From IMG/VR virus record IMGVR_UViG_3300025154_000069, positions 1 through 64,000 of that record: a stretch of DNA of 64,000 nt. The stretch is one strand, 5' to 3'. The translations under genes were made by a program, and so were the position numbers. This stretch comes from a virus. Of the stretch, positions 1 to 64,000 are shown in pieces. Position 1 is the stretch's first letter, and each line of letters begins with the position of its first letter. The notes below the pieces were generated by a model. That model was not told where the DNA came from and searched no databases. It saw only the letters and a list, made by a program, of their open reading frames with translations.

Positions 1-135
1 AATAATTCTTATTTTTTGCATCCGGAACGCAAATTTTTAAACTTTTTTAAAAAATTTTTTCTATTTATATTACTTTCATTATTATAACATTACATTAAAA
101 AATATAACCCTTATTAAGCCTTAATAAAAAATAAA

Positions 136-167
136 TTTGCATATTAAATAAATCTGATATATATTTG
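136..167 (+). promoter_or_regulatory. Bacteroidota-type promoter, left end
   Basis: A -33 TTTG (136-139) is followed after 20 bases by a perfect -7 TATATTTG (160-167), matching the Bacteroidota primary sigma factor consensus TTTG / TAnnTTTG. It would start transcription near 175 and drive the gene at 498 through a leader of about 320 bases. The match is seen directly; activity is inferred. Confidence 0.6.
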
Positions 168-497
168 CTTATTCTTTGATAAAAGGAATTAAGCACTTAA
201 GACCGGCACCGGCACAATAAAAGCCAAAGAGCAAATAAAAACCGGATGCAACCAAAGAAAGAAAGACGCAGGGCAGAGACGGGATGAGATACAAGGCAAG
301 AAACCGAAAATAAAACCGCCGGGAGGCACGATAAAAACGGGATAAAGCCGGAACGAAAGAAAGCTATTTTTTGAAGGACTGAAAAGAACCGGGATAATTA
401 AAGACAAATAAAGACCTTTTAAAGCCATTTACAGGGCTTTTAATTATCCGGATTGAAAAGGCATAAGAATTTAATAAACTCTTTAATTTATTACACA
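168..497 (+). other. Long untranslated leader with nested inverted repeats
   Basis: No convincing gene lies here. The stretch is strongly purine-biased on the + strand and richer in G and C than the flanks. Near its end an outer pair of arms, 389-403 and 437-451, can pair over about 15 bases with two single-base bulges, and an inner pair, 421-426 (AAAGCC) and 435-440 (GGCTTT), can form a shorter stem. The two stems share bases 437-440, so they are partly exclusive. This could be a regulatory leader or small RNA; no known riboswitch class was recognised. Confidence 0.4.
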
Positions 498-1664
498 ATG
501 GAAACGACAAAAAACAACACTTTTGCAAAAGGAATGAATAATTTACCTCATTCTTTCGGATTATCAAATGACAAGACGAAAATCTTTGAATTTTGTTCAT
601 TCGGGTTTATTACTCTCTCATTAGCTTTTCATAAATCATTTATTAAATTGATTGATGCATGGCACACAATAGAAAGTATTTTGGTTCAAAACAAAGGAAC
701 CAACGTACAGTATGCTTCATCTTTCATCTTGAATGAATTTATTTTGAGCGAAGAAAAGAAAGAGCTAACGGACGCAAATATTTTAAAATTTTATGCCGAA
801 TTTAACAAGCAACCTGTTAAGTTTCATTTATTGGAATACTTAAAAGACTTAACACCAAGCGACTTAAAAGAGTTTGTGGATTCATTGAATTTAGGCCAAT
901 CTTTTGACTCATTTTCACATACCGAGACCAAAAAAATCGGGGAAATGTTAGAGATTAAAGCAGAATATGACAGGGATTACGTACCTGCCATGCTTGTATC
1001 TCGAAATGATTTTTACGACCTATTACTCACAAAGACCAGAGATGGTTATGCTTTTGGAATGTTCCCAATGCTCAAAGAATATAAGCAAAGGGAATTTAAA
1101 GCCGAAAGATGGGTAAAAGAGCAAATAGAAACCATGAAAGAACTTTTTTCCGAGTGGGTGGTTGAGGTTGAAGAACGAAAAGAAAGAATATCTAAAAAAG
1201 CCATTGCAGAAATGCAAGCCGAAGAGAAAAAAGCCGAAAAAAGTGCTTCCTTTAAAGTGAACTTTGATAAAAAGATTGAACACTTACAGGGCAAGGAGAC
1301 AGCAGAAAAGCTCACAGAGGCATACAACGAAGCAAGAAAAGCAACTTTTGCCGGCAATATCTCAAAAAATGATATGGTTGCATTAAATGCAGCCTATAAA
1401 GAGCTTTTAAAACCTTTTGAAGCAACCAAGGAAGCAACAAAGCAAGCTGAAAAGCAAGAAAAGGAACTTTTGAAGGCTGCAAAATTGGCAGAAAAGGAAC
1501 TTTTGAAGGCTGAGAAGGAAGCAAGCAAGCAAGCAAGCAAACAACCGGAACCGGAACCAGAAAAGAAACCGGAACCGATCAAGGCAGGCAGCAAAAAAAC
1601 GGATGCAAAGAAAGAGCAACCCGAACCGATTAAGGCTAAAAAATTGAACCCACTAAAAAAATAA
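498..1664 (+). CDS. Hypothetical protein with lysine/glutamate-rich coiled-coil tail
   Basis: 388 residues, family not recognised. The first 200 residues look globular (aromatic and hydrophobic residues spread evenly). From about residue 215 the protein becomes rich in K, E and A with predicted coiled coil, including the near-repeat KELLKAAKLAEKELLKAEKE. It ends in a P/E/K-rich linker with two copies of PEPIKA and a basic tail (LNPLKK). The ATG at 498 is preferred to an in-frame TTG at 453 because 453 lies just inside the leader hairpin. It sits behind its own promoter and leader and before a strong terminator, so it appears to be a single-gene unit. Confidence 0.7.
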   Translation: METTKNNTFAKGMNNLPHSFGLSNDKTKIFEFCSFGFITLSLAFHKSFIKLIDAWHTIESILVQNKGTNVQYASSFILNEFILSEEKKELTDANILKFYAEFNKQPVKFHLLEYLKDLTPSDLKEFVDSLNLGQSFDSFSHTETKKIGEMLEIKAEYDRDYVPAMLVSRNDFYDLLLTKTRDGYAFGMFPMLKEYKQREFKAERWVKEQIETMKELFSEWVVEVEERKERISKKAIAEMQAEEKKAEKSASFKVNFDKKIEHLQGKETAEKLTEAYNEARKATFAGNISKNDMVALNAAYKELLKPFEATKEATKQAEKQEKELLKAAKLAEKELLKAEKEASKQASKQPEPEPEKKPEPIKAGSKKTDAKKEQPEPIKAKKLNPLKK

Positions 1665-1674
1665 GACTTTTTAA

Positions 1675-1702
1675 GGAATGCAAAAACTGCATTCCTTTTT
1701 TT
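1675..1702 (+). terminator. Rho-independent terminator
   Basis: Perfect 8-bp stem GGAATGCA / TGCATTCC (1675-1682, 1688-1695) with a 5-base loop, followed by seven T. It closes the unit of the 498-1664 gene. Confidence 0.85.
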
Positions 1703-1716
1703 ATGCCTATAAGCGA

Positions 1717-1788
1717 ACAAGCCTACAGGACTACAGACAAACAAGCCTACAGGACTACAGACAAACAAGCCTACAGGACTACAGACAA
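1717..1788 (+). repeat. Three exact tandem copies of a 24-bp repeat
   Basis: Copies lie at 1717-1740, 1741-1764 and 1765-1788; each begins ACAAGCCTAC and ends ACAGACAA. There are no spacers, so it is not a CRISPR. It lies just after a terminator in a 260-base gap without a gene. An iteron-like binding site or replication slippage are both possible. Confidence 0.85.
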
Positions 1789-1857
1789 ACAAAAATAAAA
1801 CCGGGCTAAAGGGAGATAAAAGTAACTCAAAAGTGCTTAAAATCATTCATTTATGCA

Positions 1858-1865
1858 TATCTTTA
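1858..1865 (+). promoter_or_regulatory. Possible -7 promoter element
   Basis: TATCTTTA matches 7 of 8 positions of the Bacteroidota -7 element and lies 60 bases before the gene at 1925, after a terminator, where a new promoter is expected. No clear -33 TTTG at the right spacing. Confidence 0.35.
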
Positions 1866-1924
1866 CATAGAAAATAACAACAGAAGCAGAAAAACGATGT
1901 AGAAACCTAACAAAAAAGAGAAGT

Positions 1925-2278
1925 ATGCCAATTTTAAAGGATTATTTGAAGATGTTCCACGGAGCTAAGCAAAAAGAGTTGGAGAATATGAAACTTGTTG
2001 ACGAGTACAACAGATTCATGGAGAAAGAGGTCAAACCTTTTATGGTTAAAGAGTTGGAAGATGTGTTCGGAGAGGAAGTTTCGGTCAAATTGAGGATTCC
2101 GAAGAGTATCCCGGAAGCAAAGGATTTGAAACTTTACAATCAGTCCAATCTTAGGATATTGCAGCTTGCAGATGTTAAGATCGAGCATGATGTGAGAACG
2201 GTTGAAATGGCTCAATTCAAGAGCAGGGAGGATTTCAACGAAAGGTTTGTGAAGGTTGTAGCTGACTTATTCGACTAA
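1925..2278 (+). CDS. Hypothetical protein, 117 aa
   Basis: Not recognised. A charged, mostly helical small protein without signal peptide, membrane segment or cysteine motif. The ATG at 1925 follows a purine-rich stretch (AAAAGAGAAG) that can act as ribosome-binding site. First gene of a group of four (1925-3456) that follows the tandem repeat; it is 2 bases from the next gene, so they are probably co-transcribed. Confidence 0.65.
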   Translation: MPILKDYLKMFHGAKQKELENMKLVDEYNRFMEKEVKPFMVKELEDVFGEEVSVKLRIPKSIPEAKDLKLYNQSNLRILQLADVKIEHDVRTVEMAQFKSREDFNERFVKVVADLFD

Positions 2279-2280
2279 AG

Positions 2281-2520
2281 ATGGAAGGGTTACAGATTGA
2301 TAAGGTTTACAGGTATGCTGAATGTAGCATACCTTCCCCTTTAGGGGGTGGGGCTATGGAGAGACTAAAGAAGGTTTCCTCTATTGTTACAGAAGAAAAG
2401 CTAGTGATATTTTCTGAAAATATTGAAAGGTGCCATGATGGGTATGGCGACAAATTGCTCTATGGGTTGTCCGAACTCATGAGAAACGAGGGTTTGAATT
2501 TAATAGTAATAAAGCTATGA
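2281..2520 (+). CDS. Hypothetical protein, start uncertain
   Basis: Open for 79 residues from the ATG at 2281, but the first 25 codons contain two adjacent hairpins (2311-2334, 2336-2347) and a GGGGG/GGGG purine run just before a second in-frame ATG at 2356. A 54-residue protein from 2356 (MERLKKVSS...) is therefore at least as likely, with 2279-2355 as a structured leader. Family not recognised. It overlaps the next gene by four bases (ATGA). Confidence 0.5.
   Translation: MEGLQIDKVYRYAECSIPSPLGGGAMERLKKVSSIVTEEKLVIFSENIERCHDGYGDKLLYGLSELMRNEGLNLIVIKL
2311..2347 (+). promoter_or_regulatory. Two adjacent hairpins at the start of a small gene
   Basis: A perfect 9-bp stem, AGGTATGCT / AGCATACCT (2311-2319, 2326-2334), with a 6-base loop is followed at once by CCCC TTTA GGGG (2336-2347). 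There is no T-run, so this is not an ordinary terminator. The pair sits directly before the alternative start at 2356 and could control translation or RNA processing. Confidence 0.45.
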
Positions 2521-2891
2521 ACGAAATAAACGACATCAGGCATATGTTGTGCCTTTATGGGAATGCAGAAAGACAGAGTTTTGGCACAGGCCGAGATGTG
2601 TTGGTTAGATACCTAAAGGAAAATTATGGGGGTGTTGGTAGAGAAGCAGAAAGAGAAAAACTGACAGAAGCGTTTTATTTGAAGGATGGAAAGCATTTCT
2701 CACTTACGGGGTTCCGTGAGGATTTGATGGTTTACCACAAAACCTACGGTAGTGAGTTTACCGAAAAGAGGAAGTATGATTACAGGATAAGAAGGGGAGT
2801 GGATAAGGTTTATGAAGAGAGGGAAGAGGATGATAGTTGCAGGTTCCTTACAAGAACAATAGAGGGGCAGGTTGTATTGGGCTTAATTTAA
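2517..2891 (+). CDS. Hypothetical protein, 124 aa
   Basis: Not recognised. Charged soluble protein rich in R, E and Y; it contains patches such as RKYDYRIRRG that could contact nucleic acid, but no known domain is visible. Starts in an ATGA overlap with the previous gene, so translation is probably coupled. Followed by an 80-base AT-rich gap with a promoter-like element. Confidence 0.65.
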   Translation: MNEINDIRHMLCLYGNAERQSFGTGRDVLVRYLKENYGGVGREAEREKLTEAFYLKDGKHFSLTGFREDLMVYHKTYGSEFTEKRKYDYRIRRGVDKVYEEREEDDSCRFLTRTIEGQVVLGLI

Positions 2892-2933
2892 AAGAAAGTA
2901 AGGATATATAGTAAAGAATAAGAATATTATTTA

Positions 2934-2941
2934 TACCTTTA
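2934..2941 (+). promoter_or_regulatory. Possible -7 promoter element
   Basis: TACCTTTA, 7 of 8 positions of TAnnTTTG, lies 30 bases before the ATG at 2971 in a very AT-rich gap. No obvious -33 TTTG. Confidence 0.35.
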
Positions 2942-2970
2942 TATATTATATATACTAAAAGACACAAAGT

Positions 2971-3456
2971 ATGAAATTATCAGTAAAGCATGAAGTTCTC
3001 GACTTCACTATGCAATTCACACCTGACTACTCTAACAGCAGGTTCCTCAATCTTCTATCTTCAAAAACTATGGGGGAAGCGGAGAGAGTGTTGGAGGATT
3101 ATTGGAGGGTACATCTTGGAACAGTACCAACAGGGAAGAGTGTCCGATACCTTAGATCAGTGATTATAAACTTTAATCTGGTAAGGTACTCTGATACTAT
3201 CATCGACATCAACAAGTATCATATGGGTCTTGCCTACTTAGGCACAGCAATAACCCACGTTGTTTTCGCTATGGTTATTCCTGCGAAAATTTTGGGGGAT
3301 GAGGCATTAAGGGATGCATTATGTGAAGTAGGAGAATTGATAGACGAATTAGAAAAAATATTCGGTATCAAAATAGATTTAAATTATACCTTCCCGATTT
3401 CATACGGATCATTCAAGGTGTCCTTGGAAGAGGGAGACGGGGATAAGAAAGAATAA
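2971..3456 (+). CDS. Hypothetical protein, 161 aa
   Basis: Not recognised. Mixed alpha/beta composition with a moderately hydrophobic centre (ITHVVFAMVIPAKIL) that is too short and broken for a confident membrane helix. Last gene of the 1925-3456 group. The 285 bases after it, to 3741, contain no convincing gene: short G-rich and C-rich runs, a weak inverted repeat CCACG/CGTGG, and a promoter-like element. Confidence 0.65.
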   Translation: MKLSVKHEVLDFTMQFTPDYSNSRFLNLLSSKTMGEAERVLEDYWRVHLGTVPTGKSVRYLRSVIINFNLVRYSDTIIDINKYHMGLAYLGTAITHVVFAMVIPAKILGDEALRDALCEVGELIDELEKIFGIKIDLNYTFPISYGSFKVSLEEGDGDKKE

Positions 3457-3650
3457 GAGTGTTTTGTGTCTTGTTTAATAGGGAAACAGGGGGGATGCTT
3501 ATGAAGAATTGTGGTTAAGACCGACTTGTACGTATGGAGATATGACAGAGAAGGTAGACCACGGTAAGAACTTCAAGAAAACGTGGTTTGTTTCGACCCC
3601 CCTCCCTTTAAACGAGAAAATTATGTGTGGAGACACCCTATATACACTCT

Positions 3651-3658
3651 TATGTTTG
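3651..3658 (+). promoter_or_regulatory. Possible promoter before the 3742 gene block
   Basis: TATGTTTG fits the -7 consensus exactly, with TGTG 21 bases upstream in place of TTTG. It lies about 85 bases before the ATG at 3742 in an otherwise gene-free stretch. Confidence 0.4.
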
Positions 3659-3741
3659 ATATAAACAAAAACTACTGTAACAATTAATTCTTAATAAGGC
3701 TTAATAACTAATAGGTAATAATAACTAATAAGGGTAAGGTA

Positions 3742-4548
3742 ATGACGGAAAAAACTAAATGGGTCGGGTTTGGAAAATCTGACATTGATTGGGTGGCAAT
3801 GACGGTTGAAAAGATCGGATGGATCAGTGGTGTTCTTGGATTGAACAAATGGCATAAGCAGATAGGTGAGGTTTCGGAGGGGAAGATGATTCTCGGTAAT
3901 TTAGATTTGCCAAAGAAGGGTAGGTTTAAGATCGTGTTGGTTCCTGATGATGGAACTCTAAAGGTTGATGATATGGGTGGGGTAGACCTTGACAAGATAG
4001 ATGAAAAAGATATGGGTAGGTATAAGATTGAGGGTATCGAAGAGGTTGTAACTGATATGAAGATCGTTATGGGTAACAATGATGGAGAGATGCCGGAAAA
4101 GAAGAGTAATGATGTGCTTACCGACTCCGATATACCGATAAAGGCGGGTAAGGCTAAGTACACGGGTAAAAGGAAGTACACGAAGAAGCATGTTGATTAC
4201 CGGTATCGAACAAAAGGGCAGATTAAGTCCGGTGATCTTATACGTGTTGCAGGAATAGGGTATTTCCGCTATTTAGGTAACGGGGAGTGTATGTCTGTTC
4301 ATGGTGGTATCGAGAAAATGGATTCTATGAAGGGTAACAATATGTACAAGGTTGCTTCTGACAGGGTGGTTATCGGTGTTAATGGAATCTTGTCTAAGGA
4401 ATGGTACTCGAAATTTGGCGGAGAGGCATTCGATGTTAGAGATGGTAATGTTTCCGATTTGCATATAACGGAGATGCCGGAGGATCACTATGTGGTATCA
4501 AATGGGAAATATTCCGGACAGGTTATAGCCAAGAAACATTGTTTATAA
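3742..4548 (+). CDS. Hypothetical basic protein, 268 aa
   Basis: Not recognised. N-terminal 110 residues are rich in D, G and K; a very basic linker around residues 131-160 (KAGKAKYTGKRKYTKKH) resembles disordered DNA- or RNA-binding segments; a second globular part follows to residue 268. The first half is unusually rich in the codon-level pattern GGTAxx. First gene of a long block of closely spaced small genes up to 9466. Confidence 0.65.
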   Translation: MTEKTKWVGFGKSDIDWVAMTVEKIGWISGVLGLNKWHKQIGEVSEGKMILGNLDLPKKGRFKIVLVPDDGTLKVDDMGGVDLDKIDEKDMGRYKIEGIEEVVTDMKIVMGNNDGEMPEKKSNDVLTDSDIPIKAGKAKYTGKRKYTKKHVDYRYRTKGQIKSGDLIRVAGIGYFRYLGNGECMSVHGGIEKMDSMKGNNMYKVASDRVVIGVNGILSKEWYSKFGGEAFDVRDGNVSDLHITEMPEDHYVVSNGKYSGQVIAKKHCL

Positions 4549-4567
4549 TTTCTAAATAAGACATAAA

Positions 4568-4750
4568 ATGGTATACACAAAAGAAAAATTTAAAGAACTT
4601 TGGGATTCCGATGAAGATGGCGGAGGTATCACGTATGAGGATATTATCGACTGTGCAAAAGATTGGGGGTTGTCGGATGATGCACCTAAAACCCACATCA
4701 CTATGGTTATGTACAAGGTTTTAAAAGCTGCCGACTGTAAGGACATATAA
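4568..4750 (+). CDS. Hypothetical acidic protein, 60 aa
   Basis: Short acidic protein. DSDEDGGGITYEDI resembles the loop and following helix of an EF-hand (D-x-D-x-D-G), but only one copy is present and the spacing is not exact, so calcium binding is only a possibility. Not otherwise recognised. ATG is 20 bases after the previous stop. Confidence 0.55.
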   Translation: MVYTKEKFKELWDSDEDGGGITYEDIIDCAKDWGLSDDAPKTHITMVMYKVLKAADCKDI

Positions 4751-4761
4751 ACATACCGGGT

Positions 4762-4941
4762 ATGAAGAAATGGAAGTATAAAAAGACAGAAAAGCTGCAT
4801 GAGAATATTGATAGATTGTGTGAGCACTATAAGTTGTCGGATGAAATAAAGGAAGCGGTTACCACGCTATCAAAGAATAGCTACACGCTTGGTTCAAATG
4901 ATTGTTATATACTCTTAAAAAGAAAAAATGGAAAAAATTGA
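4762..4941 (+). CDS. Small basic hypothetical protein, 59 aa
   Basis: Reads MKKWKYKKTEKLHENIDRL..., 59 residues, and fills the otherwise empty gap between its neighbours. It overlaps the following methyltransferase gene by 14 bases. Family not recognised. Support comes from fit into the dense gene order and an even amino acid composition; it could be spurious. Confidence 0.5.
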   Translation: MKKWKYKKTEKLHENIDRLCEHYKLSDEIKEAVTTLSKNSYTLGSNDCYILLKRKNGKN

Positions 4942-5689
4942 AGTATTTCAAAATTGCACGGTTTATGTAAATACGGTTTACGGAAATGTTATTAAGCTCC
5001 CTGATGTTCAACTTGACAGACAGGTTTACATGGAGGTTAAAAAAGCCTTTGAGGGTATTGGGGGAAAATGGGTCGGAGGTAAGGTTTACGGCTTTAAATT
5101 CAACGCAGACCCTACGGAACTGTTGGAAAAACTTGCCGGAGGTGACAAAATAAACCTTAAAAAGGATTATCAGTTCTTCGAGACTCCGAGTGATATTGCG
5201 GACTATGTGGTAGAGATGGCCGGACTGAAAGAAGAGCATATGATATTGGAGCCGAGTGCGGGTCACGGGGCTATGTTGAAAGCAATAAACAAGATTTTTC
5301 CCGGTAAAGAGGTTGACTGCTACGAATTAAGCCCGGATAATAGGAAAGTGCTGTTGAAAGAGACAGTATTATTCAAAGCTGCGGTTCTCGGAAACGACTT
5401 TATGACAAGCGATCTTTCGATGAGGTATGATAGGATAGTTGCCAATCCCCCATTTACAAAGAATCAGGACATAGTTCATATCCAAAGAATGTATAAGCAC
5501 CTAAAACACGGGGGTAGATTGGTTTCTATTGCTTCTAAGCATTGGGAGATTTCAAACAACTCGGTGGAGACTGAATTTAGGAACTTTCTTTGCGAGGTAA
5601 AGGCAGAGATAAGCCCATTGCCAAAGGGCAGTTTTAAGGAAAGCGGCACAGAAATAGCAACAAACATAATAGTAATCAATAAAAAATAG
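4928..5689 (+). CDS. DNA adenine N6-methyltransferase
   Basis: 253 residues. The C-terminal two thirds form a class I methyltransferase fold: SAM-binding motif I EPSAGHGAML (about 108-117) and catalytic motif IV NPPF (173-176), which together mark gamma-type N6-adenine methyltransferases. FFETP near residue 83-87 is a common lead-in to motif I in such phage enzymes. The first 75 residues are a separate domain of unknown role that may help target choice. No restriction nuclease lies next to it, so it is an orphan enzyme that could protect phage DNA from host restriction or mark it. Target sequence cannot be read from the protein. Confidence 0.85.
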   Translation: MEKIEVFQNCTVYVNTVYGNVIKLPDVQLDRQVYMEVKKAFEGIGGKWVGGKVYGFKFNADPTELLEKLAGGDKINLKKDYQFFETPSDIADYVVEMAGLKEEHMILEPSAGHGAMLKAINKIFPGKEVDCYELSPDNRKVLLKETVLFKAAVLGNDFMTSDLSMRYDRIVANPPFTKNQDIVHIQRMYKHLKHGGRLVSIASKHWEISNNSVETEFRNFLCEVKAEISPLPKGSFKESGTEIATNIIVINKK

Positions 5690-5695
5690 ATAAGA

Positions 5696-5878
5696 ATGAA
5701 CGGATATAATGTCGGTGACAAGGTTATGCTCCCGAATTTTGAGGAGGGGGTGATTGAAAGCATAGAAAAGGGACTTACTCATTATCCCTTTAAGGTTAGG
5801 ATAACAAGGGCAGTTTTTAGCACTGTGGATGAGATACAGGAATTTGGCTCCGGAACACTTGATTTATTTAATTGGTAA
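5696..5878 (+). CDS. Small barrel-like hypothetical protein, 60 aa
   Basis: Begins NVGDKVMLPNFEEGVIESI, a G-D-x-V strand followed by an x-G-x-V-x-x-I strand as in small SH3-like barrels. The same start pattern is seen in the gene run at 7243-9466. Function unknown. It is 6 bases after the methyltransferase and 4 bases before the preferred start of the next gene. Confidence 0.55.
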   Translation: MNGYNVGDKVMLPNFEEGVIESIEKGLTHYPFKVRITRAVFSTVDEIQEFGSGTLDLFNW

Positions 5879-5882
5879 TGCT

Positions 5883-6512
5883 ATGAAAGAATTACAAAGC
5901 TTAATGGATGATATTTCCACGTGGTCGAATGCTACGTTTGGGAAGTATGATCGAACAAAGTCGATAACGCACCACTTGAAAAAAGAAGTTGACGAGTTGT
6001 TACAGGTATTAGAAGAGGTATACTCTGTAGTCAGAGATGAGAGTATAGGTGTGGTGGAGACCAATAAAAAGATTCAAAAAGCAAAGATGGAATATGCCGA
6101 CTGCTTTATGTTGCTGTTGGATTCTGCATACCACTTTGGCTTAACTGCCGAAACTATTTTTGAGGTAACCCGCCAAAAGCTCGAAGTAAATAAACACAGG
6201 CATTGGGGTAAACCGGATAAAAACGGAGTTGTTGAGCATTTAGAATTTGTCAAATGCGGGTGTTATAAATGTGATACTACTGCAAATAAAGAAGAAGGGC
6301 AGCAAAATATGTCGAAGGAAGAGGCTGTATTGTCTATGGCTATGGGAGATAAGGTCACTCATAGATTTTTCGAGAAAGGTGAGTGGATGAGCATGAAAGA
6401 TGGAATGATAATACTTGATGATGGTGCTACCTGCACCCCTTATGAATTTTGGGAAAAGCGAAAAGGGTTCGGTTGGAGTGACGGCTATTCTATTTACAAA
6501 GAAAAAAATTAG
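5883..6512 (+). CDS. MazG-like nucleotide pyrophosphohydrolase with C-terminal Tad2-like domain
   Basis: 209 residues from the ATG at 5883; an in-frame ATG at 5829 would overlap the previous gene by 50 bases. Residues 1-120 match the MazG-like / DUF550-type all-alpha pyrophosphatases: a KEVDELL helix and a later EYAD metal-binding motif, then the HWGKPDKNG turn. Such enzymes hydrolyse (d)NTPs or alarmones to monophosphates. After a Cys-containing linker (CGCYKC) a second domain from about residue 143 (MSKEEAVLSMAMGDKVTHR ... FW ... DGYSIY) has the layout of DUF2829/Tad2-like proteins, some of which sequester the Thoeris signal molecule. The second assignment is by pattern only. An internal ATG at 6309 could also express it alone. 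Confidence 0.65.
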   Translation: MKELQSLMDDISTWSNATFGKYDRTKSITHHLKKEVDELLQVLEEVYSVVRDESIGVVETNKKIQKAKMEYADCFMLLLDSAYHFGLTAETIFEVTRQKLEVNKHRHWGKPDKNGVVEHLEFVKCGCYKCDTTANKEEGQQNMSKEEAVLSMAMGDKVTHRFFEKGEWMSMKDGMIILDDGATCTPYEFWEKRKGFGWSDGYSIYKEKN

Positions 6513-6515
6513 GGT

Positions 6516-6797
6516 ATGGAAAATATAAGGGCTGAGATACCGATTGTTGGAACTATAAAAAGGTCTGATCTTACATGCAATGTTCCTCTCGATGCCGAGT
6601 TTGCATCTTTAAACCTTAGCGGTGAGTTTATACAGAAGTTTTATAAATTCAAGACCATTAACTATAATGATGGTGATTCTTTGGAGGCTTTCCAATATGA
6701 GTCGGAAGGGGGTGGGTGGTATAATTCAAGCTATAATCGTGATGGTGTTGATTATCCTAAATTAAAGGATGCCAAGTTTTTAAAAATTGTCGACTAA
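6516..6797 (+). CDS. Hypothetical protein, 93 aa
   Basis: Not recognised. Beta-rich composition with a G/Y/N-rich segment (EGGGWYNSSYNRDG). Three bases after the previous stop, so it is part of the same transcript. Confidence 0.55.
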   Translation: MENIRAEIPIVGTIKRSDLTCNVPLDAEFASLNLSGEFIQKFYKFKTINYNDGDSLEAFQYESEGGGWYNSSYNRDGVDYPKLKDAKFLKIVD

Positions 6798-6807
6798 AAC
6801 AATAAAA

Positions 6808-6984
6808 ATGGGAAAAAAGAAAGAAAAGTTTACGAATTACACGCTTGTAGATATGTCTACAGGAAAACATGTTTTACAACTCTCCATGCCGAACGGTATA
6901 GATCATGAGGCAAGGCTGAAAAGCAAGAGATTTGCTGTCAGCTTAGACAGGAAAATACCGATTGAAAACTTAAAGTGGGGGTAA
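6808..6984 (+). CDS. Small basic hypothetical protein, 58 aa
   Basis: Starts MGKKKEKFTNYTLVDMSTGKHV. The ATG at 6808 is used because the longer reading starts with TTG inside the previous gene. Basic N-terminus; function unknown. Confidence 0.5.
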   Translation: MGKKKEKFTNYTLVDMSTGKHVLQLSMPNGIDHEARLKSKRFAVSLDRKIPIENLKWG

Positions 6985-6985
6985 G

Positions 6986-7246
6986 ATGCTTGATATTTAC
7001 AACAAACATATCGAACTTGTAGGTACTTGCTCACAGATAGTGGGGGATGAGTATGATATGATGTTTCAAGGGGCTAAGAAAGCGAACGGGAGTAAGATAA
7101 GAAGGATGATAAAAAGAGACTGCCCGGAACTGTATGAGGCTATCTGTCTTGATTTCTACAACCCATTTGAGTATCAAAGCCAGAGAACCGAAACACACTT
7201 GATTTATGTTCACAGTATGATAGACTATTTTTTCCGGGTGATATGA
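6986..7246 (+). CDS. Hypothetical protein, 86 aa
   Basis: Not recognised. Helical, charged, with KKANGSKIRRMIKRDCPELYE, a segment that could be a helix-turn or nucleic-acid contact. One base after the previous stop, and its last bases overlap the next gene by ATGA. Confidence 0.5.
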   Translation: MLDIYNKHIELVGTCSQIVGDEYDMMFQGAKKANGSKIRRMIKRDCPELYEAICLDFYNPFEYQSQRTETHLIYVHSMIDYFFRVI

Positions 7247-7662
7247 TAGCAGATTTTAAAAAAGGAGATAAGGTTGCCAGCAATACTTTTGGACTCATGG
7301 AGATTGTTGAAGATACTGCATACAACTCTATGGGAGAAAAAGTGCGTTTGGAGGACAGGCACTTAAAACCAGATAAGAATATACACTTTATGGTTAAAAC
7401 AGCAAAGACCGAACCGAAAACTTTTCTGTGTGCTCGTATTAATATTCATAGGCTTATAGTCCAATATGGGGATGTGCTATCCAAAATGGGGGATGATAAG
7501 AGATATATTGTAGCAGGAATTAAAATGTCCGAAGAAGGAGCTATTTCTGTTCAATTAGCTATCCAAGGAATGCAGGTTATCGCTATTGATATTTTCTTGT
7601 CTAAGCTTATGGAAGGACTTATTTCTGGTGAGTATTACTTTAGAGAAGCAGAACTAATATGA
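7243..7662 (+). CDS. GD-x-V barrel-like small protein, copy 1
   Basis: First member of a run of five related genes. Residues 3-20 read DFKKGDKVASNTFGLMEIV, the shared F-x-x-GD-x-V-x(6-8)-G-x-x-x-V pattern that suggests a small SH3/KOW-like barrel; the remaining hundred residues are divergent. Function unknown. ATGA overlaps at both ends indicate coupled translation with its neighbours. Confidence 0.55.
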   Translation: MIADFKKGDKVASNTFGLMEIVEDTAYNSMGEKVRLEDRHLKPDKNIHFMVKTAKTEPKTFLCARINIHRLIVQYGDVLSKMGDDKRYIVAGIKMSEEGAISVQLAIQGMQVIAIDIFLSKLMEGLISGEYYFREAELI

Positions 7663-8012
7663 AAAAATTCGGATTCAATATTGGAGACTTTGTTTGGTAT
7701 TCCTCTTCTCTGTATTGGGTGGGAGGTATAGATGCGGTTGACGACCTTAAACTTGCCAATCTTGGTAACTCAGGGGATGTAATGGTAATTACTACAGCAC
7801 ACCCGAACAACTGTCACAGGGTTCTTGCACAGAAGGGAGACTACTTTCACGATGTAAATGTCGGTGCTATTATTCAGATAGATGATATTGTTTTCGATAG
7901 ATTTATTGATAAATATGTAATTCTTTTTACTGACATCTCTTTCAATGAGCCTGTCACAGAGTTTGAAGATAAAATAAGGGGTGGAAAGGTTATTTTTCAT
8001 AGACATGAGTAA
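7659..8012 (+). CDS. GD-x-V barrel-like small protein, copy 2
   Basis: Starts FGFNIGDFVWYSSSLYWVGG, the same opening as copies 4 and 5 (YDFNEGD, YGFNNGD). It also has a second conserved strand pair around VLAQKGDYFHDVNVGAI. Overlaps the genes on both sides. Function unknown. Confidence 0.55.
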   Translation: MKKFGFNIGDFVWYSSSLYWVGGIDAVDDLKLANLGNSGDVMVITTAHPNNCHRVLAQKGDYFHDVNVGAIIQIDDIVFDRFIDKYVILFTDISFNEPVTEFEDKIRGGKVIFHRHE

Positions 8013-8394
8013 CTACATGATAAATAAAGGCGACTATGTTAGGTTAAAAAATCTTGACGGGATTTTTAAGGTAAATTCTATAGCCGAGGTACAGGTAGGC
8101 ACACATGATGGAAAGTCCTTACAAGGAAAGGTTTTTTATGTTGCCAATATCCACACTAAAGATATTACACAGGCTATGGCGGGGGAGGTAGAGAGGTTAC
8201 TCATACAGAAAGATGATATTCTTTATTCCACACATGATGGTACTTTTCACACGGTTTCCGGGTATAATATAGAGGTAAACAATACCCTGCATGTTAGGTT
8301 CTCTACAGGGGAGACATCTACCTACAGGGCGGTAGAGAGGTCAGTTATTTTAGGGGATATGCACTTTACGAGTATAAAACATTGGCTTAGATGA
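8005..8394 (+). CDS. GD-x-V barrel-like small protein, copy 3
   Basis: 129 residues from the ATG at 8005 (a GTG at 7981 is less likely). Opening INKGDYVRLKNLDGIFKVNS fits the family pattern, and IQKDDILYSTHDGTFHTVSG in its middle looks like a second, degenerate copy of the same motif, so the protein may be a two-barrel version. Function unknown. Confidence 0.55.
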   Translation: MSNYMINKGDYVRLKNLDGIFKVNSIAEVQVGTHDGKSLQGKVFYVANIHTKDITQAMAGEVERLLIQKDDILYSTHDGTFHTVSGYNIEVNNTLHVRFSTGETSTYRAVERSVILGDMHFTSIKHWLR

Positions 8395-8735
8395 AATACG
8401 ATTTTAATGAAGGCGATGCTGTGCTGTATAAAGGTGGGGTATTCTATGTAACAGAGGTTTTTACATACGCACTTTATGTTTCGCAATACCCGAAAGGTAA
8501 AATTAGGGATAATAATCTGGTAGAAAAGCGTGATGTAACCAGATTTATTATTCAGCCCGGGGATAGGGTAGAGTTTAGAACCTCTATGACACAAAGCAGG
8601 AAGGTTAAAAACCTTGAGTTTATAGACGGGTATCTTACATGCCTATTTTTAGATGATGGCATTGGTAGTGAACGCATAAGATACTCTCTTTTGCTCGGTA
8701 GCCTTATTAGTATTACACAATCTATTGAAATATAA
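8391..8735 (+). CDS. GD-x-V barrel-like small protein, copy 4
   Basis: Opening YDFNEGDAVLYKGGVFYVTE is closest to copies 2 and 5. A second motif, IQPGDRVEFRTSM, occurs near residue 60, as in copy 3. ATGA overlap with the previous gene. Function unknown. Confidence 0.55.
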   Translation: MKYDFNEGDAVLYKGGVFYVTEVFTYALYVSQYPKGKIRDNNLVEKRDVTRFIIQPGDRVEFRTSMTQSRKVKNLEFIDGYLTCLFLDDGIGSERIRYSLLLGSLISITQSIEI

Positions 8736-8796
8736 TACCCCTATGGTTTTAATATTTTAACAAAAATGATTACTTTTAACTAAACAAAATTTAGAT

Positions 8797-9060
8797 ATGA
8801 AAGACTTAAAAAAAGATGGTTATCAGCTACATATAGCTTTTGAACACTGTATTGCCGATGTAGTCTATGATCTCATAGATACGGCTAAGGGTGTTCACCA
8901 AAAGGAGTTCGATGATTTAGTGGAATCTATCGAAGATGTTTCAAACACTATCCCAAAAGCGGGGGAGAGTGCTGAGGATATTGGTTCATTTATGTTCTCG
9001 TTTGTCGCTTTAAGAAGAAGAAGTAAACTACAAAAGATTGATTATGAAATACGGTTTTAA
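8797..9060 (+). CDS. Hypothetical helical protein, 87 aa
   Basis: Not a member of the barrel family that surrounds it: mostly helical and acidic, with a basic end (ALRRRSKLQKIDYEIRF). It overlaps the next gene by 17 bases. The 61 bases before it are AT-rich without a clear promoter. Function unknown. Confidence 0.5.
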   Translation: MKDLKKDGYQLHIAFEHCIADVVYDLIDTAKGVHQKEFDDLVESIEDVSNTIPKAGESAEDIGSFMFSFVALRRRSKLQKIDYEIRF

Positions 9061-9466
9061 TAACGGTGACTTGGTTCAGTACCTCGGAACGGGTAGAATG
9101 TATAGGATTGTTTCTGTAAAAGACCAAACTTCGATAAGGATAGCAGCATTTGGAGGTAATGATTCTAAGGAGTTTGATACGGATAAGAATAATATAAAGA
9201 GGTTCTTGGTGCAGATAAATGAAAGAATAAATTTTCAAGCTGAGATTATGACTGTTACGGGGTATAATTGGGATAATACCACACAGGTTATGAACAGTAC
9301 CAAGGTTGGGGGAAGCAAGAGTGTTAATAAACCTGTTAAGTCAAAGTACAGTTATGTTGCCACTACCCTAAATGGTACAAAGAAACACATACCTACCACC
9401 GAGACCAATTTTGAGTTCACGAATTTTTTTCCAGTAGTGGTTGACGACCCGGACTTACCATTTTAA
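9044..9466 (+). CDS. GD-x-V barrel-like small protein, copy 5
   Basis: 140 residues from the ATG at 9044. Opening YGFNNGDLVQYLGTGRMYRIV carries the shared motif; VQINERINFQAEIMTVTGY may be the second half. The C-terminus ends in an acidic short tail (VDDPDLPF), the kind of ending seen in ssDNA-binding or protein-docking tails, but that link is speculative. Confidence 0.55.
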   Translation: MKYGFNNGDLVQYLGTGRMYRIVSVKDQTSIRIAAFGGNDSKEFDTDKNNIKRFLVQINERINFQAEIMTVTGYNWDNTTQVMNSTKVGGSKSVNKPVKSKYSYVATTLNGTKKHIPTTETNFEFTNFFPVVVDDPDLPF

Positions 9467-9480
9467 TAAATAAAGTTACT

Positions 9481-9621
9481 ATGAAAATACCTAAAAAAAC
9501 CACTTCATCGCCGGCCATTCAAGGCAATGAGCAAAAAATTAAGGTTTGTCTTGCGCAAAGGAAATACCCTTGTAAAATGGACGGTAAAATCTATTGTCCT
9601 AAATGCAAGGAATATGTATAA
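9481..9621 (+). CDS. Small zinc-ribbon-like protein, 46 aa
   Basis: Reads MKIPKKTTSSPAIQGNEQK... and ends with cysteines at 23, 31, 39 and 42 (the last pair as CPKC), enough for one zinc site. Basic. Its coding sequence contains 9516-9529, which is an inverted copy of a repeat found downstream at 9651, so gene and repeat region may form one cassette. Function unknown. Confidence 0.45.
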   Translation: MKIPKKTTSSPAIQGNEQKIKVCLAQRKYPCKMDGKIYCPKCKEYV

Positions 9622-9720
9622 CAAACCGTTTTTGCGGCCGTTTTTCACGGCATTGCCTTGAATGATCCGGCATGTAAGTGGAGTTCGGGCGAACCGTTCG
9701 GAGAACGGCATTGCCTTGAA
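9516..9720 (+). repeat. Inverted and direct repeats with clustered hairpins before the terminase gene
   Basis: CATTCAAGGCAATG (9516-9529) is perfectly inverted at 9651-9664, and its first 12 inverted bases occur again at 9709-9720. Between and beside them lie three short perfect hairpins: 9637-9651 (GCCG/CGGC), 9683-9694 (GTTCG/CGAAC) and 9694-9708 (CCGTTC/GAACGG). The stretch is visibly richer in G and C than its surroundings. No gene is credible in 9622-9903. It could be a structured RNA, a packaging or regulatory site, or a small mobile cassette. Confidence 0.6.
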
Positions 9721-9874
9721 CGGTGAAGCATACACGAAGTTGGTGCAGGTGGAAGTGTGAAAGCTATAAGAGGAAAGAGGATAAGGAGCTGTCGATGTTT
9801 AATAAATTTTATCGAAACTAAGGCTTAGTAAAATCAAAAAGTAAAATTTTTATACGATATATAATTTTATGTTT

Positions 9875-9882
9875 TATATTTG
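9875..9882 (+). promoter_or_regulatory. -7 promoter element before terminase
   Basis: TATATTTG, a perfect -7 element, ends 21 bases before the terminase ATG; only a T-run is found where TTTG would be expected. It would start the head gene transcript with a very short leader. Confidence 0.5.
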
Positions 9883-9903
9883 TCTGTTGTAATCAGCAAA
9901 CAA

Positions 9904-12672
9904 ATGTCCGAAGAAGTAAAACATAAAGTGAAGCCCCAAGAGGAGAGTTATTCCTTTGAAACAAAGGGGGAGAAGATAGATGTAGAGAAAGAGGTAAAGA
10001 ATATTGCAACCTCATTTGACCCGTACAAACTGACACAGGCATTGATGCTCTTAGGTCAGAAGATGTACGGGTTAGACTTATACGCTTATCAGTACGCCCC
10101 AAGTTTCCGTATTATTTATTCGATGTTGGTTAATGATGGTTCAGATATAACACTTCACTTTGCCCGGCAGTGTATAGCTAAGGGGCAGATAATTTATGAT
10201 CGAAACGGTCACATACTACCCATAGAGCTACATAAAGATAGTTGGAAAACGGGGGATAACAGAAAAATATACTCTACTAAAGGTCTTAGGGGATATGAAA
10301 CATTTACTACTGACAACCACCCGTTTTTTACCCCCGATGGGTGGAAAGAACAAAAAGACATAAGGGTTGGGGATAAAATAGCGGTTCTTAAAAGAGATGT
10401 TAGGTTCGGGGATAATGTTGTACCCTTTAAGTATACTAAGTACATAAATGCATATTCACCACCCGAGGTAAAAGAGGGCAGTCGTCATATGGATTTGGAA
10501 TTATCTGAACTTCTCGGGTGGCTGACTGCCGATGGGTCAGTCAAAAAAGGACAGTCTATAAAATTTACAAACACCAATAAAGATTATTTAGATAGGGTTC
10601 AATTTTTAGTCGAGAAAAATTTTCCCGATATAACTACTAAGACCTACCCAAAAGGAAATGCGTACGATCTTCTATTTACTACAGGTAAAAAAGACAGGTT
10701 TAATACTCTAAAAGATTGGGTACAAGAGATGGCTTTTGTTGAAGGATTTCCTACTGCTGTAAACTATCTTGATAAAGATAATCTTAGTTCTTTTTTTAGG
10801 GGTATGTACCCTGCTGATGGGTATGTATGCATAAAAAATAACAGGGGTGGAAGTGGCACACAGGAATATGAGTGTGGTTTATCTTGTGGTAATTCTTACT
10901 TACTTGCCCAATATGTCCGGGAATTTTTAAATAAGTTGGGTATCCGGGGGAGGATAAAAACAGAGGTCATGAAAAAGCACACTCCCGGAGAAACATTTAA
11001 AAGGGTTGTATTCACAGGCAACACAAATGCAATAATTTTTAGGGATACCATAGGGTGCATATTAGGTAAGAAAAACCCCCCCGTGTATAGAGAATTATCT
11101 TCAATAAAGAGAAGGAAGATAGTCGATGAAATTATTGGTGATGATGGAGAGGTAATGGAGTTTGTTAGGGTTATATCTACGGGGTATTCTCATGATGGAG
11201 AGGTTTGGGATATTAGGGTTCCCGATAAAGGGTGGTTTTTAGCCAACGGCATAAAGGTGCATAATTCTGGTAAGAGCGAAGTTGTTTCTTTTGTGTCAAT
11301 TACGGTCGGTGTATTTTTCCCCGTGCTTGCCAAGGTTTTCACTAAGGATTTGGGTCACTTCAAAAACGGGGTAAAAATGGGTATCATAGCACCCCAATTA
11401 GATCAGGTTGAAACGGTTTATTCAAGATGCTTGGAAAGACTTTGGCAAGACAGTACGATAGAGTTCATGTCTGATTCGGATATTAATGACTCACCAACGA
11501 GTATAAGAGATTTTAGACTAAAGTCCGGGAGCTTTTTAAAGGCACAATCCGGAGCCAAACAGAGTAAGATTGAAAGTAAAACCTACCACATAGTGTTTCT
11601 CGATGAAGCACAAGATTTAGACGATAGAAAAATACGGAAGTCGGTGCGCCCGATGTTAGCGAGTACCTTTGGAACTATGGTTCGTATCGGTACTTCTACC
11701 TACACGATGAATGACTTTTACAGGCGTATTGTGGCTAACAAAATTTATGATGCAAAACTGAGGAGCACGGTGGATAAAGAAACTAAAAAGCTTCATTACA
11801 GTTATGATGCCGACCAAGTAATCCGGGCTAAAAGAGATCAATACAAAAAAGACGGTGTTCGCTTTCATATGCTCTATGAGAAATCTGTGGAGCAGGATAA
11901 GAGGGATATGGGGGAAAATTCGGATGAGTTTAGGCTGTCATACCGCCTACATTGGCTTTTTTCAACAGGTATGTTTACATCACTTGACAACTTAACCGAA
12001 TATTGCTACAGGAAAATACCTGTAATAAGTAAAATAAAAGGAACCGAATTTGAAAACACGTTCAATATTGCGGGTCTCGACATAGCAAAAGCGGCTGCAT
12101 CTACGGTGCTAACCCTTGGTAATGTTAAGGAACCTGTTACTGAGTTTGGGGAGCGTGGGCTTAAACGGGTGTTTGGTTGGTTGGAATTTCCCGGACTTGA
12201 TTATGCTTTGCAGTTGCAATACATTATAAATGCCCTTGTCGAATATAGGGTAAGGGTTTTATTCATGGATTATACGGGTGTCGGGGTTGCTCTTGGAGAT
12301 TTGATTATGTATCATTTATCGGAACATATCAATATAATTCCTTACCCATTCAGCTCGAAATCTAAGTCGGAGATGTGGAAAACACTTGATGAGGACATGG
12401 AGGCAAGATTGGTAGCAATCCCACATGATAAAAAGACGGTTGATACCATAGAGTTCAGAAACTTTGAAGAGCAAATGCTCGCATTGTCAAAGGGTTGGAA
12501 TGGTGGCTACATGGTGTGTGAAAAAACTTCCGGATTTAAAGACGATTATTGTGATAGTCTCGCTCTCTTTAATCTTGCCGGAAACTTTATATATGAGGAA
12601 ACAGTACAGGCGAGGGTGGATAAAAGCCCCTTCTATGCATCGGTTAAATCTTACTCGAAGAGCAGTTGGTAA
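9904..12672 (+). CDS. Terminase large subunit, interrupted by an intein
   Basis: 922 residues from the ATG at 9904. The N-extein (1-89) ends in HFARQ and the C-extein (from 455) begins SGKSE, so splicing restores the Walker A motif ARQSGKSE. Walker B is VFLDEA (D567, E568). The RNase H-fold nuclease has the usual acidic residues: GLD (D726), FMDYTG (D789) and KDDYCD (880-884). The spliced product would be 557 residues, normal for a TerL. It is the ATP-driven motor and headful nuclease that packs DNA through the portal encoded next. No small subunit was recognised upstream. The gene follows a perfect -7 promoter element. Confidence 0.95.
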   Translation: MSEEVKHKVKPQEESYSFETKGEKIDVEKEVKNIATSFDPYKLTQALMLLGQKMYGLDLYAYQYAPSFRIIYSMLVNDGSDITLHFARQCIAKGQIIYDRNGHILPIELHKDSWKTGDNRKIYSTKGLRGYETFTTDNHPFFTPDGWKEQKDIRVGDKIAVLKRDVRFGDNVVPFKYTKYINAYSPPEVKEGSRHMDLELSELLGWLTADGSVKKGQSIKFTNTNKDYLDRVQFLVEKNFPDITTKTYPKGNAYDLLFTTGKKDRFNTLKDWVQEMAFVEGFPTAVNYLDKDNLSSFFRGMYPADGYVCIKNNRGGSGTQEYECGLSCGNSYLLAQYVREFLNKLGIRGRIKTEVMKKHTPGETFKRVVFTGNTNAIIFRDTIGCILGKKNPPVYRELSSIKRRKIVDEIIGDDGEVMEFVRVISTGYSHDGEVWDIRVPDKGWFLANGIKVHNSGKSEVVSFVSITVGVFFPVLAKVFTKDLGHFKNGVKMGIIAPQLDQVETVYSRCLERLWQDSTIEFMSDSDINDSPTSIRDFRLKSGSFLKAQSGAKQSKIESKTYHIVFLDEAQDLDDRKIRKSVRPMLASTFGTMVRIGTSTYTMNDFYRRIVANKIYDAKLRSTVDKETKKLHYSYDADQVIRAKRDQYKKDGVRFHMLYEKSVEQDKRDMGENSDEFRLSYRLHWLFSTGMFTSLDNLTEYCYRKIPVISKIKGTEFENTFNIAGLDIAKAAASTVLTLGNVKEPVTEFGERGLKRVFGWLEFPGLDYALQLQYIINALVEYRVRVLFMDYTGVGVALGDLIMYHLSEHINIIPYPFSSKSKSEMWKTLDEDMEARLVAIPHDKKTVDTIEFRNFEEQMLALSKGWNGGYMVCEKTSGFKDDYCDSLALFNLAGNFIYEETVQARVDKSPFYASVKSYSKSSW
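10171..11265 (+). mobile_element. Intein with LAGLIDADG homing endonuclease in TerL
   Basis: 365 residues inserted inside the Walker A motif. It starts with Cys1 (CIAKGQ) and ends with VHN followed by Ser+1, the standard splice junctions. Block B is TTDNHPFFT (about 137-145 of the precursor); the C-terminal splicing block is WFLANGIKVHN. Two LAGLIDADG-type motifs, LLGWLTADG (203-211) and FRGMYPADG (298-306), both keep their acidic residue, so the endonuclease may be active and mobile into intein-free terL genes. Confidence 0.92.
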
Positions 12673-12691
12673 AACAAAAAATTAAAAACTA

Positions 12692-14158
12692 ATGATAAAG
12701 GATAGGGTCAACAACTATAACACTACAAACACAGATGGTACGATAATGCTTCAATCATTTGTGCACAACAACGTGTATAATGAAAATAGCGATCTGGTTA
12801 AAAAGTTAGCCTTTTATCGGCTTGCGTACAAGTTTTATGACAATGAACATTGGGCTAAAAACAATGAAAAACTTTTGAGCTTTAACTACATCAGAGCCAT
12901 TATAAACAAGGTTAATGAGTTTACGATAGGAAGGAACGGATTTGAGGTAAACATAGAGAATATCTATGGAGATGCGGTTGAGGAAGAAGTTGAAAAGGCT
13001 ATGGAGGCCAATGTAAACTTTATCTGGAATGCACACAATAAAAGAAAGATACTCGGAGAGATACTACAAATGGGTGGGGTAACGGGTGATTGTTATGTGT
13101 TGGTATATTTAGATGTTAAGAACTACAGGCCGGGTATAAAAATACTTGATTCAAGGTATACGGTTCCCATTTTCTCTCCCGGGAGTCAGACAGAGGTTAT
13201 AGGGTATAGGTTTGTTGAGATACTTAAAAACCACTCGAAGAAATATGTTCAAAAAGTTACCGAGTACACAGACGAAAAAACTATCACATACTTTGTTGAG
13301 AAAGTTGGTTCTTCTGATAGATTTGAATTAGAGGAAGCAGAGAATCTGTTTTCAATTAACCCCGTTGTTCACATAGAAAACATGGTAAATTCTTTCGGGT
13401 ATGGTGGTAACAGTGATGCTATTGACATTTTAAAACTTAACAAGATTTATAATGAAGCTGCCGAAGATGTCAGAACGGTTATTGATTACTACGGAACTCC
13501 CGTAACCGTTATAACAGGGGCGGTGGTCAGTGATCTTAAAAGAGGTGTCGGTGAGGTTTGGTCTGGATTACCACAAGGTTCTACTGTTGCTAACTTGAAT
13601 CTTGATGCAGACTTAAATTCAAATTTCAGGTACTTAGAAACAATAAGGCAAGCCATACATGATTTAACAGGTGTTCCACAAGAGGTATTATCCAAGGTGC
13701 AACACATAAGCAACACTTCATCGGCTGCACTAAAGATGCTGTATCATTCTTTGGTTATGGCTGCGGACAGGAAAATAACAACGTACTCTGAGGGTATTGC
13801 CGAGATAAATAAACGGATAAATATTTACAGCGTTGTATTTGTTACAACAAACCCTATGGCCAAGAAGTTTTATGGAACTTTGGCAGCAGCAGGTAAGGTT
13901 TCCAATGTTGCCGATTACAGGACTGTTCCTGTTTTTGAATATGGTTTCCCGAACGACAGGATGGTACAACTTCAAGAGATTACGCTCGAACTTAACGGAA
14001 AGATCGGTAGCCGAAGAGAGGCTATGGAAAAATTGGGTAAAAAGAATATTCCAAAAATACTTGCCGAGATAGATGAAGATGTTGAATTTATGAAGAACGC
14101 TCAGCCGGAGATGGGTGTTCAACAACCACAAATCGGGGTCGCACAAGAAACTTTATAG
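12692..14158 (+). CDS. Portal protein
   Basis: 488 residues, of the SPP1 gp6-like portal type: N-terminal YNTTNTDGTI region, a helical clip/stem with DLTGVPQEVL, and the crown/tail segment HSLVMAADRKITTYSEGI. The length is normal. The position directly after TerL and before scaffold and capsid genes is the classic place. It forms the dodecameric ring at one capsid vertex, docks the terminase and later the neck proteins. The last 20 residues are Q/P-rich and probably disordered. Confidence 0.85.
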   Translation: MIKDRVNNYNTTNTDGTIMLQSFVHNNVYNENSDLVKKLAFYRLAYKFYDNEHWAKNNEKLLSFNYIRAIINKVNEFTIGRNGFEVNIENIYGDAVEEEVEKAMEANVNFIWNAHNKRKILGEILQMGGVTGDCYVLVYLDVKNYRPGIKILDSRYTVPIFSPGSQTEVIGYRFVEILKNHSKKYVQKVTEYTDEKTITYFVEKVGSSDRFELEEAENLFSINPVVHIENMVNSFGYGGNSDAIDILKLNKIYNEAAEDVRTVIDYYGTPVTVITGAVVSDLKRGVGEVWSGLPQGSTVANLNLDADLNSNFRYLETIRQAIHDLTGVPQEVLSKVQHISNTSSAALKMLYHSLVMAADRKITTYSEGIAEINKRINIYSVVFVTTNPMAKKFYGTLAAAGKVSNVADYRTVPVFEYGFPNDRMVQLQEITLELNGKIGSRREAMEKLGKKNIPKILAEIDEDVEFMKNAQPEMGVQQPQIGVAQETL

Positions 14159-14174
14159 TGAAACATAAAATAAA

Positions 14175-14207
14175 TTTGTATTTTTAAGTTTTATTTTCAT
14201 AACTTTG
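14175..14207 (+). promoter_or_regulatory. Promoter for scaffold and capsid genes
   Basis: TTTG (14175-14178), 21 bases, TAACTTTG (14200-14207): complete match to the Bacteroidota promoter. It lies in the gap after the portal gene and would boost capsid protein production. Confidence 0.65.
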
Positions 14208-14248
14208 TAATCACTATTAAGACTAATTAATAACTAAATTGTAAACAA

Positions 14249-14392
14249 ATGAAAAATTTACCTCAAGGACAAAAAGACGGTCTTGTTGACGATAACAAAA
14301 GAGGTTTCGTTAAGAAAGAAAACCGCAAAACGGGTGCATTAAAGGATGCTTCCGAGAAACTGAAAGAAAGTCGAACTAACTACAAAGGGTAA
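14249..14392 (+). CDS. Small charged protein, 47 aa
   Basis: Reads MKNLPQGQKDGLVDDNKRG... and ends ESRTNYKG; highly charged, lysine-rich, likely disordered. It follows the promoter directly and precedes the scaffold candidate. Function unknown; small charged proteins at this place sometimes act in head assembly. Family not recognised. Confidence 0.6.
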   Translation: MKNLPQGQKDGLVDDNKRGFVKKENRKTGALKDASEKLKESRTNYKG

Positions 14393-14423
14393 TTCACCCC
14401 GCTAAAAATGGAGGAACTAAATT

Positions 14424-15314
14424 ATGGTAGACAAAATAACTATTGGCGGAGTTGAATATGTGGTTAAAGACCACCCGGAGTTGTTAAAGATGATCGAAGG
14501 AATACGCACAGAGGAAAAAGATAAACTGTATTCTGATATTGCTAAATACAAGACAGAAATAGCACAGCTTAAAAAAGATGGTGAAACCAAAAATGACACC
14601 AAAATTAAAGAGTTGGAAAAACAGTTGGAAGAGGCAACAAAAAACAAGGATGGTATCATGACCGAACTTGGCTCAGTAAAAGAAGAATTGAAAAAGTTGG
14701 CAGCACAAAAGAAAAAACCCGCTAAATCGGATGATGATGGTGATGGTGGCGAGGGTAAAAAAGAACCTGATCTTGACAGTATGAAGAAAATGATTTCGGA
14801 ACTCTTAGGGGAAAGCAGTAAAAAGCAACTCGAACTCGTTGAAGCATTACAAAAAAAGATTGATGAATTAGAGGGTAATAGCAAGAAATTCATGGCTGAA
14901 TCTTACCGTGAGAAACTTATTGCAGAACACAAGGGATTTATAATTCCTGAGTTCTTACGTGGTAGTAGCAAAGAAGAATTAGATGCTTCATTAGTTGAGG
15001 CATTGCAATCAAGCAAGAAGTATATCACCGTTGATGACGGAAAAGGTAAGAGGATTACGTTGGAAGAGAAAGAAAAAGTCGAAGGTAAAGTACCCGCAGG
15101 AACAGGCAGTGCCGGTTCTGGTGGTGCAGACCCAAACAATGCTCTTATGGAATTGTTACAAAAGGCTTTTAAATCTCCTCCGGCAGGTCAAAATGGTGGT
15201 GAAACCATCGTTAAAGAAATAAGTGAAGTTAAATCGGCAGATTGGGAAAAAGAGAAAGAGGGTATAAAAGCTCAGCTCATAGAAGAAGCCCGATTGGCCA
15301 GAGAGAAAAAGTAA
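14424..15314 (+). CDS. Probable capsid scaffolding protein
   Basis: 296 residues: short N-terminal strand region (ITIGGVEYVVKDHPELL), then a long K/E-rich coiled coil (about 25-170) and a flexible G/A-rich segment (VPAGTGSAGSGG), ending in a basic helix. No known catalytic motif. Length, coiled coil and position between portal and major capsid gene are typical of phage scaffolds. GGAGG 10 bases before the ATG is one of the few strong ribosome-binding sites in the window, fitting high expression. The function rests on position and composition. Confidence 0.6.
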   Translation: MVDKITIGGVEYVVKDHPELLKMIEGIRTEEKDKLYSDIAKYKTEIAQLKKDGETKNDTKIKELEKQLEEATKNKDGIMTELGSVKEELKKLAAQKKKPAKSDDDGDGGEGKKEPDLDSMKKMISELLGESSKKQLELVEALQKKIDELEGNSKKFMAESYREKLIAEHKGFIIPEFLRGSSKEELDASLVEALQSSKKYITVDDGKGKRITLEEKEKVEGKVPAGTGSAGSGGADPNNALMELLQKAFKSPPAGQNGGETIVKEISEVKSADWEKEKEGIKAQLIEEARLAREKK

Positions 15315-15355
15315 ATTGAGGAAGTTTTCATTAAAAGTCTATAATAAAAAATATC

Positions 15356-16273
15356 ATGGCTGACGGAACAACATTATCAACTGATTTGAGTTCATCAACG
15401 AGAGAATTTTACTCACGTGAGATACTTGAGAAAGCAAGACCAAATTTGGTGTTTTACCAATTTGCAAAAAAGAAAAACGACCTGACAAAAGAGCCGGGTG
15501 ACACTATTACGTTTACAAGATTCGCTGATTTATCGGAAGGTGCAGAACTTGACGAAGGAGTAAAACTGAGCGAAGAAAAAATGGATGATGAAGATGTAAA
15601 AATCGTAGTCACAGAGTATGGTAAAGCTACAGCAGTTAGTGAAAAAGCCTTAGTAACTAACACCTTTGACGTTCTTGATGAGACGGCTGTTAAATTATCT
15701 AAATCCTACACAAAAACCTTGGATAGTAAAATCCGTGATGCTGCCTTACTCACAACCAATCATGTTTATGGTGGTTTGAATGTAAGTGCAGCCGATTTAG
15801 CATCTTTGACAGATGATAAATTGACGGTTGATGTTATCAGAGAAGCTGTAAAGGTACTCGAAGAAAACGATGCCCCGAAGATCAACGGTGAATACTACAT
15901 TTGCGTAGCAACCCCTCACCAATTACGTTACTTGAAAACTGATTCCGCTTGGTTCAACGCTAATGCGTATGCAGGAACCAGAAACATCTTTACAGGTGAA
16001 GTAGGTATGATTGACGGTGTTATTTTCATTTCAACTACCCAAATGCCGAAACTTACCGCAGCTCAAAGTTTAGCGAAGTATGGCTGTAATGTAGCCACTT
16101 ACGAAGCTATTCTTTTTGGTGAAAACGCTTTCGCTTATGCAGAAGCATTGCCGGTTGAGTTAAGAGAAGGAGATGAAACCGACTACGGAAGAAAACACGG
16201 GTTGGCTTGGTACTCTATCTTCGGTGCAGGATTACTTGACGAGGACTATATTGTGTCAATCGTAACCATGTAA
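15356..16273 (+). CDS. Major capsid protein, N4-gp56 family
   Basis: 305 residues with the HK97 fold as in the N4-gp56 family. Recognisable features are the N-terminal helix with REILEKARPNLVFYQFA, the GDTITFTRFADL strand, the LDEGVKLSEE E-loop region, and the A-domain with NGEYYICVATPHQLRYL. It builds the icosahedral shell around the scaffold. It is followed by an inverted repeat that may end the strongly transcribed scaffold-capsid unit. Codon use looks regular, as expected for an abundant protein. Confidence 0.88.
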   Translation: MADGTTLSTDLSSSTREFYSREILEKARPNLVFYQFAKKKNDLTKEPGDTITFTRFADLSEGAELDEGVKLSEEKMDDEDVKIVVTEYGKATAVSEKALVTNTFDVLDETAVKLSKSYTKTLDSKIRDAALLTTNHVYGGLNVSAADLASLTDDKLTVDVIREAVKVLEENDAPKINGEYYICVATPHQLRYLKTDSAWFNANAYAGTRNIFTGEVGMIDGVIFISTTQMPKLTAAQSLAKYGCNVATYEAILFGENAFAYAEALPVELREGDETDYGRKHGLAWYSIFGAGLLDEDYIVSIVTM

Positions 16274-16288
16274 AAATATTTTTGAAAC

Positions 16289-16318
16289 AAAGGGTATGCT
16301 TTGAGTATACCCTTTATT
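16289..16318 (+). terminator. Hairpin after the capsid gene
   Basis: A 9-bp perfect stem AAAGGGTAT / ATACCCTTT (16289-16297, 16307-16315) with 9-base loop, then TATTCT. The weak T-tail suggests partial termination, lowering expression of the genes behind the capsid gene. Confidence 0.65.
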
Positions 16319-16343
16319 CTATTCACCACTAAATTTTAGTATC

Positions 16344-16745
16344 ATGCCAAAAACAGATAGCCCAAAGGAACAAAAACCAAAGGCAGTAGTAACGGAAGAA
16401 GCTCTTGACGTAAAAGAGGCAGTTGAAAAGGTAGAAGAAATTCTCGAAGAGTCTGCTGTTAAAAAAGAAGCGGAAGAGGTAAAAGAACCCGAAGAAAAGA
16501 AAGAACCCGAAAAGAAAGAACAACCCAAAAAAGAAACCGTGAAAAAAGAAGTTGAAAAACCAGAAGAAGTTGTTGCTGTTGAGTCTAAGAACAAGGCTGC
16601 AATGTGCAAAGTAATTTTCGTTAAAAAGCACAGAATGAATGTCGGTGGTTTTGAAGTTGTTGAATACAAGAAGGGAGACCGGGCAGAAATGGAAAGACAT
16701 TTGGGTATTAAACTGATGAACAGAGGTATTGTTACAGTAATTTAA
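16344..16745 (+). CDS. K/E-rich protein with small C-terminal domain
   Basis: 133 residues. The first 85 are almost entirely K, E, P and V in KKEPEKKEQ-like near-repeats and must be extended or coiled. Residues 88-133 (MCKVIFVKKHRMNVGGFEVVEYKKGDRAEM...) are a compact beta domain. Located between major capsid and neck genes; it could be a head-associated or neck protein. Family not recognised. Confidence 0.6.
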   Translation: MPKTDSPKEQKPKAVVTEEALDVKEAVEKVEEILEESAVKKEAEEVKEPEEKKEPEKKEQPKKETVKKEVEKPEEVVAVESKNKAAMCKVIFVKKHRMNVGGFEVVEYKKGDRAEMERHLGIKLMNRGIVTVI

Positions 16746-16759
16746 TAACCTATGTACCC

Positions 16760-17641
16760 ATGACGAACTATGAAAAACTCATAGAATACATAAGAGAGAA
16801 TATCCTCGACTTGAATCCTGTTAATGCTTTAAGAGTTATTAAACAGGATTTAGTTTTATCTATTTCGGCTACCGAACTCACAACTAAACTCGGTGATGCG
16901 GAACCGGTTGTTAAACCCTTATCTGAAATATCCAAACTGTACAAGGTAGTTACCTACTTTCAAAGTTTGGGGGTTGAGGTTAGGTTTTATGACTTATACA
17001 TTCCACTTACAGAGAGTACGAACTTATCCCCCATAACCGATGTTTCACTTTCATCAGAAGTGCCTTTAAAGATCAAAAACTTCTTTTCAATAGATCAGGT
17101 TCACTACAAGATAAATGAGTTTTTTAACTACAAATATCCGTATAGGGGTGCTGATTTTACGGCTGATGATTACTTTTTAAACCTGACGGATAAGGAGACG
17201 GAGTTCAACTCTTATGAAGATTTTGAGTTGCGGATTATAGCCTTGTGGGTTTCTTTCTTTTTGCTCGAAGATAAAAAGACCATACTTTATGCCTCACAGT
17301 CGTATGAAAATATTCAAGGTACTACCGAGGATTCTTATGTTAATACCGATAAACAGATAACTACCCGGATAAATGATGTGTTTACGATAACAGAAACCCC
17401 GAAGAAAGAAGAGGGTGATTCTGCGATCACATCAATTTGGGGTGACAGTGATGGATTTATTTCAAAGCTACAGTTGTCTATTCGTAACAAATATGAGAAG
17501 CTAAGCAATGATTTTTCCTTACGGAACAACCCGGTTATACAGTCTCAAATTCACTTAGAAAAACATTGGTTCCAACATGCGCACGATTACAAAGACCAAG
17601 ATACGGAGTTATCAAGGACTATTCCTTTCGAGAATAGATAA
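16760..17641 (+). CDS. Probable head-tail connector region protein, 293 aa
   Basis: Not recognised as a family. Mixed alpha/beta protein without signal or membrane segments. Position immediately after the capsid genes and before two overlapping neck-type genes suggests a connector or head-completion role. Its 3' end overlaps the next gene by 65 bases. Confidence 0.5.
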   Translation: MTNYEKLIEYIRENILDLNPVNALRVIKQDLVLSISATELTTKLGDAEPVVKPLSEISKLYKVVTYFQSLGVEVRFYDLYIPLTESTNLSPITDVSLSSEVPLKIKNFFSIDQVHYKINEFFNYKYPYRGADFTADDYFLNLTDKETEFNSYEDFELRIIALWVSFFLLEDKKTILYASQSYENIQGTTEDSYVNTDKQITTRINDVFTITETPKKEEGDSAITSIWGDSDGFISKLQLSIRNKYEKLSNDFSLRNNPVIQSQIHLEKHWFQHAHDYKDQDTELSRTIPFENR

Positions 17642-18026
17642 CAGTTACAAAACTGTTGACTTGTTCTTTCCTTCCTTCACAGGTAAGGATTCCGAATCGT
17701 CATTTTTTGGTGACAATATTAAGAATTGGAACGGGAAGCTTACGCTGAAATGTTACTATGAAAAAAACATAAGCCCTAAGAAAAGAGAGAAGTTTGGTAT
17801 AGCTGACGAAATATCGGCTATTGTTTATGTTTCTCCAAAGGAGTTATACGAAAAAACGGGGAAGTACAGGCTTTCTAACCTGATTATGAAGAAAGCAACG
17901 GGTATAAAGGTTACATTTGACAGCCGTAATTATTCACTTGAAGAGATCATCGACAAAGAGAACACGGATAATGAGTCCTCAGAGTTTTCAATCGGTATTG
18001 AACTAAGACTAAAACAGGTTCCATAA
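17577..18026 (+). CDS. Probable neck protein, 149 aa
   Basis: Beta-rich small protein of unknown family. The only upstream ATG is at 17577, 65 bases inside the previous gene; no other good start exists before the conserved-looking segment DNSYKTVDLFFPSF. It ends one base into the next ATG (TAATG). Position suggests head completion or stopper function. Confidence 0.5.
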   Translation: MRTITKTKIRSYQGLFLSRIDNSYKTVDLFFPSFTGKDSESSFFGDNIKNWNGKLTLKCYYEKNISPKKREKFGIADEISAIVYVSPKELYEKTGKYRLSNLIMKKATGIKVTFDSRNYSLEEIIDKENTDNESSEFSIGIELRLKQVP

Positions 18027-18487
18027 TGCACAGAATGACGGTCAATAAGGTAGGTAAGTATAAACCATTCATATTTTTTGAGTTGTTTAAAAACACCATG
18101 CGCCAAAGACTGCCTAAATTTGCTGCCGAAAAGTTTAAGGGTTTGCTACTTGATAACATCGACTCAAACAAATTCGGGTTCAAGTTGTCTGATAGGTGGC
18201 TTGCCTACAAAAAATTGCGTGGTTGGGATCAGCGACCGTTTATTGCCGAAGGTCATTATGTGGATGCAATATCTGTGTTCCACTATAACGGACACCTTAC
18301 CATAGGGTTTAAGAAATCGACAAGGCATCCGAGGAGTAAGATGATGATGTATGAGGTTGCTCAAATATTGGAGTTTGGTAGATTAGATCAGGGAATACCT
18401 GCAAGACCGTTGTGGCGGTATACGGCAGAGGAATTTTTTAAACGGTTCCCAGAGTATATAAAAGAAATTTTGCCGAGAAATGAATAA
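18026..18487 (+). CDS. Probable HK97-gp10-like tail completion / neck protein
   Basis: 153 residues. The C-terminal part, AQILEFGRLDQGIPARPLWRYTAEEFF, matches the hallmark LEFG...IPARPFW of HK97 gp10-like and Mu virion-morphogenesis-type proteins that join the tail to the head connector. The N-terminus is helical. It starts in a TAATG overlap with the preceding gene and overlaps the next by 8 bases. Confidence 0.65.
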   Translation: MHRMTVNKVGKYKPFIFFELFKNTMRQRLPKFAAEKFKGLLLDNIDSNKFGFKLSDRWLAYKKLRGWDQRPFIAEGHYVDAISVFHYNGHLTIGFKKSTRHPRSKMMMYEVAQILEFGRLDQGIPARPLWRYTAEEFFKRFPEYIKEILPRNE

Positions 18488-19157
18488 ACTTGAATCCATA
18501 AGAGAGGTTATCTATGAGTTCTCATCTCAGTTCTTATCAAAGGCAGTTCAAAAAGCCTTTCAAGATACGGGGGAAACGAGGCCGTTTATAGCTATGACCG
18601 ATTACAGGGGAACGCTTAAACAGGTTTTGGTTCGCTACTACAAGAAGGGGGATGAGTTCAATACTGAGGATGATTACAACTACTACCCGGTTATCTCTAT
18701 TCAAGACTTTGCTCCCGACTATGACAAGAGTAGGGGTTTTGGTGTTGATACCATTGATGGTGATTATGTAGAGGAAAATGGAATAGTTATATCCGGAGAT
18801 TTAATTTCCCTACCGATTCCTTACAACTTTAAGTTTCAAATTTCTTTTGCGGGTAATACTCAGGCCGACTACGATATGTTTGAAACGTGGTTCCATAACA
18901 ACTTTAGCACATTTAACGGTGCGTGTTTCACGTTTAAGACAGATGTTATTGTTAATTACACCTACAAGAATTTACCCGGGGGAGAGAGAAACGACAACAA
19001 GTTTGAGAGCATAAAAGAGTTTAATTTGAATACTTGGATTTGGTTTAAGGTTAATGTTACCAATACCGAGGACATCATTCAAACCATTAAGTTTGTTCTT
19101 AAACAGCAAGAGGAAACAACAGGGGAGGAATTTTATTTACAAATTCCGGGTGATTAG
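18480..19157 (+). CDS. Probable tail terminator or neck protein, 225 aa
   Basis: Family not recognised with certainty. Alpha-helical start (residues 1-30), then beta-rich segments such as LISLPIPYNFKFQISF. Its position after the gp10-like gene and before the sheath gene is where tail terminator or sheath-capping proteins are usually encoded. It ends just before a promoter element. Confidence 0.5.
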   Translation: MNKLESIREVIYEFSSQFLSKAVQKAFQDTGETRPFIAMTDYRGTLKQVLVRYYKKGDEFNTEDDYNYYPVISIQDFAPDYDKSRGFGVDTIDGDYVEENGIVISGDLISLPIPYNFKFQISFAGNTQADYDMFETWFHNNFSTFNGACFTFKTDVIVNYTYKNLPGGERNDNKFESIKEFNLNTWIWFKVNVTNTEDIIQTIKFVLKQQEETTGEEFYLQIPGD

Positions 19158-19182
19158 TGTTGTTTTTATAAATTCTATTTTA

Positions 19183-19190
19183 TATATTTG
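19183..19190 (+). promoter_or_regulatory. -7 promoter element before the tail genes
   Basis: TATATTTG, perfect -7 element, with GTTG about 21 bases upstream as a partial -33. It lies 16 bases before the ATG at 19206 and would start the tail transcript. Confidence 0.5.
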
Positions 19191-19205
19191 TCTAATTATT
19201 TTGTT

Positions 19206-19466
19206 ATGAAAGGCATGAAAAACGAAAACGAGGGTAAAAATACCAATACCGAAGAAACAAAGATCGAGGACAGTAAAGAGTCGGCAAAGGTTGATAAAAA
19301 ATATGCTCCCAAAATTGAAATAACAAAGCTTACTAAGGGTAAGATTTGCGTTATGATAGAAGGGAAACAAGTGAATTTTACGGACAGGATAACCGTTATC
19401 CCTTACTCCGATGAAGCAAATGAAGTATTGAAGAGTAAAAAATACATAAAAATTAAAATACTATGA
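19206..19466 (+). CDS. Small charged protein before the sheath gene
   Basis: 86 residues from the ATG at 19206 (alternative 19215). First 45 residues are K/E/N-rich and likely disordered; the rest (IEITKLTKGKICVMIEGKQVNFTDRITVIP) is a compact beta unit similar in layout to the C-terminus of the protein at 16344-16745. Overlaps the sheath gene by four bases. Function unknown. Confidence 0.55.
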   Translation: MKGMKNENEGKNTNTEETKIEDSKESAKVDKKYAPKIEITKLTKGKICVMIEGKQVNFTDRITVIPYSDEANEVLKSKKYIKIKIL

Positions 19467-20941
19467 ATATAGGCATGGATATGGTGGAAGGAACAGCGAA
19501 TGTCCTTAACCTTAGTAGCAATAATCCCGCAAGAGCTATCGGTTTCATTATGGAGCGTGTTCGTGGGGTTGAAAACAAGCTTATCTTTTTAAGCGGATTA
19601 AAAGAAGATCGACAAATTTTTGGGGGTGTTGATGCTTCTATGTACTCCCCATATGTAATGGCAAATTATTTCCAAAACTTAGAAGGAAATTATGTACCTA
19701 CTTATGGTATTCGTATCGTAGGAACAGGAACCGATGCAGCAACAGGGAATGTTGTCGAAGCTACAAAAGTAATAGCCGGATTTACCGCAGGGTATCAGGG
19801 GGAACAAGATAAAGGAGATTGGGGGAATAATTTGGTTGTTAAACTTTACCCAAAGGAAGTTACCGGTGGAATGACCGATTACTTCTTAATGGAGGTTTAT
19901 GAAAGCTCGCAACTCGTAGAAAGTCTTTATGACAGCACGCTCGCATTACTCGAAGCCAAGGTAAACTCTGTAAGTAAATATGTGGTGATGAACGAAGGTG
20001 CTGATGGGTATGCTTCTCCATTTACGGCTGTTGGAACCGCTACACTTACAGGCGGAACTTATGTTGCACCGGTTGAAGGTGATTTTGAACCTGCTTACAC
20101 AGGTGACACACCGGAAGGTATGGCTATTTTTGCAGGTAGCCCTGTTACGATTTTCGCTTGCCCCGAATTTTTCACTTCTACACTTGCGGTAAAGGCCGAA
20201 GTTTTTGCAAAGGCAAATGATAAGTATTTTGTGATGAATGCAGCACAAGATATTACCGGAACCGATCTTGAAACATTGCACAATGCAGTTAAATCTGCAA
20301 CCATAAGCAGCATGGGTAAATACCTTGAGTGGGTAAAAGTATCTGATGAAAATTCAGGGTACACTTGGATTCCCGGGATAGGTTACTTCTTGGGTGCAGG
20401 GTTCGGAAGAGCTTGCATAAAAGACGGTGGATATGTTTGGAGTGTTCCCGCAGGTGAAAATACTTATCCTGTTGGAATATATGAGTTCTCTCATATTGAT
20501 CTTACCGAAATCACAAAGAAAAGATACGTTACCGAGTTCTTGACAAATGTGGTCATGTATAACTCTATTTTAGGTTACTACATGTACTCATCAAGGACAT
20601 GCTCTACCGCAGAACTTTATCATTCTGCACATGTAAGACTTGAAACAAATTGGATAAAACTTTCTTTGAAAGACCGAAACGCTAAGTTCCACCAAAAGTT
20701 GAACACACCGAAGCTCCGAAAGGACATGTACATCGACTCGATTATGTTCTTCAAGAACTTATATAACCAAGGGGGTATCGAGGGAAGCGTTCCGTTTTCA
20801 AGTGCTGTTGTAATTACGGTAGCAACCGATTCGGTAAACAGAAAACAAATAAACGAAGATATTTCATGGATTCCGCCAGAAACCGTAGAGTATCAAAAAA
20901 TAGCACTCAATAGAAATGACGGGGTGCTGAATATCTTGTAA
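19463..20941 (+). CDS. Contractile tail sheath protein
   Basis: 492 residues. The segment GDWGNNLVVKLYP (about 113-125) is the typical core motif of phage sheath domain III, and the C-terminal IPPETVEYQKIALNRND resembles the conserved end that forms the beta-strand exchange between neighbouring sheath units. An inserted domain around residues 185-260 is rich in T, G and E and is probably surface-exposed. It shows that the phage has a contractile (myovirus) tail. The tube gene follows after one extra gene. Confidence 0.85.
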   Translation: MNIGMDMVEGTANVLNLSSNNPARAIGFIMERVRGVENKLIFLSGLKEDRQIFGGVDASMYSPYVMANYFQNLEGNYVPTYGIRIVGTGTDAATGNVVEATKVIAGFTAGYQGEQDKGDWGNNLVVKLYPKEVTGGMTDYFLMEVYESSQLVESLYDSTLALLEAKVNSVSKYVVMNEGADGYASPFTAVGTATLTGGTYVAPVEGDFEPAYTGDTPEGMAIFAGSPVTIFACPEFFTSTLAVKAEVFAKANDKYFVMNAAQDITGTDLETLHNAVKSATISSMGKYLEWVKVSDENSGYTWIPGIGYFLGAGFGRACIKDGGYVWSVPAGENTYPVGIYEFSHIDLTEITKKRYVTEFLTNVVMYNSILGYYMYSSRTCSTAELYHSAHVRLETNWIKLSLKDRNAKFHQKLNTPKLRKDMYIDSIMFFKNLYNQGGIEGSVPFSSAVVITVATDSVNRKQINEDISWIPPETVEYQKIALNRNDGVLNIL

Positions 20942-20969
20942 TAATTATTAAACACAAATAGAAGAAAAG

Positions 20970-21476
20970 ATGGCTATCACAAATTTAAAACAGTTAAGCG
21001 GCATTTATGCCTCTAACCCTGCTGAAAGATTCATAGGAACAGGTGCTCCTGCATCCTCTGACGAGTTCGTAACCGATGCAACCAAGTACCCTTTGGGCTC
21101 TCAGTACATCAACCTTACGACTAAGATCATGTATATTCGTACGGGAGTTGCCGGAACAACTGCTGACTTTACGGTATACCCTCTTCCGGGAAATGATATT
21201 TTAACCTTTGATTTCCTTGCTTTAACACCCGATGTTATTGGTGTTGTTGATGCAACTGCACATACGGTTGCTTTATTGGTTCCTTTCGGAACTACGGTTA
21301 CGGCCTTGGTTGCTACTTTCACATTATCTCCGGGTGCTTCGGCAGTAGTTGGTGCTACTGCACAGGTAAGCGGAACAACGGCAAACAATTTCACGAGTGC
21401 GGTAACTTACATTATCACAGGCTCGGATGGGGCAGCTCAAAATTGGATTGTTACGGTAACAATTGATGCCGAGTAA
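20970..21476 (+). CDS. Ig-like domain virion protein, 168 aa
   Basis: N-terminal 75 residues include a short beta unit (YPLGSQYINLTTKIMYIRTG) that looks like a structural-protein anchor. Residues 78-168 form one Ig-like domain, with the pattern VPFGTTVTALVATFTLSPGA...VTYIITGSDGAAQNWIVTV known from Bacteroidota surface proteins (DUF5018-like). It lies between sheath and tube genes, an unusual place. It may decorate the tail or help adhere to glycans; this is inference. Confidence 0.65.
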   Translation: MAITNLKQLSGIYASNPAERFIGTGAPASSDEFVTDATKYPLGSQYINLTTKIMYIRTGVAGTTADFTVYPLPGNDILTFDFLALTPDVIGVVDATAHTVALLVPFGTTVTALVATFTLSPGASAVVGATAQVSGTTANNFTSAVTYIITGSDGAAQNWIVTVTIDAE

Positions 21477-21510
21477 TAAGTAAAGGTTATTTACCTCAAT
21501 AAAAAACATT

Positions 21511-21951
21511 ATGCCACGACCGGATAATTTATTGACAAGTAACCATTGGACTTTCGAGATTCCCGGTTTCACTTTCCCCAACTTTCAAAAAGTTTCGGGG
21601 ATAAGCAAGAAATCGGGAGAGGTCTCGATAGTTGATGGTACGACCAACATAAAACACAAATACTCTTCACAGTTGAAAGAGTTCAACGATATTACCTTGG
21701 TAAGACCGTATGATCTTTCAATAGATGATGCAAGTATTAGGGCTTTGGTCGCCCTATCATTTGACGAGAGCCAAAGGTTTGATGGTGCTTTAGTAAAGTA
21801 TCACAACAAAACCGAGGTTTTCAGAATTATGTTCTTTGGACTTCGAGTTAAAGAAGTTAAGCATCCCGACTTAGACACGGCAGCAGAAGAAAGATATGAT
21901 GTAGAGTTGCTTTGTTCAGTTTCAGAATGGGAAGAAATACCTACTGTATAA
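21511..21951 (+). CDS. Tail tube protein
   Basis: 146 residues, gp19/Hcp-like beta-barrel size. The reading NHWTFEIPGFTFPNFQKVSGIS at the start and DVELLCSVSEWEEI at the end match the layout of contractile tube proteins. It would form the hexameric rings inside the sheath. Position between sheath and tail chaperone agrees. Confidence 0.75.
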   Translation: MPRPDNLLTSNHWTFEIPGFTFPNFQKVSGISKKSGEVSIVDGTTNIKHKYSSQLKEFNDITLVRPYDLSIDDASIRALVALSFDESQRFDGALVKYHNKTEVFRIMFFGLRVKEVKHPDLDTAAEERYDVELLCSVSEWEEIPTV

Positions 21952-21970
21952 CTAAAAAATCTTGTATTAT

Positions 21971-22807
21971 ATGTTAAAGTTACCTGTTGGATTTAATTAC
22001 AACAAAACGGCGGTTAAAACGCTTAAACTTGCAGAGACTTCCGGGGAAGCAGAAAAAGTTTTTGTTAAAAGACCCGGAAAGACGGAATTATACACATGGT
22101 TTTCTGAAATAATAGCTGTTGCTGTAGAGTCTGTTCAAGATGTACGAGTTGCTTCTGAATTTATAAAATCCGGCGTTGTTCCTTCGGTGATTAAAAAAAT
22201 CCCATTGGTAGATGCCGGTTCTTTGCTTTTACAAATTCACATTGAAGCGTGGCAAGATACTATGGGTGAACAAGAATTGATCTGCAAGTATTGTGGTCAT
22301 ATTTTTGAGCGAGATATTGATTTAAAAAAGATCGAAATTCCGTTTGATGAGAATGATGAGATTCCAGAGTTTATTGATGTGGTTCTTGATAAGACCTATG
22401 AAATAAACGCTGACGGGGTTGAAAAGTTCGCTGACATACACGGGATGAAATACAATATGATTCGTTATCGTGTTCCGTTATTAGGTGACGGGATTGCTAA
22501 CGAGGGGTTGGCTTCTGATGAAGTCGAGTTTTGGAGAAACATTTCTTTCACATGTCAAGAAGGTTTATACTTTGTTGAGAAGGGCGAAAATGGTTATGCT
22601 ATTGTTGATTCTATACCGAGCGAGTATGCTATGGGTATGGGAAAAAGACTTTATAACAGTACCTTTACAACAAAGAGCTTAAAGCTTATCAGGGAGAAAT
22701 TGCAAACTTCTTTAAAGTCGGCTCCATTGTACTACAGAGATAAATGTCCGAGTTGTAACAGGCTTACACCACATATTGCTGCGGTTGAAAATTTTTTTTC
22801 GGCATAA
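21971..22807 (+). CDS. T4 gp26-like tail assembly chaperone / baseplate hub protein with zinc motifs
   Basis: 278 residues from the ATG at 21971. The layout (start KLPVGFNY, then IPLVDAGSLLLQIH, then a CKYCG zinc knuckle followed by IDL) is that of the T4 gp26-like family (T4_baseplate). A second pair, CPSC, lies near the C-terminus. In phages outside the T4 group this family takes the tail assembly chaperone position before the tape measure, as here. The last codons, GAA AAT TTT TTT TCG, contain a T_TTT_TTT slippery site shortly before the stop, and an open -1 frame follows to 23085. Confidence 0.7.
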   Translation: MLKLPVGFNYNKTAVKTLKLAETSGEAEKVFVKRPGKTELYTWFSEIIAVAVESVQDVRVASEFIKSGVVPSVIKKIPLVDAGSLLLQIHIEAWQDTMGEQELICKYCGHIFERDIDLKKIEIPFDENDEIPEFIDVVLDKTYEINADGVEKFADIHGMKYNMIRYRVPLLGDGIANEGLASDEVEFWRNISFTCQEGLYFVEKGENGYAIVDSIPSEYAMGMGKRLYNSTFTTKSLKLIREKLQTSLKSAPLYYRDKCPSCNRLTPHIAAVENFFSA

Positions 22808-23085
22808 TTTCTGAACGGTTTCACAATGAGGCACGATATTTTATCCAAAGAGACATTGTAAGACCCTTCTACTCGTTTCATACCACGCCATACAGAGAGC
22901 TGTTTTTTCAAAATTCGGAGTTAAACCCGCCAATGGAAGAACAGCTTTATTTGTTTATAAAAAGATTTAAGGGGGTAGGATATTCAGACTTTATGCAGAT
23001 GCCGTTAAAATTAAGAAGGTTTCTTTGGGATAGGGAAACAAAAGTGTTATTGAAGGAGAAAAATGATGCAGAGAGCAACAAATAA
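22789..23085 (+). CDS. Tail chaperone C-terminal extension made by -1 frameshift
   Basis: The -1 frame is open from 22789 to the TAA at 23083-23085 and reads FGIISERFHNEARYFIQRD..., about 95 residues ending KEKNDAESNK. It is not preceded by a usable start codon: the ATG at 22826 is in another frame and stops after 11 codons. It exactly fills the gap between chaperone and tape-measure genes and has a normal protein composition. The simplest reading is a fusion made by slippage on eight T at 22792-22799, like lambda G/GT. A sequencing error or a disrupted single gene is the alternative. Confidence 0.7.
   Translation, partial: KFFFGIISERFHNEARYFIQRDIVRPFYSFHTTPYRELFFQNSELNPPMEEQLYLFIKRFKGVGYSDFMQMPLKLRRFLWDRETKVLLKEKNDAESNK
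22791..22799 (+). promoter_or_regulatory. Slippery site for -1 frameshifting
   Basis: In the zero frame AAT TTT TTT gives T_TTT_TTT, a perfect X_XXY_YYZ heptamer, 7 bases before the zero-frame stop at 22805-22807. No strong downstream stem is obvious by eye. Confidence 0.65.
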
Positions 23086-23093
23086 TTAGGTAA

Positions 23094-25610
23094 ATGACAA
23101 CTGAACTCGGATATAATGTAGCGATAAACTTCTTCGGAAATTATTCAAGAGAATTGGATAAGGTTCAAAGAGGTACTCACTCACTCGATGAATCTTTGAG
23201 AAAAGCATCGGTGTCTGGAAGTGGTATCATAAAATATGGTAGTGCTTGGGATAGGGTTGAGATGGGATTCGGAAGGGTTACAGGAACCGTTACCGGATTA
23301 TTTAACCGACTTATGAGTGTTCAAAATTTACTTCTCGGAGGTGGTATTGCTTATGGTATAGCCAACATAGGAAATAAACTGTATCAAACAGGTCTTACTA
23401 TGGAGAATAATTTTGCCTCTATCAAAACCGCATTAGACAGTGATGTTAAAACTATAGAGGGGTTGATGTGGGCGAGAAAGAAAGCTGCTGAGACTCCCTT
23501 TGAACTCCCCGATGTTAATCAAGCTCTTTTGCAGATGGCAAAGGAGGGGCTAACAAAGACCAATGATATGCGTGAGAAGGTATTCACAGCTATTGGTGAC
23601 ATGGCAGGTGCGGAAGGATTTGACTTCGGCACGGGTATGTATATGTTCACAAAAGCGGGGGAGGGTAATTGGATGCAGTTATCCATGAGAACAGGGTTGA
23701 GAATGTCTAATATGATAAACCTCGCTTTGCAGAGTAACCGCACGGAGGAGGAAAAAAAGAAGATGATCGAGTACGCCAACGTAGTAAAAAAGGCAGCGAA
23801 AGGAACAACCGAGTACAAGATGGCTCTCGCTGAATACTTAGCCATTATGTATAAAGGTGGTATGGAGAACAGGGTCAAAACGGTTGGCGGTGCTCTATCA
23901 AATGTTAGTGACTTGATGAGTATCTTTACTATGGAGATTGTTGGGTATACACAACAGGCCGACTCATTTTTTCACAGTATAATGCTTACGGTAAAAGATA
24001 AATTCTTGGGGGCTTTTAGTAAAGTTATCGAGGTTCAAAAAGATATAAACGGAAATGTTACACAACAGATAACTCTTCAAGATAAACTCTTTGAGTCTGG
24101 AAGAAGAATTGGTGGCATACTTAAAATCATGTGGAGCAGTGTTGATTCTGCCGTAGGTGGCCTTACCGAGAGACTTGAGGTGCTTATTCTAAAAATGAAC
24201 GCTTGGCTAAGTGATTTTCAAGGTAATGTGGCTCCGATGATTATAGCATTTACCATTATAAAAATGCGGGTTAAGGACTTTTTTAACGGATTTAAAGAGG
24301 GCTTTAGTTCTGGATTTGGATTCTTTTGGAACATATTAAAGGGTTTGGCTAAAACTATAATCGCAATAATCGGGTTTATAAAGAGATTGACCGGGGGAAC
24401 AGAAGAAGCGGATTCAAAGGCAAAAAGATTAGGTAAAACGGTCGGGTTGCTTATCGGCTCGTTAGTCGGACTCAGAATACTACTGCCCATAACAAACAAG
24501 ATGTTTATGTTCGCTAAGTCCGTTAAGTTTGCCACTACAGCCCTTCTTAATTTTATCAACACGAACAAGATGGTTGAAAAAGTAAGCACGTATGCTCAGA
24601 TAGGCACTACTTACGTGGCCGAAGGTTTTTCTATGCTTGGAACAAAATTAGGGTTGGCTACAAGGTCGTTAGGTAAGCTGAGGGTTGCATTTCTTGGATT
24701 AAACACGGTTCTTGTGTCTACGCCTATCGGATGGATAATATTGATCGTTGCAGCCTTGGTTGCGGGTATTATCCTGTTGGTAAAACATTGGGATAAAGTC
24801 AGGGAGCATGTTAGTAAGGTTCCTGATTGGATAATAATGATAACAACAGTTATGATGCCCCTTATAGGTGCTGTTATGTTACTCGCTAAATATTGGGAAC
24901 AAATTTCAACTATTGTTAAAAATGCATTCAAGACAATTAAAAATTATGCAAGAGGGGTGTGGGATTGGTTGGTTGTTAAGGCAAGGAACACTCGTGATTC
25001 TTTTGTTGATACTTGGAATAAAACCAAAGAAATGTTAAAACCGGTTAAAGACTTTTTTACTGATATGTTTAAAACAGCTAAGAAACAAATGAGGGATATG
25101 TGGGATGCTCTTACAGAAAGGTTCCCATTTATCGAGCGTATTCTTAAAGCCATAGGTGATATGTTCCGAAAGTATATACTTGAACCCATCCAAAAGATAA
25201 AGGCATACATAACCGATTCTTTCTCTAAGGTTTTTGGTGGTTTGTTTGAAAAGGATGCTCTTAAAACTTCGTTTGATGATCTGGCCAAACAATCTCAAAC
25301 ATGGGTTAATGCTTCTGGAAATTTTGCTGATAGACAAGCAAGGAACAAGTATTTGAGTGATATAAAAGAGGGCACGGTAAAAGGAAATACGATCGGTGGA
25401 ACAAGTGTGTTCGACTTATTAATGGCTAATAAGGACACATACGGGCAAGGAACGTCAAATGATAGGATAGTTGAGGCTTTAGAGAAACTTAACGAAAAAG
25501 AGAGGGGTATGGTTATTGACCAAATCACCATAAAAGTTGACGGAAAGACATTTAATGCTGATGAGTTTGTTAAAACTTTGGAAAGTCTCGCAAATAAAAA
25601 AGGTAAGTAA
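23094..25610 (+). CDS. Tape measure protein
   Basis: 838 residues. Helical throughout, with a conserved-type segment AAETPFELPDVNQALLQMAKEG (about 127-148) that occurs in many tape measures, and several hydrophobic helices: about 440-465, 550-575 (TPIGWIILIVAALVAGIILLV) and 580-600. These serve in membrane passage during DNA ejection. It sets tail length. It starts 8 bases after the frameshift product and its last base is shared with the next gene's ATG. The downstream part alternates W-rich helices (GVWDWLVVKARNTRD). Confidence 0.88.
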   Translation: MTTELGYNVAINFFGNYSRELDKVQRGTHSLDESLRKASVSGSGIIKYGSAWDRVEMGFGRVTGTVTGLFNRLMSVQNLLLGGGIAYGIANIGNKLYQTGLTMENNFASIKTALDSDVKTIEGLMWARKKAAETPFELPDVNQALLQMAKEGLTKTNDMREKVFTAIGDMAGAEGFDFGTGMYMFTKAGEGNWMQLSMRTGLRMSNMINLALQSNRTEEEKKKMIEYANVVKKAAKGTTEYKMALAEYLAIMYKGGMENRVKTVGGALSNVSDLMSIFTMEIVGYTQQADSFFHSIMLTVKDKFLGAFSKVIEVQKDINGNVTQQITLQDKLFESGRRIGGILKIMWSSVDSAVGGLTERLEVLILKMNAWLSDFQGNVAPMIIAFTIIKMRVKDFFNGFKEGFSSGFGFFWNILKGLAKTIIAIIGFIKRLTGGTEEADSKAKRLGKTVGLLIGSLVGLRILLPITNKMFMFAKSVKFATTALLNFINTNKMVEKVSTYAQIGTTYVAEGFSMLGTKLGLATRSLGKLRVAFLGLNTVLVSTPIGWIILIVAALVAGIILLVKHWDKVREHVSKVPDWIIMITTVMMPLIGAVMLLAKYWEQISTIVKNAFKTIKNYARGVWDWLVVKARNTRDSFVDTWNKTKEMLKPVKDFFTDMFKTAKKQMRDMWDALTERFPFIERILKAIGDMFRKYILEPIQKIKAYITDSFSKVFGGLFEKDALKTSFDDLAKQSQTWVNASGNFADRQARNKYLSDIKEGTVKGNTIGGTSVFDLLMANKDTYGQGTSNDRIVEALEKLNEKERGMVIDQITIKVDGKTFNADEFVKTLESLANKKGK

Positions 25611-26350
25611 TGAATAAGAACGCATATATAACCAATCTTGACGGCTCGGTGATAATAGACTTTCAATACTCCCCTCATGAGATGGATAGGAGCACGAAGA
25701 GTAATATTAAAACAAGCACGTATACGGGTTCTGTTGATGTTGATCTGTATTGGGTAAGTGGGGAACCTGAATCTGTTCCAATCCCCTTTTTTATAGATCG
25801 GACAAAGGAGAGTATGCCGTATAAAGGTGGAACTCAGGCGGAGGTAAAACCAAAAACATTGGATTGGCTTAGACCTGTTTATGATAATAGTGCTTTGGCT
25901 CAGATAATCCGAGGGATGGTAAAGAGTAAAACACCTTCCGAGAAAATACCTACAAGTGAGTACAATGCTACCCCCCACTTCAAGCAAAACAGGGATAGTG
26001 TTCTTTATGACATAGAAGTATTTGAATCTTTTTTGCGCCCGGAGGGATATAAACAGGTTCCTGCATCGGTTGTCGTGCAGTCTTATGAGTTCAGAAATAA
26101 TACTCCTGACAATAATGCAGTTAGATTTGTGCCTCCACAAATGATTAGATTCTTTTATTCGGGGCTGTGGGTAGAGGGGTATCTTGAAAATATCGACTAT
26201 AAGTATTCTATTTTCATGTCCGGGAAACCTCAGAGGGTAGAGGGTACTTTAACAATAGCAGCACATAAGAAAGGAACTTTTGAGTATGTCAATACGGTTG
26301 ACCCGGCACAAGCAGAGCTTAATAACTATGTAAATGAAGTCAGCATATGA
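25610..26350 (+). CDS. Baseplate tube-initiator-like protein
   Basis: 246 residues. The opening LDGSVIIDFQYSPHEMDRS fits the P-x-x-L-x-F-x-Y-S/N-P start of tube-initiator or CIS-tube-type proteins found between tape measure and LysM/gp53 genes in contractile systems. C-terminal half is beta-rich (IDYKYSIFMSGKPQRVEGTLTIAA). Shares an ATGA with the next gene. Assigned from motif and order, not from a full match. Confidence 0.55.
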   Translation: MNKNAYITNLDGSVIIDFQYSPHEMDRSTKSNIKTSTYTGSVDVDLYWVSGEPESVPIPFFIDRTKESMPYKGGTQAEVKPKTLDWLRPVYDNSALAQIIRGMVKSKTPSEKIPTSEYNATPHFKQNRDSVLYDIEVFESFLRPEGYKQVPASVVVQSYEFRNNTPDNNAVRFVPPQMIRFFYSGLWVEGYLENIDYKYSIFMSGKPQRVEGTLTIAAHKKGTFEYVNTVDPAQAELNNYVNEVSI

Positions 26351-26640
26351 ACCGAGACTATTTTAAAAATAAGGTAAATACGATAACAACAGGATTATCG
26401 GGGGGAAGGAGTCATTTCTCTACCCGCCCCAAATTTATAACCAAGCTCGATAGTGAGTATGCTTGTGCTCATGGAGACACCTACTATGGGTTGGCAGATA
26501 AAACTTTGGGGTCGGATAAGTTATGGAATATTTTGGCAGACATAAATTTACCCTGTTACCCTACGGAGTTGGTATCAGAAATGAAAATCAATTTACCTTT
26601 GGTTGTTATTGAAAACGAAACGTCAGCAACTATACTATGA
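26347..26640 (+). CDS. LysM / gp53-like baseplate protein
   Basis: 97 residues. Residues 38-80, YACAHGDTYYGLADKTLGSDKLWNILADIN, show the LysM arrangement of a G-D-T-L/Y strand, two helices and the W-x-x-L-x-x-x-N end, followed by a proline-containing strand. In contractile tails such small LysM proteins (gp53 or gpX-like) glue the hub to the wedges. Overlaps both neighbours by 4 bases. Confidence 0.7.
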   Translation: MNRDYFKNKVNTITTGLSGGRSHFSTRPKFITKLDSEYACAHGDTYYGLADKTLGSDKLWNILADINLPCYPTELVSEMKINLPLVVIENETSATIL

Positions 26641-28073
26641 TTCTAACGCAGTATTATAAGGTTTATATTCAAGATGTAGATGTCACCAAAGATGTTGACG
26701 GCATAAAGATAATGGAAGAGGATGGGCTGTTTACCACCGCTACCGTTACTTTTAGGAATGGGTATCTTTGGATGGAAACTATCGGGAAAGGAAACACGGT
26801 TAAGGTGTTCGGAGGAACTACTTCATTAAACGCTGTTCTTCAATTTTCCGGGTATGTGAACATAATAAACCCCGACTTTCAATCTGATGGTGAGGTTACG
26901 TTGACTGTTGAATGCTTTACCTATGGTCATATTGAAACAGGAATACAGAAGAAAAGCACTTTATACCCTTCGGAGAGTAACGAGGAAGAGTGGGCTAAAA
27001 GCAGTCCTTTACGCTATAGTTACATAATAGAACAAATAGCAAAAGATAGTGGGTATGAAATAGGCAGGTTCTCGGTTGCTAAGGGTAAGGACAAAAAAGC
27101 TACTTTCAAAGCCCCGATTTCACAAAAAGACAAAACAACGTGGAAGCTGTTGAATGACTTGGCAGCAGATATTGATTGTGTTATTTGGGAAGAGTTTCGG
27201 GATGGTAAGTCTATCCTTAACTGCGTTGATGAAGAAGGAGCCGTGAACACGATCAGCAAAAAATCTTTTTACTTTGTGGCCAGAGCAGGTAGTAAATTCT
27301 CGGTTGATAGTGCAGATAACACTATGATAAGACTTATAAGTGCTAATTTGAACTTAGATACTAACAGGGGAAAGGCGCACCAAAGGTTAGATACTAAGAC
27401 CAACCCGGCAACGGGGGAAGAGGAGGTAAAAACAGATACTTATGATGCTGTTACCGATAAATGGACTGAGTGGGTGTTCAAGGAAGAGCTATTGGCCAAG
27501 GAGTCGGAAGAAACAAAGGACAGGGTTTTTGAAATTGTTACTTCTTCAAGGGATAAGCTCGAAAAGTGGGAGACCATTCAGAAGTATTTTATTAAGTCGG
27601 ATAAGGTGGAAAAGGAATCTCAGAACCCACTACCAGAAGAATTTACTGTTACCGAGTCAAGCAAGAACTTCTCTAAGGATAAACAGTATACAACAACCGA
27701 TGCACTCAACAATGTTCCCCCCGAAGATCAGTCTGAACTGTTGAAACGGGCTACAAACGGGGAATTGACGGATGAAGATTTTGCTCTGTATTTTAAAGAG
27801 TCAGACAGACCAGATGATGTTGTTTCTGAGTCAAACAATGATGTTACCTCTGGTAACGCCAACCAAGGAGGAACCGACAAGAAGAAAAAGAAAACACGGA
27901 GAGATGAAGGGTTTAGTATTTCTGCACAGATAAACGGAGTGATGGATATTAAGACAAAGATGAGCTATCTTGTTCAAGGCTTAGGCAAATACTCAGCTAC
28001 ATATTATCTGTATAAAATTGAAAAGAATTTCGGGGAAGATGGATTTATGATGAATTTAACATTTACGAAGTGA
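26637..28073 (+). CDS. Baseplate hub protein, gp27/gpD-like
   Basis: 478 residues. The N-terminal third is beta-rich with the VKVFGG and LQFSGYV strands of VgrG/gp27-type tube-like hub domains; YIIEQIAKDSGYEIG and WKLLNDLAADIDCVIWEE match the typical internal helices. A long charged, probably disordered segment (about 260-430) precedes the C-terminal strand block KYSATYYLYKIEKNFGEDG. Forms the trimeric hub that adapts tube to spike. Neighbours are the LysM and spike genes. Confidence 0.72.
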   Translation: MILTQYYKVYIQDVDVTKDVDGIKIMEEDGLFTTATVTFRNGYLWMETIGKGNTVKVFGGTTSLNAVLQFSGYVNIINPDFQSDGEVTLTVECFTYGHIETGIQKKSTLYPSESNEEEWAKSSPLRYSYIIEQIAKDSGYEIGRFSVAKGKDKKATFKAPISQKDKTTWKLLNDLAADIDCVIWEEFRDGKSILNCVDEEGAVNTISKKSFYFVARAGSKFSVDSADNTMIRLISANLNLDTNRGKAHQRLDTKTNPATGEEEVKTDTYDAVTDKWTEWVFKEELLAKESEETKDRVFEIVTSSRDKLEKWETIQKYFIKSDKVEKESQNPLPEEFTVTESSKNFSKDKQYTTTDALNNVPPEDQSELLKRATNGELTDEDFALYFKESDRPDDVVSESNNDVTSGNANQGGTDKKKKKTRRDEGFSISAQINGVMDIKTKMSYLVQGLGKYSATYYLYKIEKNFGEDGFMMNLTFTK

Positions 28074-28765
28074 ACGATTTAATTGACAGCATACTCGATT
28101 TTACAAAGGGTGATAAGCTCTCAGGTGTTTATCTTGCAAAGCCTACAGGTAAGGTTTTGGCTGATGATAAAACCTTCATACAGATAAGCTATGGTGGTAC
28201 ACTTCAATATGCAAAACCCTCTATGCCTTTCGGTTGGTTTTTTATTCCTACCGAGGAGTGGTTAGAGAAGCATAAAACAACGATCGGGATATGGATAATC
28301 TTTGAACATGGTAATCCACGCTACCCCGTTTGGTTAGGTATTGCCCCTCTGGATGAAAAAATTCCGGGAGGTAATTATCCGAATATAGCTGAATTTAAGA
28401 CAGAGACCTTTACTCAGGTGTTTGATGATGTAGATTCTATCTACTCTTTAAAGCATGACGATAATTTTTTGTTTATTTTAGCTAAAAATTATATATCTTT
28501 GCTTAATAAAGATGAGTACGGGCTGCACATAACAAAAAACAAGGTACAGCTTGGTAAAAAGAGCGAAACAAAGACGGAAGCGGTGAGGTTTGATAAGTTG
28601 AAAGAGGTTATCGAGGATATTTTGGAATTGGTGGTTAAGATGCTTACAATATCCCCTATGGGTAATAACAGCACAGGAGAAATAGACCCTGCAACGGTTT
28701 CAAGAAAAGCAGCGATTATACAAAAATTAAACAGTATAAAGAGTAATTCAGTAGAATTAGATTAA
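28070..28765 (+). CDS. Baseplate spike OB-fold protein, gp5/gpV-like
   Basis: 231 residues, starting with GTG that overlaps the hub stop (GTGA). The first 110 residues (GKVLADDKTFIQISY, GWFFIPTEEW, IGIWIIFEHGNPRYPVWLGIA) match the OB-fold of gp5 and gpV spike proteins, where the phrase on gas-like 'size of gap between G and NP' ends with a Y-P-V-W-x-G strand. A short beta segment and a helical end follow; no lysozyme domain and no long triple-helix repeat are present, so the membrane-piercing tip may be another protein. Confidence 0.7.
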   Translation: MNDLIDSILDFTKGDKLSGVYLAKPTGKVLADDKTFIQISYGGTLQYAKPSMPFGWFFIPTEEWLEKHKTTIGIWIIFEHGNPRYPVWLGIAPLDEKIPGGNYPNIAEFKTETFTQVFDDVDSIYSLKHDDNFLFILAKNYISLLNKDEYGLHITKNKVQLGKKSETKTEAVRFDKLKEVIEDILELVVKMLTISPMGNNSTGEIDPATVSRKAAIIQKLNSIKSNSVELD

Positions 28766-29223
28766 TGGCATTATCAAAATCCATATTAAAGCAAGAGTTA
28801 TCAAAATTAATGGATAACACACACCCCCAATTTCTCGGGTTCTCTTCTAATATTTCTATTATAGGAGATCGGTGGGCTAATGTGGTTAAGGTTTATTCAT
28901 CTACTATAGTTCCCCCCTCTGCTACTTTAGAAACGGCAAAGAGTGGGTTCTATACTACTATGCTTAATATGGATTTGGGGATAGGAAGAACGATTTTTCA
29001 AAGTGCATTTTTACAGTTCACACTTTTGTTGGCAGCAGGAATGACACCGGCTTTTATAGGTACGCCTCCACCAACCCCGATAAATTTTTCTTCTCTGTAT
29101 GCTTTACCGCTTGATACAGATATTAATACTAAGATTGAGGTTTTTGCCACAATCATTGATGCATGGTTTAGAACAGGAACGGCTACACCGAGCGGTGGTG
29201 GAAGCCCTATATTATGGAACTAA
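28765..29223 (+). CDS. Baseplate-region hypothetical protein, 152 aa
   Basis: Moderately hydrophobic, with MLNMDLGIGRTIFQSAFLQFTLLLAAGM in the middle and a P/T/G-rich end. Family not recognised with certainty. Proteins of this size and composition are often encoded between spike and gp25-like genes in contractile tails of Bacteroidota phages; a baseplate part is likely. Confidence 0.5.
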   Translation: MALSKSILKQELSKLMDNTHPQFLGFSSNISIIGDRWANVVKVYSSTIVPPSATLETAKSGFYTTMLNMDLGIGRTIFQSAFLQFTLLLAAGMTPAFIGTPPPTPINFSSLYALPLDTDINTKIEVFATIIDAWFRTGTATPSGGGSPILWN

Positions 29224-29606
29224 TGATAATAAAGACAGGGTTGACATATGACTTCACACTAACAAATGGTAAATTCACGATGAAAACCGGGAAGGATAAG
29301 GTGGATGCGGATATGAAGATGCTCTACATGTTCTTTGGTTGGTTCCGAATTTTCCTTCAAGACTATTGTGTAAATATTTATTTTTTCTTCAATAAGCATA
29401 ACAGCTTTATTTATCGGTATGCCGACATAATGAAGTTAGAAATAACGAGGGCGGTGGATAAGTATCTTACTTTTGTAAGGCTTGAAAAGGTTAATATTTT
29501 TAAAGAGGTGGCGAATAAAAAAGAATTGACATTTGATACAACGTATACATACACGTTAAATACAACGGTGGATAAGAATAGGGTAGTATTTAAAAAAATA
29601 ATTTAA
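29214..29606 (+). CDS. Probable gp25-like baseplate wedge protein
   Basis: 130 residues. Positioned between spike and J-like genes, where gp25/W-like wedge proteins lie. The start LTYDFTLTNGKFTMKTGKDKVDADMKMLYMFF resembles gp25's initial strand and the helix that leads to the turn. The conserved EPR triad of gp25 is not seen, so the assignment relies mainly on position and size. Confidence 0.4.
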   Translation: MELMIIKTGLTYDFTLTNGKFTMKTGKDKVDADMKMLYMFFGWFRIFLQDYCVNIYFFFNKHNSFIYRYADIMKLEITRAVDKYLTFVRLEKVNIFKEVANKKELTFDTTYTYTLNTTVDKNRVVFKKII

Positions 29607-29612
29607 GAAATC

Positions 29613-29966
29613 ATGGCACAGGTAAAAGAATACACAAGAAGGACAAAAAAGGGTAAAATAATTACCGTAAGGTCACACAGCAGAGCTGGTGGTGGAAAGA
29701 GTGGTGGAAAGAGTGGAAGTGGCAGTAAAAAACCAAGTACCTTTGCTAAAAGGAGAGCATTTATAGATACTAAGGGTTCTGGCGGTTTTGAGCGCTCAAG
29801 CTATCAAGGACAGGGGATAAACAAAATGAAGAAGGGTGGGTTTGGTAAAATTAGAAGCTCTAAAAATGTTGGTGCAAGGGAACTTTTATACCAATACCCA
29901 AAAAGCACAAAAAAAACAAAGCAACTTATGAGAACCAATTTAGTTAGGGCAGAATTGAGGGGCTAA
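29613..29966 (+). CDS. Basic small protein with TRR-T-K-K-G-K start, copy 1
   Basis: 117 residues, very rich in K, R, G and S. Its first 15 residues (MAQVKEYTRRTKKGK) are identical to those of the protein at 30248. The V-x-x-Y/H-T-R-R/K-x-K-x-G-K motif followed by a second H-S-R is widespread in short phage proteins and is thought to bind nucleic acid; that role is not proven. It sits within the baseplate genes. Confidence 0.6.
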   Translation: MAQVKEYTRRTKKGKIITVRSHSRAGGGKSGGKSGSGSKKPSTFAKRRAFIDTKGSGGFERSSYQGQGINKMKKGGFGKIRSSKNVGARELLYQYPKSTKKTKQLMRTNLVRAELRG

Positions 29967-29978
29967 TAAAAAGTAAAA

Positions 29979-30248
29979 ATGCAAAGAGTTAATCCACACA
30001 CAAGAAAAAATACTTTTGTAAGAGGCTATGAAAGAAAGAAACTTACTAAAACGGGGAAGAGTATGGTGGATAGTAAGGTTCATAAGGTGATGCATGAGTT
30101 CAAGTATAAAACTTTGCATTCTTATGGAGGAAGGGGGAAAGTAGGAAAGTTGGTTACAGAAAGACCCCAAGCAATAGCAATAGCATTGAGTGAGGCAAGT
30201 AGGATTAAAGGATTGAATAAGTTTGTTTCAAAGAAATTTAAACGATAA
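29979..30248 (+). CDS. Small basic protein with VMHEFK / ERPQAIAIALSEA motif
   Basis: 89 residues. KVMHEFKYKTLHSYGGRGKVGKLV followed by ERPQAIAIALSEASR is the motif of a small protein family (DUF6496-like) common in phages and bacteria and without known function. It is flanked by the two paralogous basic proteins, all three on one transcript. Its stop overlaps the next ATG by one base. Confidence 0.65.
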   Translation: MQRVNPHTRKNTFVRGYERKKLTKTGKSMVDSKVHKVMHEFKYKTLHSYGGRGKVGKLVTERPQAIAIALSEASRIKGLNKFVSKKFKR

Positions 30249-30433
30249 TGGCACAGGTAAAGGAGTATACCCGTAGAACCAAAAAGGGTAAAACGTGCAG
30301 AGTTGCTTCTCACAACAGAGCATCCGGAGGTAAGATGAAAAATGTTCGGGCAGGTGCAGGTCATACTTTTACACGCCCCAAGATTTCTTATACCCAATCC
30401 GGAAGAGGTTTATTTATGAGCAATAACCGATAA
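30248..30433 (+). CDS. Basic small protein with TRR-T-K-K-G-K start, copy 2
   Basis: 61 residues. Same first 15 residues as the protein at 29613, then diverging (TCRVASHNRASGGKMKN). Probably the core unit, with the 29613 gene a longer duplicate. Function unknown; nucleic-acid binding is suggested by charge. Confidence 0.6.
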   Translation: MAQVKEYTRRTKKGKTCRVASHNRASGGKMKNVRAGAGHTFTRPKISYTQSGRGLFMSNNR

Positions 30434-30434
30434 A

Positions 30435-31943
30435 ATGACTAAGCAAGAAATTATAAATGTTTTCTACACTTATGACGAGGCTACACTTCAAAAGCTGTAT
30501 ATCCTTGCCGAGTGTAATCTTGTTCCACAACAAGACAGTCTTTTAGCGGTTGACTTCGCTACTATTATTGATTCGGTTTTTAAGACGGGTGGGTTAGCTG
30601 ATACCTACTACCCGGAATGGACTGACCGAAGTAGTGGTGACTTTGGAAGATTTCTTGTCGAACTTTTTGCAGTTCTTTCAGACAAGAATTTTTTCTATAT
30701 AAACCACTTTAGCCGTGAGGCACACGCAAGCACGGCTGAACTGTTCAGAAGTTTGTTACAGTTCGCCATAAGCAACAACATTTCGGTGTCAATGAATGAT
30801 GCTGCCGAGTTTACTTCTTCTATTGTTTTTGAGAATGGTGCTGAATACACCTATCCGAGGGGTTCGATAGTTTTAGGCTTGACTAATATTACAGGTCGTA
30901 ATTTCTCCAATAAGACAGCATTCACACTTGCTGCAAATAGCAGTTTACCTGAGCCGGCAAACAATATTGGTTTCATACATGGGGAACTCGAAGAAATAAC
31001 CGGGGCGTTTAATGGCAGGTCAATAATCTTGATAAAGGAAAGCATAATAGCCGACACGGTTGAGTTGGTTGTTGGTTCCGACACTTACACAAGAGTTGAT
31101 TCTTTCTCGGATGGAACGATCACAACCAAACACTTCAAGGTGTTTATAAACTCGTCAGGACAGGCCGAAATAATGTTTGCTGAGGCAGGCTATGGGGTAA
31201 CACCAGAGATAAACGCTACTTACACGGTTTCGTTTTTTGTCGGTGGTGGAACTACAGGGAACTTGTCTGCAAGTGTTCTCAATAAGGTTGTTTCTTGCCC
31301 GGGTAGGCAAATTTTAACCTTCACACAGCCCGAAGCAACAGGGGGTACAGATTTGATGGAGCTTGAAGATTTGAGACATTATGTGATAAATAAGCAAAAG
31401 AATAATGACAGGATGGTTACTAATCCCGATGTAGAGGATATAGTATCAGAACTCGACTTCGTAAAGAGGGTTAAAAGCCAGAATGTTTCCAACTATATTT
31501 TTATCTACGTTGTTACAACAGCAGGAACCTCTTTATCCCCATCACAAGTTACTGCAATAGAAACCCACATATCCGACAAGATATTGATGGGTTACTCTGC
31601 TCTTATCTCTGACCCGCCCTCGGTTCAGATTTATATGGAGGTTGAAATTTATGTTTTACCTTCGATACAATCTGCAAGTGCCGAAGCTCTGGCCGATGAA
31701 ATAATTAAGAATTACTTAATGGCAAATAGAAACGGGGAGTTTGGTGAAGGTGTTAAAAGGGGTAAGTTAGGAACCCTTTTATTGTCTGGAATAGTGAACT
31801 CTCAGAATGTTGTTTTTACAGCCTTGAATGAAGGAACAACTTTATCGGGTAGTCCTAATGATATTTCTGTAGAGCCTAATGAGGTTATTGATTACACAAA
31901 TTCGGCTATAATAATATCGGTAATAGGAGGTGAAAGTGCTTAG
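30435..31943 (+). CDS. Baseplate J-like / gp6-like wedge protein
   Basis: 502 residues. YPEWTDRSSGDFGRFLVELFAVLSD and HASTAELFRSLLQFA near the N-terminus, LEDLRHYVINKQKNNDRMVTNPDVEDIV in the middle and the VQIYMEVEIYVLPSIQ strand near the end are the typical features of P2 gpJ / T4 gp6 proteins. These form the ring of wedges around the hub and trigger sheath contraction. The length is normal. Overlaps the I-like gene. Confidence 0.85.
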   Translation: MTKQEIINVFYTYDEATLQKLYILAECNLVPQQDSLLAVDFATIIDSVFKTGGLADTYYPEWTDRSSGDFGRFLVELFAVLSDKNFFYINHFSREAHASTAELFRSLLQFAISNNISVSMNDAAEFTSSIVFENGAEYTYPRGSIVLGLTNITGRNFSNKTAFTLAANSSLPEPANNIGFIHGELEEITGAFNGRSIILIKESIIADTVELVVGSDTYTRVDSFSDGTITTKHFKVFINSSGQAEIMFAEAGYGVTPEINATYTVSFFVGGGTTGNLSASVLNKVVSCPGRQILTFTQPEATGGTDLMELEDLRHYVINKQKNNDRMVTNPDVEDIVSELDFVKRVKSQNVSNYIFIYVVTTAGTSLSPSQVTAIETHISDKILMGYSALISDPPSVQIYMEVEIYVLPSIQSASAEALADEIIKNYLMANRNGEFGEGVKRGKLGTLLLSGIVNSQNVVFTALNEGTTLSGSPNDISVEPNEVIDYTNSAIIISVIGGESA

Positions 31944-32673
31944 TTTATCCCAACATATCCCGCCCGGAATACTTGAAAGCCCATATGCTAAAGAACTGAT
32001 AAAATTTTTATCAGTTCTTGAGAGTATAGCTGACGTGGAGATCGAGCAGATACAAGAATATGTAAAATCCTTTAATATTATTACAGCGAGTTTGGAGAAA
32101 ACGAGGGTGTTTGTTGATGATTTTGATGGTGAATATTTATTATCAACATCTAAGAAAGTCTTAGAGACTTTATTTAATAATAAAAAGAAATTCTATAGCA
32201 CACGAGGTACAGAAACTACTCTTATAGATATTCTTGAGTGTTATTTACAGCAATACTCTGGTACGGTTGATTCTTTAACTTACAATATCGGTTATCCGCT
32301 AATACATTTTTCTTCTTTAGACTCAGGCATACTCCCAGAAGGTCAGGATTTAGCGGATGAACTTGGGGGTGCTATGACTCCTACTAAGCTTATTCCTACA
32401 CTCCTTGATGGTTCTTGGTCTAACTATTATAAAACAATAGTTATTGAGCTGTCTGGTGCATCATTTTCGGATTCTTTTTTAAATTTATTGAAATTAGTTA
32501 TATATTTGTTTACTCCATTCTTGGAAGAGTACACTAATATATTTTTACTAATAGCTAACTCTTACACGGTTGAGGATGGTGGAGAAGATTCAGAGCTTTT
32601 AAGCTATCAAGCTGTTGGTGATGGTGGTTTAAACGAAATATTAATTAACAGTAATATTGTTCAAAATGGCTGA
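31936..32673 (+). CDS. Tail protein I-like / gp7-like baseplate wedge protein
   Basis: Starts at GTG 31936, five bases after the AGGAGGT at 31925-31931; an in-frame GTG at 31930 lies inside that site. 246 residues. STRGTETTLIDILECYLQQY and LLKLVIYLFTPFLEEYTNIF match the helical core of gpI-like wedge proteins. It follows the J-like gene, as in P2-type tails. The end overlaps the next gene by 8 bases. Confidence 0.65.
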   Translation: MLSLSQHIPPGILESPYAKELIKFLSVLESIADVEIEQIQEYVKSFNIITASLEKTRVFVDDFDGEYLLSTSKKVLETLFNNKKKFYSTRGTETTLIDILECYLQQYSGTVDSLTYNIGYPLIHFSSLDSGILPEGQDLADELGGAMTPTKLIPTLLDGSWSNYYKTIVIELSGASFSDSFLNLLKLVIYLFTPFLEEYTNIFLLIANSYTVEDGGEDSELLSYQAVGDGGLNEILINSNIVQNG

Positions 32674-34582
32674 TATAACTATAGAAAATAAACGAAGGAG
32701 AGTAAAAAGACTTACAACGGCAGGGCAAGTTCCTACTGTTCCTGCATCCGATAACCACACAGACGGCACTTGGTTGGTTACTGACTTGTACGAAGGTGAG
32801 TGGTGTCTAAACACAGTTGATAATATTTTGTATTCTCGGTCAGGAAGCAGCATAATAAAGGTGCAGCCTACCCCATACCCAGAGTATTCTACTATCGAGA
32901 GAGATGCACTAACAGGGGTTGCAAATAATTTTCTAATTTTAAACACAGATACAAATACAGTTCAGATGTATCTTGGTGGTGCTTGGTATGACCTCACAGA
33001 AGAACCGCAAGGAGGTGTGATTCCAGACACTCTTGAATTTTGGGATGATTCACAAGTAGACGGAACCAATCTATACTTAATGATTCCAAGAATTACTCGT
33101 AACCCTAATGATGGAACACTTATAACGTGCTATGGTATATATTCATCACACACAACCTCTACCCAATTTTTTTTCTTGAGAAAATCTGTGGATAATGGTA
33201 AAACATGGACAGGATTGGATGGTACAGGTACACAAACAAAGATTACCACTACAGACTATGGTAGGAATTGGACTGCTATGTTTACAAAAACAGGGCGGTT
33301 ATTGGTGTTTTATCAGTATAGAACATCCCCCGATGTTCCGGCAACAAAATCAAAGATACTTTATACAGATGATTTAGGTACTACGTGGTCTACGCCTTAT
33401 GAAATTGTAAATCCAGACATACCTGACATTATATACCAACCTTATTTTTTTGATAATAAGGCTATATATAATGATGAGGGTAACTTAGTTACTCCGTATT
33501 GGGTTAGAGTTATTGAAACAGGAAGATGTGCCGTTTGTTTGGCAGAGAGCACAGATAATGGTGAAACATGGAATCCAGACTATTCGGTTGCCTTTATAAA
33601 CGATACGGGGGATATGAAAGAGTTCGGTGAGCAGTCTATGGTTGACTGTGGTGATGGAATCTTTATAATGATAGCTCGTTTATCCTCTTATGAGAATCCC
33701 GATGGTGACAATGTTCCGGTTATAATGACCTCTAAGGATTATGGAAGAACTTGGGCTAATGGTACGGAAACACTTACTCAGACAAACATAAATAACAAAG
33801 AGCATTTGAGTGGGTATGCCTATTTAGAGGGTGTAGGTAAAACAATGGGTACTGTGGTTAATTCATGCTCTGTTTTACCCCAAATGAATATACTCGAAAT
33901 TCAAGGGGAAAAATGGTTGGCAATTAACTATTGGTTAAGATATGACGGAGTTTCTTATCAAGATTGGAAATTGACACTTATTAATTTAAGAGAGTTTCTT
34001 TTGTTAGGTGTAGATTGTATTAAGACAGATTATGAGTACCTTCCATACATGATACACGATTATGCATATAATGGTGGAACATATGTAAATGGAGGGAATG
34101 GGTGTGCAGAGGTAATAAACAATGAGCTTATTTTAGTCACTTATAATCAGGTTACGTCATACACCACAGGTGGGGAGAGTGAGCTATCATATGCATTTGT
34201 ATCTTCATGTATATTGAATAAAATGGTGGATGCATATAGAGCAACAGGTATTAATACCTATAAGACCATTACGTTTAATGCTACTGAATCTATAATGGAT
34301 CATGGTAAATCTAAGGTTGCACAAATAACACTAACGGCTGATGTTACACTATTAAGTATAGATAATATTCCTGACCAAGATGGGGGTGAGATTGTCATTA
34401 TTCAAGATGGAACGGGTGGGTTTGGGATTACCGCTATAGAAAATTCAGAGCTAACCACAAAGTATATTGACGGTAACCCGCCAATTGCCGCAAATATAAA
34501 TGCAGTGGCAAATGCACACTCTGTTGTAAACTATAAAAGAGTTGGGTTATTTTTGTATGTTACTTATGGAAAATTTTCATAA
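32666..34582 (+). CDS. Sialidase-like beta-propeller tail protein
   Basis: 638 residues from the ATG at 32666. Five Asp-box motifs (S/T-x-D-x-G-x-x-W) occur: SVDNGKTW, TTDYGRNW, TDDLGTTW, STDNGETW and SKDYGRTW, marking a six-bladed sialidase/BNR propeller between about residues 120 and 420. LMIPRITRNPNDGTLI fits the Arg-containing first-blade motif of GH33 sialidases, so glycan cleavage, not only binding, is possible. The first 110 residues should attach to the baseplate; the last 100 are a beta-rich end domain. It is the best candidate for depolymerase or receptor-binding protein. Confidence 0.75.
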   Translation: MADITIENKRRRVKRLTTAGQVPTVPASDNHTDGTWLVTDLYEGEWCLNTVDNILYSRSGSSIIKVQPTPYPEYSTIERDALTGVANNFLILNTDTNTVQMYLGGAWYDLTEEPQGGVIPDTLEFWDDSQVDGTNLYLMIPRITRNPNDGTLITCYGIYSSHTTSTQFFFLRKSVDNGKTWTGLDGTGTQTKITTTDYGRNWTAMFTKTGRLLVFYQYRTSPDVPATKSKILYTDDLGTTWSTPYEIVNPDIPDIIYQPYFFDNKAIYNDEGNLVTPYWVRVIETGRCAVCLAESTDNGETWNPDYSVAFINDTGDMKEFGEQSMVDCGDGIFIMIARLSSYENPDGDNVPVIMTSKDYGRTWANGTETLTQTNINNKEHLSGYAYLEGVGKTMGTVVNSCSVLPQMNILEIQGEKWLAINYWLRYDGVSYQDWKLTLINLREFLLLGVDCIKTDYEYLPYMIHDYAYNGGTYVNGGNGCAEVINNELILVTYNQVTSYTTGGESELSYAFVSSCILNKMVDAYRATGINTYKTITFNATESIMDHGKSKVAQITLTADVTLLSIDNIPDQDGGEIVIIQDGTGGFGITAIENSELTTKYIDGNPPIAANINAVANAHSVVNYKRVGLFLYVTYGKFS

Positions 34583-34654
34583 TTGAGTCAATTAAAACAT
34601 ATATAGGTATTAGAATTTTCAGTAATAATGCATTATTTTTAATAGGTGATTTAT

Positions 34655-35020
34655 ATGGCTACTCCCGCAATTTATAACTTTGAGAATTGGTTTAGGGGTG
34701 ATACCTTTGAAGGTTTTACTTTTACTTTGACCGAGGGTGAAACAGAAGAAACCGCTACGCCTATTGATGTGACAGGTGCTTTAATAAAGATGCAGTTTCG
34801 TCTTGGTGACAAAGATGGGGATATAGGTATAGAAATATCAACACTCGATGGAACCATAGAGATAGTTGACGGAGCAGGAGGCATTATCTACATAAAACCC
34901 TTTGATGTTGTGCTTACCCCTGCTGAGTATTTTTATGATTTACAAATTGTTTTCACAGATGATGTAAAGCTTACTCCATTTCAAGGGGTGGTTATAGTTG
35001 ATAATGATACAACGAAATGA
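34655..35020 (+). CDS. BppU-like small baseplate/fibre-attachment protein
   Basis: 121 residues from the ATG at 34655. FRGDTFEGFTFTL, DVTGALIKMQFRLG, GGIIYIKP and AEYFYDLQIVF are the strands of the small beta-sandwich found in BppU N-terminal-like and many fibre-adaptor proteins. It shares an ATGA with the fibre gene, suggesting that it links the fibre to the baseplate. The 72 bases before it are AT-rich. Confidence 0.65.
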   Translation: MATPAIYNFENWFRGDTFEGFTFTLTEGETEETATPIDVTGALIKMQFRLGDKDGDIGIEISTLDGTIEIVDGAGGIIYIKPFDVVLTPAEYFYDLQIVFTDDVKLTPFQGVVIVDNDTTK

Positions 35021-36852
35021 GCAATATCTATATAAACATAGTAAGAAATGTTAGGGAGGCTTCAATAAGAGTTGTTAGTGAAGCCAAGAATAAGGTTATC
35101 TTTGTTACGAAAGGAAGGGAGGTTGTCGTTCGTAACAGCGGAACTTACTTGCAATGGAAATATGCGGGGGAGGTTGTGTGGAGAGATATAGTTGCTCTTT
35201 CTGAACTTATGGGAGCCGATGGGAGGGAGGTTGAAATAGGTAACTCTGGAACACATATTGTTTGGAGATACTCTGGTGAGGAAACATGGACTGAAATTGT
35301 TTCCCTCCTCGCTTTAAAAGGAGACCCGGGTGCAGGTATCATATCTGCCGAGTTTTCCGGAGATGATATTTTATTTACTAAGGATGATGATACAACCGTG
35401 TCACTTGTAGGGGCTAAAACTACTTTGGCGGGAACTGATGGAAGAGAAATACAAATGAGGGTTGATTCGGGTTATGTGCAGTACAAGTATGACACCGACA
35501 CCGAGTGGACCACTTTTTTTTTGATTTCTGATTACATACCGTATGTTAAATACACTATAAATTTCAACGAATCGGAAACCGATTGGGGATTCGTGTCTAA
35601 ACATGCCGGCAATATTACGACAGTACAGACTACCAATATCAGTTCTTATACGATAGATAAATTGGCGGTAACATTGCCGAAAGCAGTTGTATTGGACGAT
35701 ACGTACACTGTTCAGATAGTTAAGACAGCACCCGGAACGGCACAGATTGTTTTTAATGTAAAATTGGAAGTGTTCAGTGAAATCAGCACCATCAATTTTA
35801 CGCAGGGGGATGGTAAAAAAACCTATGGCTTATCCAATTCAAGCAAATGTGTTTATAAAGTCAACAATGAATTATTGACGTTGGCTAATTCTTCAGGGCT
35901 TGGAACATGGACGGTTGACCCGTTGGAAACTACAATAGCATTACCGACATTGCCTACGGGGGGGCAATGGGACAGATTGATATATGTCAGGTCGGGCAAA
36001 ATGCTTGTAATGGGGAGCAATCCTGTTAATAGTGCAAATAAATATTTTTGTTATATAAACCCGGATGATTCTGTTGAAAGTTTAACAGGGGTTTTAAATT
36101 CATATAGTAATTTAGTATCCGGTAGTTATACTAAAGACAGGATTTATGTGTCATTTTATGACTATTTGAATGATTATGTGTATATCAATGACACCGTGTA
36201 CGAGGCAACGAATTTAAAAAGACTTGATTTAAACACGAATTTGCTTTACGCTCAAACGGCAGTATTTTCTTTTAGAACGGATTATGCAAAAGAAAAAGTT
36301 GTTTTTAATCCGTACCGAAATTCATTCATTGACCTTGGAGATGTTCAAATAACCCCGTCAGGAGAGAAGTATTTGACATTTATCAATAGAAATGCGCAAT
36401 CAACAAAAAGATGGTACAATAGGAAAACAAAAAGATATTACGATGCGTCTTACAATTCTTTATCCGAGCTTGACCAATATAATAATCAAATAGCGATTTT
36501 AACTGCATCAGGTGTTACCTCCTTGGGAATGACTTATAATTATAGCGTGGATTATGATAATAATATTGCTGTTGTTTGTTCAGCTAACGCATTTGGTGTA
36601 TTCAGATTAGGGAGTATGAATTATGGCAGATTTGCGATTCAAAGCCCCGATTCTGTTACGTCAGCAATAACGAATGGCATGTATGCATATGGTAATTTAC
36701 ACGTCTTATCTGTCGGGACCGGACGTATTTATACTCCATATACAAAGTTACAGTGCATTGACGTTTCATATCCTTTTCTTGCGAATCCAAATTTCAATTA
36801 TTATACATTTCCTTCAACGGTAGTGGATATTTATACTAACAGATTACTATGA
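35017..36852 (+). CDS. Tail fibre protein with three repeated GREV domains
   Basis: 611 residues. Three copies of a short unit, GREV-x(5-8)-SGT-x-x-x-W-x-Y-x-G-E-x-x-W-x-x-I-V-x-L, begin at about residues 33, 69 and 142; a KGDPGAG collagen-like piece lies between the second and third. From residue 171 to the end the protein is a different beta-rich domain, and base composition shifts near 35527 toward more CCG, CGG and AAC usage. The end is likely a host-recognition tip of a recently exchanged type. Followed by a gene in the same style. Confidence 0.7.
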   Translation: MSNIYINIVRNVREASIRVVSEAKNKVIFVTKGREVVVRNSGTYLQWKYAGEVVWRDIVALSELMGADGREVEIGNSGTHIVWRYSGEETWTEIVSLLALKGDPGAGIISAEFSGDDILFTKDDDTTVSLVGAKTTLAGTDGREIQMRVDSGYVQYKYDTDTEWTTFFLISDYIPYVKYTINFNESETDWGFVSKHAGNITTVQTTNISSYTIDKLAVTLPKAVVLDDTYTVQIVKTAPGTAQIVFNVKLEVFSEISTINFTQGDGKKTYGLSNSSKCVYKVNNELLTLANSSGLGTWTVDPLETTIALPTLPTGGQWDRLIYVRSGKMLVMGSNPVNSANKYFCYINPDDSVESLTGVLNSYSNLVSGSYTKDRIYVSFYDYLNDYVYINDTVYEATNLKRLDLNTNLLYAQTAVFSFRTDYAKEKVVFNPYRNSFIDLGDVQITPSGEKYLTFINRNAQSTKRWYNRKTKRYYDASYNSLSELDQYNNQIAILTASGVTSLGMTYNYSVDYDNNIAVVCSANAFGVFRLGSMNYGRFAIQSPDSVTSAITNGMYAYGNLHVLSVGTGRIYTPYTKLQCIDVSYPFLANPNFNYYTFPSTVVDIYTNRLL

Positions 36853-37238
36853 CAGGATTAAAATACGATATCAGTCAAGACGGTTATATCTCCGCATGCG
36901 GTTATATGGATAACCTGCCATATACGGTTGATGAGTCGACACCGTTTCAAACTATACAGGATTCGGCATATTGGAGGCAGGTGAACGGAGAATGGCAAAG
37001 ATATGACCCTACATGGGTGGATGAGAAATTTAATGTTCGGGTTACGATCCCTGCGGATGTGGTATTGATGAATGACATGTATCTGCAATTGAAAGGATGG
37101 GTATTATACCTTGAAACAATCGGAAGGGCTTTATATATCATGATGAACGGTTTTGTAATCATGTATTTTTACGAATTGCTTCCCGAACATGAACAAATTT
37201 TGAGGCAGGATAATAACGTTTTAATCGAATACAAATGA
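36849..37238 (+). CDS. Fibre-associated hypothetical protein, 129 aa
   Basis: Not recognised. W/Y-rich start (SAYWRQVNGEWQRYDPTWVDEKFN) followed by a helical hydrophobic segment (GWVLYLETIGRALYIMMNGFVIMYFYELL). Overlaps the fibre gene by four bases and shares its codon style, so it may be a fibre chaperone or a short second fibre subunit that came with the tip domain. Confidence 0.5.
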   Translation: MTGLKYDISQDGYISACGYMDNLPYTVDESTPFQTIQDSAYWRQVNGEWQRYDPTWVDEKFNVRVTIPADVVLMNDMYLQLKGWVLYLETIGRALYIMMNGFVIMYFYELLPEHEQILRQDNNVLIEYK

Positions 37239-37681
37239 AAAATATTTTTAAATTAATTTCCCTATTGGCTGCTATTGTGCTCTCCGCCCCTTTGTTTACA
37301 ATAGCCCTTGTTTTCAACCTATTCCAACTTAGGAAGGGTAAGGTTTTTGTCACATTTTACAGGCTTTTTAAAGAGGTTGTGAACATAGTTTTCGATATCT
37401 TTCTAACCGTTGCCATTATCATAGACAGGCTCGCTAATGTTATTGTAGGTGATCTTATAGAGAGGTGTGTAACAAAAGAAAGAGATACCACCTTCGGGAA
37501 AAATGATTGGACTATATCAGCAAGTCTCGGAAAACTTCAAAGTGAAGTAAAGCTAATAAAATTCGGGGTGAAGTTTGTTCGGTTTATAGACCGCATATTT
37601 GGTAAGTTTCACTGTAGGGATGCCTACAATTTTCGCAAAATGAAAGCAAATTTTGAGGGTAATGCTACCGGTATATCATAA
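37235..37681 (+). CDS. Membrane protein, 148 aa
   Basis: Two hydrophobic segments at residues 5-28 (LISLLAAIVLSAPLFTIALV) and about 48-68 (IVFDIFLTVAIIIDRLANVI), followed by an 80-residue soluble, basic domain. Family not recognised. First of a group of membrane proteins after the fibre; a holin-like or superinfection role is possible but unproven. Confidence 0.55.
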   Translation: MKNIFKLISLLAAIVLSAPLFTIALVFNLFQLRKGKVFVTFYRLFKEVVNIVFDIFLTVAIIIDRLANVIVGDLIERCVTKERDTTFGKNDWTISASLGKLQSEVKLIKFGVKFVRFIDRIFGKFHCRDAYNFRKMKANFEGNATGIS

Positions 37682-37688
37682 AATAATT

Positions 37689-37696
37689 TAACTTTG
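37689..37696 (+). promoter_or_regulatory. -7 promoter element
   Basis: TAACTTTG, perfect -7 match, 25 bases before the ATG at 37721; no TTTG at the usual distance. Confidence 0.4.
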
Positions 37697-37720
37697 GTAA
37701 AAATTTAAAACTAAACTGAT

Positions 37721-37966
37721 ATGGCTACAAAATTATATATTGATACGAATCTGTGCTTTGTGGGGGATAAGTTTTTCCCTAAAGGCCATATAAAGGGTAA
37801 GACATATGAGTCCAACACCAAGATAAGGCTGTGGGATATTTTTGATTCTTCCCCCGATGTTCCCTTGTTTGACGGTCTTGTTACCGAGCTTACAGAATCC
37901 GACGGTACTCCTTATGCTGATTGGTCTGCTGTTAAAGTTGTTTTACAAAGTTTTTTCATTGCTTAA
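37721..37966 (+). CDS. Hypothetical beta-rich protein, 81 aa
   Basis: Not recognised. Soluble, beta-rich (LYIDTNLCFVGDKFFPKGHIKGKTY). Encoded between two membrane proteins, so it may be part of their complex. Confidence 0.5.
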   Translation: MATKLYIDTNLCFVGDKFFPKGHIKGKTYESNTKIRLWDIFDSSPDVPLFDGLVTELTESDGTPYADWSAVKVVLQSFFIA

Positions 37967-37976
37967 TACAAATACT

Positions 37977-38414
37977 ATGTGGGAAAAATATTTTTTACTC
38001 ATTTGTTTGATCTTAATAGTTCTTATTAAAGCTATATCTGATGGTTACAGGTATTTATTTGAAACCGAGAAAGAGGAGGTTAAAAGCACTTCCTATGGCT
38101 ATATGTTCCACTTTATGAACTTTGCTGTTTTACTCATACCATTACTTATTATTCCTGCCTTTTTTGTTGGTGGTTTTTTTGAGCCCGTTGATATTCTATG
38201 GCTTGGAGTATCTTTCATTTGCATATACGCAGGTATCTTCGACTTTTTTTATAACTTGGTTGTTGGTAAACACCCTCTATACATAGGTGATACCGCACTA
38301 ACCGATAAAGCTTTGAGGAAGATATTCAGGTCTGCTACCTCAAAAATGTGGTACATGGGATTAAAATTTTTGATTTTTTGTTTAGGTATTCTTATAGTAA
38401 TTGACGTAATGTAA
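37977..38414 (+). CDS. Membrane protein with four segments, 145 aa
   Basis: The ATG at 37977 is used; an in-frame ATG further upstream would overlap the previous gene by more than 120 bases. Hydrophobic segments at about 4-18, 48-68, 74-95 and 122-142. C-terminal stretch before the last segment is basic. No known family. Could take part in lysis (holin-like), but the endolysin gene is 15 kb away. Confidence 0.55.
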   Translation: MWEKYFLLICLILIVLIKAISDGYRYLFETEKEEVKSTSYGYMFHFMNFAVLLIPLLIIPAFFVGGFFEPVDILWLGVSFICIYAGIFDFFYNLVVGKHPLYIGDTALTDKALRKIFRSATSKMWYMGLKFLIFCLGILIVIDVM

Positions 38415-38421
38415 CAGTACA

Positions 38422-39195
38422 ATGGAAGAAACACAAGGATTTTTTGATATAATTAAAGAGGCGTTTGCTCATGGGTATTGGAAGGGAGTTCTAATCCTAA
38501 TAGTTGTCATGCTTTTCTTTATCCTGTATAAGACTTTACAGGACTCTGACATAAAACAGGCTATAAGAGATTGGTTTAGACGAAAGACGTACTCTTTCAA
38601 CGAGGCCAAGCTCAACAGTCACCCATACTTTCAAAGTCAACCAAAATTAAAATATAAGGTCTGCAATTTAAACTTCCCTAATGCACAATATAAAACTCTA
38701 ATCTTTAGAGTTTTGCTTGGTACGGAGCTATCGGTCGGTATGGAGGTTGTTAAAGAATTTGTTACCCATGACTTTAAGAAGGTTACCGCAGATGAGTTGT
38801 TTACTAAACAGATTGAACTTCTTGAATCGGCTAAGAAAAACTTCGACACAAAGGTTATCCCTGAGCTTGAAAGTGTTTGTGAAAGAGAGTTGGCTGCTCT
38901 TCTTACTTATGATGATGCTTTAGCTAAAAAATCCAAGTGTGCGAGGGAAATATTCCACTATGTTATGTATACAACCAATGGTTATGATGCTGCACGAAAC
39001 AGGAGAACAGAGTTGTTGGTTGAAAATATGGAGATGCTTAGAGATAGCATAACCTTTCAATCAAGCAACGAGCGTAATTATTTCTTTTTGGAAATCCTTA
39101 GTTCTTTCACAAGTCAAGCTATTCTAAGAGCTGAACAAGATTTTAGAGGCTTTAATGGTGAGATTGAAAAGATTTTTGCAAACAGTTTAAAATAA
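38422..39195 (+). CDS. Single-span membrane protein, 257 aa
   Basis: A membrane helix at residues 21-38 (GVLILIVVMLFFILYK) is followed by a basic stop-transfer (RRKT) and a 200-residue soluble alpha-rich domain, probably in the cytoplasm. No family recognised. It ends 5 bases before the fibre gene at 39201. Possible roles are superinfection exclusion or a membrane anchor; neither is shown. Confidence 0.5.
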   Translation: MEETQGFFDIIKEAFAHGYWKGVLILIVVMLFFILYKTLQDSDIKQAIRDWFRRKTYSFNEAKLNSHPYFQSQPKLKYKVCNLNFPNAQYKTLIFRVLLGTELSVGMEVVKEFVTHDFKKVTADELFTKQIELLESAKKNFDTKVIPELESVCERELAALLTYDDALAKKSKCAREIFHYVMYTTNGYDAARNRRTELLVENMEMLRDSITFQSSNERNYFFLEILSSFTSQAILRAEQDFRGFNGEIEKIFANSLK

Positions 39196-39200
39196 ACAAA

Positions 39201-40640
39201 ATGCCTATAACAGCAAAGCCGTTCTCTTATGACGAGCAAATACAAAATATATCCTTCTCGGGTAGACCTGCGTTCTTCAATGCAAAAGACCTTGAAAAGA
39301 AGGGGGATATTGTTAAGAATGCGTTAGTAAATGCTATCGACTATCTCGGTGTTAAATCAACTGCTGTTGTAACGGTTACTAATGTTGTCGATACGGGATC
39401 TTCTGGAACGGTTATTCCTGACATTACAGGATGGAATACAAACGACAGTTATAAGACTATGACTCCCCCATCAGGTGATTATAGAGAAAGAACTTTGTCT
39501 TTCGATTACTCTATTTCTGCTGGGTATGTGTACACTAAAGGTGTTCGATTTAAGGTTACGGCTACTACAGGAAGCTTCTCAAAAGAATATGCATGGAAAG
39601 AAGGTACTCCACCATTGGCCGCTTACGTTGTTCTCTCATCGGAGCTCATCACAAAAAATTTCGGGGATGGAAAGCCTAACTCGAATACTCTTTGTGGTAT
39701 TCAGTCTACTGAATATCCTACTCTGGTTCCTTCTTGTAGCATTCAACAATACGATACACCCACTATATCTTGCGTTTCTTTGCCTTCATCGGTCTCTAAC
39801 TTTGTGTGTATACTTTATACTGTCCTTCCCTCCGAATCCGGGGGTACGGTTGTATACACCACATTTAGAAACTCGGAGGATATAGATGGTATAGAGGTTG
39901 CAACTGACACATATGTTCCCGGCATACTGTACGCCAATTATTCCCTACTTGAAAAACTCAATGCTTTCGAGTATGAGCCTGTTGGGTTGGTTTATCGTGG
40001 TGCTATTGGAAGCTCACAAGACTTGAACAACTATAAAACAATGGGGATATGGGTTATCAATTATCTTTCTAAGCCCTCTAATGTTCCCTCTGACACTATT
40101 CTCGGTGCTTCCTCTACCCCCGATTCATCTTTTTACTTAGAGGTTAGGTACTTTGGTGATTCCACAAAGGTTGCTCAGTTTATTGGTAACAGAAAAGGAA
40201 TACTTGCTAAAAGATACTTCGGTTCTGGTGGTTGGTCGTCTTGGGTAAGCTATTGGAGTAGCCAGACAGCAACTCTTTTAGGTTCCGATGCGTGCTCTAT
40301 CGTAAGTCCTTACGCAATGCAAAATCACGGTGCTTGGGTTACTGCTACTCTCGTTAATGCTTGGACAGGGTTTTTTAAGTATAGAAAACTTACTAACGGA
40401 CTAATAGAGGTTAAATTTCATCTTGATGGTACAAGCGCAACAAACATCTCGGTAACGGGGGTAGATAGTGGATATTTCCCGTTAGAGGAAATTATCAGGC
40501 CGGCTGTTGGTGATGCAAGTATACGAACCGCTAAAATATCTATTAGTACCCTTGGTCAAGTAGGTGCTTCCGGATATAACGGAGCTGATGCTGTTTCCTA
40601 TGACGGGGTGTTCGATGGAGGTTTTATTTACTCAAAATAA
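39201..40640 (+). CDS. Second tail fibre protein with pyocin-knob-like domain
   Basis: 479 residues. Starts with a short baseplate-attachment-like part, then T/S/G-rich beta segments. Residues about 270-365 (DLNNYKTMGIWVI...YLEVRYFGDSTKVAQF...WSSWVSY) match the layout of the pyocin-knob fold found in tail fibres. The C-terminal 100 residues are a beta-rich tip ending in DGVFDGGFIYSK. It is likely an alternative adhesin beside the fibre at 35017. Confidence 0.7.
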   Translation: MPITAKPFSYDEQIQNISFSGRPAFFNAKDLEKKGDIVKNALVNAIDYLGVKSTAVVTVTNVVDTGSSGTVIPDITGWNTNDSYKTMTPPSGDYRERTLSFDYSISAGYVYTKGVRFKVTATTGSFSKEYAWKEGTPPLAAYVVLSSELITKNFGDGKPNSNTLCGIQSTEYPTLVPSCSIQQYDTPTISCVSLPSSVSNFVCILYTVLPSESGGTVVYTTFRNSEDIDGIEVATDTYVPGILYANYSLLEKLNAFEYEPVGLVYRGAIGSSQDLNNYKTMGIWVINYLSKPSNVPSDTILGASSTPDSSFYLEVRYFGDSTKVAQFIGNRKGILAKRYFGSGGWSSWVSYWSSQTATLLGSDACSIVSPYAMQNHGAWVTATLVNAWTGFFKYRKLTNGLIEVKFHLDGTSATNISVTGVDSGYFPLEEIIRPAVGDASIRTAKISISTLGQVGASGYNGADAVSYDGVFDGGFIYSK

Positions 40641-40682
40641 AAATATAGTTCTTTTTAAGTCTTAGATAAAAATATTAATTAT

Positions 40683-40690
40683 TATCTTTG
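40683..40690 (+). promoter_or_regulatory. -7 promoter element before the helicase gene
   Basis: TATCTTTG, perfect -7 match, 19 bases before the ATG at 40709 in an AT-rich gap at the border between tail and replication genes. Confidence 0.5.
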
Positions 40691-40708
40691 CTTAAACTTT
40701 TGAATTAT

Positions 40709-42322
40709 ATGGATGCACTAATAAAGGGTACACTTACCTTAGATGTTTTTTCCTTAAACGATTTCGCAGGGCTTGTAAAAGAGCTTACAGTCAAAAACCC
40801 AAAATATTCTCAACAACAAAGGTTCTCAAGATTCAAAACAAAGATTCCTGAGTACCTTTCCTTTTATACAGCCAACAAAACAGATAATACTATCAGTGTT
40901 CCGAGGAGCTTTAAAATTGATAAGTATCTTGATGAACCCCTAACAATAAAAGATCATCGGTCTATAGGCTATATTAAAATAAGTAAGGCTAATAATATAA
41001 TATTAAGAGACTACCAAAAAGAAGTTATAGATTCTTATTTAGCTTTAAAGAGCAAGGGTAAGACCGATATAATGATTAACCTAAAACCGGGGGGAGGTAA
41101 GACTTTAATAGCTCTTTATCTTGCTTCCATTATAGGGATGAATGTTCTCGTTGTGTGCTTAACAAATCAACTGATAGATCAATGGATTCGGGTTATAACC
41201 GATGGCTTTAACGCAAATCGTGACCCCTTCTTCCCTGAGTGGACTGCAGGTAAGTATGACCCCAAGAAGGATTATTTATATGATATTACTTTCGCTACCT
41301 ATAGCCAACTGTCATCTGCTGACAACGGTTCCTTTAGCTATGATGAGGCGTTCTATGAAAGGTTCGGACACATTATATTTGATGAGTATCACAGGGCTGC
41401 TGCCGAAACTTACGGGGTTATTAATGATAGAGCTACCTGCTTCTATAAAACAACTTTAACCGCTACGTTTAGGCGTGCCGATGGGCTGCATAAAATACTT
41501 GCTCACTACATTTCTGATGTTGTCGAAAGTAGCAAAAAGACCGAGCCTGCAAGGGTGTATATAAGAAAGACAGGCATAGCTAAACCAGATGCATTTTTTA
41601 CCCGGTTTACTCCCCGTGCAGTCGGATATAATTTCTTGCGCCCGGGGGAATATATAAAGGTCACTAACGGGGCTGAAACATACACGGGAACGCTAAAGAG
41701 CAAGGATGCTAAAAACGGTCTTTTATTTGTTGTTGTCGGGGGGAAGATAATGGAATTTAAGGGGTATAAGGCATACCCAAAATCAGAGATGGTTACTGCC
41801 ACTATAGATTCCTTCATCTCCTCCGATCTAAGGTTGTACTCTTGTTTAATCAAAGATATTAAGCAGCTCTTGGCTGAGGGTAGAAAGATAATAGTCACAA
41901 GCAAAAACTTAAAGGTGCTTTACCTCACGTATTATTTTTTAGATCGGGCAGGGATTGATGGGTTATGTATTGTTGCTTCCGACAAGCAAGCAAAATATAA
42001 AGGCTTTGTTAAGAAGCTCGGTTATACCCTTGATGAATACGCCAAATACTGTATGAACGAGTCCAGAGTTATTCTTGGAGTGGATAAGATAGCAAAGGAG
42101 GGGATGGATGTTGATAAAGCGGACACCTTATTAATTACCACACCCACGAAGGACCCGGAACAGGTGTTCGGAAGGATAGACAGGGATTTTGAGGGTAAGA
42201 AAGAGAAAGTTATTTATGCTTACTTCTATGATGTGCCTATATACAGGAATATTGTTCTTAATGACTTTAAGAAAAATACTGAGAAGCTCGGACACTCTAT
42301 TGGTTATTTGCCACAAAAATAA
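40709..42322 (+). CDS. SF2 DNA helicase, UvsW/XPB-like
   Basis: 537 residues from the ATG at 40709; the TTG at 40688 lies in the promoter. A Q-motif-like LRDYQKEVID is followed by Walker A KPGGGKT, Walker B IFDEYH (D-E-x-H), motif III LTATFRR and a C-terminal helicase lobe with VFGRIDRD in motif VI position. T4 UvsW and XPB-like proteins have this arrangement and act in branch migration, fork reversal and the switch to late replication. An inserted 60-90 residue beta domain (about 295-350) lies between the two lobes. Confidence 0.82.
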   Translation: MDALIKGTLTLDVFSLNDFAGLVKELTVKNPKYSQQQRFSRFKTKIPEYLSFYTANKTDNTISVPRSFKIDKYLDEPLTIKDHRSIGYIKISKANNIILRDYQKEVIDSYLALKSKGKTDIMINLKPGGGKTLIALYLASIIGMNVLVVCLTNQLIDQWIRVITDGFNANRDPFFPEWTAGKYDPKKDYLYDITFATYSQLSSADNGSFSYDEAFYERFGHIIFDEYHRAAAETYGVINDRATCFYKTTLTATFRRADGLHKILAHYISDVVESSKKTEPARVYIRKTGIAKPDAFFTRFTPRAVGYNFLRPGEYIKVTNGAETYTGTLKSKDAKNGLLFVVVGGKIMEFKGYKAYPKSEMVTATIDSFISSDLRLYSCLIKDIKQLLAEGRKIIVTSKNLKVLYLTYYFLDRAGIDGLCIVASDKQAKYKGFVKKLGYTLDEYAKYCMNESRVILGVDKIAKEGMDVDKADTLLITTPTKDPEQVFGRIDRDFEGKKEKVIYAYFYDVPIYRNIVLNDFKKNTEKLGHSIGYLPQK

Positions 42323-42362
42323 AAGAGTTATTAAGAGTTACTAAGATTTACATTTTATATAT

Positions 42363-42370
42363 TATTTTTG
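42363..42370 (+). promoter_or_regulatory. -7 promoter element
   Basis: TATTTTTG fits TAnnTTTG and lies 33 bases before the ATG at 42404. Confidence 0.45.
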
Positions 42371-42403
42371 CATTACTAATTACTAACAATTAAATTTTTG
42401 AAG

Positions 42404-42937
42404 ATGAAAATTAAATTAAACGCCAAGGTTATCTTGGAAGGAGAACTTGATGCAGTGGTTATTGATGGAGTTCTTTTTGTATCGGTCGGAGATGTTTCGG
42501 AAATGACGGATTCAAAGAGTGCCCCCACAGCTATCGCAACAAAAACGCAAGAATCGGCAAGAGAACAAAAGGAAGAGGTTGCAAAACCTAAGAAAGAAAA
42601 GGTGACTGAAAAAGCACCCGTGGAAGAACCAAAAAAGACAAAGAAGGGAAAGAAAGAAAAAATGGTTGAGCTTGAAGATTTAGACTCGGTTGAACCCGGA
42701 GATACTTACAAGCTGAAATTCCCGTCAACGATGCTTGATGATTCTGACGACCCGGATTTATCCTATTCGGTGTTGGTTAAATCCGTTACAGAGGATGCTA
42801 TTCAATTCAAACTCACGGAAAGTTACGAAAACTTCTCGGTGGATGAGTTTGAGATCGAACTAAATGACTTTGATGCAGAAAATTTTGAGGGAGATGATGA
42901 GTTTCCGGCTAAATTGTTCGTTGCAGTTGTTGAGTAA
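42404..42937 (+). CDS. Hypothetical acidic protein, 177 aa
   Basis: Short beta unit at the start (MKIKLNAKVILEGELDAVVIDGVLFVSVGDV), a disordered K/E/P-rich linker (about 40-90), and an acidic beta domain to the end. Family not recognised. Flanked by its own promoter and terminator, so it is a single-gene unit. Confidence 0.6.
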   Translation: MKIKLNAKVILEGELDAVVIDGVLFVSVGDVSEMTDSKSAPTAIATKTQESAREQKEEVAKPKKEKVTEKAPVEEPKKTKKGKKEKMVELEDLDSVEPGDTYKLKFPSTMLDDSDDPDLSYSVLVKSVTEDAIQFKLTESYENFSVDEFEIELNDFDAENFEGDDEFPAKLFVAVVE

Positions 42938-42947
42938 TTAATGTTTC

Positions 42948-42983
42948 GGTACGGGCTGAGTTCACTCTTAGCCCTACCTTTTT
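42948..42983 (+). terminator. Rho-independent terminator
   Basis: GGTA-C-GGGCTGAG pairs with CTTAGCCC-TACC (one G-T pair, one bulge; 42948-42960 and 42967-42978), loop of 6 bases, then five T. Ends the 42404-42937 unit. Confidence 0.8.
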
Positions 42984-42998
42984 GTAAAACAATCACAC

Positions 42999-43481
42999 AT
43001 GAAAATAAATAGGCCGATAGGCAAAGAAAAGTCTAATCTGGAAGAATCTTCCGAAATCATAAAGCAAGCGGTGTATTCTGAGTGCTTAGTTAAGTTGAAG
43101 CTCGATGGTGATATAAAGAATTTGTCGAAGAAAAAAGAGGGTATTGTTGAGAAAATTTTCAACTCTATTAAGCCTTTTTTCACTAAGGATAAAGACTCAG
43201 AGGTTATTGTGCTGCAAGATGCTCTTGGTGAGAATCCGATACTTGTTTCTTTACAGGCATCTAAGGGAAGCGAATCTTTGAACGAAGGGTGGGAAGATAT
43301 TTTGAGAGATGTTTTAAAGAATGAGTTTGATACCTACGTTGAAGAGATCAAGTATTATTCTTTGCGCCCGGGAGCACTTGAAACCCTTATTCTAAAAAAG
43401 AAATTGGATGACGCTACGTACAAAAAGCTTATCACCAAAAGACCGGGAACATCGAGCAGGATAATAAAAAGGATAAAGTAG
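42999..43481 (+). CDS. Hypothetical protein, 160 aa
   Basis: Charged helical protein, not recognised. Ends in a very basic segment (KRPGTSSRIIKRIK). First of a group of four genes (42999-44437) with short gaps and overlaps, located before the helicase-loader block. Confidence 0.55.
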   Translation: MKINRPIGKEKSNLEESSEIIKQAVYSECLVKLKLDGDIKNLSKKKEGIVEKIFNSIKPFFTKDKDSEVIVLQDALGENPILVSLQASKGSESLNEGWEDILRDVLKNEFDTYVEEIKYYSLRPGALETLILKKKLDDATYKKLITKRPGTSSRIIKRIK

Positions 43482-43482
43482 C

Positions 43483-43914
43483 ATGCCGAAAGTGTATTCT
43501 ATAGGTGGAAAATCTGTTGTGTTTTATTCAATAACTGACTTGGCTAAGAGTACCAAAAGGACTAAGTACTCTATTTACAACCTTGAAGTAACAGGAACTC
43601 TTCCCTCCCCTAATTTCAGAACAAAGCCGAAATTTAGGAAGAAAAAGGTTCCAAATATATCACAAGAGGAATATGTGAATTACAAGTCTTTGTACTTTGA
43701 ATATCTTGCCGGGAATGCATCCCTAAAGGATTTAGAGGTGGGAATTAAGTCATTACAAATAATGGATGGCGATAGGTTATACTCTGAGTTTATTTTTTCC
43801 GATCTTTGCAAGATTATAAATGGAATACGCAAGGGGATTAAAATATCGGACTCAGTTAAATTAGAAATTAAAAATTTATTTGTAACAGAAAAAAGTAAAG
43901 TCTATGAAAATTAA
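43483..43914 (+). CDS. Possible helix-turn-helix DNA-binding protein, 143 aa
   Basis: Residues 11-55 (VVFYSITDLAKSTKRTKYSIYNLEVTGTLPSPNFRTK) resemble the winged helix of MerR-like proteins: a D-L-A helix, recognition helix and the G-x-L-P-x-P-x-F-R wing. The remaining part is helical. Possible regulator or replication accessory protein; assignment by pattern only. Overlaps the next gene by 11 bases. Confidence 0.5.
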   Translation: MPKVYSIGGKSVVFYSITDLAKSTKRTKYSIYNLEVTGTLPSPNFRTKPKFRKKKVPNISQEEYVNYKSLYFEYLAGNASLKDLEVGIKSLQIMDGDRLYSEFIFSDLCKIINGIRKGIKISDSVKLEIKNLFVTEKSKVYEN

Positions 43915-44437
43915 AGCAAAAGAAGAGGGTAAAGCACCCGTTAAAGAACCGAAGGGGGAACTTTTGGAAACAAATGATGTTTCATACATCGTGTTTACAG
44001 AGAATGAACTCAGAACCATGTCGCAAGAGGTTGTTGACAAGATTATGATTATTTATGGTATTGATGCAGCCGAAGAACTTAAAGCACTTGGTAAGACACG
44101 TGCTACCGATACCTTTAAATCCGATCTTATCTTGCGTAAGCAATTAGATTCAATAAAGGAAACGGGCGGAACCCCGAAAGGGTTGGTTCAAATTGCAGGA
44201 TTAAAGACCCCCGATTTAGGGTTTACAACAACGAGCATATCTACTACGATCAACATGGGTAATTACAACTCGTTGAAAGTCGAATCTGGTCTTACCCTCC
44301 CGGTTGGGTATGACAGAAACCTTGAAAATATTGCTGTCGATCAGCTTTCCAAACAGCTTGAAGCAAACAAGGTTTTTCTTCTGTCAAAAATAGAAGAAAT
44401 GAAGGATGAATTTGAAAGTTCATTCCCACACAAGTAA
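43904..44437 (+). CDS. Hypothetical protein, 177 aa
   Basis: Not recognised. Disordered K/E/P-rich start, helical core, then a beta segment NYNSLKVESGLTLPVGYD and a C-terminal coiled helix (SKQLEANKVFLLSKIEEMKDEF). Followed by a strong terminator, so it closes a small operon. Confidence 0.55.
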   Translation: MKIKAKEEGKAPVKEPKGELLETNDVSYIVFTENELRTMSQEVVDKIMIIYGIDAAEELKALGKTRATDTFKSDLILRKQLDSIKETGGTPKGLVQIAGLKTPDLGFTTTSISTTINMGNYNSLKVESGLTLPVGYDRNLENIAVDQLSKQLEANKVFLLSKIEEMKDEFESSFPHK

Positions 44438-44455
44438 CCGATTTATTCACATTTG

Positions 44456-44483
44456 AAAGGTACTCGCTGTAGTACCTTTTTTT
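44456..44483 (+). terminator. Rho-independent terminator
   Basis: Perfect 9-bp stem AAAGGTACT / AGTACCTTT (44456-44464, 44471-44479), loop of 6, continuing into T-run to 44483. Confidence 0.85.
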
Positions 44484-44498
44484 AACACATAATATTTT

Positions 44499-45245
44499 AT
44501 GGAATCAATAAAATTGTGGGATTCTGGTGTGTTCGGAGACCATAAAGAATATAAACTTGTTTATCTCGGTATGCTCATTCCTTATGGGCTTTTGGATAGG
44601 GTCGGTTTATTTATAACTAAGACCGATCTTGTAAAGGCATCAAAGAAGTTTGTCCAAGAGGTTATTGATACTCTTATTGAAGAGGGCTATGCAGAAAATG
44701 ACGGAGATAAGGTGTACCTTGCATACTATAACGGAACCAAGCTTAACTTCTTGTATCTTGATAACAAGAATGATAATGTGGTTATTAAATCCGCTTCCGA
44801 TAAATTCTATTCCCTATTGGAACCGTCACTTGATGAGTATAAATCAATATGTAGTGATTTCCGAAAGGACACATTTTTCTTGCAGGTTCGCAGGGTTATA
44901 GATTTATGCTTAATAAGGATGAAAAAAGGACAGGCAGCAGACTTTGATGTGGTTAAAATGATTCGTGCTATTGACGGGATTACTTCCGGAGCTTTGGGTA
45001 TGGATTTTATATCGAGCACAGCGAGGGAAAAAGCTTATGTTTCGTCACTAAGGAAGATATTTAATGATGATGTTATGCTTTCACTCTCTTATCTCTACTT
45101 TATGCAAAACAGGACAAAATTTGCAACCAAAGGGGTGTACAATATGTATAGCTTTAAATGGATTGCCCCACAGGTTCAAGGTTTGGTAGTAAAAGCATTA
45201 AATGAAAATAAAGGAGCGCGCGGTGATGGAAAGAAATATTTCTAA
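44499..45245 (+). CDS. Possible replication initiator, 248 aa
   Basis: Not matched to a family with certainty. Residues 20-70 (KLVYLGMLIPYGLLDRVGLFITKTDLVKASKKFVQEVIDTLIEEGYAEND) look like a winged helix of the initiator type, and the segment before the helicase loader gene is where DnaD-like or O-like initiators lie. Helical C-terminal half with basic end. It overlaps the loader gene by 20 bases. Confidence 0.45.
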   Translation: MESIKLWDSGVFGDHKEYKLVYLGMLIPYGLLDRVGLFITKTDLVKASKKFVQEVIDTLIEEGYAENDGDKVYLAYYNGTKLNFLYLDNKNDNVVIKSASDKFYSLLEPSLDEYKSICSDFRKDTFFLQVRRVIDLCLIRMKKGQAADFDVVKMIRAIDGITSGALGMDFISSTAREKAYVSSLRKIFNDDVMLSLSYLYFMQNRTKFATKGVYNMYSFKWIAPQVQGLVVKALNENKGARGDGKKYF

Positions 45246-45819
45246 AGAATACCTAAAAGCAGGTATATTCGAGAAGTGGCACAAAACTTCTTTGGCTGAG
45301 TACGAGGGGAATGAAAATCTAACTACTTTTATACGGGATTACTTAAACAACCCTATAGAAAGAGGTATATTTATGACAGGAATAAACGGAACCGGAAAGA
45401 CCATGTTGATGAATATCATGTTTAAAAAATTCATTGACTCAGGTGAGTCCGCTTTAATAGTTCCTTATTGGGAGGTAGTAAAGGCTTATATAGACTCTTG
45501 GTCGAACAAGGAGTCTGTTTACAACTTGATGAAAAAGGTTAAATATCTCGGAATAGATGATTTTGGAAAAAGTTTCGAGGGAACGGACAACTCTAAGAGG
45601 ATGGCCAAGAGTGCTGTCGAGTTCTTATTAACCTATAGGGTGCAGAGATTGAAACCTACTTTTTTTACTTCTAATATTCAATATAAGGATTTGCGGGAAG
45701 AGTACGGTGATGATATAGCATCTAAGCTTAATGAGGCTTGTGTGTTGGTCGAGATTGAAAACAAAAACAAGAAAAAAGCAGATTACAGATACAACTTAAA
45801 CGAATATTATGGTTTTTGA
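45226..45819 (+). CDS. DnaC-like helicase loader ATPase
   Basis: 197 residues from the ATG at 45226, with AAGGAG 9 bases upstream; an in-frame ATG at 45202 is less likely. AAA+ core: Walker A GINGTGKT, Walker B YLGIDDFG, sensor-1 TFFTSN, and arginine-containing end. Size and motifs fit DnaC/IstB-type loaders that open the hexameric helicase encoded next. The YLGIDDFGK and KPTFFTSNI phrases are standard for the family. Confidence 0.85.
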   Translation: MERNISKEYLKAGIFEKWHKTSLAEYEGNENLTTFIRDYLNNPIERGIFMTGINGTGKTMLMNIMFKKFIDSGESALIVPYWEVVKAYIDSWSNKESVYNLMKKVKYLGIDDFGKSFEGTDNSKRMAKSAVEFLLTYRVQRLKPTFFTSNIQYKDLREEYGDDIASKLNEACVLVEIENKNKKKADYRYNLNEYYGF

Positions 45820-47050
45820 AAGTTTTGTATATTCCTTACTTGACTCTGGGGATTTTAAGTCTCTTGGGTTGGCCAAAGAGGAATATTTTACGGTAGACGA
45901 TTTCAAGGTTATTTCTTACTTAAATGACTACTTTATTAAGTTTAACAAGATGCCCGATGTCACAACGGTAGAGGTTAAATTTAAGACTAAGCTGCACAAA
46001 AATACTTCCCCACCTGAGTATTGGTTAAAGGAGCTAAAGGATAAAAATGTAAAGAACGTCATAGACGACACTTTAAGGCTTCTGGTGAAGAGCAAGAACC
46101 CGATAAGCACATTGACCGATGCGTTGCATAAAATACAGCTTGACGACCCAATGGCTGCTACTACGGAGTATGGAGCCAACACGAAAGAAAGGTACGATCG
46201 GTACATAAATGAGAAGAAGAAAAATCTTGGGGTAACATATTTGTCAACAGGAGACCTTAAACTCGATGAATTTACAGGTGGGTACAGGAAAGGAGACTTG
46301 TGGCTTATAGCCGGATATGAAAAGATAGGTAAGTCATTTAAGTTACTAAGGCTTGCTAACGAGGTATCAAGAACCATAGCTGTTAAATTCCCGGACAAGA
46401 AAGCTCTTTTTGTTTCTCTTGAAGTGAATGAGGATGAATTTATGGATAGATTGGACTGTATCAATGCAGGTATTTCTTATGAGAGATTCGATTCGGGTAA
46501 GTTGAAGAAAGAGGAGATGCTAAAGCTTAAATCCTATTATAAACAGGTAGAAAACAACCCGGATGCAAAAGAGCACCGATTGTTGCTTGAAAGTAGGTTG
46601 AGCAAGATGTCTGATCTGGAAAGTTTCATAAGAATCTACAAACCCGCTATAGTGTTTGTTGATAGTGTTCACCTCTGGTCTGCTTCTTTGGATTGGAAAG
46701 ACATGATGAAGATAACACAGCAGTTGAAGAATACGGCAAGGGCAACCAATACCCCTATCATAGTTACAGCACATGCCAATTTAAAAGAGGGGGATGAGAT
46801 AACAAAAATGGATGGGAATGTGTTCTCATACTTCAAGGCAGGTAGAGACCCAGATTTCTCATTCGTTATGTTTCGTGATACAAAAATGGCGGTGTTGGGA
46901 TTGACCGGAATGTTATCTGCTTTTTCGAGAAGGAAAAGAAAGTTTGTTCAAACAGTAAAGACAAATTGGGAAACCATGCATGAGGAGACTGTTGATATTT
47001 GTTACTTTGAGGACTTTTCTTCTGATGATCTTGACGACAGTATGTTTTAA
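45809..47050 (+). CDS. DnaB-like replicative helicase
   Basis: 413 residues. N-terminal helical domain (about 1-110), linker, then the RecA-type motor: Walker A GYEKIGKS (residues about 169-176), H1a-type LFVSLEVNEDEFMDRL, Walker B IVFVDSVH and the IIVTAHANLKEG H4 segment. These match DnaB, with some loops shorter than usual. It would be loaded by the DnaC-like protein and act with the primase downstream. The C-terminus is acidic (DDLDDSMF). Confidence 0.85.
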   Translation: MVFESFVYSLLDSGDFKSLGLAKEEYFTVDDFKVISYLNDYFIKFNKMPDVTTVEVKFKTKLHKNTSPPEYWLKELKDKNVKNVIDDTLRLLVKSKNPISTLTDALHKIQLDDPMAATTEYGANTKERYDRYINEKKKNLGVTYLSTGDLKLDEFTGGYRKGDLWLIAGYEKIGKSFKLLRLANEVSRTIAVKFPDKKALFVSLEVNEDEFMDRLDCINAGISYERFDSGKLKKEEMLKLKSYYKQVENNPDAKEHRLLLESRLSKMSDLESFIRIYKPAIVFVDSVHLWSASLDWKDMMKITQQLKNTARATNTPIIVTAHANLKEGDEITKMDGNVFSYFKAGRDPDFSFVMFRDTKMAVLGLTGMLSAFSRRKRKFVQTVKTNWETMHEETVDICYFEDFSSDDLDDSMF

Positions 47051-47060
47051 AACCAATTAT

Positions 47061-47312
47061 ATGAAAATAATACTCATAGTTTTCGGTGTGATATTCGCAC
47101 TAATTTTTACGGCAATAGCGGTGTTTCTAATGGCTATTTGGCGAACATCTTTAGTTAAAACCGGGTACATGCAAAGCCTATATCGTATGCTTGAGGCATT
47201 AAAGAATGAGTTTGCTAAAAATACCGAGGGGCTAAAGAAGATCGGGCAACATTTTGAAAAAACAGTAAAAGACTTCAAAGATGAAATTGAGAAGTACTCA
47301 AATAAAGACTGA
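47061..47312 (+). CDS. Small single-span membrane protein, 83 aa
   Basis: ATG at 47061 preferred to one at 46980 inside the helicase gene. Residues 2-28 form a hydrophobic helix (IILIVFGVIFALIFTAIAVF), then a charged coiled helix of 50 residues. Overlaps the primase gene by 32 bases. May anchor replication proteins to the membrane; unproven. Confidence 0.5.
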   Translation: MKIILIVFGVIFALIFTAIAVFLMAIWRTSLVKTGYMQSLYRMLEALKNEFAKNTEGLKKIGQHFEKTVKDFKDEIEKYSNKD

Positions 47313-48201
47313 GATAACGCCAGAAGAAGTATTCGCTACTCTTTCACGGCTTACCCCAACAAATACAGGGTATAAGGCTTTATGCCCTAACCCGGAGCAC
47401 AAAGATACAAAACTTGGAAACTTTCATATAAATCTTAGTAAGGGTTATATGAAGTGCTTTTCTTGTGGATGGAGTAAGTCAGTATTCGATTTTCTTATAG
47501 AGGGAGGGGTGAGTTTTGCAGAAGCATATAAATTTTTCATAGAGCCGAGAGAATTAGAGAACAGAGAGGTTTTGTTCCCTATAGCTATTGGAGCACCAAA
47601 GGAGTTTTTAGATAGGGGGTTCACAAAGGAGACATTAGAGCATTTTAAGGTTGGTTATTCGGAGCACGATGGAAGAATAGAGATTCCTGTTATATTTTAT
47701 GACAAGGTTGTTGGAGTTGTTTACAGAAAGCCGGGGAAGAAGTTGTTTTCTAATGATGGATTTTTAATGCATGATTTTATTTATAACTATGAACCTACAG
47801 AAGAGAGGTATTTTACAGAAGGGTTCACGGATGTGTTCAGAACCTACCAGAACGGAGTAGAAAATATTTCCGCAACGATGGGGGTAAGCATAACCCCTAA
47901 ACAGCTTGCTCTTATGAGGAGGCATAAGGTTATCCATCTTGGGTACGATTATGACTATGCAGGGGTTTCTGCTATGTACCATATCTATTATTCGCTCAGA
48001 GATTATGTTGATATAAATGTCCTTCCCTTTAAAGCTGATTTGGGGGATAAGAATGATCTTGGTAACTGCTCTAAGGTAAGTATAGAAAAGGCGGTAAAAA
48101 GAATATCCCCATTTGTAAATTTCGACATAGCTTTTCAACAAAGACAGCCGGAACTGTATGAAAAGATAAAAAAAGAATTAACAAAAGGTAGGCTTATTTA
48201 G
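47281..48201 (+). CDS. DnaG-like primase
   Basis: 306 residues. N-terminal zinc ribbon CPNPEHKD ... CFSCGW (about 34-64), then a short RNA-polymerase-like region and a TOPRIM domain with EGFTDVFR (E around 181) and GYDYDYAG. No helicase domain is fused; the DnaB-like helicase is separate. It makes primers for the family A polymerase. The TOPRIM is complete, the protein shorter than bacterial DnaG (about 600 aa), as in many phages. Confidence 0.85.
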   Translation: MKLRSTQIKTEITPEEVFATLSRLTPTNTGYKALCPNPEHKDTKLGNFHINLSKGYMKCFSCGWSKSVFDFLIEGGVSFAEAYKFFIEPRELENREVLFPIAIGAPKEFLDRGFTKETLEHFKVGYSEHDGRIEIPVIFYDKVVGVVYRKPGKKLFSNDGFLMHDFIYNYEPTEERYFTEGFTDVFRTYQNGVENISATMGVSITPKQLALMRRHKVIHLGYDYDYAGVSAMYHIYYSLRDYVDINVLPFKADLGDKNDLGNCSKVSIEKAVKRISPFVNFDIAFQQRQPELYEKIKKELTKGRLI

Positions 48202-48210
48202 ATTTATTTT

Positions 48211-48218
48211 TACCTTTA
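48211..48218 (+). promoter_or_regulatory. Possible -7 promoter element before folE
   Basis: TACCTTTA (7 of 8 positions) is 16 bases before the ATG of the GTP cyclohydrolase gene, in a short AT-rich gap. Confidence 0.35.
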
Positions 48219-48234
48219 CAATAAAATTAAAAGC

Positions 48235-48738
48235 ATGGAACTTAAAGATGTTGGCAGGTATTTAATAGAGGGCATATATAAAAAAGATTTTGCTACAGTT
48301 TGTGATGAAAACCCTGATCTTATAAACACACCAGAACGGTTTGCAAAAGCTATTACCGAATGGTTCACACCTACCCCGTTTGAATTTACTACCTTTGATG
48401 GCGAGGGGTATGGTTTGGTAGCTGTTTCCGATATTGACTTCCACAGTTTTTGTGAGCACCACTTAGCAGCCATAATAGGCAAGGTTTCAATAAAGTATAT
48501 CCCGAATAAAAAAATAGCCGGGCTGTCAAAGTTTCCAAGAACAGTAAGATTCTTTTCAAAAAAGCCGATGATTCAAGAGAGGTTCAACAAAGAAGTTTTC
48601 GACTTCCTATGGGATAAGCTCGAACCAAAATACCTTAGAGTTGATGTTGATGCTTTGCACACCTGCATGACTACAAGAGGTGCTAACTCGGTCAATTCAA
48701 GCACAAAAACATACATAGAGAAGGGAGAGCAACAATAA
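48235..48738 (+). CDS. folE: GTP cyclohydrolase I
   Basis: 167 residues, a short (T-fold only) form of the family. Zinc ligands are visible: C73 in CEHH (73-76) and C144 in HTC (142-144); IKYIPNKKIAGLSKFPR and QER are the substrate-binding signature. It turns GTP into 7,8-dihydroneopterin triphosphate, first step toward folate and toward the 7-deazaguanines preQ0/preQ1. In phages it usually supplies preQ0 for DNA modification by DpdA, and a DpdA-like gene is 13 kb downstream here. It is not QueF: the QueF NADPH-binding E-S-K-S motif is missing. Confidence 0.88.
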   Translation: MELKDVGRYLIEGIYKKDFATVCDENPDLINTPERFAKAITEWFTPTPFEFTTFDGEGYGLVAVSDIDFHSFCEHHLAAIIGKVSIKYIPNKKIAGLSKFPRTVRFFSKKPMIQERFNKEVFDFLWDKLEPKYLRVDVDALHTCMTTRGANSVNSSTKTYIEKGEQQ

Positions 48739-48781
48739 AATAATAGTTGCTTTTCTTGTCTATTTTCTCCCCGAAAATTCT

Positions 48782-48789
48782 TATATTTA
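48782..48789 (+). promoter_or_regulatory. Possible promoter before the ssDNA-binding gene
   Basis: TATATTTA with CTTG 23 bases upstream; 7 of 8 positions of the -7 element. It precedes the ATG at 48822. Confidence 0.4.
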
Positions 48790-48821
48790 CTAATTAATAA
48801 ATACTAACTAAATTTAGCGTT

Positions 48822-49628
48822 ATGCCAAAAATTGAAACTAAAAATCCTGAAAAAGGTATCAGAAAGCCGAAAGTGGCACAAAAGAATGAAGATTCCCAAG
48901 AAGATGTGTGGGATCAGATTGAGAAGATGAAACCATCCGGGGGTGGAAATTTCGAGGAGTTAAAAGACTCAAACGGATTCTCAAAGAAAGATGTTAATTT
49001 CTTTCTTGATGATGATAACAAGGAGGCAGATATTGTAATCCTTGCAGCCGTTCCCTACATTATCCCGATTCACTCGATGGTAAAAATTGTAGAACCGCAA
49101 AAGGGAGCATCCTTTAAGGTGTACCCGGTTAAAACATGCTTGAAAATTTCTTCAAAATCTTGCCCGTACTGTGACAAATCATCAACCTCAAAATCGGTCA
49201 AGAAAGCGTATGACGGAATATTTTTCCCAATGGTTGATCTTCGTGGAAAGAGAACAGAGGACAAGGATTATGACGGTGATGCTTTTCCAAAGTTCATGAA
49301 GGTTACAAGGGATGAAGCTATGCAAATCCGTGACATGATTGACTCCTTGAAAGAGGACAAAATGAAAATTTCTGATGTTGTTGTCAACGTAGAAAAGACC
49401 GGGAAGCAAAGAGTTTTCTCGATCAAGCAAGTAAAAACAAAGGGGAGACAATTCGAGGAGGTTAAGGTTGACACCGAAGTAAAGAAGCTCGCAAACGGTG
49501 ACATTGCCTCTGCAACAATAGAGGATGAAAAGAACGAATATTTCTCAGGTAAAACCCCGTTGTTCTCCGAACTTTGGGCTACACCGGAAGAGTATGCCGA
49601 TGCAGAAAGAGAAGCATCAGACGTTTAG
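48822..49628 (+). CDS. Probable ssDNA-binding protein, gp32-like
   Basis: 268 residues. Disordered basic start, a beta-rich core (about 65-200) with a zinc-type motif C-x(7)-CPYC near residue 105-117, and an acidic C-terminus (EEYADAEREASDV). Basic start, zinc-containing OB-like core and acidic tail fit T4 gp32-type proteins, and the gene lies with primase, RNase H and polymerase. The full family match cannot be shown by eye. RNase H start lies inside its 3' end. Confidence 0.5.
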   Translation: MPKIETKNPEKGIRKPKVAQKNEDSQEDVWDQIEKMKPSGGGNFEELKDSNGFSKKDVNFFLDDDNKEADIVILAAVPYIIPIHSMVKIVEPQKGASFKVYPVKTCLKISSKSCPYCDKSSTSKSVKKAYDGIFFPMVDLRGKRTEDKDYDGDAFPKFMKVTRDEAMQIRDMIDSLKEDKMKISDVVVNVEKTGKQRVFSIKQVKTKGRQFEEVKVDTEVKKLANGDIASATIEDEKNEYFSGKTPLFSELWATPEEYADAEREASDV

Positions 49629-50127
49629 GATTTTTACCGATGGTGCTTGTAATAATAGGAGCGTAAAACGTGGCGGTTGGGGATTTGTTGTCATATTTAA
49701 TAGCAAGAAAATATACTCAACAGGAGGGTTTGAAAAAGAGGAAACAACGAGCAATCGTATGGAACTCACTTCTGTATTACAAGCACTTCTTTATCTTATA
49801 GAGATAGAGGTAAAAAAGTCGGAGGAAATTCTAATCATATCCGACAGCATGTACGTTGTAAACAGCTTGAATAATGACTACTCCCTACTTAAATCTTGGT
49901 ATGCAAAAAACTTTAGGCACTACGTAAAAAATGACGAGGGTATCTCGGTAGTGCAGGATATTAAGAACAAGGATTTGTGGTCAGAAATATACGCCTGCTT
50001 AAAGAACATCGGAGAGGTTAAATTTAAGTGGGTAAAGGGGCACTCAGGAAATGAATATAATGAGTTGGCCGACAGGATTGCAGTACGAATGAGAAAATTT
50101 GCAGAAAATGTTATCGAGGAAGTATAA
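49600..50127 (+). CDS. Ribonuclease HI
   Basis: 175 residues from the ATG at 49600 (alternatives 49594 and 49525 overlap more). Active-site residues in order: IFTDGACNN (D14), SNRMEL (E), IISDSMYV (D) and the C-terminal VKGHSGNEYNELAD (H and last D). It removes RNA primers from Okazaki fragments. GGWGFVV and TGG strands are typical. It overlaps the ssDNA-binding gene by 29 bases and the polymerase gene by 20. Confidence 0.9.
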   Translation: MQKEKHQTFRIFTDGACNNRSVKRGGWGFVVIFNSKKIYSTGGFEKEETTSNRMELTSVLQALLYLIEIEVKKSEEILIISDSMYVVNSLNNDYSLLKSWYAKNFRHYVKNDEGISVVQDIKNKDLWSEIYACLKNIGEVKFKWVKGHSGNEYNELADRIAVRMRKFAENVIEEV

Positions 50128-52105
50128 ATACAAGGTTATAGATAGCTTAAAAGGTCTTAAAGACTTTATATCCGAATTTAAGCATCAAGAATTTGCGTGG
50201 GATACGGAGACCACATCACTTAGGTATCATCCATTGCAGATAACCGCAATGAGCATATACACCACGGAATCAGAATTTTCTTATGTGTTCCTATTTAACT
50301 TTACAGCCACTTATCAGGTAAAGGTTAAGGACACTATCACAAAGAAGATGGTTCCTTTGATTGTTCAATACGAAAAGAACACAGCTATCGACATTCTTGA
50401 AGCAGCACCGTTGCTCCGTAAATTTTTTGAGGGCAAGGAACTTGTTACAGCTAATGGTAAGTTTGACTATAAGGTTGCAAGAAAGTACGGTTTTGCTACA
50501 TTCACCATAAAGGATGATGTCAATATGATGAGCTTCTACATTGACAGTAATGCAAAAAAGGGGCTAAAGATAAATGCAAAGCAGTACCTTGGTTTGGATA
50601 TGATCTCCTATGCCGAGGTAACGAAACAAAAGAATGATAACATAAATTGGGATGAGGTGGATTGGGATAAGTTTTGCTCTTATTCCGGATTGGATGCATT
50701 CGCTACCTACCATTTAAGGAATAAGCTGTTACCGATACTTAAAAATGTGGGAAGAACGGGGAGCTCAAAGTTTGCTGATCGAGATGCATATAAAAACTAC
50801 CTTGAAATAGGGTTGCCTACTGCGTTAATAGCTGCTCAAATGGAGATAGATGGTATTCACATTGATGTTGACTACCTAAAGAAGATGAGTGTTGTTGCCA
50901 ACAAAGAGATGGAGATAAAGAGATTTAAGGTGTATGAGTCGGCAGGATATTCATTCGATCTAAATTCACCCAAACAAATCGGGGAGGTGTTCTTTGATAA
51001 GCTCGGCATTGAGCCACCGATAATAACAGATAAGGGTAATCGGTCTACCAATGAAGAGGCTTTGAAAATACTTCACTATAGAGAGTTTGATGCAGCAGGG
51101 TACTTACTCGAATACAAGAAGTTGAGCAAGTTGGTTTCCACGTATATTGATGCCATTCCCGATATTGTTGATGGCGATGGTAGACTCAGGGGGAGTTTCA
51201 ATAATACAGGGACTTCGACTGGAAGGTGGAGTTCCTCAGAGCCAAATTTACAAAATCAGCCTAACAATAAAAAGTTTAAAGTCAGAAATTCTTTTACAGC
51301 CCCAAAAGGAAAGGTGTTCATAGTTGGTGACTATTCTCAGATTGAATTTAGGTTGCTTACTCATTTCTCAAAAGACCCATATTTAACGGATGCGTACAAT
51401 AGAGGTGCTGACATGCACCAATTCACGGCTGACATTATCGGTTCTGCATCTGGCGTACACCTATCAAGAAACCAAGGTAAGACATTGAACTTTGCTATTG
51501 CCTATCTAATGCAGTATAAGAGCTTGATGGAAAACTTAAACGGGGGATTGAGAGATATGGTTATTTCCGGTGAGCTTACGAAGGAGCAATACTCTAAAAT
51601 GAGAGTTACACCGAATCAATCAAAGAGCATAATAAACTCGTTCTTTAATACGTTCACAGGATTCGATAACCTTGTTAACAATATTACAAGATATGCCGAG
51701 ATAACGGGTTTTGTTTCTACGATCGACAACTTTTGCAGACCGATACCAGAACTGCAAAGTAAAAAGTTCTACTCTTCCGGGAAAAGAAAAGCACTAAACA
51801 CTCTTATACAGGGAAGTGCTGCCGACATTATAAAACGGCTTATGATGAGAGCTTTTGTGTACATGCATGAGAACAGTGATTTGAAAATGCTTTTACAGGT
51901 ACATGATGAGCTTGTGTGGGAGTCGGATATTGATAAGGCCGAGAAGCACATGGGTAAACTTAAATACCTTGCCGAAAATGTATTTCCTGAGTGTAGGGTT
52001 CCTATTTTATTTGATATAGGAATTTATAAAACTTGGGGGGATGCTAAGGCAGGTAATAAATTGAAACTATTTAATGTTGAAGAATACATAACAGAAATAC
52101 AATGA
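50108..52105 (+). CDS. Family A DNA polymerase with 3'-5' exonuclease
   Basis: 665 residues from the ATG at 50108. Exonuclease motifs: WDTETTSL (Exo I), NGKFDYKVA (Exo II), YSGLDAFAT (Exo III). Polymerase motifs: A GDYSQIEFR, B RNQGKTLNFAIAY (R-x3-K-x3-F-x3-Y complete, Phe at the nucleotide-selecting position), C VHDE. Also TGRWSSSEPNLQNQP. No 5'-3' exonuclease domain, as in T7-type replicative polymerases. It is the phage's own replicase. Confidence 0.93.
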   Translation: MLSRKYKYKVIDSLKGLKDFISEFKHQEFAWDTETTSLRYHPLQITAMSIYTTESEFSYVFLFNFTATYQVKVKDTITKKMVPLIVQYEKNTAIDILEAAPLLRKFFEGKELVTANGKFDYKVARKYGFATFTIKDDVNMMSFYIDSNAKKGLKINAKQYLGLDMISYAEVTKQKNDNINWDEVDWDKFCSYSGLDAFATYHLRNKLLPILKNVGRTGSSKFADRDAYKNYLEIGLPTALIAAQMEIDGIHIDVDYLKKMSVVANKEMEIKRFKVYESAGYSFDLNSPKQIGEVFFDKLGIEPPIITDKGNRSTNEEALKILHYREFDAAGYLLEYKKLSKLVSTYIDAIPDIVDGDGRLRGSFNNTGTSTGRWSSSEPNLQNQPNNKKFKVRNSFTAPKGKVFIVGDYSQIEFRLLTHFSKDPYLTDAYNRGADMHQFTADIIGSASGVHLSRNQGKTLNFAIAYLMQYKSLMENLNGGLRDMVISGELTKEQYSKMRVTPNQSKSIINSFFNTFTGFDNLVNNITRYAEITGFVSTIDNFCRPIPELQSKKFYSSGKRKALNTLIQGSAADIIKRLMMRAFVYMHENSDLKMLLQVHDELVWESDIDKAEKHMGKLKYLAENVFPECRVPILFDIGIYKTWGDAKAGNKLKLFNVEEYITEIQ

Positions 52106-53259
52106 AAAAGAAGAAAGAAGTTGTTGTCGAAGATCAAGCAGAAGCTAAGAAAGAAGAGAAAAGCAAGTATGATAGTATTCACTTGGCTGCAAAATTACTG
52201 AATGATAAATACAAGAAGAAGCTGTTAAAAATAGGAAGTGATATTCCGAAGCTGCAAAGAGTTCCTTTCGGGTTCCCTTCTCTCGATTGGGTAAATGGCG
52301 GTGGTATTCCTATTGGAAGGATAATTGAAAAGCTCGGAAAGGAACACTCGTTTAAAACGGTTGAGGGGTTGCATGGATTGAGACAATTCCAAAAGTATTG
52401 CTTTAATTGTAATACCCCAAATGGGTTAGATGTTGTTTGGAAGCTCGATAAAAACGGGAATCCCGAAATAGAAAAATGCGTGTGTAAGAATTGCTCTGAG
52501 CCTAAAGCCACGATACAGGTTATTGTGGACTATGAAAAGACACTTGACAAGGAATTTGTCGAGAATTTTGGTATTGATTTAAACGGGGTGTTGTGGGTGG
52601 TTCCAGAAAAACCTTCTCAGGTTTCAAACATAATTCAAACATTCGCACAAAACGCAAATATCGGGTTGATACTTGTTGATAGTGTTGGAGCTTTTAGTTC
52701 CGATGCTGAGATAGACAAGCCTTTTGAAGAGAATAATATGAACAAGGGTGCTATTACGTTGAATGAGATTATGAGAAGGATAACGGCAGCGTTAAACTTC
52801 AATTCAAACTCTACAGACAAGCCCTCCACTACGGTTTATGTGATAAATCAATCCTACTCTTCCATAGGCTTATTTGTGCATGAAATACCACAGGGGGGAA
52901 GGGGATTGAGGCATACGAAGTCTATATCCTCAAAGAACCGGGTGGTGAATGAAGTGTATGATGATGAAAAGAACCTGCTCGGGACACATGTGGAGATACA
53001 TAACCAAAAGAACAAGGCAGGGATTCCACACAGGAAGGTTGAGGTATTTTTCAACCAAGACAAAAGTAATGATGTCGGATATTGCTATCCCGATTTAAAG
53101 GATGAATATTTTATGTTTGCCTTGAAGCTCGGTGTACTTAAACAAAAGGGCGGGTGGTATGAGTTCGGGGATAAGAAATGGCAGGGGAGGGATAAGGTTG
53201 TTGCTGATATGCCAGAAGAACTTATTGAGGAGGTAAAATCTAAGCTATACTATCAATAA
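52102..53259 (+). CDS. RecA-like recombinase with altered P-loop and zinc insertion
   Basis: 385 residues; ATGA overlap with the polymerase. The RecA core is clear: FGFPSLDWVNGGGIPIGRI, Walker B LILVDSVGAF, and NQSYSS in the position of the L2-adjacent segment. Unusual are the P-loop GKEHSFKT (79-86), where the usual second glycine is Phe84 while K85 and T86 remain, and an inserted four-cysteine zinc motif (C100, C103, C128, C131) just after it. The catalytic Glu is kept (DYEK, E145). ATP use may be weakened or altered. Basic/acidic N-terminus (KKKKEVVVEDQ). Confidence 0.8.
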   Translation: MKKKKEVVVEDQAEAKKEEKSKYDSIHLAAKLLNDKYKKKLLKIGSDIPKLQRVPFGFPSLDWVNGGGIPIGRIIEKLGKEHSFKTVEGLHGLRQFQKYCFNCNTPNGLDVVWKLDKNGNPEIEKCVCKNCSEPKATIQVIVDYEKTLDKEFVENFGIDLNGVLWVVPEKPSQVSNIIQTFAQNANIGLILVDSVGAFSSDAEIDKPFEENNMNKGAITLNEIMRRITAALNFNSNSTDKPSTTVYVINQSYSSIGLFVHEIPQGGRGLRHTKSISSKNRVVNEVYDDEKNLLGTHVEIHNQKNKAGIPHRKVEVFFNQDKSNDVGYCYPDLKDEYFMFALKLGVLKQKGGWYEFGDKKWQGRDKVVADMPEELIEEVKSKLYYQ

Positions 53260-53270
53260 TTCAAAATAAA

Positions 53271-53576
53271 ATGTATACAAAAGAAGATATTGAAAAAGCA
53301 AAACAGTATTTGAGTGATGAGGGGTACGGAACAGGCAGTAATTTTACTTTAGACACAGTGGCTAATTTAATGGCAGAGTGGTCAGCAAAAAACACCCCTA
53401 CCGCTTCGGTCGGTGATCCGTTGACTTACTCTGAACGTGAGGTAGATTTTGCTTACCTGACAGGGGTATTTAATGTTTCTGGAATTGACGGGCTGCAAAA
53501 GGAAATAGAGAGGTTAAAAGGAATAGGTAAAAATCCACATGACATTTTTTTCTATACCAAAACCTCACGGGCGTAA
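53271..53576 (+). CDS. Hypothetical protein, 101 aa
   Basis: Not recognised; charged, mostly helical. Lies between the recombinase and endolysin genes. The 42 bases after it contain a G/C-rich imperfect inverted repeat too weak to call a terminator. Confidence 0.5.
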   Translation: MYTKEDIEKAKQYLSDEGYGTGSNFTLDTVANLMAEWSAKNTPTASVGDPLTYSEREVDFAYLTGVFNVSGIDGLQKEIERLKGIGKNPHDIFFYTKTSRA

Positions 53577-53618
53577 CCCGCCTGTATTTTGTAGAGTTTT
53601 TAACCAAATAATTTTTAT

Positions 53619-54122
53619 ATGAATGTAGTTGATTTGCGTGGGAAACTTCCCACATGGAACATACTAAAACCGAGTGAGCCTAAGAAGTTTTATCCTAATA
53701 GGAACCTATTAGACATTACTTCGATCGGTGTGCATCATTCCCTTACGTTTCGAGGGTCTGCTGAGGCTTTTGCAAGATACCATGTCGAGCATAATTTATG
53801 GCCGGGTATCGGATATACTTACGTTATTGAAGAAGAGGATGGAAAGATAGAGTGGTGTTGGGATTGGGCTACCAAAACAGCACATGTTGGTAACTCTAAC
53901 AGAACATCTTTGGGAATATGTTTGGTTGGTGACTTTAGAAAGGAAAAACCGAAGGATTTTATGCTTATAGCAGCAGCAGAGTTATGTTCAATGCTTATGG
54001 ATAAAATACCTTCAATTAAGGAGGTAAAAGGTCACAGTTCCTATCCCGGATATTCTTGGAAGGAGTGCCCTGCTTTTGATGTAAAGCTCATAACTGATTT
54101 AATGCCCGGCTACAATGGATAA
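53619..54122 (+). CDS. N-acetylmuramoyl-L-alanine amidase endolysin
   Basis: 167 residues, Amidase_2 (PGRP-like) fold. Zinc ligands and catalytic residues: GVHHS (H39/H40), AHVGNSNRTS (H), and GHSSYPGYSWKECPAFD near the end. It cuts the bond between muramic acid and the peptide in peptidoglycan. There is no signal peptide, so it needs a holin or release by other means; holin candidates are only the unassigned membrane proteins at 37-39 kb and 58 kb. Confidence 0.88.
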   Translation: MNVVDLRGKLPTWNILKPSEPKKFYPNRNLLDITSIGVHHSLTFRGSAEAFARYHVEHNLWPGIGYTYVIEEEDGKIEWCWDWATKTAHVGNSNRTSLGICLVGDFRKEKPKDFMLIAAAELCSMLMDKIPSIKEVKGHSSYPGYSWKECPAFDVKLITDLMPGYNG

Positions 54123-54453
54123 TATCCCGGGGTGGTTGGGAGAGAAGGAATCTACACGTAAGTTTTCCGGAAAGCAAGAAAAGAGGTTGGCAAAGACCTT
54201 TAACGGGAAGCTTACGTCAAATTCCGGAGCTACTTTCGGGCAGAATGATATTGAGAGCAGGGAGTTCTCAATAGAAAGTAAAATAACGGCAAAGAAGAGC
54301 TATTCGATAAGTGTGGATGAGTTCGAGAAACTTATAAAGAGAACACCCAACGGCAAGATACCTGTTGAGGTTATTACATTTGACAAAGCTAATTTAGATT
54401 TAGCGGTTATTCGACTCGAAAATCTTCTTGAACTATTTAGAAATCAAAAATAG
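54115..54453 (+). CDS. PD-(D/E)XK-like nuclease, small, possible Holliday-junction resolvase
   Basis: 112 residues. FGQNDIESREFSIESKITAKKSYSI (about 42-66) has the D-x(n)-E-x-K active site of PD-(D/E)XK enzymes followed by the K-K-S-Y-S segment common in small phage resolvase-like proteins. The remainder, PVEVITFDKANLDLAVIRLENL, gives the last strands. Overlaps the endolysin by eight bases. The exact substrate is unknown. Confidence 0.55.
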   Translation: MDNIPGWLGEKESTRKFSGKQEKRLAKTFNGKLTSNSGATFGQNDIESREFSIESKITAKKSYSISVDEFEKLIKRTPNGKIPVEVITFDKANLDLAVIRLENLLELFRNQK

Positions 54454-54467
54454 TTTAATTTTGTTCT

Positions 54468-54495
54468 TATATTTGCCTAAATAACTTTATATTTG
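54468..54495 (+). promoter_or_regulatory. Two tandem -7 promoter elements
   Basis: TATATTTG occurs twice, at 54468-54475 and 54488-54495, both perfect matches; TTTG at 54460-54463 is 24 bases before the second. They precede the ATG at 54504 by 8 bases, so the leader would be almost absent for the second one. Confidence 0.5.
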
Positions 54496-54503
54496 ATTAA
54501 ATT

Positions 54504-54725
54504 ATGATACAGAAAAAAGACAAGAAACCGAAGGTTTTATTGAGCTATGAAAAGATCGGGAACATATACATGATGTACATACATGTAAAAGGGAAAGAGC
54601 CAAGAGCTATTGTATCTACGATTAATAAGAATGATTTTTTAAAGAAAAGCTCAACGTATGTGGAGCAGTATCTTAAAAAGGGGAGAGAGAAAGAAAAGTT
54701 CATAAAAGGATTATTCAAACTTTAA
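54504..54725 (+). CDS. Small basic hypothetical protein, 73 aa
   Basis: Not recognised. Lysine-rich, beta start (KVLLSYEKIGNIYMMYIHV) and helical end. First gene of the transcript that leads into the AAA+/VWA pair. Confidence 0.5.
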   Translation: MIQKKDKKPKVLLSYEKIGNIYMMYIHVKGKEPRAIVSTINKNDFLKKSSTYVEQYLKKGREKEKFIKGLFKL

Positions 54726-54737
54726 AAATTAAGCAAT

Positions 54738-55928
54738 ATGTTGAAGTTTTATTTTGTAGGCTTACCTAACGGGCATTTAGAGTTTTTACACAACCAGACC
54801 ACCTCTCAGGTTGATGGGGGGTCGTTGATTGACCCAAAGACAGAACTTAATATTCGATCAGGAGCTTTGTATGCCTGTTCGAGTATGTTCATTGTTAAGA
54901 ACAGGGTTATAGCGGAGGACATACATGAGATAATAATTAATGGTAACTCTCTCGAATGTGATGCAGAACTGTCACCAGAGGCAGATACCATTATAGGTAT
55001 GTATCTTAAAAAGGATTTGAACTCGGGTAATCCTTCGGCTGCACCGAAGAAGAAAATAGAGCCTGTGTCTCCTTTAGATGTTTTAAAAAGCAACCCGGCC
55101 TTAGCCCCACCCGATTTCAGACAAACAGGATTTTATGTTGATAAAGATGTTTGGTATTTCCTTATCTGGTCATACATGAGAAAGAATCAGGTTCTTCTTG
55201 TGGGAGATGCGGGAACAGGAAAGACATCTTTACCAAAATTGGTTGTGGCTGCAATAAACAACAGGCAAAAGAAGTATGCACAAGCTCCCATAGACATTCA
55301 TTATTTTGACATGATGACAAGTAACCCGGAAGCAGAATTTAAGGGTGGTCTAAGGGTAGCAGATGGAAAGACATTCTTTCAATACTCTCGGTTCTCTAAA
55401 GTTATTCAGAGTCCCGGGCTTTCGGTGTTGAATGAAATAAACAGGGGAACGAAACAAACACAGAATATTTTCATGTCGGTTCTTGACGATCAAAGAACTT
55501 TATTCATAGAGAAAGGTGACGACTTTGAAAAGATACAGGTTCATGATAATCATACGTTCTTCGCTACTGCAAACATCGGGAGCAGATACACGGGAACAAC
55601 GAGTATTGACCCGGCTGTTGCAAGGAGATTCGATTATGTGGAGCTTGTATATCCACCTAAAGACGAAGAGGCCAAGGTTCTTGAATATAGGACAGGGGTA
55701 GGCTCACGTGAAGCGGTGAAGATAGTTGAGGTATTGAACAAAATAAGAGAAAATAAGAACATCTTCACAAAGGTTTCTACGGCTGACGGGTTAAAGATAG
55801 CTCAAAAGGTTCATGCAGGGTACACGTTACCACAGGCTTTCGATTTTACAATATCCTACAGGTTTGACTCCGATTTAGTGGATGGCGGGGAGAGAGGTAT
55901 TCTTAAATCAATACTCACTGCCTTATGA
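54738..55928 (+). CDS. MoxR/CobS-like AAA+ ATPase
   Basis: 396 residues. N-terminal domain of about 110 residues, then Walker A GDAGTGKT (156-163), Walker B LSVLNEINRG (E233), sensor 1 FFATANIGSRYTGTT and the arginine finger region VARRFDYVEL. These are the marks of MoxR/CobS-type ATPases, which act as chaperones for VWA-domain partners. The partner is encoded directly downstream, overlapping by 4 bases. FDMMTSNPEAEFKGG carries the pre-Walker B element of the group. Confidence 0.85.
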   Translation: MLKFYFVGLPNGHLEFLHNQTTSQVDGGSLIDPKTELNIRSGALYACSSMFIVKNRVIAEDIHEIIINGNSLECDAELSPEADTIIGMYLKKDLNSGNPSAAPKKKIEPVSPLDVLKSNPALAPPDFRQTGFYVDKDVWYFLIWSYMRKNQVLLVGDAGTGKTSLPKLVVAAINNRQKKYAQAPIDIHYFDMMTSNPEAEFKGGLRVADGKTFFQYSRFSKVIQSPGLSVLNEINRGTKQTQNIFMSVLDDQRTLFIEKGDDFEKIQVHDNHTFFATANIGSRYTGTTSIDPAVARRFDYVELVYPPKDEEAKVLEYRTGVGSREAVKIVEVLNKIRENKNIFTKVSTADGLKIAQKVHAGYTLPQAFDFTISYRFDSDLVDGGERGILKSILTAL

Positions 55929-58027
55929 CATACAAAGAGTTTATAAAAAAGGATTGGTTAGATAGAAACTTCCTTGATTTTACGGTTAGAAACGTAAACG
56001 GATTCGATTGGCTCAGATACTATGGTACTGATGAGCACTCAAAGTTTTTGGGGAATGCTCAGGCAGTCGATATAGAAACAGCAGCTCTTGTTTTCAGTAA
56101 ACAAATGATCTCAGCTATTGCCCCAAGACCCATAAGCATAACTTTGGAGGGTGATGAGACGTACACCGATGGCCATAATACCATTGTTTTATCGAAGGAG
56201 ATCACAAAGAGTTTCCCAAGATTATCCAAGTATAATGTTATTGATGTTTATATCGGCTTATCTATTCATGAATCGGCACACATACTGTTTACAGATAATA
56301 AGCTGTGCCTTAATGCAGCTAAGAAGGTTAAAAATACCGATCTCTTTTTGCTTATTCATAATATTGTTGAGGATGAAAGGATAGAGAATTTAGTTGGTAT
56401 GAATAACCCGGGCTATTCAAGATATATAGCAAAAGCCAAGAGTTATTTTTTCAACAAGAATAATTTAGGGGTGTTTGATGCAAAGGAGGATATTTTAAAG
56501 ATTTTATCTGCCTTTACTTACATTATCCGTTACCCTTCTTCTACACCAGAAAACCTATTTACTGAGTTTGAGGTTATTCTTAATGAGATAATCTCTATAC
56601 TTACCCCGTACCCGAAAACAAATGAGGAAGCCCTTGAGGGGACTAAAAAGATTTACGACCTGCTTGTTCCTATGATTAAAGAGGTAGAAAATAAAGAGGA
56701 ACAAGAAGGGGAAAGTGATTCTGATTCCAAATGGAGTAAAGGCAAGTCTGGAAAGTCTAAAGGTGATGATGATTCGGAAGAGTCTGAGAAAAAAGATTCT
56801 GAGGAAGAAGAAAGCGGTGATAGTGGCGATGAGGAGCAAGAGGATGAACAAGAAGGTGAGGAAGAAGGTGGCGAGGGTGATGATGGTGAGGATGAAGAAA
56901 AATCTGACGGGGATGATGAAGAAGAGGGTGACGGCAGTAAGGATGATGCTAAGGAAGAGCCTAAAGAGAAAAAAGGTGCGAAGGGTAAAGAGAAGAGCTC
57001 GAAGGAAGAAAATGAGCCGAAGGAGGAAAAGGGTGATGATGGAAACAAAGACACCGAGCTAACTGAAGAGGTTAAAAAAGCGATAGCAGACATACTTGAT
57101 AAATTTGGGGTAAATGAAACGAAAGAGTTTACAGGGAGTAAACAAGAATTAGATAAGCTTAATTCAATAATTAGCTCATTAGACTTGTCACCAAAGTTAG
57201 GTACTTATGAACTATCCGCTTTCCCTACGGTTGTTAATACCCCCAAGTCTCCTTCCAGATCATATGATTATAGACAATCTGTTGCTAAGGTAGGTCAATT
57301 CTCGGCCTATTTAAGGGCTGTTTTGAGCACGTTGAATAAAGATGATGATTACTATGAGAAGGAGTTGCGTAGCGGTGACTTAGATGAGGATATGCTCCCC
57401 GATTTTCTTGCAGGTGGTTCAAACATCTATGAGGAAAGAACAACCATAAGGAATAGTGGTGGAGCCGTGATATTGATACTTGATGCATCCGGGTCGATAC
57501 AGACAAGACAGCTAAAGGGGGTTATAAGAGATATAGCCGTATTATTTCATAGAGCTTTGCACGGATTAAACAACATAGAATTTTATTGTTATCAACACAA
57601 TGCTCCCGGTTGGGGAAATGAGGTTTTAAACATGGGTATTCTATATGAGCATGGAAAAACTTTAGAGATGGATTGTGTTGCCTCTTATGATAACCCGATG
57701 GGTTCTAACAGGGATGGTCAAGCAATAATTTGGGCGGTGGATAGAGTAAAGAGTATATCAGAGCTCAACAGAAAGGTAGTATTTATGGTTAATGATGGAG
57801 AACCCTCGGCATCGGTTCCTGTAGGGTATGACACGACTACATACACAAGGAAGTGTGTGGAGCTCGTTGAGAAGCAACACAACACGATGGTGATACAGAT
57901 ACCAATATATCAAGCTATACGGAGCGAATTGATGTATAATGATTTTATTCCGTTCAAAGATTACCCAAGTCTTATAGATAAGATCGGGGAGAAAATACGT
58001 AAAATAATTAAAACTTTGCAGATATGA
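55925..58027 (+). CDS. VWA-domain protein, CobT-like, with HExxH-like motif
   Basis: 700 residues in three parts. N-terminal 250 residues are helical and contain HESAH (115-119) with a later EDER, a layout like zinc metallopeptidase sites (H-E-x-x-H ... E). A long acidic, disordered D/E/K/S-rich stretch follows (about 255-380). The C-terminal part is a VWA domain with a MIDAS motif DASGS (520-524) and a later D-x-G region. CobT-like proteins with this build work with a CobS-like AAA+ ATPase in metal insertion or protein remodelling. The partner gene is directly upstream. Confidence 0.8.
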   Translation: MTYKEFIKKDWLDRNFLDFTVRNVNGFDWLRYYGTDEHSKFLGNAQAVDIETAALVFSKQMISAIAPRPISITLEGDETYTDGHNTIVLSKEITKSFPRLSKYNVIDVYIGLSIHESAHILFTDNKLCLNAAKKVKNTDLFLLIHNIVEDERIENLVGMNNPGYSRYIAKAKSYFFNKNNLGVFDAKEDILKILSAFTYIIRYPSSTPENLFTEFEVILNEIISILTPYPKTNEEALEGTKKIYDLLVPMIKEVENKEEQEGESDSDSKWSKGKSGKSKGDDDSEESEKKDSEEEESGDSGDEEQEDEQEGEEEGGEGDDGEDEEKSDGDDEEEGDGSKDDAKEEPKEKKGAKGKEKSSKEENEPKEEKGDDGNKDTELTEEVKKAIADILDKFGVNETKEFTGSKQELDKLNSIISSLDLSPKLGTYELSAFPTVVNTPKSPSRSYDYRQSVAKVGQFSAYLRAVLSTLNKDDDYYEKELRSGDLDEDMLPDFLAGGSNIYEERTTIRNSGGAVILILDASGSIQTRQLKGVIRDIAVLFHRALHGLNNIEFYCYQHNAPGWGNEVLNMGILYEHGKTLEMDCVASYDNPMGSNRDGQAIIWAVDRVKSISELNRKVVFMVNDGEPSASVPVGYDTTTYTRKCVELVEKQHNTMVIQIPIYQAIRSELMYNDFIPFKDYPSLIDKIGEKIRKIIKTLQI

Positions 58028-58659
58028 AAAATTTTTGGAGAACGATTATCTTTATCTCATTAGGTGTTCACTTAGCCCTTTCTAACGCCAAGGTACTTTA
58101 TAACCTTGACACAGGGATAAAGAACTTCACCGACATTCAAAACATAAATGTGTTCTTATCCATATTCTTTGCTATAAGTTATGCAATAAGCACATTATAC
58201 CTAATAAATAAATCGGACAGGATTTGGCTGATAATTGTTTTTGCTGCACTCGATGGTATTCTTGTAGCACTTTGGTATATTAACATAATAGAGGGAGTAA
58301 CTTTTACTATTGTCGGAGGCTCGTTTTATGCGGTTTACACGTTTTTGATACTGATAGGAATCGGGGTGTTAAATGATAAAAATTCAGTAAGGAGTGAGTT
58401 ACACTTAGTAATGGATAGTAACAAAGAGTTAATAAAAGTTAATGAATCATTAGCTAAAAAGAACGAGGAATTGATTGATATTGCTAAGGGTATGGCATCC
58501 GGGTATGTATTTTATATCAAATGGCGGTTTAACAAATCTATCAATGATGAGAATATAAAAATGGCCGAAGAATTGTTTGAGTCGGTTGATAAAAATTTTA
58601 ACTTTACAGAATACACGACTGAGAATTTTAATCAAATTAAAAGTTTATTACATGGGTAG
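58024..58659 (+). CDS. Membrane protein with four segments and coiled tail, 211 aa
   Basis: Hydrophobic segments at about 4-20, 39-60, 66-85 and 92-115. The C-terminal 95 residues are soluble and helical (VMDSNKELIKVNESLAKKNEELIDIAKG). Overlaps the VWA gene by four bases and the next gene by eight, so it may be a membrane partner of the AAA+/VWA pair or a holin-like protein. Family not recognised. Confidence 0.5.
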   Translation: MKNFWRTIIFISLGVHLALSNAKVLYNLDTGIKNFTDIQNINVFLSIFFAISYAISTLYLINKSDRIWLIIVFAALDGILVALWYINIIEGVTFTIVGGSFYAVYTFLILIGIGVLNDKNSVRSELHLVMDSNKELIKVNESLAKKNEELIDIAKGMASGYVFYIKWRFNKSINDENIKMAEELFESVDKNFNFTEYTTENFNQIKSLLHG

Positions 58660-59446
58660 TTTAGCAAATTTATTGAAACCGGAAAGACTTCATGAGGTTC
58701 CTTTGTCACTTAACACCAAAGATGTTGACAGGAGATTGGAGAATGCAGAAACAGTGATGTTGTTTAACAGGATATTATCTAATCCGAAGAGGGTATCTAA
58801 ATCTCTTCATCCGTCAGAGGTCAGCAACCCGTACCAAAAGCCCTGCAACCTCAGATTTTATTATGATCTTACGGGGGCAGAGGTTAATAAATTGTTTGTT
58901 TCTGATGCTTCGGTGAACAATCAGCTTCAAATCATATTCGACACCGGAACACTTTTACACCTATACACCCAAGCAACTTTGTATGAACAAGGTTATCTGG
59001 AGGCATTTGAGGTTCCTTGTTCGGAGCCGGGAATACTTACCGAAGGGATGGCTGACGGAGTGTTTAATCCGGGTGTGCTCGACATACCAAAAGGAAAGAA
59101 AGCGGTGTACGAGTTTAAGACTATCGGAGATAACGGTTTTAGAAATCTGAGGGGAGCACCAAAGAAGGAGCATGTTGGTCAAGCAAGTATCTATGCAGAC
59201 ATATTGGGGATAGACTTGATCTATTTTCTGTATATGAACAAGAATACTTCTGAAACCAATAGTTTTCTGGTTCCTGTCGACAAAAAATTCATTGAAAAAT
59301 ATAGAGAGCTCGCTAAGTATTTGCGAGACCTTATTAAGAGAAACACATTAAAGAAGGTTAAAACTTTTCCGGACAGAATATGCAAAACAAAAAAGGACGG
59401 GGAAGCAATTAATTGTAGATTTTCGGACATTTGTTTTAAACAATAA
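58652..59446 (+). CDS. PD-(D/E)XK exonuclease, Cas4/RecB-like
   Basis: 264 residues from the ATG at 58652. Motifs: GMADG (D), YEFKT (E-x-K), and QASIYADILGID (Q). One cysteine near residue 57 (PCNLR) and three near the end (CKTKKDGEAINC, C at the last third position) fit the Fe-S cluster ligands of Cas4/AddB-type nucleases. It probably resects DNA ends for recombination with the RecA-like protein. The last Cys is 3 residues before the end. Confidence 0.75.
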   Translation: MGSLANLLKPERLHEVPLSLNTKDVDRRLENAETVMLFNRILSNPKRVSKSLHPSEVSNPYQKPCNLRFYYDLTGAEVNKLFVSDASVNNQLQIIFDTGTLLHLYTQATLYEQGYLEAFEVPCSEPGILTEGMADGVFNPGVLDIPKGKKAVYEFKTIGDNGFRNLRGAPKKEHVGQASIYADILGIDLIYFLYMNKNTSETNSFLVPVDKKFIEKYRELAKYLRDLIKRNTLKKVKTFPDRICKTKKDGEAINCRFSDICFKQ

Positions 59447-59450
59447 ACCA

Positions 59451-59645
59451 ATGGAAAATGTTACCAGAGAAGAACTCGAAAGGGCGGTTAGAGCCTGTAA
59501 CTCTAACATCACGGTTGAATACCTAAAAGATAAGAGCATCGAATCTCTTTTGAGGTTGATGCATCCTGTAGAAAGGAATAAATACAAACGAAGATTAGGG
59601 TTAATAAACGAAGGAGAAGAAAAATATGAAATTGACGAAACATAA
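59451..59645 (+). CDS. Hypothetical protein, 64 aa
   Basis: Not recognised. Charged helical protein with KRRLGLINEGEEKYEIDET at its end. Overlaps the next gene by 20 bases, so it belongs to the same transcript. Confidence 0.5.
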   Translation: MENVTREELERAVRACNSNITVEYLKDKSIESLLRLMHPVERNKYKRRLGLINEGEEKYEIDET

Positions 59646-60135
59646 CAGGGGTAATGACATTGATCTGTCATTCTTACCAGAGGCAGCGGTTGATAGAATA
59701 ACCGATATATTTGATTCTTACAAGAACACCAAGGTTATTCCATCAGTAGCTAAACCTTCGGGAGCACCAGAATTTCCTAATAAAGTTTCCGGGGTAGACT
59801 TGAATGAGCTTAGGGATTATCATTCACAATTCGAGAGTTGGCTCGGTTACACAAAAGACAGACTAAAATTCTTTAAAGTAGTCAAAACTGTAGTGTCTGA
59901 TCTCATGGATGATGCCTATAACAAGCGTATGGCTGATTTAAAAGATGCTAAGGGGAATATTGAGGGTAAGAAAGCTCATGCAAGAATAGGGAAAGAGTAT
60001 TTAAACCTAAAAGCTATTTACATAAAGGCAGAAGCTCTTGAAGAAATGTTGTATAATGAGACTACAAGGCTTGAAAGCCATGTAATGTCGCTAAGAGCCG
60101 AATTAAAAAGTAGAGAGTTGAACTCTAATTTTTAA
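59626..60135 (+). CDS. Hypothetical helical protein, 169 aa
   Basis: Not recognised. Helical and charged, likely coiled coil in the second half. Located between two nuclease genes. Possibly a recombination accessory protein by position only. Confidence 0.5.
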   Translation: MKLTKHNRGNDIDLSFLPEAAVDRITDIFDSYKNTKVIPSVAKPSGAPEFPNKVSGVDLNELRDYHSQFESWLGYTKDRLKFFKVVKTVVSDLMDDAYNKRMADLKDAKGNIEGKKAHARIGKEYLNLKAIYIKAEALEEMLYNETTRLESHVMSLRAELKSRELNSNF

Positions 60136-60139
60136 TAGG

Positions 60140-60628
60140 GTGGAAAAGAAAACTACAAATAGGCGAACATGGAAAAACTTCGAGACCGAGGTTGCCAAGA
60201 TGTTTGGAACGAGCAGAACACCTCTTAGCGGTGCGGTTCAAAGTTTAACAAGAGCAGATACTCTCCACGCTAAATTGTTTTTTGAGTGTAAGCTCAGGAA
60301 TGAAGATCACCCTTTTGTTATTTTACACAAGATTTTTTCCAACCATAATAAGACCGTTATAGCCTGTGATAGCCTTTTAATTATGCACGATTCGGTGTTT
60401 GATGAGTTATACAGAACTAAGCTTACGGTAAAAAAGATTAGGCTAACACACAAAATTGTATATAAGAATTTAAAAAGTATTGTAACTTTGTACGACAAAA
60501 CAAGAGAAAAGGCAGAAATTGAGAAGAAAATACCGGTAGTTGCCATAAAGATTAAAAGCAAAAGGGGGTTCTTCTTGGGGTTTGACCTTAAAGACTATCA
60601 AGAAATTTTAGACTACTATGGAGAATAA
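60140..60628 (+). CDS. PD-(D/E)XK-like endonuclease, possible Holliday-junction resolvase
   Basis: 162 residues, starting with GTG. FGTSRTPLSGAVQSLTRADTL (about 23-43) followed by LFFECKLR gives the D ... E-x-K active site; the R-T-P-L-S-G lead-in is common to a family of phage nucleases. Third nuclease of this fold in the 54-61 kb block. Overlaps the next gene by 11 bases. Confidence 0.6.
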   Translation: MEKKTTNRRTWKNFETEVAKMFGTSRTPLSGAVQSLTRADTLHAKLFFECKLRNEDHPFVILHKIFSNHNKTVIACDSLLIMHDSVFDELYRTKLTVKKIRLTHKIVYKNLKSIVTLYDKTREKAEIEKKIPVVAIKIKSKRGFFLGFDLKDYQEILDYYGE

Positions 60629-60914
60629 AAGCAGCATTTTGTTTGTAAAAAGTACAACGCCAACCAAACAGTTAGCATCCTCGATCGTATTGAAATATGA
60701 ATCGGAAGGAGCTAAGGTAATCGTTTTACGGTCTATTGGAGCCGGGAGCATAGCACAGTGTACTTATGGAATCCTTGTCGCAAAGGGAATACTCGAAAAA
60801 AAGGGAAAATCGGTGTCGATGGATTTCAAGTATGTCGATGTTATAAATACCCGGGAAAACAAAGATACAAAGCCGAAAATAACTGCGGTGGAGTATACGG
60901 TCTCCGTATATTAA
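60618..60914 (+). CDS. SpoVS/Alba-like protein
   Basis: 98 residues. The pattern LFVKSTTPTKQLASSIVLKY ... VLRSIGAGSIAQCTYGILVAKGIL ... FKYVDVI ... TAVEYTVSVY matches stage V sporulation protein S (SpoVS), an Alba-like nucleic-acid-binding fold. Here it is encoded by a phage of a non-sporulating group, so it is not about sporulation; a DNA- or RNA-binding role in recombination or packaging is plausible. Next to the nuclease and protease genes. Confidence 0.7.
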   Translation: MENKSSILFVKSTTPTKQLASSIVLKYESEGAKVIVLRSIGAGSIAQCTYGILVAKGILEKKGKSVSMDFKYVDVINTRENKDTKPKITAVEYTVSVY

Positions 60915-60944
60915 AACAGAATTATAAATAGAAGAATAGATTAT

Positions 60945-61334
60945 ATGTTAGAAGTTAAGATTATTCCTAAAAGGAGTGAATCCTTTAAGTTAATTTATGT
61001 TGAAGGAGAAATATTGAAGCTTTTCGGTGAGAGGATAAAGGGTTATTTTTTAATTGACACGGGAGCCACACTATCCATTATACACAGTAATTATTCGGAC
61101 TTCCTTAGAGATACAGAATCAATAACGCTTGTAGGTGTTACAGGACAGAAAAAAACCAAGCATGGAATACTTGATATTGAGATCGGGGGTAGTAAATTTA
61201 CCATAATGAATGCGGTTTCTTCTGACTTTAAACCTATGAAAAAGGGTACGTACTTAGGCATATTGGGCTTAGATTTCCTTATAGAAAATAGCTGTACTAT
61301 AAATTTAGTTGAAAATATTTTGCATATTAATTAA
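60945..61334 (+). CDS. Retropepsin-like aspartic protease
   Basis: 129 residues, one domain, so it would act as a dimer. Active site FLIDTGATLSII (D38-T-G-A), and the second conserved motif ILGLDFLIENSCTINL before the C-terminus, are those of clan AA retropepsin-like proteases. Substrate unknown: a phage head or tail precursor or a host protein. The head genes do not include a recognisable prohead protease. Followed by a separate promoter. Confidence 0.78.
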   Translation: MLEVKIIPKRSESFKLIYVEGEILKLFGERIKGYFLIDTGATLSIIHSNYSDFLRDTESITLVGVTGQKKTKHGILDIEIGGSKFTIMNAVSSDFKPMKKGTYLGILGLDFLIENSCTINLVENILHIN

Positions 61335-61349
61335 AAGGTGTTATCTTTG
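61319..61349 (+). promoter_or_regulatory. Strong Bacteroidota-type promoter
   Basis: TTTG (61319-61322), 19 bases, TATCTTTG (61342-61349): both elements complete. It serves the 39-residue gene at 61407 and possibly the DpdA gene by read-through. Confidence 0.65.
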
Positions 61350-61406
61350 TTTCAACTAAAGTATACTACATGTTGTATTTTTAAAAAGGTTTAAAATTTT
61401 ATAGCT

Positions 61407-61526
61407 ATGAAAAAGACCATCGTTTTAGGTGTGGGCGCATTAGCCAAATCTGCAATTTCAAGAACAAGAAGTTTGGTTCAAAGATCAAATGCATTTAACG
61501 CCACATTAGCCGGAGGCGGAAGATAA
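61407..61526 (+). CDS. Short peptide gene, 39 aa, own transcription unit
   Basis: Encodes MKKTIVLGVGALAKSAISR... ending LAGGGR; a basic amphipathic or short hydrophobic start and R-rich middle. It lies alone between a strong promoter and a strong terminator, so the gene is probably transcribed at high level. Function unknown; a small regulator, antimicrobial-type peptide or virion protein are all possible. Confidence 0.55.
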   Translation: MKKTIVLGVGALAKSAISRTRSLVQRSNAFNATLAGGGR

Positions 61527-61553
61527 GTACCCTCCAAACTAATCGCACATACT

Positions 61554-61582
61554 AAGCACCTATAATCAGGTGCTTATTTTTT
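61554..61582 (+). terminator. Rho-independent terminator
   Basis: Perfect 8-bp stem AAGCACCT / AGGTGCTT (61554-61561, 61568-61575), loop of 6, then ATTTTTT. It lies between the 39-residue gene and the DpdA-like gene, so DpdA is made from read-through or an unrecognised promoter. Confidence 0.85.
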
Positions 61583-61610
61583 AAGTTTAAGAATCTATAT
61601 TTTGGCAGTC

Positions 61611-64000
61611 ATGACTTCATATGAAGATAAATTCGTTCCTTTTTTAGCAGTAACCCCAAACAAGCAATTTTTCAATTTATTTCAAAGAGCCGGGGTTAAG
61701 AATATCCTTATTTCCTACTACTACATAAAAAAGAATCCAAGTCTTGCAAGAGATTTTATGGATTATGCTTCCTCGGTTGGTGGACTTGTTATGGTTGACT
61801 CCGGGGTTTTTACTTTATATGCCGAGAAAAAGGTGAGGGAGGATGATGAGTACCTTAAATTCCTTGAAGAGTATGTTAGGTTCCTACACACAGATAAGAA
61901 CAGAATTTTCTCTGCCTGTAACTTCGATATGGATATACTTTTCGGGTATGATAAAATAGATAAATGGAACGAAAAATTCTTTGAGCCGTTAGAAGGGGAT
62001 ATTAACATCATATATGCGGTGCATCCGATTGGCAACCACAACCCGCTAACACGATTTAAGGAATACTCAGAAAAATATAAGTATTTAGCTATAAACGAGG
62101 ATTTAACCAAATATGCACAAAGTATTTATCAGTTAGCTAAGAGAACGGGAACCAATATACATGGGTTAGCATGGACTAAACCTACTTATTTAAAGCAGTA
62201 CCCATTCTTCTCGGTCGATAGTGTTACAGGAGATTCTGTTGTAGACATTCAAATTGATGGGGTATCTATGAGTATACCTATTGAAGAGTTATATAGGTTT
62301 TTTTCTCCAACAGCAGTAGAAAATTCTAAGGGTCAATTTGTGACTAATCCGGACAATGTAAATGCTTTAACCCTAAATAAAGACAATAAACTTATATGGT
62401 CTAAACTTTCCGGTGTTCTTATGCATGCAGTAAAAAAAGAGATGTTTAAAATCACCTTGGAGGGAAATATAAGTATTGATGTAACCTCTGACCACTCTTT
62501 AATTTCTATGGATAAAGATGGGTTACTTTATGAACTTAAACCCAACAGCTTAACTACTGATAGTTTTTTGCTGTATAAAAAATTTTCCCCCAATAAAAAT
62601 AGCGATGTTCCTTTCATAGATTTTACAATAGACCCTAAAAAATACAGTCACATAGCTGGGGAGCACAGAGTTGTTCTCGATGAGATATTTCTTAATTTTC
62701 TTGGGTATTGGGTTGGAAATGGGCATTTTGATAAAGGAAATATTTGTATTTCCGGGTATCAGTATTCGGAGGTCGCCAAAATTATTGAGCGAATAGCAGA
62801 GAGATATGAAAGAACGGTTAACATAAGGGATAATGGTATAGATTGCTATATAAGCTGTACTTGGTTAGCAACCCTTATGCGGCATATGGGATTTTTAAGT
62901 GGTTCAGCTAACAAAAGTATTCCAAACATTATTTTTACTTTATCTACCAAACAAATTTGTTGGTTTTTAAAGGGATATTATTCTGCTGATGGTAGTGGCT
63001 ATTCTGCAAGTTGTTCAACAATATCTAAATCTTTATCTCTTGATTTGTCCACTATTTTAAGTAACTTAGGGATAATATTCAGCCTAAGTAAAAAAGAGGG
63101 TAAGATAGGCGGGTATAGTAGTGGAAAAAGCACTCTATACACTATAAGTATAGTAGACACCAATAGTAAAAAGGTATTCTTAGAAAAAATAGGCTTCCTA
63201 CAGGATTACAAGACAAAGATTATTGGGGATGAGATAGCAAAAAGGGTGGGTAAGAATCAGGTATGGAGTAAAAAATTAGGTGTTCCCAAGGTACTATCTC
63301 TTAAAGGCAATATAAAGCATAAAAAGTATTCTGCATCAATTAGCTCTATAAAAGGTTGGAGAATAAATAGAGAAAATAACAGAGGATTTTTTTCTGATAA
63401 AGTGTTGGACTCAGATGTTCTATTTCTTAAAGTAGTAGCTATTGATAAGTATGTTCCCGATGATGATATATTGGTATATGATCTTTGTGTTCCGGAGACA
63501 GAAAACTTTATAGCTAACGGTGTTGTAGTGCATAACAGCTCTTCTTGGGTAGGCTATCAAAAGTACGGCTCTACTGTTTACTTTGATGGGAAGGAGTTTT
63601 ATCAGTATGATAACAAGAAAAAAGATATACGGAAGAGCTTGCGCCCATACTGTATTAAGTATGGTGTTAAATTTTATGAGTATGTTAATGAAAAAGATGA
63701 AAAGACGGGGGCGCACAATGATGGCGAAGGATTGACGTTTTCTATAAAAAGTTGGCTTGAAGTGTTGGAATCTATCAAAAAAATTGCTAATTTTAAACTA
63801 AAAACAAAAATCAAGGACATGATAAAGAATGATAAGCTCGTTGAATCCGTCACAGACTCGGAAGAGGATGATGAAGAAGGTATGAGCCTGAGTGAGGCGG
63901 TTGCCACTACAGAAAGCGGTGCAGCAGCTTATGAGTTGGTTATAGCAAAAGATGTAATTTCTTATGACAATATTCCAAATACGCATAAGAACATTATGCT
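61611..64000 (+). CDS. dpdA: DpdA/TGT-like guanine transglycosylase with intein, incomplete
   Basis: Runs off the right edge (at least 796 codons). The first part has MVDSGVF (D63), the position of the DSG catalytic motif in tRNA-guanine transglycosylases, in a TIM-barrel-like context (SSVGGLVMVDSG, IIYAVHPIGNHNP, NIHGLAWTK). The intein splits SVD / SSSW; splicing gives FSVDSSSW, where the nucleophilic Asp motif of TGT/DpdA lies. DpdA exchanges guanine in DNA for a 7-deazaguanine. The C-extein from 643 includes a Y/K-rich part, an acidic linker (SEEDDEEG) and continues beyond the window. The phage also has folE. Confidence 0.72.
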   Translation, partial: MTSYEDKFVPFLAVTPNKQFFNLFQRAGVKNILISYYYIKKNPSLARDFMDYASSVGGLVMVDSGVFTLYAEKKVREDDEYLKFLEEYVRFLHTDKNRIFSACNFDMDILFGYDKIDKWNEKFFEPLEGDINIIYAVHPIGNHNPLTRFKEYSEKYKYLAINEDLTKYAQSIYQLAKRTGTNIHGLAWTKPTYLKQYPFFSVDSVTGDSVVDIQIDGVSMSIPIEELYRFFSPTAVENSKGQFVTNPDNVNALTLNKDNKLIWSKLSGVLMHAVKKEMFKITLEGNISIDVTSDHSLISMDKDGLLYELKPNSLTTDSFLLYKKFSPNKNSDVPFIDFTIDPKKYSHIAGEHRVVLDEIFLNFLGYWVGNGHFDKGNICISGYQYSEVAKIIERIAERYERTVNIRDNGIDCYISCTWLATLMRHMGFLSGSANKSIPNIIFTLSTKQICWFLKGYYSADGSGYSASCSTISKSLSLDLSTILSNLGIIFSLSKKEGKIGGYSSGKSTLYTISIVDTNSKKVFLEKIGFLQDYKTKIIGDEIAKRVGKNQVWSKKLGVPKVLSLKGNIKHKKYSASISSIKGWRINRENNRGFFSDKVLDSDVLFLKVVAIDKYVPDDDILVYDLCVPETENFIANGVVVHNSSSWVGYQKYGSTVYFDGKEFYQYDNKKKDIRKSLRPYCIKYGVKFYEYVNEKDEKTGAHNDGEGLTFSIKSWLEVLESIKKIANFKLKTKIKDMIKNDKLVESVTDSEEDDEEGMSLSEAVATTESGAAAYELVIAKDVISYDNIPNTHKNIM
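62220..63536 (+). mobile_element. Intein with LAGLIDADG homing endonuclease in DpdA-like protein
   Basis: 439 residues. It begins with Ser1 (SVTGDS, the usual C/S-x-T-G-D block A) and ends VVVHN with Ser+1 after it. Block B-like VTSDHSLIS is present. LAGLIDADG motifs are LGYWVGNGH (364-372) and FLKGYYSADG (452-461). It is not similar in length to the TerL intein (365 residues) and has Ser rather than Cys as first residue, so the two were probably gained separately. It lies next to the catalytic Asp of the transglycosylase. Confidence 0.9.

Follow-up and report, generated by a model that had tools for sequence, protein, structure and literature searches.

Does the phage behind IMG/VR record IMGVR_UViG_3300025154_000069 exchange guanine in its own DNA for a base which it makes itself, and can it do so with an enzyme whose active site is interrupted by an intein? 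We analysed bases 1-64000 of this 79,079-bp record, a stretch of 64,000 bases called the window in the following, and extended it to the right with record positions 60001-79079 (locus L002; L002 coordinates plus 60000 give the record numbering). The reading we favour, with a probability of about 85%, is that phage-made preQ0 would be exchanged for guanine in the phage DNA by a spliced DpdA, and that the resulting dPreQ0 would protect this DNA from restriction.

A complete preQ0 gene set and its lineage

The first 127 bases of the record are apparently identical to the last 127, as 50-base probes of each end map onto the other end with an offset of 127. This terminal repeat makes it very probable that the genome is complete, and that it is either circular or circularly permuted. 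The phage, with its genome of about 79 kb, is myovirus-like, judging from its matches to tail sheath and baseplate proteins. A DNA-topoisomerase-like protein (L002 11284-12255; phrog_6247, 5.9e-88) and a sliding-clamp-like polymerase processivity factor (L002 15436-16665; phrog_947) are also encoded. Among named phages, the closest portal proteins are those of BS162P1 (from Bacteroides salyersiae), of MT835482, a human-faecal phage, and of the BRock group of Streptomyces phages, and the closest named DpdA proteins come from the same phages. Because the nearest relatives of both proteins are found there, a Bacteroidota bacterium is probably the host.

The preliminary description had placed a GTP cyclohydrolase I (FolE, first step of preQ0 synthesis) with intact zinc ligands at 48235-48738. 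The ORF, on the plus strand, has exactly these borders, reaches 138 bits against PF01227 (cut-off 27) and 9.8e-41 against phrog_2197, and its zinc-ligand motifs CEHH and HxC line up with the FolE of phage 9g. The middle genes of the pathway were supposed to lie further right or to be supplied by the host, and the extension indeed contains them on the plus strand within 2.7 kb past dpdA: queC (64390-65085; PF06508, 222 bits), queD (65926-66387; PF01242, 93.7 bits) and queE (66380-67033; phrog_2076, 1.6e-37). Two ORFs without assigned function (65072-65452 and 65465-65923, plus strand) lie inside this cluster. Alignment to the 9g enzymes reveals that QueC retains the PP-loop SGGQDST and the cysteine motif, QueD the Cys, HxHGH and the C-terminal ET, and QueE the CxxxCxxC motif. 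The minimal set of five (FolE, QueD, QueE, QueC, DpdA) is complete in this one record. What did not hold is the earlier statement that FolE and DpdA bracket the pathway in known phages: in 9g the order is queE-hypothetical-(Gat-)queC-queD-folE-dpdA, with folE and dpdA adjacent. In the present genome folE is located 12.9 kb upstream of dpdA. This distance, and the fact that FolE also serves folate synthesis, count against the pathway reading.

Relatives of this DpdA were recovered by a profile search, while a search with the single sequence gave nothing; the collection of bacterial and archaeal genomes searched for DpdA relatives yielded none. In the comparison set of eight other records of the DpdA clade (G001-G006, BS162P1 and MT835482), QueC and QueE are present throughout. 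QueD and FolE are each found in seven of the eight, the gap being L011 (a 30-kb fragment) for QueD and MT835482 for FolE. The DpdA-like proteins of the Streptomyces phages BRock and GiJojo and of Bacteroides phage BS162P1, the closest named relatives, go together with the same Cys4 domain as in the protein of the window (fused in the Streptomyces phages, a separate gene in BS162P1) but are without intein, and in BRock, unlike here, preQ0 genes were not detected.

To which base these genes would lead depends on further enzymes, and genes for other modifications were sought family by family. For QueF (PF14489) only FolE matches below the cut-off were obtained, ArcS (PF17884) gave no match, the alignment of QueC to the 9g enzyme contains no Gat domain, and the preQ0 transporter YhhQ was looked for but not found. 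Because QueF and ArcS were not found and QueC is without a Gat domain, the phage fits group 2, to which Escherichia phage CAjan and Mycobacterium phage Rosebush belong (PMC6884629). Like these two it has the full set of FolE, QueD, QueE, QueC and DpdA and no amidotransferase. It differs from them by the distant folE, by a DpdA with an intein and a Cys4 domain, and by nearest named relatives which infect Bacteroides and Streptomyces. In CAjan dPreQ0 amounts to about 32% of G and is lost when dpdA is inactivated, and in Rosebush it amounts to about 28% of G (PMC6884629). Phage 9g has the same four preQ0 enzymes, but there QueC carries a Gat domain and the product is dG+.

As no amidotransferase was found, dPreQ0 would be expected here rather than dG+ or dPreQ1. 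A host enzyme or an unrecognised phage enzyme, for which the two ORFs inside the cluster offer room, could convert the base so that dADG, dG+ or dPreQ1 would be inserted, and unexpected bases have been reported in nt-1 and 7-11 (PMC6884629). We regard such a conversion as unlikely, since neither QueF-L nor ArcS nor a Gat domain was found and CAjan and Rosebush, which share this gene set, have almost only dPreQ0 (PMC6884629).

DpdA: family, fold and predicted nucleophile

A TGT/DpdA-like protein starting at 61611 and running past the window edge had been described before, and this is what we find: the dpdA ORF extends on the plus strand from 61611 (ATG; alternatively a TTG at 61602) to 64385 and matches phrog_887 (queuine tRNA-ribosyltransferase) with 2.4e-28. 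Its N-extein (61611-62219, plus strand) covers the TGT barrel to where strand 8 ends and contains Asp63 (in DSG), His184 and, as the last residue in front of the intein, Asp203. The C-extein begins at 63537; its part inside the window (63537-64000, plus strand) completes the TGT domain, and the remainder up to 64385 holds the Cys4 domain. With the spliced protein as query, tblastn finds JenP1 and SE1 (E 1e-6), 9g (E 5e-4), EC151 and other annotated DpdA proteins. The identity to the experimentally tested DpdA is low (20.7% for 9g), which has to be held against the pathway reading. The 9g protein is homologous and shares the DSG, HG and DSSSW motifs, but has 317 aa and neither intein nor Cys4 domain. 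Its His196, a residue which is conserved in 9g-type DpdA and absent from DpdA2 (PMC6884629), corresponds to His184 within IHGLAW. An assignment to the nt-1 type DpdA2 was considered and rejected, given this histidine and the 9g match in tblastn.

A result that would speak against a DpdA had been named beforehand, namely a structural match outside the TGT superfamily; the comparison pointed to TGT instead. The model of the window protein itself is poor within the intein, and the fold was examined on the intein-free relative L008 (IMGVR_UViG_3300028584_000286), whose TGT domain shares 52% identity with that of the window protein. The barrel region of L008 shows the eight strands in order with pLDDT values mostly between 70 and 94. 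When L008 was re-aligned to PDB chains, all 50 matches listed were TGT, with Z values of 17.0-17.7 over about 280 residues; the best reached 17.7 over 279 residues, and the preQ0 complex 1p0b is among the matches listed. Foldseek's own top rows were TIM barrels of OMP decarboxylase plus one integrase, not TGT, and because of these first rows the TGT assignment rests on the re-alignment together with the sequence family. PDB sequences compared with the DpdA profile gave no match, and in a sequence-profile comparison with E. coli Tgt only the DSG motif aligned (to DSGG), at low probability.

In the L008 model strand 3 ends with Asp70 (DSG), and strands 7 and 8 contain His193 and Asp212, respectively. 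The catalytic nucleophile of the Z. mobilis TGT is Asp280. By its position in the barrel, and from general knowledge of these enzymes, Asp203 of the window protein (Asp212 of L008) is the predicted nucleophile equivalent to Asp280.

A TGT fold would equally suit an enzyme which acts on host tRNA, as in a queuosine-type modification serving translation, and some phages possess preQ0 genes without DpdA that may boost tRNA Q (PMC6884629). We consider it highly improbable that host tRNA and not phage DNA is the substrate. The window protein matches no TGT model of Pfam at E 0.1, its sequence family is that of the phage DpdA proteins (phrog_887; 9g-like, with the His196 equivalent kept), the aligned sequences show, behind the barrel, no CxCxxC zinc motif of the kind found in tRNA TGT, and no QueF was found that would provide preQ1, the substrate of the bacterial TGT.

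An intein at the active site

The DpdA-like enzyme was suspected to contain an intein, and this is borne out by an element of 439 aa (62220-63536, plus strand) with Ser1, a block B TSDH, a LAGLIDADG endonuclease, the C-terminal HN and Ser+1. It scores 62.7 bits against PF14890 (cut-off 35.8) and 39.3 bits against LAGLIDADG_3 (cut-off 22.5), and TIGR01443 and TIGR01445, which model the two splicing ends (N- and C-terminal), also exceed their cut-offs. The intein is inserted directly behind the predicted nucleophile (YPFFSVD/intein/SSSW). Its removal would restore YPFFSVDSSSW, to be compared with FFSVDSSSW in L008 and YSCDSSSW in 9g. Because the intein separates Asp203, at the end of strand 8, from the conserved SxxW, the active site would be incomplete until excision.

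The empty site is found in seven distinct relatives: L008, L009, L010, L012, L013, BS162P1 and L046/L047, the last two being counted once as they look like one sequence at the insertion site. Related inteins are present in the DpdA of MT835482 and of L011 (IMGVR_UViG_3300029989_000117). These two sit behind FFSSDS, one codon downstream of the insertion point in the window protein. The intein shares 38% identity with either of them, compared to 34% for the TGT domains. With a related intein sitting one codon away in two relatives, DpdA is marked as a recurrent intein target. The presence of the intein is patchy: L009, whose TGT domain shares 69% identity with that of L011, has an empty site. 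A nucleotide-pattern scan of IMG/VR for further inteins of this kind returned only the contig already known, and an intein-profile scan gave only partial and weak relatives. In the literature searched (non-subscription papers) no intein in a DpdA or queuine transglycosylase was found. Homing-endonuclease inteins in catalytic motifs are known from mycobacteriophage TerL and other phage proteins, with several nearby insertion points in one active centre (PMC5050341). The intein described here is of the same kind, but the interrupted protein is a DNA base-exchange enzyme.

Could the intein have ceased to splice, so that the phage has lost, or is losing, a working DpdA? The first LAGLIDADG motif reads WVGNG, with Asn in place of the Asp of WLGDG and WIGDG in MT835482 and L011, and the second, YSADG, is intact. 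The loss of this acidic residue suggests that decay of the endonuclease has begun and that its activity may be impaired. The class 1 residue set is nevertheless complete (Ser1, TxxH in the form of TSDH, HN and Ser+1), the precursor frame is open throughout about 924 aa, and the motifs of both exteins are conserved. Loss of the endonuclease with retention of splicing is what one expects in the middle of the homing cycle, and splicing residues are expected to be kept when the host enzyme still matters. A dead DpdA therefore has very little probability in our view, and the intein would still be able to splice.

The Cys4 domain, the dpdA neighbourhood and the proposed pathway

Behind the barrel a domain with the pattern CxxC-x5-CP-x7/8-C is followed by an ERV..E..GG stretch. 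This Cys4 domain has no family in Pfam and matches the C-terminal part of phrog_887. It is fused to DpdA in the window protein, in L008, L012, L013 and in the Streptomyces phages, and BS162P1, MT835482, L009 and L011 encode it in an ORF of its own that follows dpdA directly. Among the phage records it was found only together with DpdA. The fusion in some phages and the separate adjacent gene in others suggest a partner subunit, and the domain probably assists DpdA, for example by gripping the DNA.

Upstream of the dpdA operon the window contains a weak Bacteroidota-promoter-like match to TTTG-N-TAnnTTTG (61319-61349, plus strand). There are six matches to this consensus in the window compared to 2.9 expected, and 11 of 100 shuffles also reach six. 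A small ORF of about 39 aa (MKKTIVLGVGALAKSAISRTRS...) and a terminator-like hairpin follow in 61410-61576, just ahead of dpdA. The hairpin with its T run (61553-61576, plus strand) is a weak candidate with a 9-pair stem, and 0.8 of such structures are expected by chance in the region. Attenuation ahead of dpdA is possible. A riboswitch ahead of dpdA, of the preQ1 type or another, was also considered, but no Rfam match above the gathering score was obtained in the window or in 60001-79079.

Further genes were noted in this neighbourhood. A retropepsin-like aspartic protease (DTGA ... ILGLDF) is encoded upstream of dpdA both in the window (60945-61334; Pfam RVP, 22.6 bits, cut-off 20.7) and in L008 (6991-7578). 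The preceding ORF (60618-60914) encodes a SpoVS-like protein (PF04232, 28.4 bits, cut-off 24), and similar small ORFs adjoin the dpdA cluster in L003, L004 and L008. A Holliday-junction-resolvase-like nuclease (phrog_2002) is located at 60140-60628; the related ORF of BS162P1 is annotated as an I-HmuI-type endonuclease and is apparently an insertion. At 54738-58027 a MoxR-type ATPase, recognised by eye, is followed by a VWA/CobT-like protein, a pair unusual in phages, and a similar VWA-type gene is found near dpdA in L008. In Fusobacterium phage phiFN37 (L007, 5926-7753) a DpdA-like gene is annotated beside ParB-like genes and a queuosine-precursor transporter.

In the pathway that we propose, FolE, QueD, QueE and QueC of the phage would make preQ0, and translation of dpdA would yield a precursor of about 924 aa whose intein must first excise itself. 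The spliced DpdA, a putative DNA-acting member of the TGT superfamily presumably assisted by the Cys4 domain, would then swap guanine for preQ0, and the dPreQ0 formed would shield the phage DNA from host restriction. The pathway itself is already known; the features in which this phage departs from it are the intein in the active site and the Cys4 domain associated with DpdA.

A more speculative idea, which we hold to be quite improbable, is that the intein serves as a timer: splicing would set the onset of DNA protection, insertion at the same motif would have been selected repeatedly, and the Cys4 domain would be an unrecognised partner needed for activity. If this were true, the rate or the conditions of splicing would decide when the phage DNA becomes protected. 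Returning to the pathway as proposed, it would extend preQ0-type modification to Bacteroides-type myoviruses akin to Streptomyces phage BRock. With its DNA base-exchange enzyme interrupted at the active site by an intein, the phage offers a natural precursor whose base exchange could be switched by splicing.
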